From Myxococcales bacterium (GTDB lineage: Bacteria > Myxococcota_A > UBA9042), in assembly GCA_009692425.1 (NCBI GenBank), contig SHZF01000028.1:1-50755 (forward strand): a stretch of 50,755 nt of DNA, given 5' to 3'. Shown here one piece after another: positions 1 to 50,755 of this stretch. How positions within the stretch are numbered: position 1 is the first letter of the stretch; every line of letters starts with the position of its first letter. The notes beneath the pieces are model-generated. The model was not told the DNA's origin. It searched no databases and saw only the letters and a list, made by a program, of their open reading frames with translations. A program made the position numbers and the translations under genes.

Positions 1-1295
1 CGCACATCATCGTGCCAAACGGGAGCCGCGCCGTCTGCCGCTTCGATCCGGACCCCAAACAGCCGCTCGACGAGGCGGAACGTGCCGTCGAGCACGCGCG
101 GCAACGGAAACCACGGGCGCAGTTGCTCGTCCGTCACGTCGAAGCGGGCCTCGCGCAACCGTTCGGCCCAGAAGGCGACATCCCACGGGCGCAAATCTGC
201 GGCCTCGTCAGCGCCCCGGTCGCGGGCCAGGCTCGCCAGTTCGGCAAGGTCGCGTTCGGCGGCGGGCCGGCTCGCCGTATGCAGATCGTCGAGCAGGAGG
301 CGGGCTGTCGCTGCATCGGGGGCCATCTTCGTCGCCAGGCTGAGCGCCGCGTAGTCCGGATAGCCCAACAGGCCCGCGAACTCGTGGCGCAGCGCGAGGA
401 TCCGATGCACGAGCGGCGTGTTGTCGTGGTCGCCAGCCGAAGCGCGCTGGACGTGGGCGCGGTACACCGTCTCGCGCAGGTCGCGGCGCACGCAGTGTTG
501 CAGGAACGGCACCAGCACAGGCCCATCGAGCGTCACCCGCCAGGGCCCGGCGTCTGGCGTTGCGGGCGCCTCGTCGGCGTGCGCGGTGCTCCACATCTGG
601 GCGAGGAGGCCGCGCAGGCTGGGCGGCAGCGTCGCGGCGAGCCCCGCGTCAGCGAAATCGAGCCCCCACGCCTTCGTCGCGTCGAGCACGTGGTTCTGGA
701 AGGTCGTGGCGGCCTCGGCCAACTCCGTCTGGATCGCGTTGAACCGGTCGCGGATCACGCCGTCGAGCCCGACACCGGCCAGTTCAGCATCGCGCAGGTT
801 CGTCTCGACGAGGCGCCGCTGACCGGCGTCGAGTGCGGCGAGCGCGTCGGGGGCCTGCAACGCGCGCCAGGCCTCGCAGAGCGGCCGGCTCTGGCCGACG
901 CGCAGCGAAAACTGGACGACCGCAGGCTGCACCGCATCGTGCGCGGCGCGCAGGGCGTCGGAGTTGCGCACGCTGAGCAAGTGCCCGACGGCGCCCCAGG
1001 TGGTCTCGAGCCGGTCACTGATGCGTTCCAGCCCGGCGGCCAGGCGCTCGAATGCGGCCTTGCCGGTCACCACGCCAGCGGCAACGCGGGCGGCATCGGC
1101 TTCGAGCGCTGCGAGCCAGTCGGCCACCTCGGCGAGCACGATGGTCATGCCTGGCTCGACGTGGGCCGCGTCGATCTCGGGCCAGCGCGGCAAGGGGTCA
1201 GGGTGAAGCAGGGGATTCTGCGGGATTGGGGGATTCTGCGGGATTGGGGGATTCGGCTGGACAGGAAGCATCGGGTCGGGCGGCACGGTCGTCAT
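1..1295 (-). CDS. M3-family oligopeptidase (oligopeptidase A/PrlC-like), N-terminal part; 3' end outside the window
   Basis: The minus frame from an ATG at 1295 stays open to the window edge, giving about 431 residues with no stop. The start matches the family's N-terminal signature: an NPLL...LPRWPEI-DAAHVEPGM segment near residues 27-50 resembles the NPLL-LPPF-I-PEHVEPA motif of oligopeptidase A. After it comes a long helical region, including ALSLATKMAPD and a late RPWDVAFWAERL segment typical of M3 peptidases. The zinc site (HExxH) would lie beyond position 1, so catalytic competence cannot be judged. Family role: cytosolic zinc endopeptidase that degrades short peptides. Just after the start, an 18-bp direct repeat encodes NPPIPQ twice and lengthens the N-terminus. 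The start codons at 1295 and 1271 are both plausible; 1148 is too late because it would remove the conserved motif. Divergent to the CoA-transferase gene. Confidence 0.85.
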   Translation of the reverse strand, partial: MTTVPPDPMLPVQPNPPIPQNPPIPQNPLLHPDPLPRWPEIDAAHVEPGMTIVLAEVADWLAALEADAARVAAGVVTGKAAFERLAAGLERISDRLETTWGAVGHLLSVRNSDALRAAHDAVQPAVVQFSLRVGQSRPLCEAWRALQAPDALAALDAGQRRLVETNLRDAELAGVGLDGVIRDRFNAIQTELAEAATTFQNHVLDATKAWGLDFADAGLAATLPPSLRGLLAQMWSTAHADEAPATPDAGPWRVTLDGPVLVPFLQHCVRRDLRETVYRAHVQRASAGDHDNTPLVHRILALRHEFAGLLGYPDYAALSLATKMAPDAATARLLLDDLHTASRPAAERDLAELASLARDRGADEAADLRPWDVAFWAERLREARFDVTDEQLRPWFPLPRVLDGTFRLVERLFGVRIEAADGAAPVWHDDV

Positions 1296-1405
1296 GGGGC
1301 CGGACGGTACACGCGGGTGCCCGGCGCGCCAAGCAGCCGGCGAAGTTGCCCCCGATCGCGCGCCCGCGTAGGCTTCCCGCCCCCGACGCGCCGGAGCCCG
1401 CCCCC

Positions 1406-2605
1406 ATGCCCGCACTCGACGGCCTCCGCATCCTCGACCTGTCGCGCGTGCTGGCCGGCCCCTACTGCACGGCCATCCTGGCCGACCACGGGGCCGAAGT
1501 GTGGAAGATCGAGAACCCCGCGGGCGGCGACGACACTCGCGCCTTCGGCCCGCCGTTCGCACGCAACGGGCTCTCGACCTATTTCTGCGCCATCAACCGC
1601 AACAAGAAGTCGCTCGCTATCGACCTCAAGACGCCGCAGGGCGTCGAACTCGTGCGCGCCCTGGCCGCCAAGGCCGACGTCGTCGTCGAGAACTTTCGCC
1701 CCGGCACCGCGGAGCGCCTCGGGCTGGGCGCGACGGCATTGCGCGCCGTGGACCCGCGCCTCATCTACTGCTCGCTGTCCGGGTTCGGTCAGACGGGTCC
1801 GTGGCGCGACAAGCCAGGCTACGACCTCGCCGTGCAGGGCCTGAGCGGCTTGCAGGCGCTGACGGGAGCCGCCGACGGCCCGCCCACCAAGGTCGGCACC
1901 TCGATCGCGGACCTCGTGACGGGCCTGCACGCCGTCCAGGGCATCCTGCTCGCCCTGCACCGCCGCGAGCGCACGGGCCTGGGCGACACGGTCGATGTCG
2001 CGATGCTCGATTCCGTCGTCGCGCTGCTGACCTACCAGGCGACCGGGTGGCTCCTCGCCGGCAACGCGCCGAGCCGACTCGGCAACCGCCACCCGTCGAT
2101 CGTGCCGTACGAGACGTTCGCGTGCCAAGACGGCCACCTCAACCTCGCGGTAGGCAACGACGCGCTGTTCGCGAAGTTCGCGGCCCTCGTCGGGCACGCA
2201 GAGTGGTCGAACGACCCGCGTTTTGCGCGCAATCCGGCCCGCGTGGCGCACCGGGACGAGTTGGTGCCGGCGATCGCGGAGCTGCTGGCTGCTGATACCG
2301 TGGCGAACTGGACGGAGCGCCTTGGCGACGCCGGCATCCCGTGCGGCCCCATTTTCGAGGTGCCCGCCGTGCTCTCCCATCCCCAGACGATCGCCCGCGG
2401 CATGGTGACGGCGGTCGATGACGGCGACGGCGGTTCGCTCGATCTGCCTGGCGTCCCCATCCACCTGGTCGACGCGCCGGGCTCGGTCCGCACGCCGCCG
2501 CCGCAGTTGGGCGCGGACACTCGCACGGTGCTGGCCGCCGAACTTGGCCTGGACTCCCGCGCGCTCGATGACCTGCTGCGCGATGGCGTGATCGCGGGCA
2601 TGTAG
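1406..2605 (+). CDS. CaiB/BaiF family (class III) CoA-transferase
   Basis: The product is 399 residues, the usual size for this family. The N-terminus reads LDLSRVLAGPYCTAILADHGA followed by EVWKIENP, the typical nucleotide-fold start of family III CoA-transferases. RNKKSLAIDLKTPQG, ENFRPGTAERLGLG and LSGFGQTGPW are further signatures. An Asp in SIADLVTG lies where the catalytic aspartate that forms the acyl-anhydride intermediate is expected. Known role of the family: moving CoA between carboxylic acids (carnitine, formate/oxalate, bile acids, aromatic acids); the substrate here cannot be read from sequence. I chose the ATG at 1406 because the conserved LDGLRILDLSR block follows directly; the frame is open further upstream but has low plausibility. 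An aldehyde dehydrogenase starts 39 bp downstream on the same strand, so the pair probably works in one catabolic route (aldehyde to acid to acyl-CoA); that link is inference. Confidence 0.92.
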   Translation: MPALDGLRILDLSRVLAGPYCTAILADHGAEVWKIENPAGGDDTRAFGPPFARNGLSTYFCAINRNKKSLAIDLKTPQGVELVRALAAKADVVVENFRPGTAERLGLGATALRAVDPRLIYCSLSGFGQTGPWRDKPGYDLAVQGLSGLQALTGAADGPPTKVGTSIADLVTGLHAVQGILLALHRRERTGLGDTVDVAMLDSVVALLTYQATGWLLAGNAPSRLGNRHPSIVPYETFACQDGHLNLAVGNDALFAKFAALVGHAEWSNDPRFARNPARVAHRDELVPAIAELLAADTVANWTERLGDAGIPCGPIFEVPAVLSHPQTIARGMVTAVDDGDGGSLDLPGVPIHLVDAPGSVRTPPPQLGADTRTVLAAELGLDSRALDDLLRDGVIAGM

Positions 2606-2644
2606 ACGATTCACCCAGAGAAGATCACCTAGAGAGGACTTGGC

Positions 2645-4144
2645 ATGACCGCAACGACCCTGGACGTGACGTTGGACCCGCGTGCGTTGGCGCGCCACCT
2701 GTCGGGCCACCACTTGATTGCGGGGCGCTTGCAGGCCGCACACGCCGGCGCGACCTTTCCCATCCACAACCCGGCAAGTCTGGAAGAGGTCGGCAATGCG
2801 GCCGCGGGCGACGCCACCGACGTCGATCGGGCGGTCCAGGCGGCCCACGAGGCCTTTGCAGCGTGGTCGCAGCGCCCGGCCCGCGAGCGCGGCAAGCTGG
2901 TGCAGGCGTGCGCGGCGGTGCTCGGGTCCCACGCCGAAGAACTCGCACGACTGGTGGCGCTCGAGACCGGCAAGGCCATCCGCACCGAGTCGCGCATCGA
3001 GGCGGGCGTGCTCGCGGACGTGTTCACGTACTACGGCGGGCTGGCGAGCGAACTGAAGGGCGAGACGATCCCGTTCCGGCCCGACGTGCTCGCGTACACG
3101 GTGCGCGAACCGCTCGGCGTGGTCGGCGCGATCCTGCCCTGGAACGCGCCGCTGCTGCTGATGGCGCTCAAGATCGCCCCCGCGTTGGTGGCCGGCAACA
3201 CGGTCGTGGTCAAGTCGGCCGAAGAGGCGCCGTTCGCGGTGCTGCGCGTGGCTGAACTCCTGCAGACGGTGCTGCCGCCGGGCGCGTTCAACTTGGTGTC
3301 GGGCGACGGCCCGCAGTGCGGCGCTCCCCTCGTCGCGCATCCGCTGGTGCGCAAGGTGACGTTCACGGGGTCGGTCGCAACGGGGCGCATCGTGGCGCGG
3401 GGGTGTGCCGACAAACTGATCCCGTGCACGCTCGAACTCGGCGGCAAGAGTCCCATGATCGTGATGCCCGACGCCGATCTGGAGCGCGCGGCGCTTGGAG
3501 CGGTCGCCGGCATGCGTTTCACCCGGCAGGGCCAGTCGTGTACCGCTGCCAGCCGGATGCTGGTGCACCGCAGCGTGCTCGAGGCGTTCGTCGCCAAGGT
3601 GTGCGCCCGGGTCGATGCGATGACGATGGGCGACCCGCTCGACGAGGCCACCGACATCGGCACGATCATCAGCCGGCAGCAGTTCGATACCGTGGAGCGC
3701 TATGTGCGGCTGGGTGAGGCGACGCCCGGTGCCGTGGCTCACCGCTGTTCGCGGCTGCCGACCGCTGCGCCCTTCGACCGGGGCCTGTTCTTGCAGCCGG
3801 TCGTGTTCACGGGCCTCGGTCCGGACAGCCCGGTGGTGCGCGAGGAGATTTTCGGCCCCGTGACGGCCGTGCTGCCGTTCGACACGCTCGACGAGGCGAT
3901 CGCACTCGCCAACGACAGCGAGTATGGTCTGGCGGCGACGATGTGGACCCGCGATCTCCAGGCCGCGACACAAGCCGTCACGCGCCTGCAGGCGGGGTTC
4001 GTGCAGGTGAACCAGAACCTCGTCGTGCAGCCGACGCTGAGCTACGGCGGCGTCAAGTTGTCGGGGCTAGGCAAGGAGGCGAGCCTCGAAGCGATGCTGG
4101 AGCACTTCACACACAAGAAGACGGTGCTGATCAGCTTGGTGTAG
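2645..4144 (+). CDS. NAD(P)-dependent aldehyde dehydrogenase
   Basis: 499 residues, the normal length for the ALDH superfamily. Catalytic features are all visible: the oxyanion Asn in PWNAPLL, the cofactor Lys in VVVKSAEEAP, a FTGSVATG nucleotide loop, the general base Glu in LELGGKSP, and the nucleophilic Cys in GQSCTAASR. EEIFGPV and the C-terminal GGVKLSGLGKE motif complete the fold. It oxidises an aldehyde to a carboxylate in the cytosol; substrate unknown. An AGAGG ribosome site lies 7 nt upstream of the ATG at 2645. Co-directional with the CoA-transferase gene (39 bp gap), likely one transcript. Confidence 0.95.
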   Translation: MTATTLDVTLDPRALARHLSGHHLIAGRLQAAHAGATFPIHNPASLEEVGNAAAGDATDVDRAVQAAHEAFAAWSQRPARERGKLVQACAAVLGSHAEELARLVALETGKAIRTESRIEAGVLADVFTYYGGLASELKGETIPFRPDVLAYTVREPLGVVGAILPWNAPLLLMALKIAPALVAGNTVVVKSAEEAPFAVLRVAELLQTVLPPGAFNLVSGDGPQCGAPLVAHPLVRKVTFTGSVATGRIVARGCADKLIPCTLELGGKSPMIVMPDADLERAALGAVAGMRFTRQGQSCTAASRMLVHRSVLEAFVAKVCARVDAMTMGDPLDEATDIGTIISRQQFDTVERYVRLGEATPGAVAHRCSRLPTAAPFDRGLFLQPVVFTGLGPDSPVVREEIFGPVTAVLPFDTLDEAIALANDSEYGLAATMWTRDLQAATQAVTRLQAGFVQVNQNLVVQPTLSYGGVKLSGLGKEASLEAMLEHFTHKKTVLISLV

Positions 4145-4586
4145 GGGCACCCGGTGAAGGGGACGCCATGCCCCACAGAGGTTCGATGCGACCGGTCGCC
4201 CTGCCCGTCGCGGCCGTCTTGTGGCTGGGTGCGTGCCCGTCCAGCGTGCCGGAAGACGCGCGCTTTGCCAGCACGGATGGCGGCGGCGGGGCGGGTACTG
4301 GTCGTTTGGGAGACGCCGGAGGTGGTAGCGGCGTCGACCTGTGCAAACCCGTCACCTGCCAACCAGCCGGCAACTGCAAGGCCCCGATCAGCGCATCGTC
4401 GGCATCGACGCGGCCGAGGCGCCCGGCCACCCGGTAGCGCCCATCGACGACGTGGCCCGGCCGATAGGCGAGGTCGTCTTGCGCGACGATTCGACGCACT
4501 ACGGTGATGGTGCCGTCGTGGGGGCAGAAGCGCTCGGCGCTCGGCTCGCCGCAGTTCGGGCACAGGCGCGCTTCGGCGGTGGACAA
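4131..4586 (-). pseudogene. Truncated zinc-ribbon gene, N-terminal part resembling a myxobacterial Ser/Thr kinase
   Basis: The product starts at a TTG (4586) with AGAGG upstream. Residues 9-24 form a zinc ribbon, CPNCG...FCPHDG, followed by GHVVDGRYRVAGRLG. That order (zinc ribbon, then a GRYRV-x-x-LG segment) is how many myxobacterial protein kinases begin just before their glycine-rich ATP loop. Here the kinase domain never appears: after GRLG the reading is RVDADDALIG and then low-complexity Pro/Ser/Ala sequence that is antisense to the opposing lipoprotein fragment. The frame ends inside the 3' end of the aldehyde dehydrogenase gene. I read it as a gene cut at about 4380-4392. It follows the 4599-5519 lipoprotein gene by 12 bp on the same strand, so it was probably once in that operon. 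A genuine small zinc-ribbon protein is a less likely alternative. Confidence 0.5.
4168..4437 (+). pseudogene. Truncated lipoprotein gene (5' part only)
   Basis: From ATG 4168 (or 4186, preceded by AGAGG) the frame encodes a convincing lipoprotein beginning: a positively charged start, a hydrophobic stretch ALPVAAVLW and a lipobox LGAC. Then follows a Gly/Asp-rich linker and DLCKPVTCQPAGNCK, which resembles the opening of Cys-rich myxobacterial lipoprotein domains. At about 4380-4392 the cysteine pattern stops abruptly and the remaining 15 or so residues (SASSASTRPRRPATR) read like antisense of the opposing gene. The result is 89 residues, far shorter than such proteins. I infer that the gene lost its 3' part at a junction shared with the convergent zinc-ribbon fragment. 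Confidence 0.55.
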
Positions 4587-4598
4587 GGCGGCGCCCTC

Positions 4599-5519
4599 TC
4601 ACGAACCCGTCGCCGACCACGTCCCCTCGGCCTTGAACGGCGGCGTCGTCGGGCTCGGCTGGCCAAGAAACTTCACGTCGGTCGAATCGACCTTCCACGT
4701 GCCGGTGAACGTGCCGTCGGCCCCGAGCGTGCCCTCGATGGGTCCCTCGAACTTGTACTCGAAAAGCTTCCACAACAAGATGTTGCCCTGGTTCAGCGAT
4801 CCCACCAGCTTGAGCGGCGTCGGGTCGTACGTGCCGCTCAACTGTAGCGTGAACTTGTTTCCCGACGCCTCGCCGACCATCTCGCCGCTGACCAGGTACT
4901 TCGAGTTGAAGCACTTGATTTTGAAGGTCATGTCTCCGCTTGTCTTGGCCTTGACCGGCACCAGGCCGCCCGCTGCCACGAAGGTGCAGTCGCCCTTGAA
5001 CTTGCCCGCCCAATTCTCCTTGAGCGCGAGGCCGGCGCATCCGAGGTTCGACTTCGTCACGCACTTGCCGACCTGGCACTGCTGCGTTTCGGTGCAGTCG
5101 CCGCAGCTACCGCCGCAGCCGTCGGGCCCACACAGCTTGATGCCGCACTTCGGCGTGCACGCGCTGGGGCTGACATCCTCTGGTGGTGCCGCCGCGTCGT
5201 CGGTGGTCGTGTCTGCGGGCGAGGCTCCGTCAATGCCGGCGCTATCCTCCAAGACTTCTTCGGGCGCGGCGTCGTCCCCAAGGCTGCCCGCATCGGGGGC
5301 TGCATCGACGGTGGCCGACGACGCCGAGCCCGCGTCCTTGCCTTTGGTGTCCGCGACCTTGCCGAGATCGAGGCCGAACTGCACGGAGGCCCCGCCGTCG
5401 GCATCCGGCGTCGCGGCCGGCGCCTCTTCGGAGCAACCGACCCCACCTGCCAGCACGGCGCCCCACACCGCGCACGCCGCCGCAAGCCCCGGACACTTCC
5501 CCTTGCCCTGGCCCGCCAT
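4599..5519 (-). CDS. Secreted lipoprotein with one CGPDGCGG cysteine module and a beta-rich C-terminal domain
   Basis: 306 residues. An N-terminal hydrophobic segment ends in a lipobox-like GVGC near residue 29, so the protein should be lipid-anchored after export. Residues about 30-115 are an Asp/Ala/Thr-rich linker of the kind seen in other lipoproteins of this window. A compact Cys module follows (TPKCGIKLCGPDGCGGSCGDC). The last 150 residues are Gly/Thr/Phe-rich (GKFKGDCTF, SGTYDPTPLKL, EGTLGADGTFTGTWK), which suggests a beta-barrel or lipocalin-like fold, but I do not recognise the family. Divergent from the fibrinogen-like gene across a 178-bp region holding a perfect 14-bp palindrome. 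Function unknown; a cell-surface role is inference. Confidence 0.8.
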   Translation of the reverse strand: MAGQGKGKCPGLAAACAVWGAVLAGGVGCSEEAPAATPDADGGASVQFGLDLGKVADTKGKDAGSASSATVDAAPDAGSLGDDAAPEEVLEDSAGIDGASPADTTTDDAAAPPEDVSPSACTPKCGIKLCGPDGCGGSCGDCTETQQCQVGKCVTKSNLGCAGLALKENWAGKFKGDCTFVAAGGLVPVKAKTSGDMTFKIKCFNSKYLVSGEMVGEASGNKFTLQLSGTYDPTPLKLVGSLNQGNILLWKLFEYKFEGPIEGTLGADGTFTGTWKVDSTDVKFLGQPSPTTPPFKAEGTWSATGS

Positions 5520-5601
5520 CCGCTTGCGCCTCCCGCCCGTCTGCCGCGCGCTCTCGTGACCCCGGTGCCGCCACCGTAGTCCGCGGCGCCGGTCAATTCA
5601 A

Positions 5602-5615
5602 GCGCCACGTGGCGC
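5602..5615. promoter_or_regulatory. Perfect 14-bp palindrome in a divergent promoter region (candidate operator)
   Basis: GCGCCACGTGGCGC is identical to its reverse complement and centres on CACGTG. It lies between two divergent secreted-protein genes, 87 bp from the minus-strand start and 83 bp from the plus-strand start. It is about 16 bp upstream of a candidate -35 box for the plus gene. A dimeric regulator controlling both genes is possible; nothing else shows it. Confidence 0.35.
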
Positions 5616-5631
5616 GATCGCCATACCGGCC

Positions 5632-5660
5632 TTGACCTGAGGTCCGGCGGCGCCGAAAAT
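5632..5660 (+). promoter_or_regulatory. Candidate sigma70-type promoter for the P-domain/fibrinogen-like gene
   Basis: TTGACC at 5632-5637 and GAAAAT at 5655-5660 are separated by 17 bp, a good spacing. The start codon is 38 bp downstream of the -10 box. Prediction from sequence only. Confidence 0.4.
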
Positions 5661-5697
5661 CACCGGCCTCCCCAACGCGCGCCGCACCGAGGTGCCC

Positions 5698-7731
5698 ATG
5701 TCGCTGTTCCGATTCCTAGCCACACCGCTGGCCGTGTGCGCAATGCTCGCCGCCGTCCCCGCGTCCGCAGCCACCCCGGTCACCGCCGCCATTCAGGGTA
5801 CGCTGGGCGCAACTGCGGGCGGGCCCGTCGCGGACGGCACCTATTCGTTCGAGTTCGCCTTGTACGACAAGGGCTTCGGCGGTACTGCATTGTGGTCGGA
5901 GCCCGCCGCCAAGCTCGAAGTCAAAGGCGGCACGTTCTCGCACCTGCTCGGTGTGACAAAGGCGCTGTCGGCGGCGCAACTCGCCGGCATCGACCAGGCC
6001 TGGCTCGGCGTCAAGGTGGGCGGCGACCCGGAAATGCCGCGCACGCCGCTGCACGCGGTATTGTACGCGCTCGCCGCGGAGCATGCCGCCAACCTGGCTT
6101 GTTCGGGATGCGTCAAGGCCGAGCACCTCCACGCCGACGCGCTCAAGGCCTACGCGAAATCTGCCGAGCTCGCCAAGGTGGCGCTCACCGGCAAATTCGA
6201 GGACCTCGCCGGCGGCCCGGACTTGTCAGCCTACGCCAAGACGACGGCACTGGCCCCGGTGGCGACGAGCGGCAAGTTCGAGGACCTCAAGGGTGGCCCT
6301 GACTTGTCGGCCTACGCCAAGGCGAAGGAGTTGTCGGCCGTGGCAATCACCGGCAAGTATGCCGACCTCACCGAGCCGCCGGCGCTCGCCAAGGTCGGCT
6401 CGGCGTGCGGTACGGGCCTGGTCGTCAAGGGCCTTGCCAAGGACGGCGCACTCGAGTGCGTGGTGGCGCTGGACCCGAACGCCCTGCCCGCCGACGGCCT
6501 GAACGAGATCGCCAACAACGTGCTGACCAACCAGTTCGTCGATTCGTTTGCGGCAGCAGGCGTGCCGATCGACATCCCAGACAACAGCCCGAGCGCGGCG
6601 GAACTGACCATCGATGTGCCCGACATCGGCACCGCGCAGGGCCTCGCAGTCCATGTCGCGCTGGCGAATTCCGACATCGGCAAGATCCTCGTCACGCTCA
6701 AGGACCCCGCCGGCAAGGTGCACACGCTGTGCGGCGGTTGCGGCACCGGGCCGGGGCTCGACACGGTGTTCCCCGACAAGACTGCGGTCGCGGTCGGCGA
6801 CATCGCCGCATGGGCCGGCAAGAATCCCAAGGGCGCGTGGACGCTGAAGGTCGAGGACAAGGCCTTCCTGGACAACAAGAGCGACGGCCAGATCAAGGCG
6901 TTTGAGGTGTTGGTCAAGACGCTGTCGTCCAAGAAGGTCGGCGTGCCGGGCGGGCTGCAGTTTTTCGGCGGCAGCGCTCCGCTGGCGTGCGGGCCCAACG
7001 AGACCGGGCTGATGTACCTCGACGCCAAGGAGCAGAAGCTCAAGTTTTGCACGGGCAAGGGCTACGCGACGATCGCGTCGTGGGGCTTCGGCGAACAGGG
7101 CAATCCGGCCGCGAGTTGCAAGGCGGTCCTGGCCGGCGACCCCAAGGCCAAGACGGGCGCGTACTGGCTCGACGTCGATGGCGACGGAGGCTACCCACCG
7201 TTCCAGAACTGGTGCGACATGGAGTTCGATGGCGGCGGCTGGACGCTCGTGTGGAAGCACAGCTACTTTGAAGTCGGCAACCCGAAGCCGGAGATGTACT
7301 TCTTCACCCAGTCCTTGCAGCCGTGTGCCGACGTGAAGGCGGGCTGGTGCAACGTGCCGAAGAAGACCAAGGCGGGCGGCACGGAGCAGATGACGATGGC
7401 GACCTACAACACGGCGGTCGTCTACGCCTACAAGGGCCCGCTCAACGCGGCGCTCGACCTGTCGTGGCAGGGCGCGATCCTGACGCCGCCGACCAAGGTG
7501 GTCGACCTCTGCCTCGACGGCAACGGCAATGTGCCCGAGCCCGAGAACGACGCCCAGGCGGTGCCTGGCATCACGTTCGACAAGTGGACGCCGGGCAGCT
7601 ACACGAGCAACTGCGACACGGACTGGAACAAGTACACGACGGACTGCCGTTGGGACAATTGTGGCCTGCCGCCTGCAGTCTCCGCCACGAAAAACCATGT
7701 GCAGCACACGCAGTTGATCTGGGTGCGGTAG
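5698..7731 (+). CDS. Secreted multidomain protein: three 27-residue repeats, P-domain, fibrinogen-like C-terminal domain
   Basis: 677 residues from the ATG at 5698, preceded by GAGG at a good distance (a GTG two codons upstream is less well placed). A signal peptide spans residues 1-24, with cleavage after ASA. Three consecutive 27-residue repeats lie at about 151-231, each starting AYAK, with GKFEDL or GKYADL in the middle; such repeats resemble those in tail-fibre-like stalks. About 280-408 matches a proprotein-convertase-type P domain (LTIDVPDIG, ILVTLKDPAGKVHTL, PKGAWTLKVEDKA, GQIKAFEVLV). About 469-677 is a fibrinogen C-terminal-like domain (AYWLDVDGDG, WCDMEFDGGGWTLVWK). No protease catalytic domain is present, so it is more likely an adhesin or binding protein than an enzyme. 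Divergent to a Cys-rich lipoprotein gene. Confidence 0.85.
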   Translation: MSLFRFLATPLAVCAMLAAVPASAATPVTAAIQGTLGATAGGPVADGTYSFEFALYDKGFGGTALWSEPAAKLEVKGGTFSHLLGVTKALSAAQLAGIDQAWLGVKVGGDPEMPRTPLHAVLYALAAEHAANLACSGCVKAEHLHADALKAYAKSAELAKVALTGKFEDLAGGPDLSAYAKTTALAPVATSGKFEDLKGGPDLSAYAKAKELSAVAITGKYADLTEPPALAKVGSACGTGLVVKGLAKDGALECVVALDPNALPADGLNEIANNVLTNQFVDSFAAAGVPIDIPDNSPSAAELTIDVPDIGTAQGLAVHVALANSDIGKILVTLKDPAGKVHTLCGGCGTGPGLDTVFPDKTAVAVGDIAAWAGKNPKGAWTLKVEDKAFLDNKSDGQIKAFEVLVKTLSSKKVGVPGGLQFFGGSAPLACGPNETGLMYLDAKEQKLKFCTGKGYATIASWGFGEQGNPAASCKAVLAGDPKAKTGAYWLDVDGDGGYPPFQNWCDMEFDGGGWTLVWKHSYFEVGNPKPEMYFFTQSLQPCADVKAGWCNVPKKTKAGGTEQMTMATYNTAVVYAYKGPLNAALDLSWQGAILTPPTKVVDLCLDGNGNVPEPENDAQAVPGITFDKWTPGSYTSNCDTDWNKYTTDCRWDNCGLPPAVSATKNHVQHTQLIWVR

Positions 7732-7786
7732 CCGCTCTCGGCGACGCAGGCCTGTCGCAGGGCCTGTCGCAGCGCAGTGCGGCAGT

Positions 7787-8182
7787 TCACCGCGACCATT
7801 CGCTGGGCAGGTCGTCGGGTTCGTGCCGCAGCCACTCCAGCCGAGCGTCCTGCGTCAGCCGGAAGCGCCACACGCCACCGCCGCGAAAATCGTCGGCCGT
7901 GATCACGTAGCGCACCACCCACACGGGCGGGTCTGCGCTCGTCGCCGCAGCGCCATCGGGTGCGAACCGGCACACGGGATTGGTCAGCGCCGCCCAAGCC
8001 GCAATCGCGTCCACTCCGCGCAGCGTTTGCACACAACGCCCGCGTTGGGGGCCAAAGCCGAACCGCTCGACGACTGCATCTGGATGCACTGCCCGCGCAA
8101 CGGCCGCCGGGTCGCCGGGTCGATTCAGTGCGGCCAGCCAGGCGGCCAGCCAAGCGTGGACGGCGGTCGCATCGTGCAGCAT
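7787..8182 (-). CDS. NTF2-like (SnoaL-type) small protein
   Basis: 131 residues with the alpha+beta cone-fold pattern of NTF2-like proteins: an N-terminal helix (AVHAWLAAWLAALNRPGD), then AVARAVHPDAVVERFG, then beta strands ending in VWRFRLTQDARLEWLRHE. No catalytic residues can be assigned; family members include polyketide cyclases, isomerases and non-enzymatic domains. Its ATG overlaps the stop codon of the Lon-like gene (TGATG), so translation of the two is probably coupled. That suggests a role linked to the protease, which is inference. Confidence 0.7.
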   Translation of the reverse strand: MLHDATAVHAWLAAWLAALNRPGDPAAVARAVHPDAVVERFGFGPQRGRCVQTLRGVDAIAAWAALTNPVCRFAPDGAAATSADPPVWVVRYVITADDFRGGGVWRFRLTQDARLEWLRHEPDDLPSEWSR

Positions 8183-10878
8183 CAGCGGCGCCGACCCCCG
8201 CGCAAACCGCCGCCATCGTCGCCAACGGGCAACACGATACCGCCCACGCTGCCGTCGTCTTCGTCGATGCCGCGCTCGCCGGGCGCGTCATCGTCGCCGG
8301 ACCGACGCCGCCGTGCCGCCATGCGTGCCGAACCCGACGCTGACCTTCCACCCGACCGGCGGCCGCCCTCCTGCCCATGCTTGCGCAAGTCGTCGAGCCG
8401 GTCCGCCGCCCGCCGCATCACGGTGCCGGGCGGAAAGGTGCCGTCTTTGCGCCGTTTGCCGGCCTTGGCGCCGGTCAACAGTTCGAGCCCCTCTTCGACC
8501 GTCGTCACCGGCCACACATGAAAGCGACCCTTGTCGATGGCCTCACGCACCTTCCGCGTCAGCACGAGGTGCTGCACATTCTGCCACGGGATGATGACGC
8601 CCTGACGCCCATTGAGCTTGCGCGACTCGCAGAAGCGGAAAAACCCCTCGATCTTCTCGTTCACGCCGCCGATCGGCTGAATTTGTCCCAACTGGTTCAC
8701 GCTGCCCGTGACGCCGACACCCTGGTCGATCGGCACGCCCGCCAGGGCCGACAGGATCGCGTAGAGCCACGTCGAACTTGCCGAGTCGCCATCGACCTCG
8801 CCGTAGCTCTGCTCGAACGTGACCGTCGCCGTCACCGCCAGCGGCCGCCGTTGGGCAAAGCGGTCGCCGAGAAAGCCCGACAGGATCTGGACACCTTTGT
8901 CGTGCAGTTCTCCTGACATCGCCGACTCGCGCTCGATGTTCACGACGCCCGCCTGCCCGGCGAAGCAGCGTGCGGTGACACGGAACGGCCGGCCGAAGTG
9001 GTGCTCGCCCACGGACAGCACCGCGAGCCCGTTGATGACGCCGATCGCGCCGCCGTCGGCCTCGATGAGCCACTGATCGTCGAGCAGGTCCTCGTGCATC
9101 TTGTCCGCGATCAAGGCCGAAGCCAGCGCGCGCTGCTCGATGGCGTGCACGACGTGCTTGCGCGAGATGAGTTTGCTGCGCGCTTTCTTGGCGAAAAAAT
9201 CGGCTTCGATCAGAAGGTTCGACACCTGGTTGAAGCGCAGTGTCATCTTGCGCTGGCTGTCGACGAGGCGCGCCGCGTGTTCGAGCACGGCCCGCACCCC
9301 ATCCTTGTCGACCGGCCGGCACCCGTTGTTGCGCGCCGCCGTCGCGATGAAGCGCACATATTTGATCACGGACTCGTCGGTGCGGCGGATCTCACTGTCG
9401 AAGTCCGCCTTCACTTGGAAAATCTTGCGAAAATCGTCGTCGCCCCGGTACAGCGCATGGTACAGCGCGTTGGACCCGATGAGGACGATCTTCACTTCGA
9501 GCGGGATCGGCTCCGGCTTCAGCCCCGACGTGGGCAGCAGACCCGCCGTCTCGCCAAGATCCTCGATGGCGACCTCACCGTTGCGCAAGGTGACTTTCAG
9601 ATTCTCCCACACACCCGGAAACTGGAACAGATCGGTCGCGTGGCAGACCAGGAACCCTCCGTTCGCCTTGGCGATCGTGCCGGCCCGGATCATCGTGTGG
9701 TCGGTAAAGTAGATGCCCTGCTCGACGCGTCGCTCGATCTTGCCGAACAGCCGGTACCAGGTCGGATGGGTCTCGAATTCGACCGGCGCTCCCTTTGTTT
9801 CGGTGTGGTCGACGACGAGGTTGACGCGAAACGGCAGCATCGGGTCCGGCTCCGGCCCCGCCTGTCCCCCGTTGCCGTTGGCGGCATCGTCGCTCGGCAG
9901 GAAGCGGTCGAGGTGCTCGCTGACCTCATACTCCAGCCCGTCGAAGTAGGTGCGCAGCTTGTCGCCGCCCGACGCGAAGCGCTTCTTCTGCGCGTCGAAA
10001 AGCGGCCGGCCAACCCGTTGCGCCAAGCCGTCTTGCACCTCGCGCAGCGTCGCCTGCGTCGAGACTTCGGCCTCGCGGTTCGCGTGCGCCCACTCCGTGA
10101 ACAGCGGTTCGAGCAGTTCGCGCTTCTTGTCGAGCTGCTTGCGTTCCGGTTCAGGCAGCGCCAGCAGGTCCTTTTCGCCCAAGGCCTTGCCGCCAACGAC
10201 GGGCAACGTCAGCACCTCGTCGTTCTTGCCGGTGCGCACCATGAAGCCGATTCCTTCGGCCTTGCGCGACAACTGCACGAACGCGTCGGTCGACGCCACG
10301 TTGCCCGCCGAAACGATGTGCTGCAGCTTGGCCTGGTGTTCGCGGGCGTGAAACGCGGCGGGCAACTCAGATTCGAGGATCGCGAGCAGTTCTTCGAGCG
10401 CCTGCTTGAGCTTGCGGCCTTCGCCGGCCTTGAGGCCGACCGCGACCGGTGCGTCCTTGTCCGCGAAGTTGTGCAGGTAGACCCAGTCGCGCGGCTTCTT
10501 GCGCGTGGGCGCCGTGCGCGCCAGCATCGCCTTGAGTTGGCTGCGTTTTCCAGTTCCTGAGGGACCTGCGACGTAGACATGGTAGTTGGGCCGCGTGATG
10601 GCGAGCCCCAGTTCCAGGCTTCGCACCGCGCGGTCCTGCTCGATGACGGCCTCCAACGGTTCGATGGTGTCCGTCGTCTCGAACGCGACATCGTCGAGGC
10701 GGAACTGCACCGTACACGAGGTGGCCGGCAATCCGGCGGCGCGCGGCACGGCTTCGAGGGCCGCGGGCGTCTGGGGCGCACCGGTCTGCGCGCGGCGGCG
10801 GCGCGGCGATTGTTGCAGTGGCGGGGCGCTGGGAGCGCCCGCGGGATCGGGGACGCCTCTCGGGCGGCGCGGCGGCAT
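8182..10878 (-). CDS. Lon-like AAA+ ATP-dependent protease (LonB-type, fused ATPase and Ser-Lys protease)
   Basis: 898 residues from the ATG at 10878; the frame is open to 11016, but that part lies over a non-coding repeat. Walker A is GPSGTGKR at about 105-112. The long helical insert and the TIAKANGGFLVCHATDLF and VKIVLIGSNALYHALY segments are typical of the ATPase of the Lon-related family with the AAA_32 domain. The protease catalytic Ser is S699 in GDSASSTW and the Lys is K742 in NEKIEGFF. The spacing of 43 equals that of the classical Lon dyad, so the protease should be active. The C-terminal tail (about 815-898) is first rich in Arg/Gly and then acidic, and is probably disordered. Role: cytosolic ATP-dependent degradation of misfolded or regulatory proteins. 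Upstream lies repeat A1, downstream a coupled NTF2-like gene. Confidence 0.93.
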   Translation of the reverse strand: MPPRRPRGVPDPAGAPSAPPLQQSPRRRRAQTGAPQTPAALEAVPRAAGLPATSCTVQFRLDDVAFETTDTIEPLEAVIEQDRAVRSLELGLAITRPNYHVYVAGPSGTGKRSQLKAMLARTAPTRKKPRDWVYLHNFADKDAPVAVGLKAGEGRKLKQALEELLAILESELPAAFHAREHQAKLQHIVSAGNVASTDAFVQLSRKAEGIGFMVRTGKNDEVLTLPVVGGKALGEKDLLALPEPERKQLDKKRELLEPLFTEWAHANREAEVSTQATLREVQDGLAQRVGRPLFDAQKKRFASGGDKLRTYFDGLEYEVSEHLDRFLPSDDAANGNGGQAGPEPDPMLPFRVNLVVDHTETKGAPVEFETHPTWYRLFGKIERRVEQGIYFTDHTMIRAGTIAKANGGFLVCHATDLFQFPGVWENLKVTLRNGEVAIEDLGETAGLLPTSGLKPEPIPLEVKIVLIGSNALYHALYRGDDDFRKIFQVKADFDSEIRRTDESVIKYVRFIATAARNNGCRPVDKDGVRAVLEHAARLVDSQRKMTLRFNQVSNLLIEADFFAKKARSKLISRKHVVHAIEQRALASALIADKMHEDLLDDQWLIEADGGAIGVINGLAVLSVGEHHFGRPFRVTARCFAGQAGVVNIERESAMSGELHDKGVQILSGFLGDRFAQRRPLAVTATVTFEQSYGEVDGDSASSTWLYAILSALAGVPIDQGVGVTGSVNQLGQIQPIGGVNEKIEGFFRFCESRKLNGRQGVIIPWQNVQHLVLTRKVREAIDKGRFHVWPVTTVEEGLELLTGAKAGKRRKDGTFPPGTVMRRAADRLDDLRKHGQEGGRRSGGRSASGSARMAARRRRSGDDDAPGERGIDEDDGSVGGIVLPVGDDGGGLRGGRRR

Positions 10879-10987
10879 CGGGTCGGCCTCGGGCGAGCGG
10901 TGCCCGGCCCTGCGTAGCACACGGGCGCTGGCTTGGGTAGGGCGAGCGCCACACCGGCGTTGCCGCGAACCTGGCGTCCCACCCACC

Positions 10988-11064
10988 AACAAGGGACCGT
11001 GCCGAAGTTCCTTCACGATTCAACTCGCAGAAAGCGGTCGATTCGGTAATTCTTGCACAGTCCC
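10988..11064 (-). repeat. Dispersed palindromic repeat, family A, copy A1
   Basis: About 77 bp that aligns to copy A2 (14535-14610) with roughly 84% identity and one 1-bp gap. The ends are inverted repeats: GGGACCGTGC at one side and GCACAGTCCC at the other pair at 9 of 10 positions. Inside, CGAA and TTCGG can extend the stem past a bulge. Read on the minus strand it begins directly at the TAG stop codon of the SPOR gene, and both copies are preceded by GTAGGG, so the element may supply that stop. It lies between the SPOR gene and the Lon-like gene. MITE/REP-like element or RNA hairpin; no transposase nearby. Confidence 0.6.
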
Positions 11065-12333
11065 CTACGGTTGGCCGAGCACGACGGTCCCTGGTCCTTG
11101 CTGCGCTTCGAACTTCTTCTGTAGGGCCTTTGCGGCATCCTGCGTGTGGAACGGGCCGATGCGCACGCGGTGAAAGGTGCCCTTGTCGGCGATCACGACC
11201 GATGACACCGAGGCCTGCCAGCCCTTGCGTTGGAGGTCTTCGGCGAGCGCCGCGGCTTCCGTCGCGTTGCCGAGCGCACGCACCTGGACCACAAACTTGC
11301 GCGGCGCCATGCGGGGCAGGCTCGGCTGGGCAGGCGCCGCAGGGGCAACGCCGCGCGGCACGGGAGCGACCGCCACCTCGACAACGGGCGGTGCGGGCGG
11401 CCACGGCGCGGCCCACGTCGCCGCAGCGACGCCCGAACTCCGCGAGGCCCGGTCCAGCCCGATGCGCGGCAATGCCGTGCGACTGGCGCGTCGGATCCAG
11501 TCCTGCAGCACGACGAGTCCGTGGGCACCCGGCGGCAGCCACGGCGCCCGCCACAGCGATGTCGCCACCCCGGAGTCGGCCGAGGCGCGCACGGTCCCGA
11601 GCGCGAGGCCCAAGCGAGGGCGCGAGTTGACGCGGTCGAGCCACACCCGCAGCGCTTCGGCGGCCTCGGTCCCAGGCGCCACCCAGCGCGCCTGCCATAC
11701 GGCGACCGCGACCCCCGACGCCAGAGACGCACGCAACCCACCCAACGCCGGCGCCGGCCGCACCGCTGCGGCGAGGCTTCGGACCCAACGCAGGCGCGCC
11801 ACGAGCCAGGCCGGGGGTGGCGACTCGGGTGGCAACCGCACGGTCGGAGGCACGGGCTTCCGCTCAGTGACCGCTTCGACCGGGGGTGGCGGCTCGGGTG
11901 GCAACCGCACGGTCGGAGGCACGGGCTTCCGCTCAGTGACGGCTTCGACCGGGCGCGGCGGCGGCGGCTTCCGCTCGGTGATCGCTTCGACCGGGTCCGG
12001 CGGCGACGGCTTCCGCTCGGTGGTCGCTTCGACCGGGCGGGGCAGGATCGGCTCTTCGGCCAATTGCAGTACGTAGGCGGGTCGCCGCGCCGGCTCAGGC
12101 TCCGCGGGGGCGGGTTCGGTCGGCGCCGTGCCCGTGGGATTGGCTTCCCGGGTCGTGGCCGCCTGAATGCGGGTCCCCGACGCCTCCACGACCGACGATC
12201 GGCCGAGCCAGTAACCCACACCAAATGCCAATGAAATCAATACAATGCCGCCCATGGCAAGCTGCACGAGGCTGCGTGGCTCGACCCGCAGCACCAGCCT
12301 TTCGCGCACCTCGTCGAAGTCCCGCAGCGGCAT
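11065..12333 (-). CDS. SPOR-domain, single-pass membrane protein with proline-rich repeats and three periplasmic repeats
   Basis: 422 residues from the ATG at 12333. Residues about 1-22 are cytosolic (RDFDEVRERLVLRVEPRSL), then one membrane span (MGGIVLISLAFGVGYWLG). Next come five copies of a PVEA-x-TERKP motif separated by proline-rich spacers; two of them sit in 66-bp DNA repeats at about 11814-11946. A middle region holds three imperfect repeats of 45-50 residues, each with RAS-x-x-SGVA followed by a W-x-A-x-W segment (the third reads ATWAAPW). The C-terminal 75 residues are a SPOR domain (KFVVQVRALGNATEAAALAEDL...FHRVRIGPF), which in known proteins binds denuded septal peptidoglycan. The gene begins 35 bp after argS on the same strand, so the two are probably co-transcribed. 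Likely acts at the cell envelope or septum. Confidence 0.85.
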   Translation of the reverse strand: MPLRDFDEVRERLVLRVEPRSLVQLAMGGIVLISLAFGVGYWLGRSSVVEASGTRIQAATTREANPTGTAPTEPAPAEPEPARRPAYVLQLAEEPILPRPVEATTERKPSPPDPVEAITERKPPPPRPVEAVTERKPVPPTVRLPPEPPPPVEAVTERKPVPPTVRLPPESPPPAWLVARLRWVRSLAAAVRPAPALGGLRASLASGVAVAVWQARWVAPGTEAAEALRVWLDRVNSRPRLGLALGTVRASADSGVATSLWRAPWLPPGAHGLVVLQDWIRRASRTALPRIGLDRASRSSGVAAATWAAPWPPAPPVVEVAVAPVPRGVAPAAPAQPSLPRMAPRKFVVQVRALGNATEAAALAEDLQRKGWQASVSSVVIADKGTFHRVRIGPFHTQDAAKALQKKFEAQQGPGTVVLGQP

Positions 12334-12368
12334 GCGCGGCCCCTCCCCTTGCCCGGCATCGTACCGAT

Positions 12369-14354
12369 TCAATGCGCCGGCTCTGCGTCCGGCAACTCCG
12401 CCATGTGGTCCGGCGCCGTGACGCCCAGCAGCGCGAGCGCATTTGAGATGGCCTGGCGCAGCGCGGTCACGAGCGTGAGGCGAGCTTGCGTCGTCGCGTC
12501 GTCGTCCGTGATGAGGCGCGCGTCGGTCTTGCCGCGGGAGTAGTACCCGTGGAACGCGCGGCAGGTCTCCAGCAGCCAATACGCCACGAGGTGTGGCTCC
12601 CGGTTGCGGGCCGCCCGCGCCACCACTTCGGGCAGTTCGGCGACGGCCATGGCCAGCGCGCGCTCGTCATCGAGCCGCAGCGCATCAAGCGACGCTCCCG
12701 GGCGCAGCGCCTTGCCTGCAGTGGCCGCGCGCTCCAGTACGGAGGCGAGCCGGGCGTGACCATACTGCACGTAGTACACCGGGTTGTCCATCGAAGTGCG
12801 CCGCGCGACCTCCAGATCGAAATCCAACTGGGCGTCGGCTTTTCGGGTCAGGAAGGTGAAGCGCACCGCGTCACGCCCGCTGCCCGGCGCGCCGGTGGTC
12901 ACTTCGTCGATCACGTCGCGCAGGGTGACGAATTCGCCCGAGCGCTTGCCCATCTGCACCGGCTTGCCGTCGCGCAGCAGGGCCACCATCTGGACCAGCA
13001 GCACTTCGAGCCCCTGGTCCTGCCAGCGTTGCCCACTGGCATCGCCCTCGTGGGACCGCAACGCGCCGAGGACATGGACGATGCCCTTGAGGCGCGACAC
13101 ATAGCCGTGGTGGTCCGCGCCGAGCACATCGACCAACTGATCGAACCCGCGCGCCATCTTGTCTTCGTGATACGCGATGTCCGCTGCGAAGTAGGTCGGT
13201 CGGCCGTCGCCGCGCAAAATCACACGGTCCTTGCCGTCGCGAATCGCCTTCGGGATGTCTTCGCGCGTGCCGCGAAACAGCAGGGGCTGGGCCACGATCG
13301 GTGCGATCGCGGTGGGAGCATCGTCCGTGTCGTATTCGGTCTTGCCGGGGTCGCCGCGATAGGCCCAGTCGGCAGCGGCGAGGCGACCACAGCAAGCCCC
13401 GATGGCATCGACAGTGCCTGCGTCGAGGCCGTGAAGCGAGCGCTCGCTGAAGAACCGGTCGAATCGAATGTCGAGCGCGTCGAGATCGGCCCGGATGCAC
13501 GCCAGCATCGCCTGCCATGCCTGGACCGTGACGGCGCGGTGGTCGGCACGCCCGCTCGGGTTGGCGGCCTCCAGCGCACCCCACGCCGCGTCGTCGGTCC
13601 ACACGGGCGAGGCAGCCACGTGGGCCGCAAAGCCGCCCGCTGCCGCCAGTTCTTCGGCCGTCTCTGCCACGTATGCGCCCCGGTAGCCGTCAGCGGGAAA
13701 CGCCGTAGGGAAGCCGTCGGGGAACGGCACCGGCTCTCCCGTACCCCACGTCGCGAGCGCCGCGGCGCGCCGCATGGGGTCGCGCATCCATGCCCACACG
13801 CTCTCGCCGAGCTTGGCGACCTGGTTGCCGACGTTGTTGATGTAGTACTCGGCTGCAACTTGGTAGCCCGCTGCACGCAGCACCCGCACGAGCGTGTCGC
13901 CCAGCACCGCGCCGCGGCCGTGGCCGACGTGCATCGGACCGGTCGGGTTCGCGCTGACGAATTCGAGCAACACGGACGCCCCGCGACCGGCATCGACGTG
14001 GCCGTAGCGGTCGCCCTGTTCGATCACGTCGGTCAGCGCGCTGTGCCAACCGGGGCCGCTCAGCCGCAGGTTCAGGAAGCCGGGTCCGGCCACCTCGATG
14101 GCCTCGATCCACCCCGCGTCGTCGGCGCGGCGGATCAGCGGCACCAACCGCTCAGCGAGTTGGCGCGGGTTGCCCTTCGCAGCTTTCGCCAACACAAATG
14201 CGAGGTTCGTGGCCAGGTCGCCGTGCTCGGCCTGCTTCGGCCGATCGATCGGCACGTCCGGCGCATCCACCGCTGCCGGCAGCACGCCGTCTGCCACCGC
14301 GAGTTCGGTGGCGCGGGCAAGCACGCGGCGGATGCGCTGGTGGAGGTGGCTCAT
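12369..14354 (-). CDS. argS: Arginyl-tRNA synthetase
   Basis: 661 residues from the ATG at 14354, with AGGAAA upstream; the longer open frame upstream covers intergenic repeat DNA. The class I signature is HVGHG in SANPTGPMHVGHGRGA, and the KMSK equivalent is QMGKRSG, a usual variant for ArgRS. The N-terminal additional domain (LATNLAFVLAKAAKGNPRQLAERL) and the C-terminal DALR anticodon-binding domain (PHLVAYWLLETCRAFHGYYS) are both present. It charges tRNA-Arg with arginine in the cytosol. First gene of a likely operon with the SPOR protein. Confidence 0.98.
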   Translation of the reverse strand: MSHLHQRIRRVLARATELAVADGVLPAAVDAPDVPIDRPKQAEHGDLATNLAFVLAKAAKGNPRQLAERLVPLIRRADDAGWIEAIEVAGPGFLNLRLSGPGWHSALTDVIEQGDRYGHVDAGRGASVLLEFVSANPTGPMHVGHGRGAVLGDTLVRVLRAAGYQVAAEYYINNVGNQVAKLGESVWAWMRDPMRRAAALATWGTGEPVPFPDGFPTAFPADGYRGAYVAETAEELAAAGGFAAHVAASPVWTDDAAWGALEAANPSGRADHRAVTVQAWQAMLACIRADLDALDIRFDRFFSERSLHGLDAGTVDAIGACCGRLAAADWAYRGDPGKTEYDTDDAPTAIAPIVAQPLLFRGTREDIPKAIRDGKDRVILRGDGRPTYFAADIAYHEDKMARGFDQLVDVLGADHHGYVSRLKGIVHVLGALRSHEGDASGQRWQDQGLEVLLVQMVALLRDGKPVQMGKRSGEFVTLRDVIDEVTTGAPGSGRDAVRFTFLTRKADAQLDFDLEVARRTSMDNPVYYVQYGHARLASVLERAATAGKALRPGASLDALRLDDERALAMAVAELPEVVARAARNREPHLVAYWLLETCRAFHGYYSRGKTDARLITDDDATTQARLTLVTALRQAISNALALLGVTAPDHMAELPDAEPAH

Positions 14355-14451
14355 CGTGCGGTTTCCTCGTGCAGTCAGGTGCCACGTGTTGGCGTGCCAG
14401 CCTGCCGGTGGCCCCGATGACGGTAGACATGCCCGTAGGCGTGTCAACAAA

Positions 14452-14530
14452 TAAGGGCCCATGCAAAAATAGGTCGATCGCCTTCGCGGCGCCGCGAGTC
14501 GGCTTCAGCCGCGAACTTAACGAGCCAACC
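14452..14530 (+). repeat. Family A repeat, degenerate copy A3
   Basis: The first 16 bases (GGGCCCATGCAAAAAT) match the reverse complement of the A2 right end (GGGCCCGTGCAAGAAT) at 14 of 16 positions. Similarity beyond that is patchy (TCGA, GCCTT, GCGAGT-GG). It is in the orientation opposite to A2 and directly next to it. Boundaries are approximate. Confidence 0.35.
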
Positions 14531-14534
14531 AGCG

Positions 14535-14610
14535 ACAAGGGACCGTGCCGAATCACTCTCACGATCCAACTCGCACAAAGGCAGTCGATTCGGCAATTCT
14601 TGCACGGGCC
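14535..14610 (-). repeat. Dispersed palindromic repeat, family A, copy A2
   Basis: Second full copy of the A1 element, in the same orientation. Shared blocks include AAGGGACCGTGCCGAA, TCACGAT-CAACTCGCA, GTCGATTCGG and AATTCTTGCAC. Its terminal inverted repeats are GGGACCGTGC and GCACGGGCCC (9 of 10 pairs). Unlike A1 it is not next to a stop codon: it lies between the divergent argS and epimerase starts, so a pure terminator role does not explain it. A1 and A2 bracket the argS-SPOR block. Confidence 0.6.
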
Positions 14611-14759
14611 CTACCGCGGCAAGCGACGCGCACCCGGGCACCACACGGAATTGACATCAAGTCGGCCGTGCCCAACGCTTCGGCCCCGCAGCGGCCCGCG
14701 GCGCCTGTCGGAAGACCCGATGGCCGCCTCGGATGCCGCGCACGGTGGGCAGGTTCACG

Positions 14760-15731
14760 ATGGCGCGACGGGCAGTGGTGACGGGTGGCGCAGGCTTCAT
14801 CGGCTCGAGCCTGTGCGAGCGACTGGTGGCGGACGGTTGGCAGGTGCTCGCGCTCGACAACTTCTGCACGGGTCGCCGGCTGAACCTTGCGTCCCTCGAA
14901 GGGCACCCTGCGTTCGAACTGCGCAGCCACGACGTGTGCGATCCAATCGACATCGACGGACCGGTCGACGCGGTGCTGCACTTTGCCTCGCCGGCGTCTC
15001 CGTTCGATTACCTCACCCTGCCCGTCGAGACCCTGCGCGTGGGGTCTGTCGCGACGATGCACCTCCTTGAACTGGCACGCCGCAAGGGCGCCCGGTTCCT
15101 CATCGCCTCGACGTCGGAAATCTACGGCGACCCGCTCGAGCATCCCCAGCGCGAGAACTACTTCGGCAACGTGAACTCGATCGGCCCCCGCAGCGTATAC
15201 GACGAAGCCAAGCGCTTCGCCGAAGCCGCGACGATGGCATGGCATCGCAAGCACGGCGTCGACACGCGAATCATCCGCATCTTCAATACCTACGGCCCAC
15301 GGATGAAGGCTGGCGACGGACGCGTGGTGCCTGCGTTCCTGTCCCAGGCCCTGCGGGGCGAGGCGCTCACGGTTTTCGGCGACGGCAGCCAGACGCGGTC
15401 GTTTTGCTTTGTCGACGACCTCGTCGACGGCGTCGTGCGGGTGCTGGAGCGCGGCGATGCACAGCCCTACAACTTGGGGAACCCCGCCGAATTCACGATG
15501 CTCGAACTCGTCCGCGAGATCGAGAAGCTGATGGGCACCGTGCAATGCGTCCACATGCCGCTGCCGATCGATGATCCGACGCGGCGCAAGCCGGACATCG
15601 CGCGCGCCATCGGGGAGTTGGGGTGGAGTCCGCTGGTTCCGCTTTCGGTCGGGCTGAGGCGCACGGCCGATGGGTTCCGAACGCGCATGGCGGCGGGGCA
15701 GCATTCAGCTCAGTCCGGGGCGGGAGGCTGA
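14760..15731 (+). CDS. NAD-dependent epimerase/dehydratase, UDP-glucuronate decarboxylase-like
   Basis: 323 residues from the ATG at 14760; an ATG at 14733 adds nine residues but the conserved start is MARRAVVTGGAGFIG. The Rossmann motif GGAGFIG binds NAD. The catalytic triad is visible as Ser/Thr in ASTSEIYGDP and Tyr-x3-Lys in YDEAKR. RIFNTYGPRM, DGRVVPAFLSQAL and FGDGSQTRSFCFVDDLV are close to UDP-xylose synthases, which convert UDP-glucuronate to UDP-xylose in the cytosol for polysaccharide synthesis. Other short-chain sugar dehydratases share much of this, so the exact reaction is not certain. Convergent with rpmB. Confidence 0.85.
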   Translation: MARRAVVTGGAGFIGSSLCERLVADGWQVLALDNFCTGRRLNLASLEGHPAFELRSHDVCDPIDIDGPVDAVLHFASPASPFDYLTLPVETLRVGSVATMHLLELARRKGARFLIASTSEIYGDPLEHPQRENYFGNVNSIGPRSVYDEAKRFAEAATMAWHRKHGVDTRIIRIFNTYGPRMKAGDGRVVPAFLSQALRGEALTVFGDGSQTRSFCFVDDLVDGVVRVLERGDAQPYNLGNPAEFTMLELVREIEKLMGTVQCVHMPLPIDDPTRRKPDIARAIGELGWSPLVPLSVGLRRTADGFRTRMAAGQHSAQSGAGG

Positions 15732-15749
15732 GCTGGATTCAGGTCCAGC
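15732..15749. terminator. Short hairpin between convergent genes
   Basis: GCTGGA and TCCAGC pair perfectly around a 6-nt loop, starting one base after the stop of the epimerase gene. There is no T-run, so an intrinsic terminator is only a weak possibility. Confidence 0.2.
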
Positions 15750-15808
15750 GAGCCCTCATGAGCGTCGGACGCGCGGGAGCCAATTGCCTTGTGTTCTCGA
15801 GGCGTCGT

Positions 15809-16066
15809 CTAGGCGATCACGCTGTCGTTTCCGATCGTCGAGACCAGGATGCCCTGCTTTGCACAGTACGGCAGGAAGCCCAGCTTCGCGATGCTGCGCA
15901 GCGCTCGCGTCGACAGGCGGATGCGCAGGAACTGCCCGAGTTCCGGCACCCACAGCCGCTTCCACTGCAGATTCGGCAACTGGCGCATGCGCGTCTTGTT
16001 GTTGGCATGGCTAACGAGGTTGCCGATCAGCGGGCGCTTGCCGGTAAGAGGGCAGATGCGGGGCAT
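15809..16066 (-). CDS. rpmB: 50S ribosomal protein bL28
   Basis: 85 residues, the normal size. The N-terminus PRICPLTGKRPLIGN and SHANNKTRMRQLPNLQ are hallmark bL28 segments, followed by RLSTRALRSIAKLG. Only one cysteine is in the N-terminal motif, so this is not the zinc-binding (four-Cys) form. It is an rRNA-binding protein of the large ribosomal subunit. The start is ATG 16066 with GGAGA upstream. A strong promoter lies just upstream, and immediately behind that is repeat B1. It is a single-gene unit rather than being next to rpmG. Confidence 0.95.
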   Translation of the reverse strand: MPRICPLTGKRPLIGNLVSHANNKTRMRQLPNLQWKRLWVPELGQFLRIRLSTRALRSIAKLGFLPYCAKQGILVSTIGNDSVIA

Positions 16067-16116
16067 GGGAATCTCCAAACGCGGTTCACGGCCGGACCGG
16101 CGCGCGAGGGGGCGGA

Positions 16117-16145
16117 ACATTAGGGGTGCGGGGCCGCGAAGTCAA
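16117..16145 (-). promoter_or_regulatory. Strong sigma70-type promoter of rpmB
   Basis: On the minus strand TTGACT (16145-16140) and TAATGT (16122-16117) are separated by exactly 17 bp, close to consensus. The predicted leader to the rpmB ATG is about 45 nt. Twelve bp upstream of the -35 box begins repeat B1. Confidence 0.65.
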
Positions 16146-16157
16146 GGTCGTTTGTCG

Positions 16158-16279
16158 ACCCCGTTCGGCCGCCTTCGGCGCATGGCGTCGGTGCCGTCGT
16201 CGGTTGGCGGTTCGACGTACCCAGTGTACGCGTTGACCGCCAACCTCCTGAACGCAGAGAACTGCATCTGAATTCGGCG
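16158..16279 (-). repeat. Promoter-proximal hairpin repeat, family B, copy B1
   Basis: 122 bp that aligns without gaps to 28601-28722 at roughly 85% identity. It begins CGCCGAATTC and contains a perfect 10-bp inverted repeat, GGTTGGCGGT and ACCGCCAACC, around a 24-nt loop with CGTAC/GTACG inside. The rpmB -35 box follows after 12 bp. No other gene is in this 382-bp intergenic stretch (16067-16448). It is a DNA-level element, because it lies upstream of the predicted transcription start; transcription from the other strand cannot be excluded. Confidence 0.7.
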
Positions 16280-16448
16280 ACCGGGGATGGGAGTCGGTGG
16301 TCGATCCTGGTCGAGTTGGACGCCCGCTGCGGAGGCCGACCCAAAGCGAGCGAGGGCTTGCCTCCCGCCCTGGTTTCCGCTACGACGCCGCGCCAAGCGC
16401 GCGCACTGCCCTTGTCGGGCTTCGCGCCGCGCCCGAACGGAGCTTCCG

Positions 16449-17342
16449 ATGCGCCTATGTCCCTCGCACCTCGCCATCGTCCTGTGCGCCGCGATCGCCG
16501 CAACCGGCTGCAAGAAGGAGGAGGCCGCGCCCACTCCGGCCACCGACCCGGCTGCCGCCAACGAAGCGACGCCACCCACCGGAGCCGCGGCGACGCCGCC
16601 GGCAGAGCCACCTGCAGCGCCGGCTGCGGCACCGACCCCGGACCCCGCCGCCGACCCCGATCCGGCGCCCGCCGCCACAACACCCGGCGCGGCCGCTGCG
16701 CCTGCTGCGGGAGGCAAGCATCCGGCTCTGCTCGACCCGATGCGGGCAACCGCAACGGGGCCCGCGACATTCAAGGTCAAGTTCACCACGACAAAGGGCG
16801 ACATCGTGGTCGACGTGACGCGCGACTGGGCTCCCAAGGGAGCGGACCGCTTCTACAATCTCGTGAAGATCGGCTACTACAACGAGATCGCGTTCTTCCG
16901 CGTCGTCGATGGGTTCATGGTGCAGTTCGGCATTCACGGCGATCCGGAGATGACCACGAAATGGCGCGAGGCCCGCATCGACGACGATCCGCCCGGCAAG
17001 CAGTCGAACAAGCGCGGCTACCTGACGTTTGCGACGGCTGGCCCGAACACGCGCACTACGCAGATGTTCATCAACTTCAAAGACAACACGACGCTCGACT
17101 CCATGGGGTTTGCGCCGATCGGTCAGGTGTCGGCAGGTCTCGAGTCCGTCGTCGACAAGCTCAACAATGAGTACGGCGAAGGCATGCATGCACCCGACGG
17201 GGCCGGCTGCCAGAAGGACGCTCCGCCGTCGATGCGCCGCTGCGGTCCGGTGCAGCCGCTCGTGCAGATGCAGGGCAACGCGTACCTGAAGAAGGAGTTC
17301 CCGAATCTGGACTACATCCTGCGCGCTGAGATCGTACCTTGA
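16449..17342 (+). CDS. Lipoprotein peptidyl-prolyl cis-trans isomerase (cyclophilin type)
   Basis: 297 residues from the ATG at 16449. A short signal sequence ends in the lipobox ATGC near residue 21, followed by a 70-residue Ala/Pro linker. Residues about 105-260 are a cyclophilin domain: FTTTKGDIVVDV, DRFYNLVKIGYYNEIAFFRVVDGFMVQFG, NTRTTQMFINFKDN and GFAPIGQV. The FFRVVDGFMVQFG block carries the catalytic Arg of the family. It probably assists folding of exported proteins in the periplasm as a membrane-anchored chaperone. Its stop overlaps the TTG start of the next gene (TTGA), so the two are coupled. Confidence 0.92.
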   Translation: MRLCPSHLAIVLCAAIAATGCKKEEAAPTPATDPAAANEATPPTGAAATPPAEPPAAPAAAPTPDPAADPDPAPAATTPGAAAAPAAGGKHPALLDPMRATATGPATFKVKFTTTKGDIVVDVTRDWAPKGADRFYNLVKIGYYNEIAFFRVVDGFMVQFGIHGDPEMTTKWREARIDDDPPGKQSNKRGYLTFATAGPNTRTTQMFINFKDNTTLDSMGFAPIGQVSAGLESVVDKLNNEYGEGMHAPDGAGCQKDAPPSMRRCGPVQPLVQMQGNAYLKKEFPNLDYILRAEIVP

Positions 17343-19300
17343 ACGACCGCCGACCGGCCGCCTGCGCTGCACTCGTCTGTGCGGCGGGCAGTTGCGTGGC
17401 AAGTGTGACGTGGGCCACGCCGCCCGAGGCGCCGCCGACGCTGCTGGAGCCGTACGCGGGCTACGACGTCGTGTTCGGGCCCGCAGCCGACCGCGTGTTG
17501 GGGCCTGAGGCCGCGCCCTTCATCGAAAAGATGCTCACGGGCCCGGGCGCGAACCTTGCGCCGGGCTGCGCACTGGGCGATCTCACGGTCGAACCTGCGC
17601 GCATCACCGGTCAGGTCACGTGTGCAGGCGCCATGTGGTCGATCGCCGTGCGCGCCCGCACCGCCACGGATGCCGGGCTGACGGCGACGGCGCAGTTCGT
17701 GTTGGAGGTCGCGAGCCCTCCGGTCACCTGCGACGCGGCCTGCCTCGCTCAACGTGGTGCCGTCCAGGCGGAACTGGCGCGACGGGTGCGGGCCCGGGAA
17801 GCGACCATTCCATGGCAGCACGTGCGTTCGGCGCCGGGCAGCGCGGCGGGTCGATTCACGCTCGCGTTGGAGACGGCGCAACGGGCCTGCGCGACGGCCG
17901 ACCATGCGGCTGCCCGCCGGGCGCTGACGACGGCCGTTGAAGCGGTGCCCATCGATGCCATGAACTCGCGCGATCTGTTCGACTTCGCATTGCTGGCCGG
18001 CGAGGCCAGTGCGGCAGCAGAGTCGAGCACGGCGGTGACGGCGCTGCAGACGCGCGTGACCCGCGGCCAGGTGGCGAAGGACCCCGGGCCCGAAGCGATC
18101 CGGGCGGCCGGTGAGTTGGCAAGGGCGATCCAGGCGCTCGCGGGCGAGGTGACGGCTGCGGCCGATGCCGCGGTCCGGTGCGCCGCAGCTCCGCGTCCGT
18201 GCGACGTGATCGCGGTCGTGCGGGCCTTGGCGGCGACGCACCAGTTCCAGGCCGCCGCGCGGGTGCTCGACGCGGGCCCACTGCGGCCTGGTGTCGTTCC
18301 GCCGGGGGATCTGTTGAAGCTGCGCTTTGGGCTCGCCAGTGCCCTGCGTGACGCCGACGCCGAACTGGCGCTCGGTCGGCGCTGGGTCACCGCCTGGCCC
18401 GACGACCCGCGTGGGCCCGATCTCGTCGCGGCAGGCCTCGGCCGGGCGGGGCGCTACCGCGAGGCGATCGAGACGCTGCACGACCTCGTGCGCGCACACC
18501 CGGAGCGAGACATCGTGCTCGGTCGCATCGCCGGCCTGCTCGCGTTCCTCACATTTGCGGCTGGCCAGGACGCTGGCGCCAAGGCCGACCTCGACGCCAT
18601 CGAGGCGCGCATGCAACTCGCGGCCGCCAGCCCCACGGACCTGGTCGCCCGCTTCGTGGTCGCCACACGCGCCTACTACGCGGGCCGACTGGCAGAAGCG
18701 TTGCCGCAACTGGAAGCCTTGCAGGGCACGGGAAACCGCGATCCGCGCCTGCCCTTGTATCTTGCCATGACCCATCACTGGCTCGGGCACAGCGCGGTCG
18801 CGGTCGAGCACATCGAGCGCGCAGTCGCGATCGGACCGTCGGATCCGGATGTGTTCTACTGTCGGTCGCAGATCGTGCGCGGTTGGAACCTGCCTTTGGC
18901 CATCGCCGACCTGCGCCGCTACGAGGCGATGACGTCGCAGCCGTGGTCCATCGGCCCCAAGATCAAGACCGACCGCGTTGCGGCGGAACTGGCCTGCCTG
19001 GAGCGCGGCGAACTGCCACCAGACTGGGACAAGCCGGGCCCGGATCGCGTGCCGTTCGATCCGGCCAACCAGCGTGGCAAGCCCGTTTCGGCGGACGTCC
19101 GCGCCGGCACCGCGCCCATGCCCGGGGCTCCGACGCCCACCGTCGCCCTGCCGCCGCCGCCAACTCCCGTCGGCACGGCTCCCGATGGCCAACCGCGGCC
19201 GAGGCCAGACACGCCCGCGCCCTGGCTGCCGTGGGTGCTGATCGCATCGGTGGCTGCCGCACTTGCCGTGCGCTGGTTCGTCCGCAAGCCACCAAAGTAG
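17339..19300 (+). CDS. Exported TPR-repeat protein with a C-terminal membrane anchor
   Basis: 653 residues from a TTG that overlaps the stop of the cyclophilin gene by 3 bp. A signal peptide lies at about 1-27 (ending SVTWA). Residues about 150-540 are helical with TPR-like motifs (AALAATHQFQAAARVLDAG, GLGRAGRYREAIETLHDLV, YYAGRLAEALPQLEAL, HHWLGHSAVAVEHIERAVAIGPSDP). A proline-rich stretch (about 590-625) precedes a C-terminal membrane helix (LPWVLIASVAAALAVRWFV) and a basic tail. I do not recognise a specific family; a scaffold role in the envelope next to a folding catalyst is inference. The stop abuts the stop of nth (TAGCTA). Confidence 0.75.
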   Translation: MNDRRPAACAALVCAAGSCVASVTWATPPEAPPTLLEPYAGYDVVFGPAADRVLGPEAAPFIEKMLTGPGANLAPGCALGDLTVEPARITGQVTCAGAMWSIAVRARTATDAGLTATAQFVLEVASPPVTCDAACLAQRGAVQAELARRVRAREATIPWQHVRSAPGSAAGRFTLALETAQRACATADHAAARRALTTAVEAVPIDAMNSRDLFDFALLAGEASAAAESSTAVTALQTRVTRGQVAKDPGPEAIRAAGELARAIQALAGEVTAAADAAVRCAAAPRPCDVIAVVRALAATHQFQAAARVLDAGPLRPGVVPPGDLLKLRFGLASALRDADAELALGRRWVTAWPDDPRGPDLVAAGLGRAGRYREAIETLHDLVRAHPERDIVLGRIAGLLAFLTFAAGQDAGAKADLDAIEARMQLAAASPTDLVARFVVATRAYYAGRLAEALPQLEALQGTGNRDPRLPLYLAMTHHWLGHSAVAVEHIERAVAIGPSDPDVFYCRSQIVRGWNLPLAIADLRRYEAMTSQPWSIGPKIKTDRVAAELACLERGELPPDWDKPGPDRVPFDPANQRGKPVSADVRAGTAPMPGAPTPTVALPPPPTPVGTAPDGQPRPRPDTPAPWLPWVLIASVAAALAVRWFVRKPPK

Positions 19301-19921
19301 CTACGGACCGGCAAACACGCAGATCGGGCACTGGGCGACATCGTGCCGCAGCGCCGGACACCGCTCGCGCCCGAACCAGATGATCTGAAGGTGCAGCCGA
19401 TTCCACGCCAACGGCGGAAACAGACCCTTCAAGTCGCGCTCCGTCTGCACCACGTTGCGACCCGTCGACAGGCCCCAGCGCGCGGCACAACGGTGGATGT
19501 GCGTATCGACCGGGAACGACGGCACGCCAAACGCCTGCGCCATCACGACCTGGGCCGTCTTGTGGCCGACGCCGGGCAGTCGCTCCAAGGCGTCGAGATC
19601 GGCGGGGACGTTGCCCGCGTGGTCGCGCAAGAGCAGTTCCGACAGACCGTGAATGGCCCGGGCCTTCTGGGGCGACAGCCCGCACGGCCGGATGAGTTCA
19701 CGGATAGTCTCGACGGAAACGGCAGCCATCGCCGCGGGCGTTGCGGCGCGCGCAAAAAGCGCAGGCGTCGTCTTGTTGACCCGCACATCGGTGCACTGGG
19801 CGCTCAGCAACACTGCGACCAGCAGCGTGTACGGGTCCTTGTGGTCGAGCGGGACCGGTGGCGCCGGGTACAGTTCGTCGAGTACGGCCTGGATGCGCCG
19901 GGCGCGCGTGACTATGTCCAT
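19301..19921 (-). CDS. nth: Endonuclease III (DNA glycosylase/AP lyase)
   Basis: 206 residues from the ATG at 19921; the frame runs further upstream without conserved sequence. The helix-hairpin-helix motif LPGVGHKTA carries the catalytic Lys, and the catalytic Asp is in FPVDTHIHR. LLSAQCTDVRVNK is also diagnostic. It removes oxidised pyrimidines and nicks the abasic site. The C-terminus has cysteines in a C-x9-C-x2-C arrangement and then ends, so the fourth ligand of the usual [4Fe-4S] cluster (C-x6-C-x2-C-x5-C) is missing. It is divergent to xth, the next enzyme of the same repair pathway, with 139 bp between the starts. Confidence 0.95.
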   Translation of the reverse strand: MDIVTRARRIQAVLDELYPAPPVPLDHKDPYTLLVAVLLSAQCTDVRVNKTTPALFARAATPAAMAAVSVETIRELIRPCGLSPQKARAIHGLSELLLRDHAGNVPADLDALERLPGVGHKTAQVVMAQAFGVPSFPVDTHIHRCAARWGLSTGRNVVQTERDLKGLFPPLAWNRLHLQIIWFGRERCPALRHDVAQCPICVFAGP

Positions 19922-20060
19922 CTGGCGACCTCCGCTCGCTCGGGCGGGCGGTACAGGCCACCTCGAACGCTCGGCGGCGTCAAGCGGATCGAGACCGTTT
20001 CGCAGCGCGCCGGCTCTGGTACGCTGCGGCCCGGTCTTGGCCACGGCCGGCTGAGGTCCC

Positions 20061-20834
20061 ATGCGCATCGTCACCTGGAATGTGAACAGCGTTCGCAGCC
20101 GCGAGGAGCGCCTGCTGCGTTGGCTCGATGCGTTCAGCCCCGAAGTGCTGTGCTTGCAGGAATTGAAGTGTGAAGATCCCGAGTTCCCTTGGAAGTCCGT
20201 CGAAGCGCGCGGCTACACGGCGGCGGTGTTCGGCCAAAAGACGTACAACGGCGTGGCGATCTTGTCGCGGCTGGAACTTGCCGACGTGACCCGCGGCCTG
20301 GCCGACGGCGATCCGGACGAGCAGGCGCGCTTGATCGCGGCGACCGTGGCCGGGATTCGCGTGGTCTGCGTCTATGTGCCCAATGGCAGCGAAGTCGGCT
20401 CCGCCAAGTACGCCTACAAGCGGGCTTGGCTGAAGCGCCTGCGCACGTGGCTCGACCGCCACGCCGACCCGCACGCGCCCCTGGTGCTGTGCGGCGACCT
20501 GAACATCGCGCCGGACGCCCGCGACGTCGGTCGGCCCGCGGCGTGGCGCGACACGGTCCTGTACAGCGACGAAATGACGCATGACCTCGCTGAAGTCTCC
20601 GCTTGGGGGCTCAACGACGCATTCCGCCGCCACCGCCCGGAGCCCGGCATCTTTTCGTGGTGGGACTACCGGGCAGGCGGCTTCCCCAAGAACGACGGCC
20701 TGCGCATCGACCACGTGCTGGCCACCGCGGCGGTGCGTACAGTCGACGCGTTTGCCGACCGCAACGAGCGCATGGGCGACAAGCCCAGCGATCACGTGCC
20801 TGTCGGCATCGTGCTGGCTACGGCGGCGAACTGA
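20061..20834 (+). CDS. xth: Exodeoxyribonuclease III (AP endonuclease)
   Basis: 257 residues. The metal and catalytic motifs of the Xth/APE1 family are all present: WNVNSVRSR, the metal ligand Glu in LQELKCED, YVPNGSEVGSAKYAYKRAW, GDLNIAPDARDV, and the C-terminal LRIDHVLA and SDHVPV with the catalytic Asp-His pair. GAGGT is 5 nt upstream of the ATG. It cleaves abasic sites left by glycosylases such as the neighbouring Nth. Its last 17 bp overlap the 3' end of the convergent lipoprotein gene. Confidence 0.96.
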   Translation: MRIVTWNVNSVRSREERLLRWLDAFSPEVLCLQELKCEDPEFPWKSVEARGYTAAVFGQKTYNGVAILSRLELADVTRGLADGDPDEQARLIAATVAGIRVVCVYVPNGSEVGSAKYAYKRAWLKRLRTWLDRHADPHAPLVLCGDLNIAPDARDVGRPAAWRDTVLYSDEMTHDLAEVSAWGLNDAFRRHRPEPGIFSWWDYRAGGFPKNDGLRIDHVLATAAVRTVDAFADRNERMGDKPSDHVPVGIVLATAAN

Positions 20835-22170
20835 ATGGCTTGCGTTCGCGCAACCGGCGGCCATCGCACGTCCAAGTACGGCCCGACGCGACATGCCGGA
20901 TCGACAAGACGAGCGGCGCAGGGTCGTGGTGTGGGGCGTGCGTCGCGATGAGCCGCCACAAGCGCAGCGCGGGAGACTGCGGTGCCGTCGCCCCGGACGT
21001 CCCCAGCGCGTGTTGCGTGCGGAAGTGCGTCCAGAGGTGATCGCAACCGGGCGACCCGAGCGAATCCGCGGTGCTGGCGGCAGGAAGGTCGGGCTCAAAG
21101 CCGAGTCCGGCAGCGCCCGCGAGGACGTTGTGCCAGTCCACCTCATGGAGCGAGCGCTGGGCCGCCGATGCCAAGTCCTCGACGAGTCGCGGCACATCTC
21201 CGTCGGTGACGGCCCCGGGCAGGTCCACGTCCACGCAATCCAGCCAGCGCGTGCGCCGCTCGAGCAGGCCGTCGGGCCGCCACGTCGCGACCGCTGCGCG
21301 CGGCCAGGAACTGCTATCGACGACGTCAATCCGGACGTCCAACCGCAGCGCAGAGAGCCGTGCCGCGAGGATGGAGACCGCGGCCGCCAACCGTTGGCCT
21401 GCGCTTGCCGCAACGGGAGCCTCCGGAATCGCCGCTCGCACACGCAGCCGACCCGTTGCCACCTTCCAGTCCACCACATCCAGTCCGGTCGCGAGCGCCA
21501 TGCGGGCCAACACAGCCTCGATCGTGGGCATGTGCGGCAGCCACCGCTTGGGCACGCTGCGCCGTTCGGATGCCACGGGCGTCAGGGTCGGTGCGACGAG
21601 GCACACGTCGGCCTCATCATCCGCAGCCGTCGCGGCCCCCGATCTGTCCGAATCGTGGCGCAGCAGCGTGGCGCAGACGTCGTAGGCGAGGACGACCGGG
21701 GTGGCAGAACCGGCGAGTTCGGCGTCGGTCGGCGTCGCCGGGGCCGCAGCTTCGATCGCAGAGGCCGCGGTGGACAGGTCGAGCGACGTAGGCCACCAAG
21801 CCGCCGCGGTGCCGTCGCCCGCGAGTTCGAGCCAGGTCAGGCGCTGTGCGCGCAGGGCCAACCCGATGCGTGGGGCACCGGGCAGATCAAAGCAATACGT
21901 GCCGCGCACGAGCGCGTCCTGCACAAACGAGGGAGGCGGCGCCACGCCAGGCCCCGCCACGCCGGGTCGCGGCACGGTTCGCGGTGGCGGCATCGGCAGT
22001 GTCGGGTGGGGCGGCACAGGTGGTTCGGCAGCCCGGCAGCCAAGCTCGAGGAGCACGAGTGCCGTCCAGAGGTGCGCACCGGTCCGGGCAAGCGCGAGCC
22101 AGCCCGCATCCCGCCGCGTGCCGGTCCCGCCGAAATTCGGGTTGACTCGCGTGTCGGGCGATGCGGCCAT
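20818..22170 (-). CDS. Hypothetical lipoprotein
   Basis: 450 residues from ATG 22170, the first start after the upstream frame becomes antisense to the OmpA gene. After about 30 N-terminal residues a hydrophobic segment (HLWTALVLLELGC) gives a possible lipobox LELGC, followed by a proline-rich linker (PPVPPHPTLPMPPPRTVPRP). The remainder has no motif I know; it alternates hydrophobic and acidic segments and has two Cys-poor domains. The long N-region before the h-region is unusual and the true start may differ. It overlaps xth by 17 bp at the 3' end. Confidence 0.55.
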   Translation of the reverse strand: MAASPDTRVNPNFGGTGTRRDAGWLALARTGAHLWTALVLLELGCRAAEPPVPPHPTLPMPPPRTVPRPGVAGPGVAPPPSFVQDALVRGTYCFDLPGAPRIGLALRAQRLTWLELAGDGTAAAWWPTSLDLSTAASAIEAAAPATPTDAELAGSATPVVLAYDVCATLLRHDSDRSGAATAADDEADVCLVAPTLTPVASERRSVPKRWLPHMPTIEAVLARMALATGLDVVDWKVATGRLRVRAAIPEAPVAASAGQRLAAAVSILAARLSALRLDVRIDVVDSSSWPRAAVATWRPDGLLERRTRWLDCVDVDLPGAVTDGDVPRLVEDLASAAQRSLHEVDWHNVLAGAAGLGFEPDLPAASTADSLGSPGCDHLWTHFRTQHALGTSGATAPQSPALRLWRLIATHAPHHDPAPLVLSIRHVASGRTWTCDGRRLRERKPFSSPP

Positions 22171-22288
22171 GCTGGCAGTGTCGACCCGTCCCGCAGTCCG
22201 GGCAAGCGACGACACGTGCAGGAATTCGCGGCGATCGCGGTGCCGTGCTAGCGTCGCCGCGTCGGGCCGGGTCCGCACCGAGGTCGCC

Positions 22289-23092
22289 ATGCGTCGCTTG
22301 CATTCCACCCTCGCCTTGAGCGTGCTGGCCTTGGCGGCGCACGGCTGCATGTTCAAGTCTGATCACCTGAAACTGCTCGACGACCAGAAGTCGGCGCTGG
22401 ATCGCGATGCGGCCACCTCACGCGCCACCAGCATCGCCGCCGAGCAGAAGCGTTGTGCCGATGAAAAGTCGGCATACGAGGCTGTGGACGCCACCCGCGA
22501 AGCCGCGTTGGTCGCGGACCACGATCGCACGAAGAAGGCGCTGGCCGATCTCACGGCCAAGGGCGGCGACTGTGCGAAGAGTCTCGTCGCCTGCCAGGCG
22601 GATGCCAACGACTCTCGTTCCAAGTTGGAGCGCGTCACGGCCAGCATCGCGAAGGTGCGCGATGCCTTGAAGGTGATGAGCGACGCCGGCAAGCTCCAGG
22701 TCAAGGTGGCGCGCGGGTTCCTCGTGATCTCGATGTCGGGCGACATCCTGTTCGACAGCAGCAAGTTCGAGCTGAAAGAGGAGGCGAAGGCCGTACTCAG
22801 CGAACTGGCCGGTGTGCTGAAATCGATGCCAGACCGCCTGTTCCAGGTCGCCGGCCACACCGACAACGCGGGGGCAGACGACCTGAACTGGAAACTGTCG
22901 ATGCAGCGCGCGCTGTCGGTCGTGCAGTTCCTGATCAAGACGGGCGGCATCGACGGCCGCGCGCTGTCGGCAGGCGGGTACGGCCCATTCCAGCCGGTGG
23001 CGGACAACTCGCAAGACGGGGGGCGTCAATCGAATCGACGGGTCGAATTCCTGTTGATCCCGAACCTGACCGAACTGCTCAACGTGAAGTAG
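22289..23092 (+). CDS. OmpA-family lipoprotein (peptidoglycan-associated)
   Basis: 267 residues from the ATG at 22289 with GAGG upstream. The signal sequence ends in lipobox AHGC at about residue 20. Residues 25-125 are a coiled-coil-like, charged helix (KLLDDQKSALDRDAA...TKKALADLTAK). The C-terminal half is an OmpA domain: DILFDSSKFELKEEAKAVLSEL, VAGHTDNAGADDLNWKLSMQRAL and NRRVEFLLIPN, with the Asp and Arg that bind diaminopimelate in GHTDN and the NRRVE helix. It should tether the outer membrane to peptidoglycan. The next gene follows 57 bp later on the same strand. Confidence 0.92.
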   Translation: MRRLHSTLALSVLALAAHGCMFKSDHLKLLDDQKSALDRDAATSRATSIAAEQKRCADEKSAYEAVDATREAALVADHDRTKKALADLTAKGGDCAKSLVACQADANDSRSKLERVTASIAKVRDALKVMSDAGKLQVKVARGFLVISMSGDILFDSSKFELKEEAKAVLSELAGVLKSMPDRLFQVAGHTDNAGADDLNWKLSMQRALSVVQFLIKTGGIDGRALSAGGYGPFQPVADNSQDGGRQSNRRVEFLLIPNLTELLNVK

Positions 23093-23149
23093 CTACGGCG
23101 GGCCCGCGTTGCACGGGCACGGCCGCCTACGCAGGCCGTGGAGAAACCC

Positions 23150-23941
23150 GTGCTCGCTCACGCCACGATCGCCACCGCACTCGTCGCCCTCTTGCTGGCC
23201 GTGCCGACACACGCGGCAAGCGCGGCCCCGCACGAGAAGACCTTCAAGACCGGCCTGTTGCTGCGCTACGAGTTGAGGGCACGCGACGTGCGGATCGCGA
23301 GCGCCAGCGTGTCGGTCGGTCCGAAGCAGACAGTGGCCGGGCGATCGGTGCGCGCCGTCACGATTGACGGCAAGTCCGATGACCTGATCGGATTGTTCTA
23401 CCAAGGCACGCTGAGCGCCACGTCCTGGCTGCTCGCGGCGGACTGGAGCCCGGTGCGCGCGCAGTGGCGCAACCGCATTTCGCGCAACCACTCCGATACC
23501 GACGCGCGCTATGACGGCAAGCGCCTGCAGGCCGCGTTCGTGCGGCCCGAGAAACCGCGCACAGACATCGACCGAAGTTTTGATCGCAGACCGCAGGACA
23601 TGGTCAGCGTGCTGCCGTGGTTGGTGCAACAGAAGGTCCGGACCGGCCAAAAGCTCACGGCGCCGCTGTACGTGGGCCAGCAGGTCTGCGAACTCCACGC
23701 TGAGGTGGGCGCGGCCCAGATCGTGACCGTTCCGCTCGGGTCACGGACCGCGTTGCCTGTCGCGCTGCGCATGACGGACTGTACGATCACGCGCACCGCA
23801 ACTGTGTGGCTCGACGCGCAGGACTGGACGCCGCACAAGATTTCCGTCAGCGACCCATGGCTTGGCAGCGTCGACGTGTTGTTGCGGGGCGTGGAGTCGG
23901 CCGATGTCGCCGCGATCGTGCCGCAGGGAAAGACGCTGTAG
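23150..23941 (+). CDS. DUF3108-like exported protein
   Basis: 263 residues from a GTG at 23150, chosen because GGAG lies 6 nt upstream; a GTG at 23138 has no such site. A signal peptide covers about 1-23 (ALVALLLAVPTHAASA). The rest looks like the DUF3108 family: GLLLRYELRARDVRIASASVSVG near the start, then a conserved W in SWLLAADWSPVRAQWRN, a central PQDMVSVLPWLVQQKVRTGQ segment and strands ending with DPWLGSVDVLLRGVE. Function of the family is unknown; members are periplasmic. Convergent with the aldo/keto reductase gene (13 bp). Confidence 0.7.
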   Translation: MLAHATIATALVALLLAVPTHAASAAPHEKTFKTGLLLRYELRARDVRIASASVSVGPKQTVAGRSVRAVTIDGKSDDLIGLFYQGTLSATSWLLAADWSPVRAQWRNRISRNHSDTDARYDGKRLQAAFVRPEKPRTDIDRSFDRRPQDMVSVLPWLVQQKVRTGQKLTAPLYVGQQVCELHAEVGAAQIVTVPLGSRTALPVALRMTDCTITRTATVWLDAQDWTPHKISVSDPWLGSVDVLLRGVESADVAAIVPQGKTL

Positions 23942-23954
23942 GACGGGCCGACCG

Positions 23955-24929
23955 TCACCCGCGGTACGCATCGACGATGCGCTGGACTTCGGCCCAGAAC
24001 GGCGCGTCATCCAACAGTTCTGCCGCGCGCACGTGCTCATCGACCTGGGCCGCCGTCTTCGCGCCGGCAATCGCGGCGGTCAGGCCCTCTTGGCGCAAGA
24101 CCCATGCCAGCGCGAGGGCCGCAATCGGCACATGCTGCCGCCGTGCGACGAGTTCGAGCCGACTGACCAGGGTCAGCGCGCGCAGCAGACGCTGCCCTTG
24201 GAAGCGGTCGTCGCGCGCCCGCAAGTCGCTGGCCGGAAACGTGGAGCGCGCATTGAACTTCCCCGTCAACAGGCCGCGGCACAGGGGCTCGTAGGCTAGC
24301 ACGCCAAGCGGCGCGCCAACGCCGTGAGGTCCTTGCAGCCCGCGGCACGCAGGTCCCAGTTCGCGCTCAAACTCGCGCCGAAGCATCGAGTATGGCGTCT
24401 GCAGGCTGTCGATCCGAATGGTCGCCGCAGCCGCACACAGGTCGGCCGCGCTGTAATTGCACAGGCCGATGTGGCGCACCTTGCCGGCCTGACGCAACTC
24501 GTCGAGAGCCCCGAGCGTTTCGGTCAATGGGGTCCCGAGTTCGCACGGCCAGTGCACCTGCAGCAGGTCGATCCGATCGACGCCAAGCCTGCGCAGCGAC
24601 GCCTCGACGTCGGCTTGCATGTGCTGCGGGCTCAGGTCGCTGCGAGCATGGGCGCCCTCGCCGTCCCAGCGCACCCCGACCTTCGTCGCAAGCACGACGT
24701 GGCGCAGACGGGAGCCGAGGGCCCGCACCAGCACGGCGTCCGCATGACCGTGGCCGTAAAGCGGAGCGGTATCGAACCAGTTGATGCCGAGGTCGAGTGC
24801 CCGCCGGATCGCCGCGATCGAGCGGTCGTCGTCGACGTCGTCGCCCCACCAGAGGCCACCCGTCGCCCAACAACCAAAACCGATGACTGAGAGCCGGAGG
24901 TCCGTCCCGGGAAGGGTGCGAAGCAGCAC
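23955..24929 (-). CDS. Aldo/keto reductase
   Basis: 324 residues from a GTG at 24929, with GGAG 7 nt upstream and the family's usual beginning (LLRTLPGTDLRLSVIGFG); a TTG 11 codons earlier is less likely. The catalytic tetrad is seen as Asp in FDTAPLYG, Tyr in the same motif, Lys in ATKVGVRW and His in LLQVHWP. The NADPH-binding end reads AIAGAKTAAQVDEHV. It reduces carbonyls with NADPH; substrate unknown. Confidence 0.92.
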   Translation of the reverse strand: MLLRTLPGTDLRLSVIGFGCWATGGLWWGDDVDDDRSIAAIRRALDLGINWFDTAPLYGHGHADAVLVRALGSRLRHVVLATKVGVRWDGEGAHARSDLSPQHMQADVEASLRRLGVDRIDLLQVHWPCELGTPLTETLGALDELRQAGKVRHIGLCNYSAADLCAAAATIRIDSLQTPYSMLRREFERELGPACRGLQGPHGVGAPLGVLAYEPLCRGLLTGKFNARSTFPASDLRARDDRFQGQRLLRALTLVSRLELVARRQHVPIAALALAWVLRQEGLTAAIAGAKTAAQVDEHVRAAELLDDAPFWAEVQRIVDAYRG

Positions 24930-25006
24930 GAGAGAGCTCCGATCCCGCCGGAATTCCGCCAACGCGCCGAGTGCCCAGAATCTGCCGAAGTCTCGGGACC
25001 TGCCGT

Positions 25007-25438
25007 CTACTTCTTCTTCTTGCCGTCGTCCAAGTCTGCAATCGACAACGAGAACTTCTTGCGCAACTCATCGGGCACGGGCGGCAGGTTCTCGAACTTG
25101 TCGCCAACCTCGTGCTGGGGCATTTCGCTCGGTGTCAGCCCGCCCTCTTCGTAGGTGACGGCCGACATGAACCACGAGGTCTCGCTGAACTTCTTGCTGC
25201 GCTTGGCCTGGCCCCCGGCGGCCAGAGCTGGCGAGGCGGCCATGGCAGGCGTCGAGGCTGCGCGCACGTCCTTCCACGCCGCAGCGAGTTCGGCAACTTG
25301 CGTCGCACCAACCCACTTCTGCGTCCGGCCGTCGAACACATACTCGTCCGAGCGCAAGCTGCCGTTCTTGACCATCTCGATCAGCGCCTCAATGGAGAAC
25401 TCCTTGGGCTGACCGTCACGCTGGATGTAGAAGCTCAT
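25007..25438 (-). CDS. GYF_2-domain (DUF4339-like) protein
   Basis: 143 residues from the ATG at 25438. The first 60 residues are a GYF_2 domain (FYIQRDGQPKEFSIEALIEMVKNGSLRSDEYVF, then QKWVGATQVAELA), a small fold that in other proteins binds proline-rich or unknown ligands. The second half is Ala/Ser-rich and then charged, ending in a run of lysines. No signal peptide, so cytosolic. Upstream, between this gene and the MBL gene, lies a 19-bp tandem repeat. Confidence 0.75.
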   Translation of the reverse strand: MSFYIQRDGQPKEFSIEALIEMVKNGSLRSDEYVFDGRTQKWVGATQVAELAAAWKDVRAASTPAMAASPALAAGGQAKRSKKFSETSWFMSAVTYEEGGLTPSEMPQHEVGDKFENLPPVPDELRKKFSLSIADLDDGKKKK

Positions 25439-25909
25439 GTCGACTCCCTGATTCCCTATGCTGCGCGCTGCGGTTGCGTGTCCTGTTTTTCGCCGCGCCG
25501 CAGTTGCTGTTTCGACCTGCTGTTCGTCCGGCTCGCACCGGGTGCTGTTGCGTCCCGTTTCCCTGCTGGCCCCGGGCATTCAACTCGTTCTCGACCGTTC
25601 GAACCGTACTGGACTGCTCGGACCGTACTGGACTGCTCGGACCGTACTGGATTGCTCGGACCGTACTGGATTGCTCGGACCGTACTGGACTGCTCGAACC
25701 GTACTGGACTGCTCGGACCGATCCTCACCGCACCCGTTCGTCCGGGTCTGGACCGTAGCCGCTCTTTGCGACGCCTGCAAGTGTGCCCGGTCAACTCATG
25801 TTGGGCTGGCCGTGCCGAAACCCATCCTTAGCCCTGCACGCGTCGCCTCCGGTCGCCGCGCAGCATAGTGCGGTCGCCGACAGCACGCAACCACGCCGCT
25901 GGGTCGACA
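25439..25909. other. 471-bp non-coding region carrying a minisatellite
   Basis: Several frames are open through this stretch only because the 19-bp repeat has no stop in any of them. I see no gene. The promoter of the GYF_2 gene must lie here. The part from 25721 to 25909 shows nothing I can name. Confidence 0.5.
25600..25720. repeat. 19-bp tandem repeat, six full copies plus a partial
   Basis: The unit is CGGACCGTACTGGACTGCT. Copies start at 25600, 25619, 25638, 25657, 25676 and 25695, with a partial from 25714. Differences are limited to CGA/CGG at base 3 and GAC/GAT at bases 12-14. There is no spacer, so this is not a CRISPR array. It ends about 160 bp upstream of the GYF_2 start. Confidence 0.95.
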
Positions 25910-26830
25910 TCACGCATCGAATTCGTGCGGATCGGCCGCCTCGTCGGGCCCCGCCGCCGCGCGCCAACGGCCCGCCTGCTCGGTGGCGCGTCCTTGTTCT
26001 CGCAGGTGCTCCAGGTGCGCCAGGAGCGAGCGGAGCGCGATCGGCCAGAGCAGCCGCGATACATCGCCATACGCGGCGGGCAGCAGCGCGTCGGGGGCGG
26101 TCCAGTTGGCGGGCAACGCCGCAGCGATCCGGGCCTCGCGCTGCAGGCGGTGTCGTCGATAGTGCGCGAGAACACCGACCGCGTCCGTCAGCACGGGGCC
26201 GTGCGCTGGAGCGAGCAACGTCGGCTTCAGTGCTGCGACGCGCGTCAGGCTGGCCAGATAGTCTGCCATGCGGCCGTCGCGGGGATCGATCAGGATCGTG
26301 CCCTCGCCGGCAACGAGGTCGCCGGCAACGACGACCCCACTGCGCGAGTGGGCGAGAACGAGGTGACCCGGTGCGTGGCCGGGGGTATGCAGCGCGGTCC
26401 ACGTGGTGCCGTCAGCGTCTTCGGCGACGACCTGGCCATCGTGGACCTCGATGTCGACGGGAATGCGCCCCCGCAGTCGCTCCGCCGTTGCGGGGTGGGC
26501 CAGCACCGGCAAGTCCAGCCGCCGCCGCAGGTCGAGCGCCGCGCCGACGTGGTCGTCGTGGTGGTGCGTCAGCAGGAGTCCACCAATCGGCGTGCCCAGC
26601 CTGTTCAGGGCGGCGAGCAACCCGCACAGGCGGTCTCGTGCGGCCGGATGCGGCGTGGCGGGGTCGACGAGCACGGCGCGGCGATGGCCGACGATCCAGT
26701 GATTGGTCGTGGTCGCGGGCGGCAGGGTCGGCGTAGGCAACGGCACCCGGATCAGGCCGGGCGCCTCAATCGAGGCACCGGACAGTTGATCCACTGCGTG
26801 GCGCAGCGCAGGAGAAGCTTCCGTTTGCAT
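25910..26830 (-). CDS. Metallo-beta-lactamase-fold hydrolase (LACTB2/glyoxalase II-like)
   Basis: 306 residues from the ATG at 26830. The metal-binding motif is LLLTHHHDDHVGAA; further ligands are His in LHTPGHAPGHLVLA and Asp in VVAGDLVAGEG, and a final His lies in LLAPAHGPVLTD. The C-terminal helical part (YRRHRLQREARIAAAL, ALRSLLAHLEHLREQG) matches LACTB2-like enzymes. Other members hydrolyse thioesters, RNA or lactones, so the substrate is open. Cytosolic. Confidence 0.9.
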   Translation of the reverse strand: MQTEASPALRHAVDQLSGASIEAPGLIRVPLPTPTLPPATTTNHWIVGHRRAVLVDPATPHPAARDRLCGLLAALNRLGTPIGGLLLTHHHDDHVGAALDLRRRLDLPVLAHPATAERLRGRIPVDIEVHDGQVVAEDADGTTWTALHTPGHAPGHLVLAHSRSGVVVAGDLVAGEGTILIDPRDGRMADYLASLTRVAALKPTLLAPAHGPVLTDAVGVLAHYRRHRLQREARIAAALPANWTAPDALLPAAYGDVSRLLWPIALRSLLAHLEHLREQGRATEQAGRWRAAAGPDEAADPHEFDA

Positions 26831-27009
26831 CACGAACACGCTCCTGGGCGGAGGATGTCGGCGGCCCGGGCGCGGACCTGCCCGCAGCATCGACTGTCGC
26901 CAGGGCGGGTTCAAGCGGCGCGGACATGGACACGGCAAGCACGGCGGTTGCGCGCGTCGTGGGCAAGTCACATCATGGTGCGCCCGATGCCTGCACGGAG
27001 TATGCCACG

Positions 27010-28530
27010 ATGCCGCCGCGCTCCCTCTCGATCTCCATGTTCGCCGCATTCGGTGCCTGCGCCGCGTGCGCGAGCACCCCACCATCCGCCGCGGGTCCGC
27101 TCGCCGTCGATGCCAGTTCACTCGACACCAGCGCGGCCGACGCGACACCTGCTGGCGGGACGGCGAAAGCAGACACCGTGAGCAAGGACGGTGGGGTACC
27201 CGAAGCGGGCGCCTTGGCCGACACCGCCGCAGACACGGGAGTTGCCGACGGTGCCGCGCCGCCAGACGTCGCGAAGCCGACTACGGACATCGCCCTGACG
27301 GATGCCCAGATAGGCAGTGCCGCTGCGGAATTCGCGGCCTGGCACGCCAAGTACATCGACGCCTGGTGCAAGGCCAAGCTCGCGTGCGATCCCTACGGCG
27401 CCATCGCGGATCTGGCGCGCTGCAAGACACTCGTTGCTTCGCAGCAGTGGTCCGATTTCGGTGCGGAGTTGGCCGCAGTTGCAGCAGGCATGGCGACGTA
27501 CAACGCAACCTCGGCTGCCGCCTGTCTTCAGACGCTGGACGGCTCGTGCGCCTACTTCGAGTCGCTCAACTTCAGCTACGGTCTCAAGATGCCGGCGCCG
27601 TGCCATTCTGTTGCGCAGGGCATCTTCGACGACGGCGCCGCGTGCATGAGCGCCGCCGCGTGCAAGTCGGGATTCTGTGTCGCTCTGGACGGCGTGGGGC
27701 CGAAATGTCCCGGGGAGTGCGAGTCCCTGGCGTCCAAGGGTGACGAGTGCGAATTCGACGACGATTGCGAGGGAGCCCTGTGGTGCCGCAACGGCGAGTG
27801 CTCCGACGGCACGGCGGCCAAATTCGGCGAGGATTGTGCGGGTTGGTTCTGCGACAAGTCGCTGACGTGCAAGCCCAAGGGCACCGACGAGCTGGCCTGT
27901 GGCCCGCCGCTCGATGTGAGTGCGACGTGCGCGCCCAGCTTCAACAATTGCAAGCCTGACACGTGGTGCAAGCAGGCGAAAGCCGGTGCGGCGACGGGCA
28001 AGTGCACGGCAGCCATGGCGACCGGCGCGCCTTGCACGCCGCAACCCAAAGACGAGAAGGACCCGGCGTTCGACACGTGGGAGGGCCAGTGCGGCGCCAA
28101 GCAGGCGTGCCTCGCGCTCGCGGCGGATGCATCGCCGGTCTGTGCGAACCTCGTCGATCTGGGCGCATCATGTGCATCGACGCTGCAATGCAACGGATTG
28201 GATGCGTGGTGCAGCGGCGTGACCGGCAAGTGCGCGGTACTGCCTGACAAAGCGGCGGAGTGTGCCAAGGTTCCCGATGGCTTCGACCAATGCCGTTTCC
28301 CCTACGTCTGCGACAGTGCCGCGAGCAAGTGCGCGGAGCTTCCCGCAGTCGGTCAGGCGTGCATCGGGGGGTGGTGCGCGGGCACCGCCTGGTGCAACGA
28401 CAAGGAGAAATGCGCGGCAGAAGGCAAGAAGGGCGACGTGTGCGAAGACTATGGCGATGAAGGCGACACCTGCGTCCCGGCGCTCCAGTGCGGCAAGGCA
28501 GGCAAGTGCGAGGCGCTGGCGTGCCCTTGA
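27010..28530 (+). CDS. Cys-rich lipoprotein
   Basis: 506 residues from the ATG at 27010. The N-terminus SISMFAAFGACAACAS offers two possible lipobox cysteines. Residues about 20-105 are an Asp/Ala/Gly/Thr-rich linker. About 110-190 is a helical segment with three cysteine pairs (KYIDAWCKAKLACDPYG, AACLQTLDGSCAYFESL). From about 190 to the end there are repeated short loops of the type G-x-x-C-x(4-8)-C-x(3-6)-C (SVAQGIFDDGAACMS, KGDECEFDDDCEGALWC, LGASCASTLQCNG, VGQACIGGWCAG). This is a common architecture in Myxococcota secreted lipoproteins with no assigned function. The cysteines are probably in disulphides outside the cytosol. Confidence 0.82.
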   Translation: MPPRSLSISMFAAFGACAACASTPPSAAGPLAVDASSLDTSAADATPAGGTAKADTVSKDGGVPEAGALADTAADTGVADGAAPPDVAKPTTDIALTDAQIGSAAAEFAAWHAKYIDAWCKAKLACDPYGAIADLARCKTLVASQQWSDFGAELAAVAAGMATYNATSAAACLQTLDGSCAYFESLNFSYGLKMPAPCHSVAQGIFDDGAACMSAAACKSGFCVALDGVGPKCPGECESLASKGDECEFDDDCEGALWCRNGECSDGTAAKFGEDCAGWFCDKSLTCKPKGTDELACGPPLDVSATCAPSFNNCKPDTWCKQAKAGAATGKCTAAMATGAPCTPQPKDEKDPAFDTWEGQCGAKQACLALAADASPVCANLVDLGASCASTLQCNGLDAWCSGVTGKCAVLPDKAAECAKVPDGFDQCRFPYVCDSAASKCAELPAVGQACIGGWCAGTAWCNDKEKCAAEGKKGDVCEDYGDEGDTCVPALQCGKAGKCEALACP

Positions 28531-28600
28531 GGACGCTCGATCCTCGTGCCGACTCCGCTCAGCCGACGGTCCCAGGGTCCATCACCCAACCTTTCCCGAA

Positions 28601-28722
28601 CGCCGAATTCGGATGCAGTTCTAGGCGCCTAGGAGGTTGGCGGTGAAGGCGTACACCGGGCACGTCGAACCGCCAACCGACGACGGCAACGACGAAATGC
28701 GCTGAAGGCGGCGGATCGGGGG
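28601..28722 (+). repeat. Promoter-proximal hairpin repeat, family B, copy B2
   Basis: 122 bp, ungapped match to B1 (16158-16279, minus), about 85% identical. Conserved blocks include CGCCGAATTC, GATGCAGTTCT, AGGAGGTTGGCGGT, GCGTACAC, ACGTCGAACCGCCAACCG and ACGACGGCA. The same 10-bp perfect inverted repeat is kept. The -35 box of the next gene falls 12 bp further on, at the same distance as in B1. It fills most of the 284-bp gap between two lipoprotein genes; I see nothing else there except the promoter. Confidence 0.7.
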
Positions 28723-28734
28723 GTCTGCTGCGGC

Positions 28735-28764
28735 TTGCCGCACTGTGCAGGGCAACGGTAGAGT
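28735..28764 (+). promoter_or_regulatory. Candidate promoter of the large Cys-rich SMB lipoprotein
   Basis: TTGCCG (28735-28740) and TAGAGT (28759-28764) are 18 bp apart; the ATG is 50 bp downstream of the -10 box. The -35 box aligns base for base with that of rpmB when the B repeats are aligned, which supports it. Confidence 0.45.
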
Positions 28765-28814
28765 CCTGCTCTCAACCGCCCCGCCCCGCCCGGAGGCGGA
28801 GGGGAGCCGAGTCC

Positions 28815-31061
28815 ATGCAGTCGAATCGTATCGTTGCGCTGACGGAGCGCACGCAGTTCACGGGGTTCCCCGCGCCAACGTTGCCGGGATGGTGGACTGC
28901 GGCGCGGGTGGCGACGCTCTTCATGGTTGCAGGGAATGCGCTGGCGGCATGCGGGGCGGAGAATCCCGGCGTGACCGGGGCCGGCATCCAGAACCCGAAG
29001 GATACGACGTCGGCGCCGGCCGGAAATCCCTGCGATAGCGTGCGTGACCTACAGAAGTGCATGAAGCCTCGAGGCTTTGACGAGCGCTGGCAGTGCGACA
29101 AGGGCGTGTGGGTCAAGTTGGAGGTGTGCGACCCCGGCCTCGTGTGCGTCGAGACGCCAACGCCGGAAAAGAAGATACAGGCGTCCTGTGCCCTACCTAC
29201 CGCCCCCGACGCGGGCAGTGCGGAGGTCGCCGTCGTGGACGCCGCAGGCGACATCATCGGTGCGCCCGATGCGGGCGGCGCGGACAGTACAGTCGATGTG
29301 GCGAGCGGGGACGTGCCGACGCCAGACGCGCCCAAGAACGCCTGTGGTGACGGCAAGTGCAACGCCCCGGAGAATATCGCCACGTGCCCGATCGACTGCC
29401 AGGCGCCCGCGAGTTGTGGGAACGCGCTGTGCGAGCCCGGCGAAGACGAGTCGAATTGTCCCGAAGACTGCGCCTATGCCTCCGAGTTCATGCTGTGCCT
29501 GCAGGCGAAGTGCAAGTCACCGTACCAGAAGTGCAACCTGTCGGATTCGTGCGGTCCCTTCATGGAGTGCGCGATCGACTGCGGCGGCACGGTCAAGTGC
29601 ATCGACTTGTGTCTCGTGGGCCTGGCCGACAGCGCGCTGGGCCTGGCCAAAGGCGTCGTCGGCTGCGCGTACGACAACCAGTGCTATCCCACGAAGTGCG
29701 GCGACGGTGCGTGCCAGGGGCCGTCGGAAAACGGCGTCAACTGCAGCAAGGACTGCAAGGTCGGCGGCCCCGTGTGCGGCGACCACATTTGCGTCGCGTC
29801 CGAATCGCACAGCAGTTGCCCCGGCGACTGCAAGGATGGCGGCGCGTCGTGCGGCAACGGGCAGTGCGAGCCCGGCGAGACGCCAGCGAACTGCAACCAG
29901 GACTGCAAGACGCCGCTGACCAGCGGCTGCAAAGGATTGTGCGGCAAGCAAAGCCAGGAAAACGGCAAGCAGTGCTTCTGCGACGATCTGTGCACCGAAC
30001 AGGTGCCGCCAGATTGCTGCAGCGACAAGGCGACTCTGTGCCCGTCGACATGCACGAAGAAGTGCTCCGGCAAGGTCTGTGGCCCCGACGGCTGCGGTGG
30101 CGAATGCGCCCCCTGCGGGGACGGCGCGAAGTGCAAGACCGACGGCACCGCGTGCGAGACCGTATCGACCTGTGGCAACAAGGTGTGCGATGCCGGCGAA
30201 GACACCGCGACGTGCCCTGGGGACTGCCCGTGCGTCAAGACGTGCGACGGCAAAGTCTGCGGCTCGGACGGCTGCGGCGGGCTGTGCGCCAAGTGCGCAA
30301 CGGGAGCAAACTGCAACACGGGCGGCACGCAGTGTGTGCCCAAGACGTGCGGCAACAAGATCTGCGACACGGGCGAGACGGCGACGAACTGCGCAGGGGA
30401 CTGCAAGGCGACGTGCACACCGGCGTGCGCGGGCAAGAAGTGTGGCCCAGATGGCTGTGGAGGCTCGTGTGGCCCGTGCCAGAGCGGACAGACCTGCAAG
30501 ACGGATGGAACGGCATGCACGTGCACGAAACAGTGTACAGGCAAGGTGTGCGGGTCTGACGGGTGCGGCGGCACATGCGGACCGTGTGCAGCGCCTTCGA
30601 CCTGTAGCGCGGACGGCAAAACGTGTGCTGGGGCGTGCACGAAGCAGTGCGCGGGCAAGGTGTGCGGCCCCGATGGCTGCGGCGGCACGTGCGGGCCGTG
30701 CGTGACGCCGTCAACGTGCAGCGCAGACGGCAAGACGTGCGCTGCGACGTGTACGAAACAATGTTCCGGCAAGGTGTGCGGCCCCGACGGTTGCGGCGGC
30801 ACCTGTGGGGCGGTGTGCTCGATCGGCAAGGACTGCAAGACCGATGGGACGGTGTGTATTTCGGCGTCGTGCGGCAACGGCGTGTGCGCGTCGAACGAGA
30901 CGGCGACGAGTTGCGCGAAGGACTGCGCCCCGGCCGCGGTGGGGTGTCAGAACAACTGCAGCAAGCCCAGCAAGACAGCGACGGGCGTCCCGTGCTTCTG
31001 CGACGACTTCTGTCAGTCGAGCGGCGACTGCTGCGCAGACAAGGCGAAATGGTGCCCGTGA
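28815..31061 (+). CDS. Large Cys-rich lipoprotein with CGPDGCGG tandem modules and two somatomedin-B-like domains
   Basis: 748 residues. A 30-residue N-region precedes the hydrophobic stretch ATLFMVAGNALAAC with lipobox LAAC at about 46. After an Asp/Gly linker (about 125-175), two repeat types alternate. Eight copies follow the pattern CG-x(2)-x-C-x(3)-E-x(4-6)-C-x-x-DC (for example CGNALCEPGEDESNCPEDC). Six copies carry CG[PS]DGCGG (for example KVCGPDGCGGTCGPC). Two segments match the eight-cysteine somatomedin-B pattern: one in the middle (CKGLCG...CFCDDLC...DCCSD) and one at the extreme C-terminus (CQNNCS...CFCDDFC...DCCADKAKWC). In animals SMB domains bind proteins; here an adhesive or binding surface role is inference. 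Many disulphides are expected. Confidence 0.85.
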   Translation: MQSNRIVALTERTQFTGFPAPTLPGWWTAARVATLFMVAGNALAACGAENPGVTGAGIQNPKDTTSAPAGNPCDSVRDLQKCMKPRGFDERWQCDKGVWVKLEVCDPGLVCVETPTPEKKIQASCALPTAPDAGSAEVAVVDAAGDIIGAPDAGGADSTVDVASGDVPTPDAPKNACGDGKCNAPENIATCPIDCQAPASCGNALCEPGEDESNCPEDCAYASEFMLCLQAKCKSPYQKCNLSDSCGPFMECAIDCGGTVKCIDLCLVGLADSALGLAKGVVGCAYDNQCYPTKCGDGACQGPSENGVNCSKDCKVGGPVCGDHICVASESHSSCPGDCKDGGASCGNGQCEPGETPANCNQDCKTPLTSGCKGLCGKQSQENGKQCFCDDLCTEQVPPDCCSDKATLCPSTCTKKCSGKVCGPDGCGGECAPCGDGAKCKTDGTACETVSTCGNKVCDAGEDTATCPGDCPCVKTCDGKVCGSDGCGGLCAKCATGANCNTGGTQCVPKTCGNKICDTGETATNCAGDCKATCTPACAGKKCGPDGCGGSCGPCQSGQTCKTDGTACTCTKQCTGKVCGSDGCGGTCGPCAAPSTCSADGKTCAGACTKQCAGKVCGPDGCGGTCGPCVTPSTCSADGKTCAATCTKQCSGKVCGPDGCGGTCGAVCSIGKDCKTDGTVCISASCGNGVCASNETATSCAKDCAPAAVGCQNNCSKPSKTATGVPCFCDDFCQSSGDCCADKAKWCP

Positions 31062-31120
31062 CGGGGGATCTGGCGCGGCAACCAGAACGCTGAATCCGTC
31101 GTCTGTTGCCTGCGGCGCGG

Positions 31121-33304
31121 CTACCCGAAGAACGTCGCCCCTGTCTGGGCCATCTGCACGAGGCGCGGTGTCGGGTCGAAGCGGCGTCCAAACTTGCTCT
31201 GGAAGTTCCGCAGCTTGTCGACGACAACCCGCGCCGAGTACCGGTCGACGTACTGGAACGGGCCGCCCTCGAAGGGTGGGAAGCCGATGCCCATCACCGC
31301 CCCGAGGTCGCCGGCCCAGGCATCGCGCAGCGTGCCGTCTTCGAGGCACCGCACCGCCTCGTTGACGAGGCCGAGCACCATGCGCTCGCCCATCTGGTCG
31401 AGGTCGGGTGCCCGGGTCTTCGTGCCGCGCGGCAGGGCAGCGTACACCGCCGGATCGACGGGTTTCTTGCCGCCCTTCTTGGCGGTCGCGGCCGGGTCGT
31501 ACACGTAGAAACCCTTGTTCGCCTTGCGCCCCAGGCGCCCTTCTTCGACGAACTTGGCCGACACGTCGGGCGGGAACTCGAGGCGCTCGCCGTAGTAGTG
31601 TTTCATCACCTTCATGACCTTGAGGCCAACGTCGATGCCGACCTCGTCCATCAGCGTGATCGGTCCAACCGGGAACCCGATGCGCGCCGCCGCCGCGTCG
31701 ATGTCCTCGACGGCGTAGCCTTCCCACAGCAGGAACGTCGCCTCCGTCATGTACGGCACAAGCGCCCGCGTCGTGTAGAAGCCCGCGCAGTCGTTCACGA
31801 CGATGACGTGCTTGCCCATCTTGCGGGCGACCGCAACGGTGGTCGCGATGACCTCGGGCGCGGTCTGGGGCGTCACGATGATCTCGACCAGCGGCATCTT
31901 CTCGACCGGACTGAAGAAGTGCATGCCGATCACGCGCTCAGGATGCGCCGCCTTGGCCGCGATCTCGGCGATCGGCAGGCTGGACGTGTTGCTGGCGAAG
32001 ATGCCATCGGTCTTCGTGACGCGCTCGATCTCGGCGACCATGCGCTGCTTGAGGTCGAGGTCCTCGAATACCGCCTCGATCACCACTTCGCAGCGGCCGA
32101 ACCCGGCCCAATCGGTGCCCCCCGAGATGCGCGCCAGCCGCTCTTGGACGCCCGCCTCACCGTACACCTTGCGCTTGCGGGCCTTGCCGTAGACCTTGCG
32201 CGCATACTCGATGCTGCGGCCGATCGCTTCGTAGTCGCGATCCTTGAGGCGCACGGCCATTTCGTTGTTGGCAAGCACCGTCGCGATGCCAGCACCCATC
32301 AAGCCGGCGCCGAGCATGCCCACACGCGCGACCGGACGCGCGACAACGCCGGCAATGCCAGCCGCCTCGTCCTTCTTGCAGTGGGTGATCGCGTGGAACA
32401 GGTGACGCAGGCCACGCGACTCCGGCGTCAGCAACAACTTGCCGAACGCCTGGGCCTCGGCCTCGTAGGTGCCCTTGCCGACCACGTCGAGGATGTCGAG
32501 CGGCGCGGGATACAGGCCCTTCGTCTGCGCCATCACCTTCTTGCGCGCCTCGTGCAGCACCAGCTTGCGGCCGACGACGTTCTGCTCCAGCAGAAGTTTT
32601 TGCACTTCGGCCTGTATCGTTTGCTTCGGCTTGTCGCCCACGGGCTTGCCGTCGGCGAGGTCTCGAGCGTACCGGCGCGCCACGGTGAGCAACTGGCCCG
32701 GCGGCACGGCGGCGTTGGCGAGCCCCATGCGCACGGCTTTTTCCGCGCGGATGTTCTTTCCCGTCAGCATCATGTCGAGCGCATCGGCCAACCCCACCAG
32801 TTTCGGCAGCCTCACGGTGCCACCCGCGCCGGGCAACAGGCCCAGCATGACTTCGGGCAGCGCGAGCTTCGTCTTCGGGTGCAGGCTCACGACGCGGGCA
32901 CGACAGGCCAAGGCCAGTTCGAGACCGCCGCCGAGGCATTCGCCGTGAATCGCCGCCACCGCCGGAATCGACAGATTCTCGATCCGAGCCATGGCGGCCT
33001 GGCCTTGGGCCGACAACCGGACGCCGTCCGACGCAGACTTCACCGCGCCAAGGTCGTCGATGTCGGCACCCGCGATGAACCCGGACTCTTTCGCCGACGC
33101 CACGACGATCGCGCGCACCGAGCGTTGCGCCTGCAAGGCGGCGAAGATCGTCTCGAACTCGGGCAACAGCGCCACCGACAGCGTGTTGACCTTCTTGCCG
33201 GGGCAGTCGATCCACAGCGTGGCGACGCCGTCTGAGTCCGGCGCCTCGAGGCGCAGGCTGGGGGTGGTGGCCAGAATCTGGCCGGGCGTTCCGCCGTCTG
33301 CCAT
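31121..33304 (-). CDS. fadJ: Beta-oxidation multifunctional enzyme: enoyl-CoA hydratase/3-hydroxyacyl-CoA dehydrogenase
   Basis: 727 residues from the ATG at 33304, preceded by AGGAGG; an in-frame ATG five codons earlier overlaps that site. The N-terminal crotonase half shows FIAGADIDDL and the catalytic Glu region HGECLGGGLELALACRARV, followed by PEVMLGLLPGAGGTVRLP with the second catalytic Glu. The dehydrogenase half starts at VGMLGAGLMGAGIA (NAD-binding) and has IGMHFFSPVEKMPLVEI with the catalytic His. GFPPFEGGPFQYVD is near the C-terminus. It performs the hydration and oxidation steps of fatty-acid beta-oxidation. It forms an operon with fadI (34 bp gap), which supplies the thiolase. Confidence 0.96.
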   Translation of the reverse strand: MADGGTPGQILATTPSLRLEAPDSDGVATLWIDCPGKKVNTLSVALLPEFETIFAALQAQRSVRAIVVASAKESGFIAGADIDDLGAVKSASDGVRLSAQGQAAMARIENLSIPAVAAIHGECLGGGLELALACRARVVSLHPKTKLALPEVMLGLLPGAGGTVRLPKLVGLADALDMMLTGKNIRAEKAVRMGLANAAVPPGQLLTVARRYARDLADGKPVGDKPKQTIQAEVQKLLLEQNVVGRKLVLHEARKKVMAQTKGLYPAPLDILDVVGKGTYEAEAQAFGKLLLTPESRGLRHLFHAITHCKKDEAAGIAGVVARPVARVGMLGAGLMGAGIATVLANNEMAVRLKDRDYEAIGRSIEYARKVYGKARKRKVYGEAGVQERLARISGGTDWAGFGRCEVVIEAVFEDLDLKQRMVAEIERVTKTDGIFASNTSSLPIAEIAAKAAHPERVIGMHFFSPVEKMPLVEIIVTPQTAPEVIATTVAVARKMGKHVIVVNDCAGFYTTRALVPYMTEATFLLWEGYAVEDIDAAAARIGFPVGPITLMDEVGIDVGLKVMKVMKHYYGERLEFPPDVSAKFVEEGRLGRKANKGFYVYDPAATAKKGGKKPVDPAVYAALPRGTKTRAPDLDQMGERMVLGLVNEAVRCLEDGTLRDAWAGDLGAVMGIGFPPFEGGPFQYVDRYSARVVVDKLRNFQSKFGRRFDPTPRLVQMAQTGATFFG

Positions 33305-33338
33305 GGGGTCCTCCTGCATCGATCGGTTCGGGAAAATC

Positions 33339-34712
33339 TCAGTTGCGCTCGACGACGATCGCTCCGCCCATGCCGCCGGCCGCGCACGCAGTCGCGAGCC
33401 CGAGGTTGCCGTCGTCCGCCTGCAGCGTGCGCAACAGGCCGGTGATCATGCGAATGCCGGTCGCCGCGAACGGATGCCCGAACGCCAGCGATCCGCCACG
33501 CACGTTCAACTTCGCCGGGTCCAGTTCACCCAGCGGCGCGTGGCGCCCGCCCAGTTTTTCGGCGAAGAACTTTTCGGAAGCGAACATTTTCAGGTTCGAC
33601 AGCACCTGGGCCGCGAAGGCCTCGTGGATCTCGACGCGATCCAGGTCGGCAAGGCCGAGCCCGCCCGCCCGCTGCAGCGCCACTGGCGTCGAGTAGACAT
33701 TGCCCAGCAGCATGTTCTCGCGCGGGTCCTGACCGGCAAACGCGAAACTGCGCACGAAACCCAGCACCGGCAGCCCGAGCGCCTTGGCCTTGCTCGCGCG
33801 CATCACCAGGCACGCCGCCGCACCGTCGGTCAGCGCACTCGACGTCGCAGCGGTGATCGTGCCGTTGCGGCGATCGAAAACCGGCTTGAGCTTGGCGAGC
33901 TTGTCGGGGTCCATGTCGGCCCGGATGAGGTTGTCGGCGGCGACGGGGCCACGCGGCGTCTGGATCGTGACGATCTCGTCTCGCAACAAGCCCGCCTGGG
34001 TGGCGGCGTGGGCCTTGCGGTGGCTGCCGATCGCGAACTCCTCCTGGGCCGCCCGGGTGATGCCAAAGTTCTGGGCCATCTGTTCGGCGTGTTCGCCCAT
34101 CGTCAGCCCGGTAAAGCGCTCGGTCAGCGCGGGCGGCGTCGGCAGCAGGTCCAATGGATTCACGCTCGACAGTTCGCGCACCAGCGCCAACCCCTTGGCG
34201 CGCTGCAACCGCTGCAACTGATCGACGAGGCGCTTCTTGTACGTCACGGGTGCGTGGCTGACCACGTCAACGCCACCGGCGACGATCACCTCGCACTGGC
34301 CCGACGCGATCATCTCGGCCGCCGTCGCCACCGCCTGGATGCCCGACGCACACGCGCGCGACACCGAAAACCCGGACGCGTGCCACATCCCCAGGTTCAG
34401 CGCGACTTCGCGGGCGATGTTCGGACTGCGGGGCACGGCCACCACCGTTCCCCACACGATCTGGTCGACGTCCTGCATCGGAATCTCGAGCCGGAACAGC
34501 AGCTCACGCGCCACCTGCGTCGAGAGTTCCACAGGATCGACGTCGTTGAGCACGTCGAACGACCTGGAGAACGGCGAACGGACCCCGGCCACGATGGCAA
34601 TCCGATCCGCGCCGCCGATCCGAATGTGCACGCCAGCAGCGGCAGGCGGGGCCGTGGGCTCGGTTCCGGGCAGTGTCGCAGCGGCAGGTCGAGGAGTCTT
34701 GGGCGTGGCCAT
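33339..34712 (-). CDS. fadI: Acetyl-CoA acyltransferase (3-ketoacyl-CoA thiolase)
   Basis: 457 residues. Catalytic residues: the nucleophilic Cys in SRACASGIQAV, His in IHEAFAAQVLSN, His in AFGHPFAATGIR, and Cys in ACAAGGMGGA. The length and the loop with NPLDLLPTPPALTERFTGLTMGEHAEQ agree with the FadI branch of thiolases. GGAGA is just upstream of the ATG at 34712. It cleaves 3-ketoacyl-CoA to acetyl-CoA and a shortened acyl-CoA. Between selD and fadJ in a tight minus-strand operon. Confidence 0.96.
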   Translation of the reverse strand: MATPKTPRPAAATLPGTEPTAPPAAAGVHIRIGGADRIAIVAGVRSPFSRSFDVLNDVDPVELSTQVARELLFRLEIPMQDVDQIVWGTVVAVPRSPNIAREVALNLGMWHASGFSVSRACASGIQAVATAAEMIASGQCEVIVAGGVDVVSHAPVTYKKRLVDQLQRLQRAKGLALVRELSSVNPLDLLPTPPALTERFTGLTMGEHAEQMAQNFGITRAAQEEFAIGSHRKAHAATQAGLLRDEIVTIQTPRGPVAADNLIRADMDPDKLAKLKPVFDRRNGTITAATSSALTDGAAACLVMRASKAKALGLPVLGFVRSFAFAGQDPRENMLLGNVYSTPVALQRAGGLGLADLDRVEIHEAFAAQVLSNLKMFASEKFFAEKLGGRHAPLGELDPAKLNVRGGSLAFGHPFAATGIRMITGLLRTLQADDGNLGLATACAAGGMGGAIVVERN

Positions 34713-34740
34713 CGTCGTCTCCGGGGGGCGTGAATTCGAT

Positions 34741-35814
34741 TCAGAGCACTGCGATCTCGCCGGGCTCGTCGAGGCGCATCACCTCGCCGATGACGGCGCG
34801 CGCCAACACATCGGTGTGGGCCAGCGCCGCGAGCAGCGCGTCGAGTCGGTCGGGCGCCACCGCAATCAGCAGGCCGCCCGACGTCTGCGCATCGGCGAGC
34901 AGGAGGTGAAGGTGGGCGGGCAGGTCTTCGGAAAATCGGGTGTGCGGCGCCGCGAACTCGAGGTTGCGGCGCGAACCGCCGGGGCAGACGCCCTGCGCAG
35001 CGAGCCCCTCGACGCGGTCGAACATCGGAACGGCGCGGGCGTCGATGCGGGCGCCCAACGGCTCGCCAAACGCAGCACTCGACGCGCGCAGCAGGATTCC
35101 GAGGTGGCCCAGGAGTCCAAAGCCTGTCACGTCTGTCGCGGCGTGGGCGCCGACTTCGACCATGGCCTCGCTGGCCGCACGGTTGAGCGTCGTCATCGCG
35201 TCGATGGCGGGGCGCAGGTCTTGAGCAAGAACCAGGCCCTTCTTCGCGGCGGTGGTCAGGATGCCCGTCCCCAGTGGCTTGGTCAGCACGAGGACGTCGC
35301 CCGGCTTCGCGCCTGCATTCGAGATGATGCGGTCGGGGGCGACGAGACCGGTCACGAACAGCCCGAACTTCGGCTCCTGATCGACGATGGAGTGCCCGCC
35401 GACGATCGAGATGCCAGCAAGCCCACACACCTGGGCGGCGCCCTGGAGCACGCGCCCCAACAGTTCCGTGCCAAGCGTTGCCACCGGCCAGGCGGCAAAA
35501 GACAGCGCAGACAAGGGGCGTGCGCCCATCGCATACACGTCAGACAGGGCATTCGCTGCGGCGATCCTACCGAAGTCGAACGCGTCGTCGACGATGGGCG
35601 TGAAGATGTCCACGGTCTCGACCAGCGCCAGGTCATCCGTCAAGCGGATCACCGCGGCATCGTCGCCGGTTTCCAAGCCAACCAAGACGCGGGCGTCGGC
35701 CCGGTGGGGCAGGTACGCGAGCGCAGCCAGCAAGTCGACCTGCGCGATCTTCGCGGCACACCCCGCGGACTGGGCGTACTGCGTCAGGCGAGGCGCGGTC
35801 AAGGCTTCGGGCAC
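34741..35814 (-). CDS. selD: Selenide, water dikinase (selenophosphate synthetase)
   Basis: 357 residues from a GTG at 35814 with GGAGG just upstream. The active-site segment SAGCAAK (Cys19, Lys22) corresponds to the Cys/Sec-x-x-Lys motif of SelD; here it is a cysteine. TGDDAAVIRL and VDIFTPIVDDAFDFGRIAAANALSDVYAMGA are diagnostic metal and ATP loops, and GGHSIVDQEPKFGL and GILTTAAKKG follow. The enzyme makes selenophosphate for selenocysteine or 2-selenouridine. No SelA, SelB or MnmH gene is in the window. Only 28 bp separate it from fadI, so it shares a transcript with beta-oxidation genes. Confidence 0.96.
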   Translation of the reverse strand: MPEALTAPRLTQYAQSAGCAAKIAQVDLLAALAYLPHRADARVLVGLETGDDAAVIRLTDDLALVETVDIFTPIVDDAFDFGRIAAANALSDVYAMGARPLSALSFAAWPVATLGTELLGRVLQGAAQVCGLAGISIVGGHSIVDQEPKFGLFVTGLVAPDRIISNAGAKPGDVLVLTKPLGTGILTTAAKKGLVLAQDLRPAIDAMTTLNRAASEAMVEVGAHAATDVTGFGLLGHLGILLRASSAAFGEPLGARIDARAVPMFDRVEGLAAQGVCPGGSRRNLEFAAPHTRFSEDLPAHLHLLLADAQTSGGLLIAVAPDRLDALLAALAHTDVLARAVIGEVMRLDEPGEIAVL

Positions 35815-35995
35815 GATGCCTCCGGGGGGCAAGAGGGTGCCCCAGCTGGCTGCGTGACGCAAGCATTCTTGACGCGGTGCGTCGTGTGCGCGCTGGCTCC
35901 GGTGCGGGGTCGGCGCGCGGCTTGCCGTTGCCTTGCGTGCGGCGAGGCACATCGTATGCTCGCATGCTGCACACCTTCGTGTGCGCGCCCCAGCC

Positions 35996-37072
35996 GTGGC
36001 CCAGCCCAGGAAATCCGCATCAGCAGCCGCGCGGCCCACGATCGCGATCGACACCTACGGCGGGGCCGTCGCGCCACGGGCGGCGGTGGCCGCAGCAGCG
36101 CAGACGGCACGACACGCGGTGGCGCGCATCATCTTGGTGGGCGATGCTGGCCCGATCCAGGACCAGTTGAGCTTGCTCGCCTACGACCCGGCTTGGCTGC
36201 GCGTGGTGCACGTGGCGGTGAAGTACCCGCGCCACGCCGACGACGTGGCAGCGGTGCTGGATGCCGCGCGGGCCGCCTTGCCAACGGCGATCAGCTTGTT
36301 GCGCGACGGAGATGCGGACGCGCTCGTGACGGCGTCGCCTCCAGACGCCGTCCGCGATGCCGTGCGGGCGGGGCTGCCGATGTTGCAGGGGGCGCACACG
36401 TTGCCCTTGGCTGCAGTGTTTCCGTGCATGCCACGCCCGGGTCGCACGGAGCCGTTGGCGTTGCTGCTCGACGTGTCCGGAGCGCGCACGGCGACCGCAG
36501 ATGAACTCGTCGAGTTTGCGCTGTTGGGTTCTGCCTATGCACGGGTCGTCACCGGCGTCGAGTCGCCCGCCGTGGCCCTGTTGTCGACCGGACTGGCACC
36601 CGAAGATGGCCCGCCCGAGGTGGTTGCCGCGCACCGGGCGTTGCGCAACCTTGCGGGCGTGCGCTTCGTGGGCAACCTGCGCGCGACGGACCTGGCACGC
36701 GGCCAGGCGGACGTGGTCGTTGCCGATGGGCTGGTCGGACATACGGTGCGCGGCTTGCTCGAAGGCCTGACGACGATGACCGTCGAAGCCGCCCGCTACG
36801 CCTGGCGCACGAAGGTCGCCTGGCGGATGGCGCTCCGATTGCTGTCGCAGGGCGTCGGCATGCTGAAGACGGTGAGCGAATTCCAGGAGTATGGGGGCGC
36901 GCCTTTGCTCGGTTGTGACCACCTCGTGCTGCTTGCACACGCCGATTCAGCTCCGCCGGCACTGGCCAACGCGATCAAGCTGGCGACCCGCTGTACATCC
37001 CGCGGGTTGACTTCTGCGCTCCGCAGCGCCCTCAACGACTCCGGCACACCGACCTCTGCGGTGGGCCGATGA
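35996..37072 (+). CDS. PlsX-like protein (phosphate acyltransferase paralogue) with altered signature residues
   Basis: 358 residues from a GTG at 35996 (GTG 35981 and TTG 35933 are alternatives; no clear ribosome site). The fold is that of PlsX, which makes acyl-phosphate from acyl-ACP: IAIDTYGGAVAP at the start, a central LLDVSGARTATADELVEFALLGSAYARVVTGVESP-like region, and VRFVGNLRATDLARGQADVVVADGLVGHTVRGLLEGL. It differs from true PlsX at conserved places: IDTYGGA replaces VDAMGGD, and TASPPDA replaces TAGNTGA. Acyltransferase activity is therefore doubtful. Its stop overlaps the next start by 4 bp (ATGA), and the gene after that overlaps likewise. Divergent from selD. Confidence 0.8.
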   Translation: MAQPRKSASAAARPTIAIDTYGGAVAPRAAVAAAAQTARHAVARIILVGDAGPIQDQLSLLAYDPAWLRVVHVAVKYPRHADDVAAVLDAARAALPTAISLLRDGDADALVTASPPDAVRDAVRAGLPMLQGAHTLPLAAVFPCMPRPGRTEPLALLLDVSGARTATADELVEFALLGSAYARVVTGVESPAVALLSTGLAPEDGPPEVVAAHRALRNLAGVRFVGNLRATDLARGQADVVVADGLVGHTVRGLLEGLTTMTVEAARYAWRTKVAWRMALRLLSQGVGMLKTVSEFQEYGGAPLLGCDHLVLLAHADSAPPALANAIKLATRCTSRGLTSALRSALNDSGTPTSAVGR

Positions 37073-38169
37073 CGGCCGCAGCCGGGCCAACGCCCGACGT
37101 CGTCTACCGGTGGGACCTCGACAAAACCTACCTGCAGACGGAGTTCTCGACCGTGCGTGGCCTGCTCCAAGCCGCCATCGAGGGGCCCCACCGGAAGCGG
37201 GCGATTCCCGGCATGCGGGCGCTCCTCAAGGCCCTGTCGGAAGCGACGGATGCCCGAGTCGTCGTGGTGTCGGGCAGTCCCACTTGGTTGCGCCGGCGCA
37301 TCCTGCGCATGTTCGCACTGCACACGATTCGATGCGATCGACTGGTGCTCAAGGACTTCGGGGCACAAGTCCGGCGCGGGCGACTGCGGGCGATCCGCAA
37401 TCAGGTCGGCTACAAGTTGGGCGCTCATCTCGAAACCCGACTGTGGCTCACGGCGCGAGGCGAGGCGGCACCGGAAGTGTGTTTCGGCGATGACGCCGAG
37501 GTCGACGCGTTGGTTTACTGCCTATACGCCGACGTCTGCGCCCGCCGCGTGTCAGCGCCTCGGCTCGCGCGCGTGCTCGAGGTTTGCGGCTGCTACCCTG
37601 ACGAGATCGCAACGATCCTGGGCCGCGTCGTGCAACTCGAGCGCCACGATCCTGTGCGCCGGGTATTCATCCACCTAGAGGGCAATTCGCCGCCTGCTCG
37701 TTTCGGAGCCTACCGGGGTCGCGTCGTGGCGACCTTCAACGCGCTGCAAATCGCGCTCGACCTGGCCACGCAGGGCTTGTGCGACGATCGCGCGCTGGTC
37801 GCCGTTGCCGAGGAGTTGGCTGTGCTGGGCGACTTCGGTCCGGAGGCCCTGGCCGGGTCGATGGAAGATGCCGTGCGCCGCGGACTCTGTGGGCCGGCAC
37901 TGGCGTGCCGGGTGGCTGCGGAGTTGTTCCCCCACACCGCCATGTACGACGCAGGTTGGTCGGAGGCTTTCGGCTCCCGTGTGGCGTTGCGACTTGAACG
38001 GTCCGCCACTGCTGCGGTGAATCCTCCGGGAACCGAAGTGCTCCCGTATGAGCAGTTGTTTGCCAGCGAGCATGCGTTCGCGCGGGCCCGACGGTTGGCG
38101 AGGGCAGCGGCGGGGCGCATTCCCGGGCTTGCGGAGTTTCTGGCTCCTGTCGATGACCCATGGTCATGA
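37069..38169 (+). CDS. HAD-superfamily phosphatase resembling the APP1 phosphatidate phosphatase catalytic domain
   Basis: 366 residues. HAD motifs in order: DLDKT (motif I, about 16-20), SGSP (motif II), LKDFG and Q-x-GYKL (motif III Lys), and FGDDAEVD (motif IV). The spacing and the YRWDLDKTYLQTEF start recall APP1/DUF2183 proteins, which remove phosphate from phosphatidic acid, but the match is by eye only. The C-terminal 170 residues are helical (VVATFNALQIALDLA, ALVAVAEELAVLGDFG) and unrecognised. No signal peptide. Coupled by ATGA overlaps to a PlsX paralogue before it and a large lipoprotein after it, so a lipid or phospholipid role is a reasonable inference. Confidence 0.75.
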   Translation: MTAAAGPTPDVVYRWDLDKTYLQTEFSTVRGLLQAAIEGPHRKRAIPGMRALLKALSEATDARVVVVSGSPTWLRRRILRMFALHTIRCDRLVLKDFGAQVRRGRLRAIRNQVGYKLGAHLETRLWLTARGEAAPEVCFGDDAEVDALVYCLYADVCARRVSAPRLARVLEVCGCYPDEIATILGRVVQLERHDPVRRVFIHLEGNSPPARFGAYRGRVVATFNALQIALDLATQGLCDDRALVAVAEELAVLGDFGPEALAGSMEDAVRRGLCGPALACRVAAELFPHTAMYDAGWSEAFGSRVALRLERSATAAVNPPGTEVLPYEQLFASEHAFARARRLARAAAGRIPGLAEFLAPVDDPWS

Positions 38170-41100
38170 GTGTCCACTACCGCTTTTGCGGATTGCTCGC
38201 GCTGGCGGTCTTTGCTTGCAGCGAAACGGAGCCATCGCCGGCCACCGCGATACCCGATACCGGCGACGGCTCAGCGCCGCCCAAGTTTGGCGACACGAGC
38301 AATGGTCGCAACGACGCAGGGGCGCGCACGGGTGAGGAAACGGCAGTCGATGCGCCTGCGCACGACGGCGCCGAGCCGGTTTCGGACGGTGATGGCGTCG
38401 GCACAGGACCCGAAACCGAAGATGGCATCGGCACAGGACCCGAAACCGAAGATGGCGTCGGCGCAGGACCCGAAACCGAAGATGGTGCCGACGACCTCGA
38501 CAGCGGTCCGCTGGACGTTGCAGACAGCCTCTCCGAGGGCCTGGTTGACCTGTCGGCGCCTGCCGATGTCGCGCTTGCCACGGACTCGTCAAGTACAGAC
38601 CCCGGCGGTACGGGAGGTTTGAGTTGTGCGGCCCTGGTCGATTGCGACGACCACGACCCGTGTACCGCGGACGACTGCGCGCAAGGCGCATGCGTCCATA
38701 CCGGCACCAGCGCCTGTTGCAAAGCGGATCCCGACTGCGACGACAAGAACCCATGCACGGCGAATCAGTGCACGTCGTCTGGCTGCAAGTTCACCACGAA
38801 GACGTGCGACGACGGTCTGCCCTGCACGGCCGATTCCTGCAGCTTGGCTGACGGTCACTGCAGCAACACGCCGAGCGCCGGAACCTGCGCGATCGACGGC
38901 GCATGTCGGCAAGCCGGCCAGCAAGGTCCGACTGCGTGCCTGCTGTGTACGCCGAGCACTTCTGCAGTCGCGTGGTCGGCCATCGCTGGCATTCCTTGCG
39001 ACGACGGGTCGGCCTGCACCAGCGCCGACACATGTACCACGACGGGAACCTGCGTTGGTACTGCGACGCTCGCGTGCTGCAAGGCAGACGGGGGCTGCCT
39101 CAGTGCGGACCCGTGCCAGACCGCCAAGTGCGATCCGAGTTCGGGCACCTGCACGTTCACTGCAAAGCCTGGATGCTGCATGACCGGCACCTGCTGCAAC
39201 GCCGCGACGCACACATGGAAGCCGGCTGGGGCCCTCTGTGGCAGCGCGCTCCTTGCGGTCGATTTCGCGTGCAACGGCAACATCGGGATGCAGCGCGAGG
39301 CATTCCCGGGATGTGACGGGAAGTCCGCCGCGGGGTGCTCGACCACTGAACCCCTGTCGACGTGGACCAACTGGAAGGCGACCGTCAAGTGTGCCGCCAC
39401 ACAACGGTGCGCGGTCGCCGCGGGCGCACCGCCCACGTGCCTGCCGCTCACGCCGAAAGGGTGCACGACATCCACCGACTGCGTCGATGGCGACGCCTGC
39501 ACTAGCGATGCATGTGTTGGGGGGAAATGTGTCAACTTACTAAAGAAATGCCCCGACAAACCTCCCTGCGAGCAGGGCGTCTGCGTCGGGTCGACCGGCA
39601 AGTGCGCGCTGGTCAGCAACCCAGGCACTTGCATGATCGACAGCGTCTGCGTCGCGGAGGGGACCGCGCACCCCACCGACCCCTGTCTGGCGTGCCAGTC
39701 GTCGGTCGCGAAAAACGCATGGACGCTCGCTGCAGGCTGTACGTGCTCGTCGGGTCCGTGTTGTGACCTTGCGACCGGCAAGCTGAAGGCCCACGGCACG
39801 AAGTGCGGCAATGCACCGAAACAAGTGGCGTTTACTTGCAGCAACGACGGCACAGCGGTCGAGACACGGTCAGCATTCGAGGGCTGCAGCGGGGCGGGTC
39901 CACTGTGCTCTGGGGAGCCGGCGAACTGGGCGTGGGAACCCTGGCAGGCATGGAAGGCGTGCGGCGTAGGGCAGGCCTGCGTGCCGGCGACCCCCGATCA
40001 GCCCGGCGCGTGCGAATCTGGCGCCGACCCCCTGTGCGGGGCGAAGGATCCCTATGAGGGCAGCACTTCACTGACGCAGTCGTGGTGGTTGGGTACGTTT
40101 TCCGATGCCGCGCCACCGAAATTCGTCGGCTCCGGTGTTCACCTCGGGGCGCCGCAAGACACCGATACGTTTCGGTGGACGGTGGTCGATGGTGTGAACG
40201 GCAAGTCTCCGTCCGTCAACGTTACGTGGGCTGCGCCGAACAACGTGATTGTTTGCACATACTTTCAGTGCAACCTGGGCGCCAAGGGAACCGACTGTGC
40301 GCCCGTGCAGTGCCCTGCCGGCGCGCTGCCGGCGGCAGGACCGACCATCAGCGCGACGAACCCCAACGGTTGCTGCCTGACGGCGGCGACTGGCACACTG
40401 GCGTGGCATCCCAAGGCGGGGACAACGTGGGACACGACCGGGAACGCAACCCTGACGATCACGAACGCCGCCCCGAAATGCCAAACGGTCGCCGTGGAGA
40501 TCCAGTTCGGTGCCAACGCGGCGGGGACGTGCGTACCAGGCTCGACGTGCTGTGAACCGGACGGCAACTACGCATTCAAGGCGACGCCCTGCGGCGCGCA
40601 GACCCTTGGGGCGCAGCACAAGTGCAGCGGTCCGAATCTCGGCGGAAAAGTCTTGACGCGGAAGGCACTTGCTGGCTGCTCTGGAAGCGACGCAAGCTGT
40701 GCGTCGACCGTTTCGACCTGGGCCTGGAGTGCCTGGCAGATCGCCCAGGCCTGCGCGCCGAACGAAGTCTGCGAAGTGGTCGATCCGACCCTGCCGGGCC
40801 TCTGCAAGTCGAAGACGGCCTGCACGCCGGGAACGACGTGCTGCACGGCCACAGGTGATTTCGCTCCGCCCGGGACGAAGTGTGGAACCGTTGCAAAGGT
40901 CGTGGAATACAAGTGCGACAACTCCACGACATTGGGCGCCAAGCTTCTGGTGCGCAAGCGCTTCGACGGCTGTATCGGGTCGGCGGTGGGGTGCTCCGAT
41001 GCGGCGCAACTCGCCGCATGGTCGGCATGGCATGCGTATGGAGAATGTGAGCCAGATTCAGCTTGCCTTGCGGGCTCCGATCCCGCAACGCCGCCGTCAT

Positions 41101-42134
41101 GCGGCCTGCCGATGCCGCCATCCCTGTGTGAGAAGGCGGACCCATACGAAGGGCCAGAGTCATTTGCAGCAGCGATCGACCTCGGCACCTGGCACGACGC
41201 CGACGCCGCAATTTGGCTCGACCCCGCCGTTCACTTGAAGTCTGCGATCGACAAGGACGTGTTCAAGTTCGGCATAGTCGACGAAGCCAACCTCTTCGAT
41301 CCCAAGCCATTGGTCGAATGGTCTGCCAAGCAGGCAGTCACCGTCTGCCTGCACTTTCAATGCGTCAATGGCAAGTCTGGCAAGGAATGTGCCCCGCTGA
41401 CGTGCCCGCTCGGCGCCTCGGCAGCCAGTGAACTCGGCGCAGGCGCTGCGGTACCGAACGGCTGCTGTGTGCTGGCTGCAAGCGGGTCGCTAGCCATTGC
41501 GCCCGACGCGCCCGGAACTGCGGATGACTCCGGCGTTGCATTCCTGACGGTCAAGAACGGAACGGAGGATTGCCAAGGAGTGAGCGTCAAGATCGGGTTC
41601 GGAGGTGCCAAGTCGCCCCTGTGTGTTCCCGGGACGACCTGTTGCACCGCCAAGGGACTATGGGCCAAGGGCGCGACCCCGTGCGGTGCGCCGCTGCAGA
41701 AGGAATACCAATGCTCCAAGGCCACTGCAGGCGGCTTGGCGCTGCAACGAAGCTTGACGGGCACGTGCATCGGCGCCTCGCCGACGTGCTTACCCGATCT
41801 GCTGACGGCGGGACCCTGGTCTGTTGGGACGGCTTGCCTCGCCGATGAATGGTGCAGCGCGTCGACGGCGAATCAGCCTGCGGTCTGCAAGCCGATCGCG
41901 TCAGGTTCGTGCGCGAACGCCTGTGGTGGCAAGGCCATCGACGGCAGTTGCTGGTGCGACGACCTGTGCGCCGCGACCGGCGATTGCTGCGCCGACTTCA
42001 GCCAGCGGTGCGGCGGCACTTGCGCAGGGGTGTGCGGCGGCAAGTCGAAAGTTGGCCCTTGCTGGTGCGATGGATTGTGCCACGCCACGGGTGACTGCTG
42101 CCTCGACAAGGGAGCGAAGTGTGGGGTGAAGTAG
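38166..42134 (+). CDS. Giant Cys-rich modular lipoprotein with five Cys/Trp modules and two C-terminal somatomedin-B-like domains
   Basis: 1,322 residues; the ATG at 38166 overlaps the previous stop (ATGA). The signal sequence GLLALAVFAC gives lipobox VFAC. A linker has three 10-residue units (GTGPETEDG-x) in 30-bp DNA repeats at about 38398-38490. Then come short C-x-x-x-DPCT-type loops. A module of about 90 residues occurs five times (starting near 39171, 39738, 40525, 40817 and 41618). Each begins C-x(2-4)-G-x-x-CC, continues with CG and a [KR]-x(4-5)-GC-x-G stretch, and ends with W-x-x-W (one Trp in the last copy) and two Cys. Two copies of a beta-rich domain of about 160 residues starting DPYEG, with C-x-HFQC or C-TYFQC, sit between modules 2/3 and 4/5. 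The end has two SMB-like domains (CWCDDLC...DCCAD and CWCDGLC...DCCLD). Surface binding protein by inference. Confidence 0.85.
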   Translation: MSVHYRFCGLLALAVFACSETEPSPATAIPDTGDGSAPPKFGDTSNGRNDAGARTGEETAVDAPAHDGAEPVSDGDGVGTGPETEDGIGTGPETEDGVGAGPETEDGADDLDSGPLDVADSLSEGLVDLSAPADVALATDSSSTDPGGTGGLSCAALVDCDDHDPCTADDCAQGACVHTGTSACCKADPDCDDKNPCTANQCTSSGCKFTTKTCDDGLPCTADSCSLADGHCSNTPSAGTCAIDGACRQAGQQGPTACLLCTPSTSAVAWSAIAGIPCDDGSACTSADTCTTTGTCVGTATLACCKADGGCLSADPCQTAKCDPSSGTCTFTAKPGCCMTGTCCNAATHTWKPAGALCGSALLAVDFACNGNIGMQREAFPGCDGKSAAGCSTTEPLSTWTNWKATVKCAATQRCAVAAGAPPTCLPLTPKGCTTSTDCVDGDACTSDACVGGKCVNLLKKCPDKPPCEQGVCVGSTGKCALVSNPGTCMIDSVCVAEGTAHPTDPCLACQSSVAKNAWTLAAGCTCSSGPCCDLATGKLKAHGTKCGNAPKQVAFTCSNDGTAVETRSAFEGCSGAGPLCSGEPANWAWEPWQAWKACGVGQACVPATPDQPGACESGADPLCGAKDPYEGSTSLTQSWWLGTFSDAAPPKFVGSGVHLGAPQDTDTFRWTVVDGVNGKSPSVNVTWAAPNNVIVCTYFQCNLGAKGTDCAPVQCPAGALPAAGPTISATNPNGCCLTAATGTLAWHPKAGTTWDTTGNATLTITNAAPKCQTVAVEIQFGANAAGTCVPGSTCCEPDGNYAFKATPCGAQTLGAQHKCSGPNLGGKVLTRKALAGCSGSDASCASTVSTWAWSAWQIAQACAPNEVCEVVDPTLPGLCKSKTACTPGTTCCTATGDFAPPGTKCGTVAKVVEYKCDNSTTLGAKLLVRKRFDGCIGSAVGCSDAAQLAAWSAWHAYGECEPDSACLAGSDPATPPSCGLPMPPSLCEKADPYEGPESFAAAIDLGTWHDADAAIWLDPAVHLKSAIDKDVFKFGIVDEANLFDPKPLVEWSAKQAVTVCLHFQCVNGKSGKECAPLTCPLGASAASELGAGAAVPNGCCVLAASGSLAIAPDAPGTADDSGVAFLTVKNGTEDCQGVSVKIGFGGAKSPLCVPGTTCCTAKGLWAKGATPCGAPLQKEYQCSKATAGGLALQRSLTGTCIGASPTCLPDLLTAGPWSVGTACLADEWCSASTANQPAVCKPIASGSCANACGGKAIDGSCWCDDLCAATGDCCADFSQRCGGTCAGVCGGKSKVGPCWCDGLCHATGDCCLDKGAKCGVK

Positions 42135-42191
42135 GGACTGCCTGCTGGAGATGGACACGGAGGCGTGGCTCAGGCGCCCATGCACGACCGG

Positions 42192-42953
42192 CTATGGATC
42201 CGGCGGCCGGTCGGCGGCCGACTCGGCCATCGGCTTGGAACGCAGGATCCACCACGTGGCACCGCCCAGCAGCACGACAAGGAGTGTGCCCGCAACGAGG
42301 TCCCGATCCAGGTCACCAGAGGCTTGTCCGTACGGTGGCGCAGCATCGGGCGGACTGGCAACGGCACGACTGACCGCGCCCGCTTTCCCAGGCGGAGGTG
42401 GGGGCGACGCCACAGGCGTGAGCACGGTCTGCGCACTGGAAGCCGCAGAAACACTGGCGACGGCCCGTGCAATGGCGGCGGTCAAGTCTTGGGGTTTGTT
42501 CGGATGAAAAAAGTGGGGGAACTTCGCGTTGTCGCTTGTGATGTCGCGCAGTACCTGTCCGTCGGGCCTGAGGAAGTACACGCGGGGAACATAGTTCGCG
42601 GTGTCGCCCAGCTTGGACTCGAGCCACTCGGGGCGCTGATCGTGGTTCGCCAGGACCGCAATGACCTGGGCGGAGGCTGCGACGAGCGGACCGCTGCGAA
42701 ACAAGGGGGCCAGCGTGCGACACTTGGGACACCAGTCGGCGTACACGACGACCATTACGGCCTTGTTCTGTTGAGCGGCACGCGCCATTGCCGGCTCGAA
42801 TTCCTGCCACGCGACAGCGCCGTTCCATTCGATCGGCTCCTGGGCCGCTGCACATCGAGGAGGATAGAGCGTGGCAAGCACGGCAAACGCGCCAACCGCA
42901 ACCGCAGCCTGTCGCCTCGCCAGCGTCTCGGCAGTTGAAACCGTTCTCAACAT
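42192..42953 (-). CDS. Exported thioredoxin-fold protein with WCPKC active site and C-terminal membrane anchor
   Basis: 253 residues from the ATG at 42953, with AGGAGG 5 nt upstream. A signal peptide (AAVAVGAFAVLATLYPPRCAAA) is followed by a thioredoxin-like domain: KAVMVVVYADWCPKCRTLAPLF with the redox pair C-P-K-C, and the cis-Pro loop YVPRVYFLRPDG. A proline/alanine-rich linker (about 175-215) leads to a C-terminal transmembrane helix (LVAGTLLVVLLGGATWWIL). It probably acts as a periplasmic thiol-disulphide oxidoreductase or reductase. It is the second gene after the TPR lipoprotein (24 bp gap) and faces the giant Cys-rich lipoprotein gene. Confidence 0.85.
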   Translation of the reverse strand: MLRTVSTAETLARRQAAVAVGAFAVLATLYPPRCAAAQEPIEWNGAVAWQEFEPAMARAAQQNKAVMVVVYADWCPKCRTLAPLFRSGPLVAASAQVIAVLANHDQRPEWLESKLGDTANYVPRVYFLRPDGQVLRDITSDNAKFPHFFHPNKPQDLTAAIARAVASVSAASSAQTVLTPVASPPPPPGKAGAVSRAVASPPDAAPPYGQASGDLDRDLVAGTLLVVLLGGATWWILRSKPMAESAADRPPDP

Positions 42954-42977
42954 CGACACCTCCTCGAAGTGGCGGCG

Positions 42978-45302
42978 CTACTTGGCGGGGACGGCTCTCT
43001 CGAATTCCAGCGCTCCGGAGTCCGCCCGCCACCCAGTCAGGTCCGCGAGCCGCTGAACCGCCTCGGCATGGGCGGCGACCGACAGTGCCGCAGACGACAG
43101 CGCAGCCATGACCAGATGATGCACGCGCTCGACGTCCGTCTTTGCCGTGCGAGCCGCATCGACGTGCCGCTGCGCGTGGCTCATCAATCGGTCGGCAACT
43201 GCCGGCAGCCCTTGGGCAGCCAAGGTTCGAACCAGTTCCGCGGTGGCAGACGCATCGTCGGGCAGGTCGTTGCCCTTCTGCGGTTCCAACACCTGACCGT
43301 TGACCATCACGGTCTCCGTCGAGAAGTCGGTGCGCGTCTCCTTCAATTCGGCCGGAGCGAATGTCTGCGTTGCACCGGTGCCGATCCGGAACTCGAGCCG
43401 CGCTTCGGCCGCCAGCGTATGGCGCATCACTTGGTATCCGTGCGCCTTCCACACCTCGTGGGGTTGCCGGCGCGGCGTGTCCGCTGCCGCTTTCTGGGCC
43501 GCGTCAAACACCTTCTGCGTCTCATCCACGGCCTGCTGAAGGCGGCGCAGCTCCGGACCAAGTCGCAGGAGCTTGGCGTTTTCCCGTTCGATGCCGGTTA
43601 CATAGTAGTCGATGTTGGCTTGCCAGCGCTGATTCGCCCGGGTCTCGCGACAGGACAGCGAGGAATCCTTGCAGGGTGAGGGCCGCGTCTTGTACCAGGT
43701 AGCGTCCTCGTCGGTGATGCGGCTCCGAATCTGAAGCAACTGCTCTTGCATCAGGTGCAGGTTCGCTTCGGCCGTGTTCACCTCGTCGAGAATCGGTCGG
43801 AGCTTGTCCAACGCCGCGTTGAGACCGGCGAGCGCGCTGGTCTGCCGACCCTGTGTAGTCGGCCAGTCCGGATTGTCGACCACGTCGACGCGGTCGAGGT
43901 AGGACTTGCTGCGTTCTTCGGGGTCCGAACGCCAGGTGAGAGAAAAAACAGGCACATCGACGCGCAGGGTCGTGTCGGGCTTGGCACCGCGAGGAACAAC
44001 GACAACGAGATGCTGCGCAGCCCCCGCGGTCTCAAGCGCGCGCCGAACTGCCGCGACGACAATCGCGCCCAGTTCCGGCGGAGCGGCTTTCGGCGTGGTG
44101 CCCAAGACAACCTCTACCCGGTAGACGAGTCGCTGCGGCAGCGCGGCCTCGATCGCCTGCATCCGCTTGCCGACGTCCTTGTAGTCGGTGAGCAGCGCGA
44201 GGATGGTTCGGCCGAAAACCAGCGCGGCTCCATCGAGCCGACGCGACAAGGCGGCTTGGAACTGCGGGTAGATGCGCTTGGCGGCGCGCAGATCGACATC
44301 CAAACTGCGCTTCTGCAGCGCCAACGCGAGGTCCGCATCCTCCGTGCCGACTGCACGCGCCTGAGCCAACGCCGCGACCGCAGCACCCAATTGTCCGGCT
44401 CGATCGGCCACTTGCGCCGCATCCATGCGGTCCGTCACGAAGCGCTTTCGCACGTCGAGTTCCGCCAGTCGTATGGCTTCGGCACCGGGATTGCGCTCGA
44501 GCGTGCGCCGCAACAACGACAGAGCGTCCTCGAATCGGAGTTCTGCCACGAACTGTTGCGCCTGCTTCAGCACGGTCGCGGCATCGGCGGTGGTCTGCCA
44601 GTCAGCCAGGAGCCTGACCGCGTCTGGATGCTGCGGCGCCCATTTGAGAGCCTTGTGCAGGGTTACGATGGCGCCGTCCATTGCGCCTGCGGCGGCCTGC
44701 ACCTGGGCATCCCACACGAAAAACGCTGCCACGTGCGGCGTGCCCTCCTGCCGAAGCGATGCGGCCTCGGGGACGTCGCGCTCCCATTGACCCAGCCAAT
44801 CCAGGTTGACGGCCAGATTGCTCCAGGCGCCACGGTTGTCGTCGCGATACGGTGTGCCTACCCACCGCGTCAATGCCTCGCGGGCATCGACGACCGCCTT
44901 GCTGGCGCGCGCGCGAACTTGCGTCACCTTGGCGAAGCCCTGCTGAACGCGATAGTCGTCAGGCACATAGGTCGCCGCGTGACGGTATGCCGCTTCGGCG
45001 CGAAGGAGGTCGCGCCCAGCGAACGCGGTGTCGCCTTGGAGGACATGCTCACTGACTCCACGGTCGCGCAATTCTCGCAATCGACGTTCCAGGCGAGCGC
45101 GCTCGTCAGCCCGGCGCGTGGACTTGAGGGCGGCCTCCGTGCGGACGATCGCAACATCCAGGTCGCCGTCGTCAACGCCGACCTCGGAAATGCCGACGCT
45201 TTGGGTCGCTCCGCACCCGTCCAATGCGAGAGCAAGCCCCGCCACGCACGCCGCAGCGGCTAGGAGCCGGAGTGCTGCATCCCATTTCGACCTGTGCTGC
45301 AT
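42978..45302 (-). CDS. Large TPR/coiled-coil lipoprotein
   Basis: 774 residues from the ATG at 45302, which has GAGG 6 nt upstream (an ATG at 45314 adds four residues). The signal sequence RLLAAAACVAGLALALDGC ends in lipobox LDGC. The N-terminal half is helical with TPR-like units (LLRAEAAYRHAATYVPDDYRV, GAIVTLHKALKWAPQHPDAVRLLADW, RFEDALSLLRRTLERNPGAEAI). A middle part is beta-rich (LVYRVEVVLGT, TLRVDVPVFSLTW). Then comes a coiled-coil (NTAEANLHLMQEQLLQIRSRI, NAKLLRLGPELRRLQQAVDE). No named family recognised. Co-transcribed with the thioredoxin-like gene. Confidence 0.75.
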   Translation of the reverse strand: MQHRSKWDAALRLLAAAACVAGLALALDGCGATQSVGISEVGVDDGDLDVAIVRTEAALKSTRRADERARLERRLRELRDRGVSEHVLQGDTAFAGRDLLRAEAAYRHAATYVPDDYRVQQGFAKVTQVRARASKAVVDAREALTRWVGTPYRDDNRGAWSNLAVNLDWLGQWERDVPEAASLRQEGTPHVAAFFVWDAQVQAAAGAMDGAIVTLHKALKWAPQHPDAVRLLADWQTTADAATVLKQAQQFVAELRFEDALSLLRRTLERNPGAEAIRLAELDVRKRFVTDRMDAAQVADRAGQLGAAVAALAQARAVGTEDADLALALQKRSLDVDLRAAKRIYPQFQAALSRRLDGAALVFGRTILALLTDYKDVGKRMQAIEAALPQRLVYRVEVVLGTTPKAAPPELGAIVVAAVRRALETAGAAQHLVVVVPRGAKPDTTLRVDVPVFSLTWRSDPEERSKSYLDRVDVVDNPDWPTTQGRQTSALAGLNAALDKLRPILDEVNTAEANLHLMQEQLLQIRSRITDEDATWYKTRPSPCKDSSLSCRETRANQRWQANIDYYVTGIERENAKLLRLGPELRRLQQAVDETQKVFDAAQKAAADTPRRQPHEVWKAHGYQVMRHTLAAEARLEFRIGTGATQTFAPAELKETRTDFSTETVMVNGQVLEPQKGNDLPDDASATAELVRTLAAQGLPAVADRLMSHAQRHVDAARTAKTDVERVHHLVMAALSSAALSVAAHAEAVQRLADLTGWRADSGALEFERAVPAK

Positions 45303-45408
45303 TTGGGGCCTCATCCACGCGAACGCCGGGGCCTTTCGGATTCGCGACGGTGCGCAGGGTAGCGCCGGCGGCGTCCCGCGGGAAGGCTCGCGGGCATGAT
45401 CGCCCTGT

Positions 45409-45436
45409 TTGCTGTCGCCCGGCACGCCGCTACACT
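45409..45436 (+). promoter_or_regulatory. Candidate promoter of the his operon
   Basis: TTGCTG (45409-45414) and TACACT (45431-45436) are 16 bp apart; the hisG ATG is 40 bp downstream. I see no histidine-rich leader peptide, so classical his attenuation is not evident. Confidence 0.35.
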
Positions 45437-45476
45437 GCGCGGCCACGGCTCTGGCGCCGTCTCGGATGCCTCGCGC

Positions 45477-46343
45477 ATGAACAATGCCACCCTGCGCGTC
45501 GCCCTGCCCAAGGGCCGAATCCAGCCGCGCGTGCAATCCCTCCTTGACGATTGCGGCTATGGCTTGCGCATCCCGGACCGTGGCTATCGTCCGGTAGGGA
45601 GCGACGAGCGGTTTTCGTGGAAGTTGCTGAAAGCGCAGAATATCGCGTCGCTCGTCGGGCTCGGCGCCCACGACCTTGGGTTTACTGGGCACGACTGGGT
45701 CGCGGAAACCCGAGCTGACGTGATCGAGGTGCTCGATCTCGGTTTCGACCCCGTGCGCATCGTCGCGGCTGCTCCGTCCGGCACCGACCTGGGCGCGTTG
45801 CGGCGCCGTGACCGCATCGTCGTCGCCAGCGAGTACGAGGCGCTCACGCGGGCCTGGCTCGAGCACAACGGTTTTGCACGGTTTCACTTCCTGCGCAGCT
45901 ATGGCGCGACCGAGGTCTTTCCCCCAGAGGATGCCGACCTGATCGTCGACAACGCAGCGTCGGGGCGCACGCTGCTCGAAAATGGGCTCGTCATCCTCGA
46001 CACCCTGCTGCATTCCACGACGCGCATGGTCGCAAACCCTTCGGCGTGGGCCGATCCGGTGCGCCGCGAGCTCATCGACGAGGTGCTGGTGGTGGCGCGG
46101 GCTGTCCTCGACGCGCGCGATCGCGTCCTGCTTGAGATGAACATCCAACAAGGTGGGCTTGCTGCGCTGGTCGCGACCCTGCCCTGCATGAAGTCGCCGA
46201 CGGTCGCCCCGCTGTTTGGCGACGCCGGCTTTGCGGTCAAGGTTGCCGTGCGGCGTGCGGACGTTGCACGTCTCATCCCGGAACTGCGGCGCCTCGGCGC
46301 GACCGACATTCTCGAGACGGCGATCCGCAAGGTCGTGGCCTAG
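45477..46343 (+). CDS. hisG: ATP phosphoribosyltransferase (long form)
   Basis: 288 residues from the ATG at 45477, directly before the conserved LRVALPKGRIQ. GLGAHDLGFTGHDWV, ATEVFPPEDADLIVDNAASGRTLLENGL and the C-terminal MKSPTVAPL...LGATDILETAIRKVV show the catalytic domain plus the ACT-like HisG_C domain. It is therefore the long, HisZ-independent, histidine-inhibited form. It commits ATP and PRPP to histidine synthesis. First gene of a his operon (hisG, hisC-HAD, hisB, hisH). Confidence 0.96.
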   Translation: MNNATLRVALPKGRIQPRVQSLLDDCGYGLRIPDRGYRPVGSDERFSWKLLKAQNIASLVGLGAHDLGFTGHDWVAETRADVIEVLDLGFDPVRIVAAAPSGTDLGALRRRDRIVVASEYEALTRAWLEHNGFARFHFLRSYGATEVFPPEDADLIVDNAASGRTLLENGLVILDTLLHSTTRMVANPSAWADPVRRELIDEVLVVARAVLDARDRVLLEMNIQQGGLAALVATLPCMKSPTVAPLFGDAGFAVKVAVRRADVARLIPELRRLGATDILETAIRKVVA

Positions 46344-46367
46344 CATGTCGGGACGAGGGCTTGACCG

Positions 46368-48212
46368 ATGACGACCGCCGATGCCGGGGGCTGCACGCCG
46401 CTCGACGCGCAGCGTGAGCTTCCCTCGCGCTTGCACCTCGACGCGACCCGTCCATACCGAATACCGGACTACGAGCGGGCAGGTTGGTTGCGCCTGGACG
46501 TGAATGAACACGCCGGCGGAGCGCCCGCCTTCGTCATCGATGCGCTGCGCGATGGCTTGACGGCGGCCACCGTCGCCACCTACCCGTGCTACACCGCGTG
46601 GCTGGCGTTGGCGGCTGAGCACTTTGGCGTCCGCACCGACCAACTGACGCCGACTGCGGGCGGAGACGAGGCCATCAAGGCGATCTGCGAAGCCTTCCTG
46701 CTGCCGGGGCGACCGCTCGTGACGCTCGATCCTGGCTACGACATGTTTCGTATCTGGGCGAATCTGTACGGCAACCCTCTGCACGCTGTTCCGCTTGGCG
46801 CGGGGTTTGCGTTTGATGGACCGGCCTGGTTCGACGCGCTCGCCGGCAGCGTCGGCCTGATCGCCATCGTGTCGCCGAACAACCCGACCGGCACGTTGGT
46901 GCCGCGCGACGTGATCGAGGCGACGCTGTCGCGGGTCCGTTGCGCGGTCGTCGTGGACGAGACGTACGCAGATTTCAGCGGCACCACCGTGTGCGACCTC
47001 GTGGACCAGTACCCGAACCTGTTCGTGGTGCGATCTTTTTCCAAGGCGCACGGGTTGGCCGGCCTGCGCGCGGGTGCCGTCGTGGCGTCTGCGGCGAACA
47101 TCGACGCGCTGCGCTGTGTGCTGAACCCGTTCAACGTGTCGCGGCCGGCCATTGTGGCTTCGATGGCCGTGATGGAGCGTCCCCAGGCCGTCCGGCAGCA
47201 CGTGGCCGATGTGATGATCGCCCGGACCGAGTTCGTTGCGGCATTGCGCGACCTTGGAATCGAGACGGCGCCGGCGCACGCGAATTTTGTCCTCGCGAAT
47301 CTGGGCGCGCAGGCCGGCAGCGTCGTGGCCGGGCTGCGGGCCGAGGGCATCCTCGTGCGCGATCGCACGGGCACGCACGCGCGACTCGACGGGTGGGTGC
47401 GCATCGCGATCGGCAGTTCCAGCCAGATGAGGCGGTGTGCCGGCGCCCTGCGCAAGCGCCTCGTGTCGGCGCCGAAGATCACCACGCTGCTTCTTGACAT
47501 GGATGGCGTTCTGGTCGACGTGTCGGCCAGTTACCGATGCGCGATCCTCGAAACGGCGCGAGAATTCCTGGGCCGGTCCGGTGCCCCGGCCAGCGTCATC
47601 GATCAGGTCGATGATGCGACCGTCGAGGCCCTGAAGCGAAGCGGCGGGCTCAACAATGACTGGGACTGCACCATTGCACTCCTGCACCAGTTTGGCGTCG
47701 ATGTGCCGCGCCACCAAATCGTGGAGGCGTTTCAACAGCGCTACTGGGGCAACGACGGCACGGGGTACATCGCCAGGGAACCTTGGCTCGTTCCGGCAGC
47801 CGTCGTCGGCCGCATCGGTCGGCGATTCACGACCGCCATCGTTACCGGCAGGCCGCGCACCGAGGCCATTTTCACGCTGCGGCGCCACGCGGTCAGCGAC
47901 ACCTGGCCGATTGTCGTGGCGCTGGAGGATGCCGAGCCGCCGAAGCCGCATGCGGCACCGATTCTTTGCGCGCTCGAGCAGTTGCGTCGCAGTGGCGCAT
48001 CCGGTTCGGCGGACCTGGCGGCCTATGTCGGCGATGGCGTCGATGACATGCGCGCAGCCGTCGCGGCGGGCGTGCTCCCAGTTGGCGTGCTCCCGCCCCA
48101 GGCAACGTGGGACGACGGCCTCGTGGATCGCCTGTATGATGCGGGCGCTCATTGCGTGTTTGCCTCAGTTGAGGAGGTGGTAGGATGGCTCGAGGCGGCA
48201 ACCCGGAAATGA
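46368..48212 (+). CDS. hisC: Fusion of histidinol-phosphate aminotransferase (HisC) and a HAD-family phosphatase
   Basis: 614 residues. Residues 1-370 are a class I/II aminotransferase of the HisC type: LRLDVNEHAGGAP, ATYPCYTAWLALAAEHFGV, PTAGGDEAI, SPNNPTGTL, DETYADFSG, and the PLP Lys226 in VRSFSKAHGLAGLRAG. Residues about 375-614 are a HAD domain: LLLDMDGVLVD with D377 and D379 (motif I), NNDWDCTIALL, VTGRPR (motif II), DAEPPKPH (Lys), and GDGVDDM (motif IV). HisC converts imidazole-acetol-phosphate to histidinol-phosphate; the next step is dephosphorylation. The neighbouring hisB lacks the phosphatase domain, so the HAD half is a natural candidate for that step; this is inference. hisB starts 28 bp before this stop. 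Confidence 0.9.
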   Translation: MTTADAGGCTPLDAQRELPSRLHLDATRPYRIPDYERAGWLRLDVNEHAGGAPAFVIDALRDGLTAATVATYPCYTAWLALAAEHFGVRTDQLTPTAGGDEAIKAICEAFLLPGRPLVTLDPGYDMFRIWANLYGNPLHAVPLGAGFAFDGPAWFDALAGSVGLIAIVSPNNPTGTLVPRDVIEATLSRVRCAVVVDETYADFSGTTVCDLVDQYPNLFVVRSFSKAHGLAGLRAGAVVASAANIDALRCVLNPFNVSRPAIVASMAVMERPQAVRQHVADVMIARTEFVAALRDLGIETAPAHANFVLANLGAQAGSVVAGLRAEGILVRDRTGTHARLDGWVRIAIGSSSQMRRCAGALRKRLVSAPKITTLLLDMDGVLVDVSASYRCAILETAREFLGRSGAPASVIDQVDDATVEALKRSGGLNNDWDCTIALLHQFGVDVPRHQIVEAFQQRYWGNDGTGYIAREPWLVPAAVVGRIGRRFTTAIVTGRPRTEAIFTLRRHAVSDTWPIVVALEDAEPPKPHAAPILCALEQLRRSGASGSADLAAYVGDGVDDMRAAVAAGVLPVGVLPPQATWDDGLVDRLYDAGAHCVFASVEEVVGWLEAATRK

Positions 48213-48856
48213 TGGTCACGCGAACCGATCTCGATGCACCCGCAGCGCTGCCAACAGTGGCAGGCCGACTGGCCCAGGTGGAGCGCCTCTCCCGCGAAAC
48301 CCAGGTGGCGTGCTCGCTGAATCTCGATGGCGTCGGGCAGACGAGCGTGCAGTGCCCGATCGGCTTCTTGGGTCACATGCTCGAGGCCTTCGGGCGCCAC
48401 GGACACATCGACCTCGCGATGACGGTGCATGGCGATTTGCATGTCGATCAACATCACACGGTCGAGGACGCCGGCATGGTGTTGGGCCAGGCGGTGCGCA
48501 CCGCCCTGGGAGACCGGCGCGGGATCTGGCGCACGGGCTGGTGCCGTTTTCCGATGGACGAGACCCTGGCGGAATGCGCCATCGACATCGCCGGCCGGCC
48601 CCACCTCGTGTTCTCGGCGGAGTTTGCGGCCGACCGGGTCGGGGATCTGCAGACAGACCTCGTGCACGAGTTCTTTCAGGCCTTTGCCATCGCGCTCGGA
48701 GCGAACATCCACCTGAGCTTGGTATGCGGGCGCAATGACCATCACAAGATCGAGGCGCTGTTCAAGGCATTTGCCCGCGCCCTTGAACTCGCGGTCGCCA
48801 TGCATCCGCGGGCCGGGCACGAGTTGCCATCGACAAAGGGCATGCTCGACGGCTGA
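48185..48856 (+). CDS. hisB: Imidazoleglycerol-phosphate dehydratase
   Basis: 223 residues. Metal-binding HHTVEDAGMV and GRNDHHKIEALFKAFA are clear. I chose ATG 48185 because a near-perfect AGGAGG lies 7 nt upstream; a second ATG at 48209 overlaps the previous stop (ATGA) but has a weak site. It is the monofunctional form with no N-terminal phosphatase. The usual GFLDHM motif reads GFLGHM here, losing a well-conserved Asp next to a metal-binding His. Two further steps of the pathway lie in the upstream fusion. Confidence 0.95.
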   Translation: MARGGNPEMMVTRTDLDAPAALPTVAGRLAQVERLSRETQVACSLNLDGVGQTSVQCPIGFLGHMLEAFGRHGHIDLAMTVHGDLHVDQHHTVEDAGMVLGQAVRTALGDRRGIWRTGWCRFPMDETLAECAIDIAGRPHLVFSAEFAADRVGDLQTDLVHEFFQAFAIALGANIHLSLVCGRNDHHKIEALFKAFARALELAVAMHPRAGHELPSTKGMLDG

Positions 48857-48871
48857 TCGGCGGGGGCGGCC

Positions 48872-49501
48872 ATGGCGCGCATTGCAGTCATCGACTATGG
48901 AGCCGGCAACGTCGCGAGCGTGTTGCGGGCACTGCGCCATCTGGGGGCGGACGCCGAGGCAGCGACCTCGCCAGTTGCCTTGCGGAGCGCAGACGCCATC
49001 GTGTTTCCCGGCCAGGGTCATTTCGGTCAGGCCGCACGGCGCTTGCTTGCCACGGGAATGTGGGGCGCGGTCGATGCTGCGTGTGCCGAGGGTCGCCCCT
49101 TCTTGGGCATCTGCCTCGGCCTGCAACTGCTCGCAGAGGGCTCGGACGAGGCGCCCGGCGTCAAGGGGCTTGGCCGGCTGCGAGGGCACAGCGTCGCGTT
49201 CTGCCCGCCGGTCAAGGTCCCGCAGATAGGCTGGAATGCGGTGCACGCCGCGCGGCGGGGTACCCTGCTCGATGCGGTTCCAGCCGGCAGCCACTTCTAT
49301 TTCGTGCACTCGTATCACTGTGTCCTCCAAGACGAGCGCGACGTGGCGGGTACGGCGGAGCACGGCCTGCAGTTCGTCGCGGCGGTCGAGCGCGACCGAC
49401 TGTGTGCCGTCCAGTTCCACCCGGAGAAGTCGGGCGCGGTTGGACTTGCGCTGCTGCGCGCCTGGCTCGCGCTCCATGGCATGGCCCGCGAGACCTGCTA
49501 G
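48872..49501 (+). CDS. hisH: Imidazole glycerol phosphate synthase, glutaminase subunit
   Basis: 209 residues, 15 bp after hisB. The glutaminase triad is visible: Cys in FLGICLGLQLL, and His and Glu in VQFHPEKSG. IDYGAGNVASVLRAL is the characteristic N-terminus and QIGWNAVH follows. It supplies ammonia to HisF, which is not in the window. Last gene of the visible his operon. Confidence 0.96.
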   Translation: MARIAVIDYGAGNVASVLRALRHLGADAEAATSPVALRSADAIVFPGQGHFGQAARRLLATGMWGAVDAACAEGRPFLGICLGLQLLAEGSDEAPGVKGLGRLRGHSVAFCPPVKVPQIGWNAVHAARRGTLLDAVPAGSHFYFVHSYHCVLQDERDVAGTAEHGLQFVAAVERDRLCAVQFHPEKSGAVGLALLRAWLALHGMARETC

Positions 49502-49521
49502 ACCTTTGCATGAGCGCCCAG

Positions 49522-50755
49522 TCATGGACCGCACACCGCAGCGGCGGCCGCGCCGATGTCGAGGTGCCGGAATGAGAGGCCAGTCGATGCGTCCGTCACC
49601 GTGCGCCCCGTGCCCACGAGCACCGAGCGAATCGCAGACGGAGACAGCGTCGGCTTGCAACCCGCCAGCAGCGCTGCGGCGGCGGCGACGACCGGCGCGG
49701 CTTGCGAGGTGCCCGCCATCTCCGTGACGCCTCCTCCCATCTTGGCAGCCAGCGTCCACGCGCCGGGCGCGACAATGTCGAGGCGAGGGCCGCGATTGGT
49801 GAAGCAGGCGATGCGACGTGTGCCAGTCGTCTTGTCCGTGCACAGGCCGGGCCACTGCCCAGAGCCTGCCGCCGTGTCATAGCTCGCGCCGACGGCGATC
49901 GCGCCGGGTACGCAGGCCGGAGCCGACAGGCCTGCCAAGGCCCCACCATTGCCCGAAGCCACCACGACCGCGACGCCCTTGGTGCGCAGGACGGCCACCG
50001 CCTTCGTAGTCGCAGGGTCCTTGCCGCCGCACGAGCCCGCGTACACGGCGTCGGAGCCGAGGCTGAGATTGATCACGCGGACATTCCACTTCGCCGCCCG
50101 GGCGCCCACCCAGTCCAGTGCAGCGACGACATCGGCAGTCGTGCCTTTGCCGTTCTTGCCGAGAACGCGCACGGCGACGAGTTCCGACGCGGGGGCGAGC
50201 CCTGGCGTCACGGCGCCGGCTGCACCCGCGATGATCGACGCGACGTGAGTCCCGTGCCCATTGCCATCGGGCGCAGCGTCCGCCTCCGCCTGACCCCAGG
50301 GTGGGCAGCCCCCGGTCCCCGGCCCCGCAAAGCAATGCTGGGCCAACACCTTGCCTGCCAAGGCCGGATGGGTGGCGTCGACGCCCGTGTCGAGCACGGC
50401 GACGCGCACGCCCGCGCCCAACGCGCCGTACGACCAAGCGACTGCGGCGCGCGTGACCTTGGCCACTTGGACCAGCTGGCTGTGCACAGGCGTATCCGCC
50501 TGCAAGTCCGCGACCGAGGGGTGACGGCGCAACCACGCCATGCCCGCGGAGCTTGCGCTGCCGACGACGACACCAATCGTGTCAAGCCGGCGCTCAACCG
50601 CGAACAGGCCAGGGGGCACGTCCGCCAAGAACGCTGCTGTGGCACGTGGGAGCGGCACCGATCCGGGTGCGGCCGTGGGGCCCCGCAGCACAACGAGCGT
50701 GCGTTGCCGGCTGGTGGCCAGCGCGCCCTCCTGAGTCCCAATCGGGGCGATCGGG
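49522..50755 (-). CDS. Subtilisin-like serine protease (S8 family), N-terminus cut by the window edge
   Basis: The minus frame is open through position 50755, so the start lies outside; the first internal GTG (50691) is not the real start. The catalytic triad is intact: Asp in VAVLDTGVDATHP, His in GNGHGTHVASIIAG, and Ser in GTSQAAPVVAAAAALL; the oxyanion Asn is in VVASGNGGAL. Upstream of the catalytic domain a segment (RTLVVLRGP...AVERRLDTIGVVVGSAS) resembles an inhibitor-type propeptide. About 410 residues are visible. A signal peptide should be further upstream. Likely a secreted protease. Convergent with hisH (20 bp). Confidence 0.93.
   Translation of the reverse strand, partial: PIAPIGTQEGALATSRQRTLVVLRGPTAAPGSVPLPRATAAFLADVPPGLFAVERRLDTIGVVVGSASSAGMAWLRRHPSVADLQADTPVHSQLVQVAKVTRAAVAWSYGALGAGVRVAVLDTGVDATHPALAGKVLAQHCFAGPGTGGCPPWGQAEADAAPDGNGHGTHVASIIAGAAGAVTPGLAPASELVAVRVLGKNGKGTTADVVAALDWVGARAAKWNVRVINLSLGSDAVYAGSCGGKDPATTKAVAVLRTKGVAVVVASGNGGALAGLSAPACVPGAIAVGASYDTAAGSGQWPGLCTDKTTGTRRIACFTNRGPRLDIVAPGAWTLAAKMGGGVTEMAGTSQAAPVVAAAAALLAGCKPTLSPSAIRSVLVGTGRTVTDASTGLSFRHLDIGAAAAAVCGP

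Follow-up and report, generated by a model that had tools for sequence, protein, structure and literature searches.

Copies of a putative IS1380-type miniature transposon lie at a fixed distance upstream of predicted sigma-70 promoters in a Myxococcales genome and its relatives

Introduction

A hairpin repeat occurs twice in a 50 755-nucleotide stretch of DNA from a Myxococcales bacterium (assembly GCA_009692425.1, contig SHZF01000028.1; the whole stretch is referred to hereafter as the window), each time at the same distance upstream of a promoter, the two downstream genes being unrelated. What is this repeat, and how did it come to stand beside two promoters with the same spacing? A first-pass annotation had read it as a control element acting at the level of DNA or as a mobile promoter cassette. 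Here we address both questions from the copies found in the genome of the window and in related genomes.

Results

The two copies in the window, designated B1 and B2, are both real and align without gaps over the block first described, at 84–86% identity. The 10-bp inverted repeat GGTTGGCGGT/ACCGCCAACC was present as the first-pass annotation had it, as were the -35 boxes TTGACT and TTGCCG with their spacers of 17 and 18 bp. The unit itself had been given as 122 bp and extends in fact over about 150 bp (Table 1), so that the distance from its true end to the -35 box is 13 bp in place of the 12 bp first reported. A perfect 4-bp direct repeat bounds each copy (TCGA at B1, GGTC at B2), and the first 4 of the 13 bp between element end and -35 box consist of this target duplication. 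A search of the window with a covariance model identified no third copy. Two long tandem ORFs (window positions 26926–28530 and 28815–31061) enclose B2, the upstream one being Cys-rich at its end.

Table 1. Positions of the two repeat copies in the window and of the features that surround them
Feature	Position	Strand	Basis
Putative MITE copy B2, full length, CCAGGGTCC...GGATCGGGG	28572..28721	+	Covariance-model match of 189.1 bits at 28571-28721; exact ends from target duplication
Target site duplication GGTC, 4 bp, distal side of B2	28568..28571		Same as 28722-28725
Target site duplication GGTC, 4 bp, promoter side of B2	28722..28725		Same as 28568-28571
-35 box TTGCCG, putative host promoter, starting 13 bp past the B2 end	28735..28740	+	Sequence; position equals family-wide peak
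-10 box TAGAGT, 18-bp spacer, B2 side	28759..28764	+	Sequence; family-wide peak at offsets 36-37
ORF downstream of B2, 748 aa, putative Cys-rich lipoprotein of the first-pass annotation	28815..31061	+	ORF list
Putative MITE copy B1, full length	16159..16310	-	Covariance-model match of 160.6 bits at 16159-16311
Target site duplication TCGA, 4 bp, distal side of B1	16311..16314		Sequence
Target site duplication TCGA, 4 bp, promoter side of B1	16155..16158		Sequence
-35 box TTGACT, rpmB promoter, 13 bp past the B1 end	16140..16145	-	Sequence; equivalent TTGAC promoter in element-free relatives
-10 box TAATGT, rpmB promoter, 17-bp spacer	16117..16122	-	Sequence; comparison with relatives
rpmB, ribosomal protein L28, 85 aa	15809..16066	-	Translation; matches in 25 of the 27 genomes searched, its own included

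The window copies belong to a family whose unit of about 150 bp is near-symmetric, with ends CCAGGATCCACC on the left and GGCGGATCGGGG on the right (reverse complement CCCCGATCCGCC). In the window's own genome (G000), 41 matches were obtained by BLAST and 97 (E ≤ 0.01) with a covariance model made from 38 copies, about 80 of the latter being strong; we estimate that this MAG holds about 90 copies. With the same model, other genera of the bacterial family yielded 102 copies among the matches listed for G017, 33 in G009 and 13 in G006, and a pattern search found at least 126 left ends in G017. Copies are scattered singly over the contigs in both orientations and fall into subfamilies between which the central 8-bp hairpin covaries, with double (compensating) changes in 6 of 11 consensus pairs. 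A length variant of 178 bp recurs (G000:C67:33263-33440, C15:52799-52976, C77:15482-15659 and others), one of 205 bp was seen, and lengths in G017 range from about 138 to more than 200 bp, apparently through changes in the central hairpin region. At G000:C45:133790-134092 and G000:C13:101399-101828 elements are split mid-way by about 150–180 bp; the first stretch past the break is alike at both loci, which may indicate a longer subfamily with an internal insertion. One copy in G009 (L161, C54:82473-85622) lies between direct repeats of about 30 bp (gactgaagggtccagggtgcttccgtgcct), far beyond the usual 4 bp.

Exact 4-bp duplications flank 29 of 78 copies in the genome of the window, 28 of 59 in the related-genome set and 55 of 72 in G017, compared with a mean of about 1 in shuffled flanks, and matching flanks of 2, 3, 5 or 6 bp show little or no excess. 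The copies in G017 are young, 76% of the duplications being intact. The duplicated bases themselves show almost no preference, and the flanks of different copies are otherwise unrelated, even between near-identical copies. The repeat is thus short, free of a transposase gene, dispersed in many copies and bounded by a target duplication of fixed length (4 bp). Judged by these features of the sequence, it is most probably a MITE, that is, a small transposon, here one that is related to an IS1380-type insertion sequence but shortened. A reading as attC sites of an integron was discarded on the strength of the single, dispersed copies, their occurrence in both orientations and the transposon-type duplications. 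No Rfam family was matched by the element, and a plasmid collection gave no DNA or protein match.

The ends of the repeat match those of IS1380-family elements of about 1.85 kb, both carrying termini of the type CC(N3)ATYCACC as a shared terminal repeat. In genome G014 an IS of 1859 bp (C245, 4522-6380) has a 3′ end matching the MITE, and GGTGAATCCTGG is common to this 3′ end and to the left end of the G014 MITE. Its transposase scored 197.6 bits against the IS1380 equivalog NF033539 (cut-off 180) and 96.7 bits against PF13701 (cut-off 34.7). Residues D200, D275 and E417 are invariant in an alignment of 11 transposase relatives, and we assign Asp200, Asp275 and Glu417 as the putative catalytic triad. 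No relative of the transposase was identified in the PDB by sequence; the predicted structure (mean pLDDT 73.7) was nearest to Tn5 transposase. Transposase fragments occur in G017, and two of these lie where contigs end, as a multicopy element would lead one to expect. An intact transposase was found neither in the genome of the window nor in G009, and no relative of it in these two genomes or in G006; for want of an intact transposase, the copies of the window genome and of G009 may be immobile, and those of the window are probably relics.

The same G014 contig indicated how insertions can accumulate at one site. Over 4361-6385 (locus L181) the order is AATCA, a MITE (4366-4516), AATCA, the IS (4522-6380), AATCA, 9 bp and TTGCCG, which suggests that one 5-bp target was re-used and that the newest insertion lies nearest the promoter. 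The composite had been taken for a single element of 2.0 kb, a reading replaced by that of two stacked insertions once the third AATCA was seen. In two stacked pairs of G017 (L143, L258) the end of the older element lies 4 bp behind the copy, and the promoter is on the other side.

The spacing seen at B1 and B2 holds for the family. Of 187 MITE copies, a pool into which the larger G017 set was taken, 121 (65%) show a sigma-70 signal at a single fixed position, compared with 9.1% at shifted positions, the promoters being consensus predictions on MAG contigs scored against consensus boxes. The -35 box starts 13 (13–14) bp outside one element end and the -10 box at 36–37. Among 137 copies (78 from the genome of the window and 59 from relatives), TTGAC with at least 4 of 5 matches begins at offset 13 from the right end in 40 and, reading outwards, from the left end in 19, against a background of 1.4%; TAnnnT at offset 36 was found in 17 of 136 (0.27 expected). 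The peak is one bp wide, and there is no second peak a helical turn away. On flanks opposite a flank bearing a -35 box there was no -10 box whatsoever. Where neither flank had a recognisable -35 box, a -10 box was still found at offset 36 (7 of 61 on the right) and, over offsets 34–38, in 12 of 61 as against 0.45 expected. Since the -10 box is present even without a -35 box and missing from the opposite flank, there is one promoter per copy, and the target behaves as a promoter and not as a TTGAC string. Gene starts agree, with an outward start 40–320 bp away on 68 of 85 promoter-side flanks and on 30 of 86 flanks of the other side. In G017, 26 of 35 higher-scoring (youngest) copies and 18 of 37 lower-scoring ones stand at this placement. 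The remaining third of the pooled set (66 of 187) has no recognisable promoter at the position, which may be due to decay, to boxes that are weak, to the use of other sigma factors or to insertion without targeting. From the sequence data at hand, we interpret the placement as promoter-targeted transposition.

To whom the promoters belong can be judged at rpmB. In close relatives free of the element, rpmB is preceded by a TTGAC promoter whose -10 box is TAAGAT-like, and in the genome of the window that same promoter stands 13 bp from B1. Wherever the 4-bp duplication is intact, it separates the element from the promoter. Because the flanks are unrelated and the rpmB promoter is kept in element-free relatives, the promoters are in all probability those of the host and not part of the element. 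Empty sites for three G017 insertions were sought with the joined flanks (1187 nt) in sister species, and nothing alignable was found.

A genome scan with the transposase revealed relatives at 40–50% identity in Acidobacteria, SAR324, Desulfobacterota, Trueperaceae and other lineages. In 13 full-length copies of IS1380 relatives (Acidobacteria, SAR324, Desulfobacterota, Trueperaceae and Myxococcota-type), the terminal repeat allowed the 3′ end to be placed, and a sigma-70 promoter signal lies at the same position for 12 of these 13 3′ ends, as compared with 0–2 of the same 13 at shifted positions; for one element (L207a, G040) there were two candidate 3′ ends, of which the fitting one was scored, the other giving 11 of 13. 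Examples are TTGACA-17-TATAGT (L316), TTGACT-17-TAAAAT (SAR324) and TTGAAA-17-TAACAT (Acidobacteria gp1); in L318, the one that departs from this, TTGAC stands at 17 and follows a repeated TACG. No promoter signal was found in the 5′-end flanks of these relatives, and several full-length IS copies with both ends located had no matching target duplication, perhaps through a mis-set 5′ end or the use of alternative ends. In L213, L214, L221 and L318 the 3′ flank fits the target rule (loosely in L318) and the 5′ flank is without a matching duplication. Two canonical IS1380 elements from the same bacterial family as the window genome, L182 (G015:C854) and L183 (G016:C36), share instead an apparent duplication CTAG, so that promoter targeting seems to belong to a subgroup of IS1380.

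Discussion

Taken together, the repeat is very probably a MITE of an IS1380 subgroup whose Tn5-like DDE transposase inserts at a fixed distance upstream of host sigma-70 promoters, presumably under the guidance of RNA polymerase. As we picture it, the repeat would be a non-autonomous derivative within that subgroup, mobilised by a transposase that would cut the target with a stagger of 4 bp, occasionally 5 bp. The middle of the cut would lie some 11 bp upstream of the -35 hexamer, at about -46 to -49 relative to the transcription start, and the element would thereby come to abut an intact core promoter of the host. In standard sigma-70 geometry, the cut thus falls where the C-terminal domains of the alpha subunits contact DNA. 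In our preferred mechanism, which is inferred, RNA polymerase bound at the promoter (its alpha-CTD or sigma region 4, for instance), and not a DNA motif, would direct the transposition complex to the site. The element would gain a site that is usually free and where no gene is broken.

The main rival is that the transposase itself reads promoter DNA, be it the -35/-10 sequence or its propensity to bend or melt, without RNA polymerase. TTGAC is indeed the strongest flank signal, some transposases have sequence-specific targets, and the two other IS1380 elements here show the CTAG duplication; however, the -10 box is rightly placed even without a -35 match, the spacer may be 17 or 18 bp and the duplicated bases are almost without preference, and recognising two parts at a variable spacing is characteristic of RNA polymerase. 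We regard direct reading as possible, although unlikely. A control element, as one of the two earlier readings had it, would imply random insertion followed by selection for a spacing that activates or insulates the promoter. Adjacency to promoters could have regulatory effects, and copies have been retained next to essential genes, rpmB among them, but the peak is sharp to one bp with none at the next helical turn, the youngest copies are at least equally well placed, elements are found in either orientation, the placement is shared by diverged full-length relatives from other lineages, and when a target is re-used with an identical duplication, this reflects insertion. The insertion site explains the fixed distance, and the selective account appears improbable.

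For the other earlier reading, a cassette with the promoter inside the mobile unit, the constant spacing between repeat and -35 box in B1 and B2 had been the attraction. It did not survive the comparison of copies, in which the duplication separates element from promoter, neither the 13-bp spacers nor the promoter spacers are related even in copies that are nearly identical, the distance to the -35 box varies by one base, and element-free relatives have the rpmB promoter too; we consider it highly improbable. Equally hard to credit is a structured RNA or riboswitch, an attC site or a REP-type palindrome: the covarying central hairpin would suit such a structure, yet the element lies upstream of the promoter and without an Rfam match, in agreement with the earlier exclusion of a riboswitch, and its copies are dispersed in both orientations and not in arrays, with transposon-type ends and duplications. 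What the first-pass annotation had said of a mobile, non-coding element acting at the level of DNA in a fixed relation to promoters was upheld, and the further copies and constant promoter relation by which it had proposed to be judged were both found.

Guidance by sigma-70 RNA polymerase may extend further. It is somewhat better than an even chance, in our estimate, that an IS1380 subgroup across several phyla is so guided, that this arose independently of the Mutator-like TnGBS, ISLre2 and ISKra4 elements and converged with them on a site about 11–12 bp upstream of the -35 box, and that the MITEs mark promoters. As far as we could find, only Mutator-like transposases had been known to direct transposition to promoters in bacteria; another transposase family, unrelated to them, at nearly the same spot would offer a new system for finding the common target feature. 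An insertion exchanges the whole region upstream of about -49 while the core promoter stays in place, and could cut genes off from upstream activator sites. In uncultured bacteria, where genomes come without transcriptomes, the copies would map likely promoters.

TnGBS, ISLre2 and some ISKra4 elements insert 15–17 bp upstream of the -35 box of sigma-A promoters with repeats of 8–9 bp, and contact with the RNA polymerase initiation complex has been proposed (Guerillot et al., 2014; PMC3942029). Like these, the elements described here are DDE elements whose insertions keep a short, fixed distance from the -35 box on its upstream side. In many cases one end is turned towards the promoter, and in ISKra4-type elements it may be either end. 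Unlike in that group, the transposase partnering the MITE is of IS1380 type, PF13701 and NF033539 being its only matches in Pfam and NCBIfam with no Mutator model among them, the duplication is 4 and not 8–9 bp, the distance is 13–14 and not 15–17 bp, and the elements were found here in Gram-negative lineages and Trueperaceae and include a highly successful MITE. The cut is nevertheless centred about 12 bp from the -35 box in the TnGBS group (16 minus half of 8–9) and about 11 bp for the MITE (13 minus 2), near-equal values that would suggest one common feature of the promoter complex as the target.

Within the IS1380 family (ISEcp1, ISPme1, canonical IS1380), the present elements share the equivalog match above cut-off and ends that begin with CC, and with the two canonical IS1380 copies of the same bacterial family also the 4-bp length of the duplication. 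The CTAG common to those two copies fits a preference of sequence type, unlike the promoter-targeting subgroup. For ISEcp1 and ISPme1, outward promoters and gene capture have been reported, and not targeting upstream of promoters (PMC9330008). The literature search, which covered open-access papers, gave no prior report of promoter targeting by IS1380.

Promoter-adjacent insertion through contact with the transcription machinery is also a feature of the Ty3 and Ty1 retrotransposons at yeast Pol III genes (Mob DNA 2018, PMC5911963). These are unrelated elements and the polymerase is eukaryotic, so that the likeness is one of analogy only. Among bacterial MITEs such as the Correia elements, the repeat is typical in being short, intergenic, high in copy number and non-autonomous. 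Correia elements carry promoter parts within their ends and have TA as target; here, in contrast, the promoter would be that of the host and lie outside the element.
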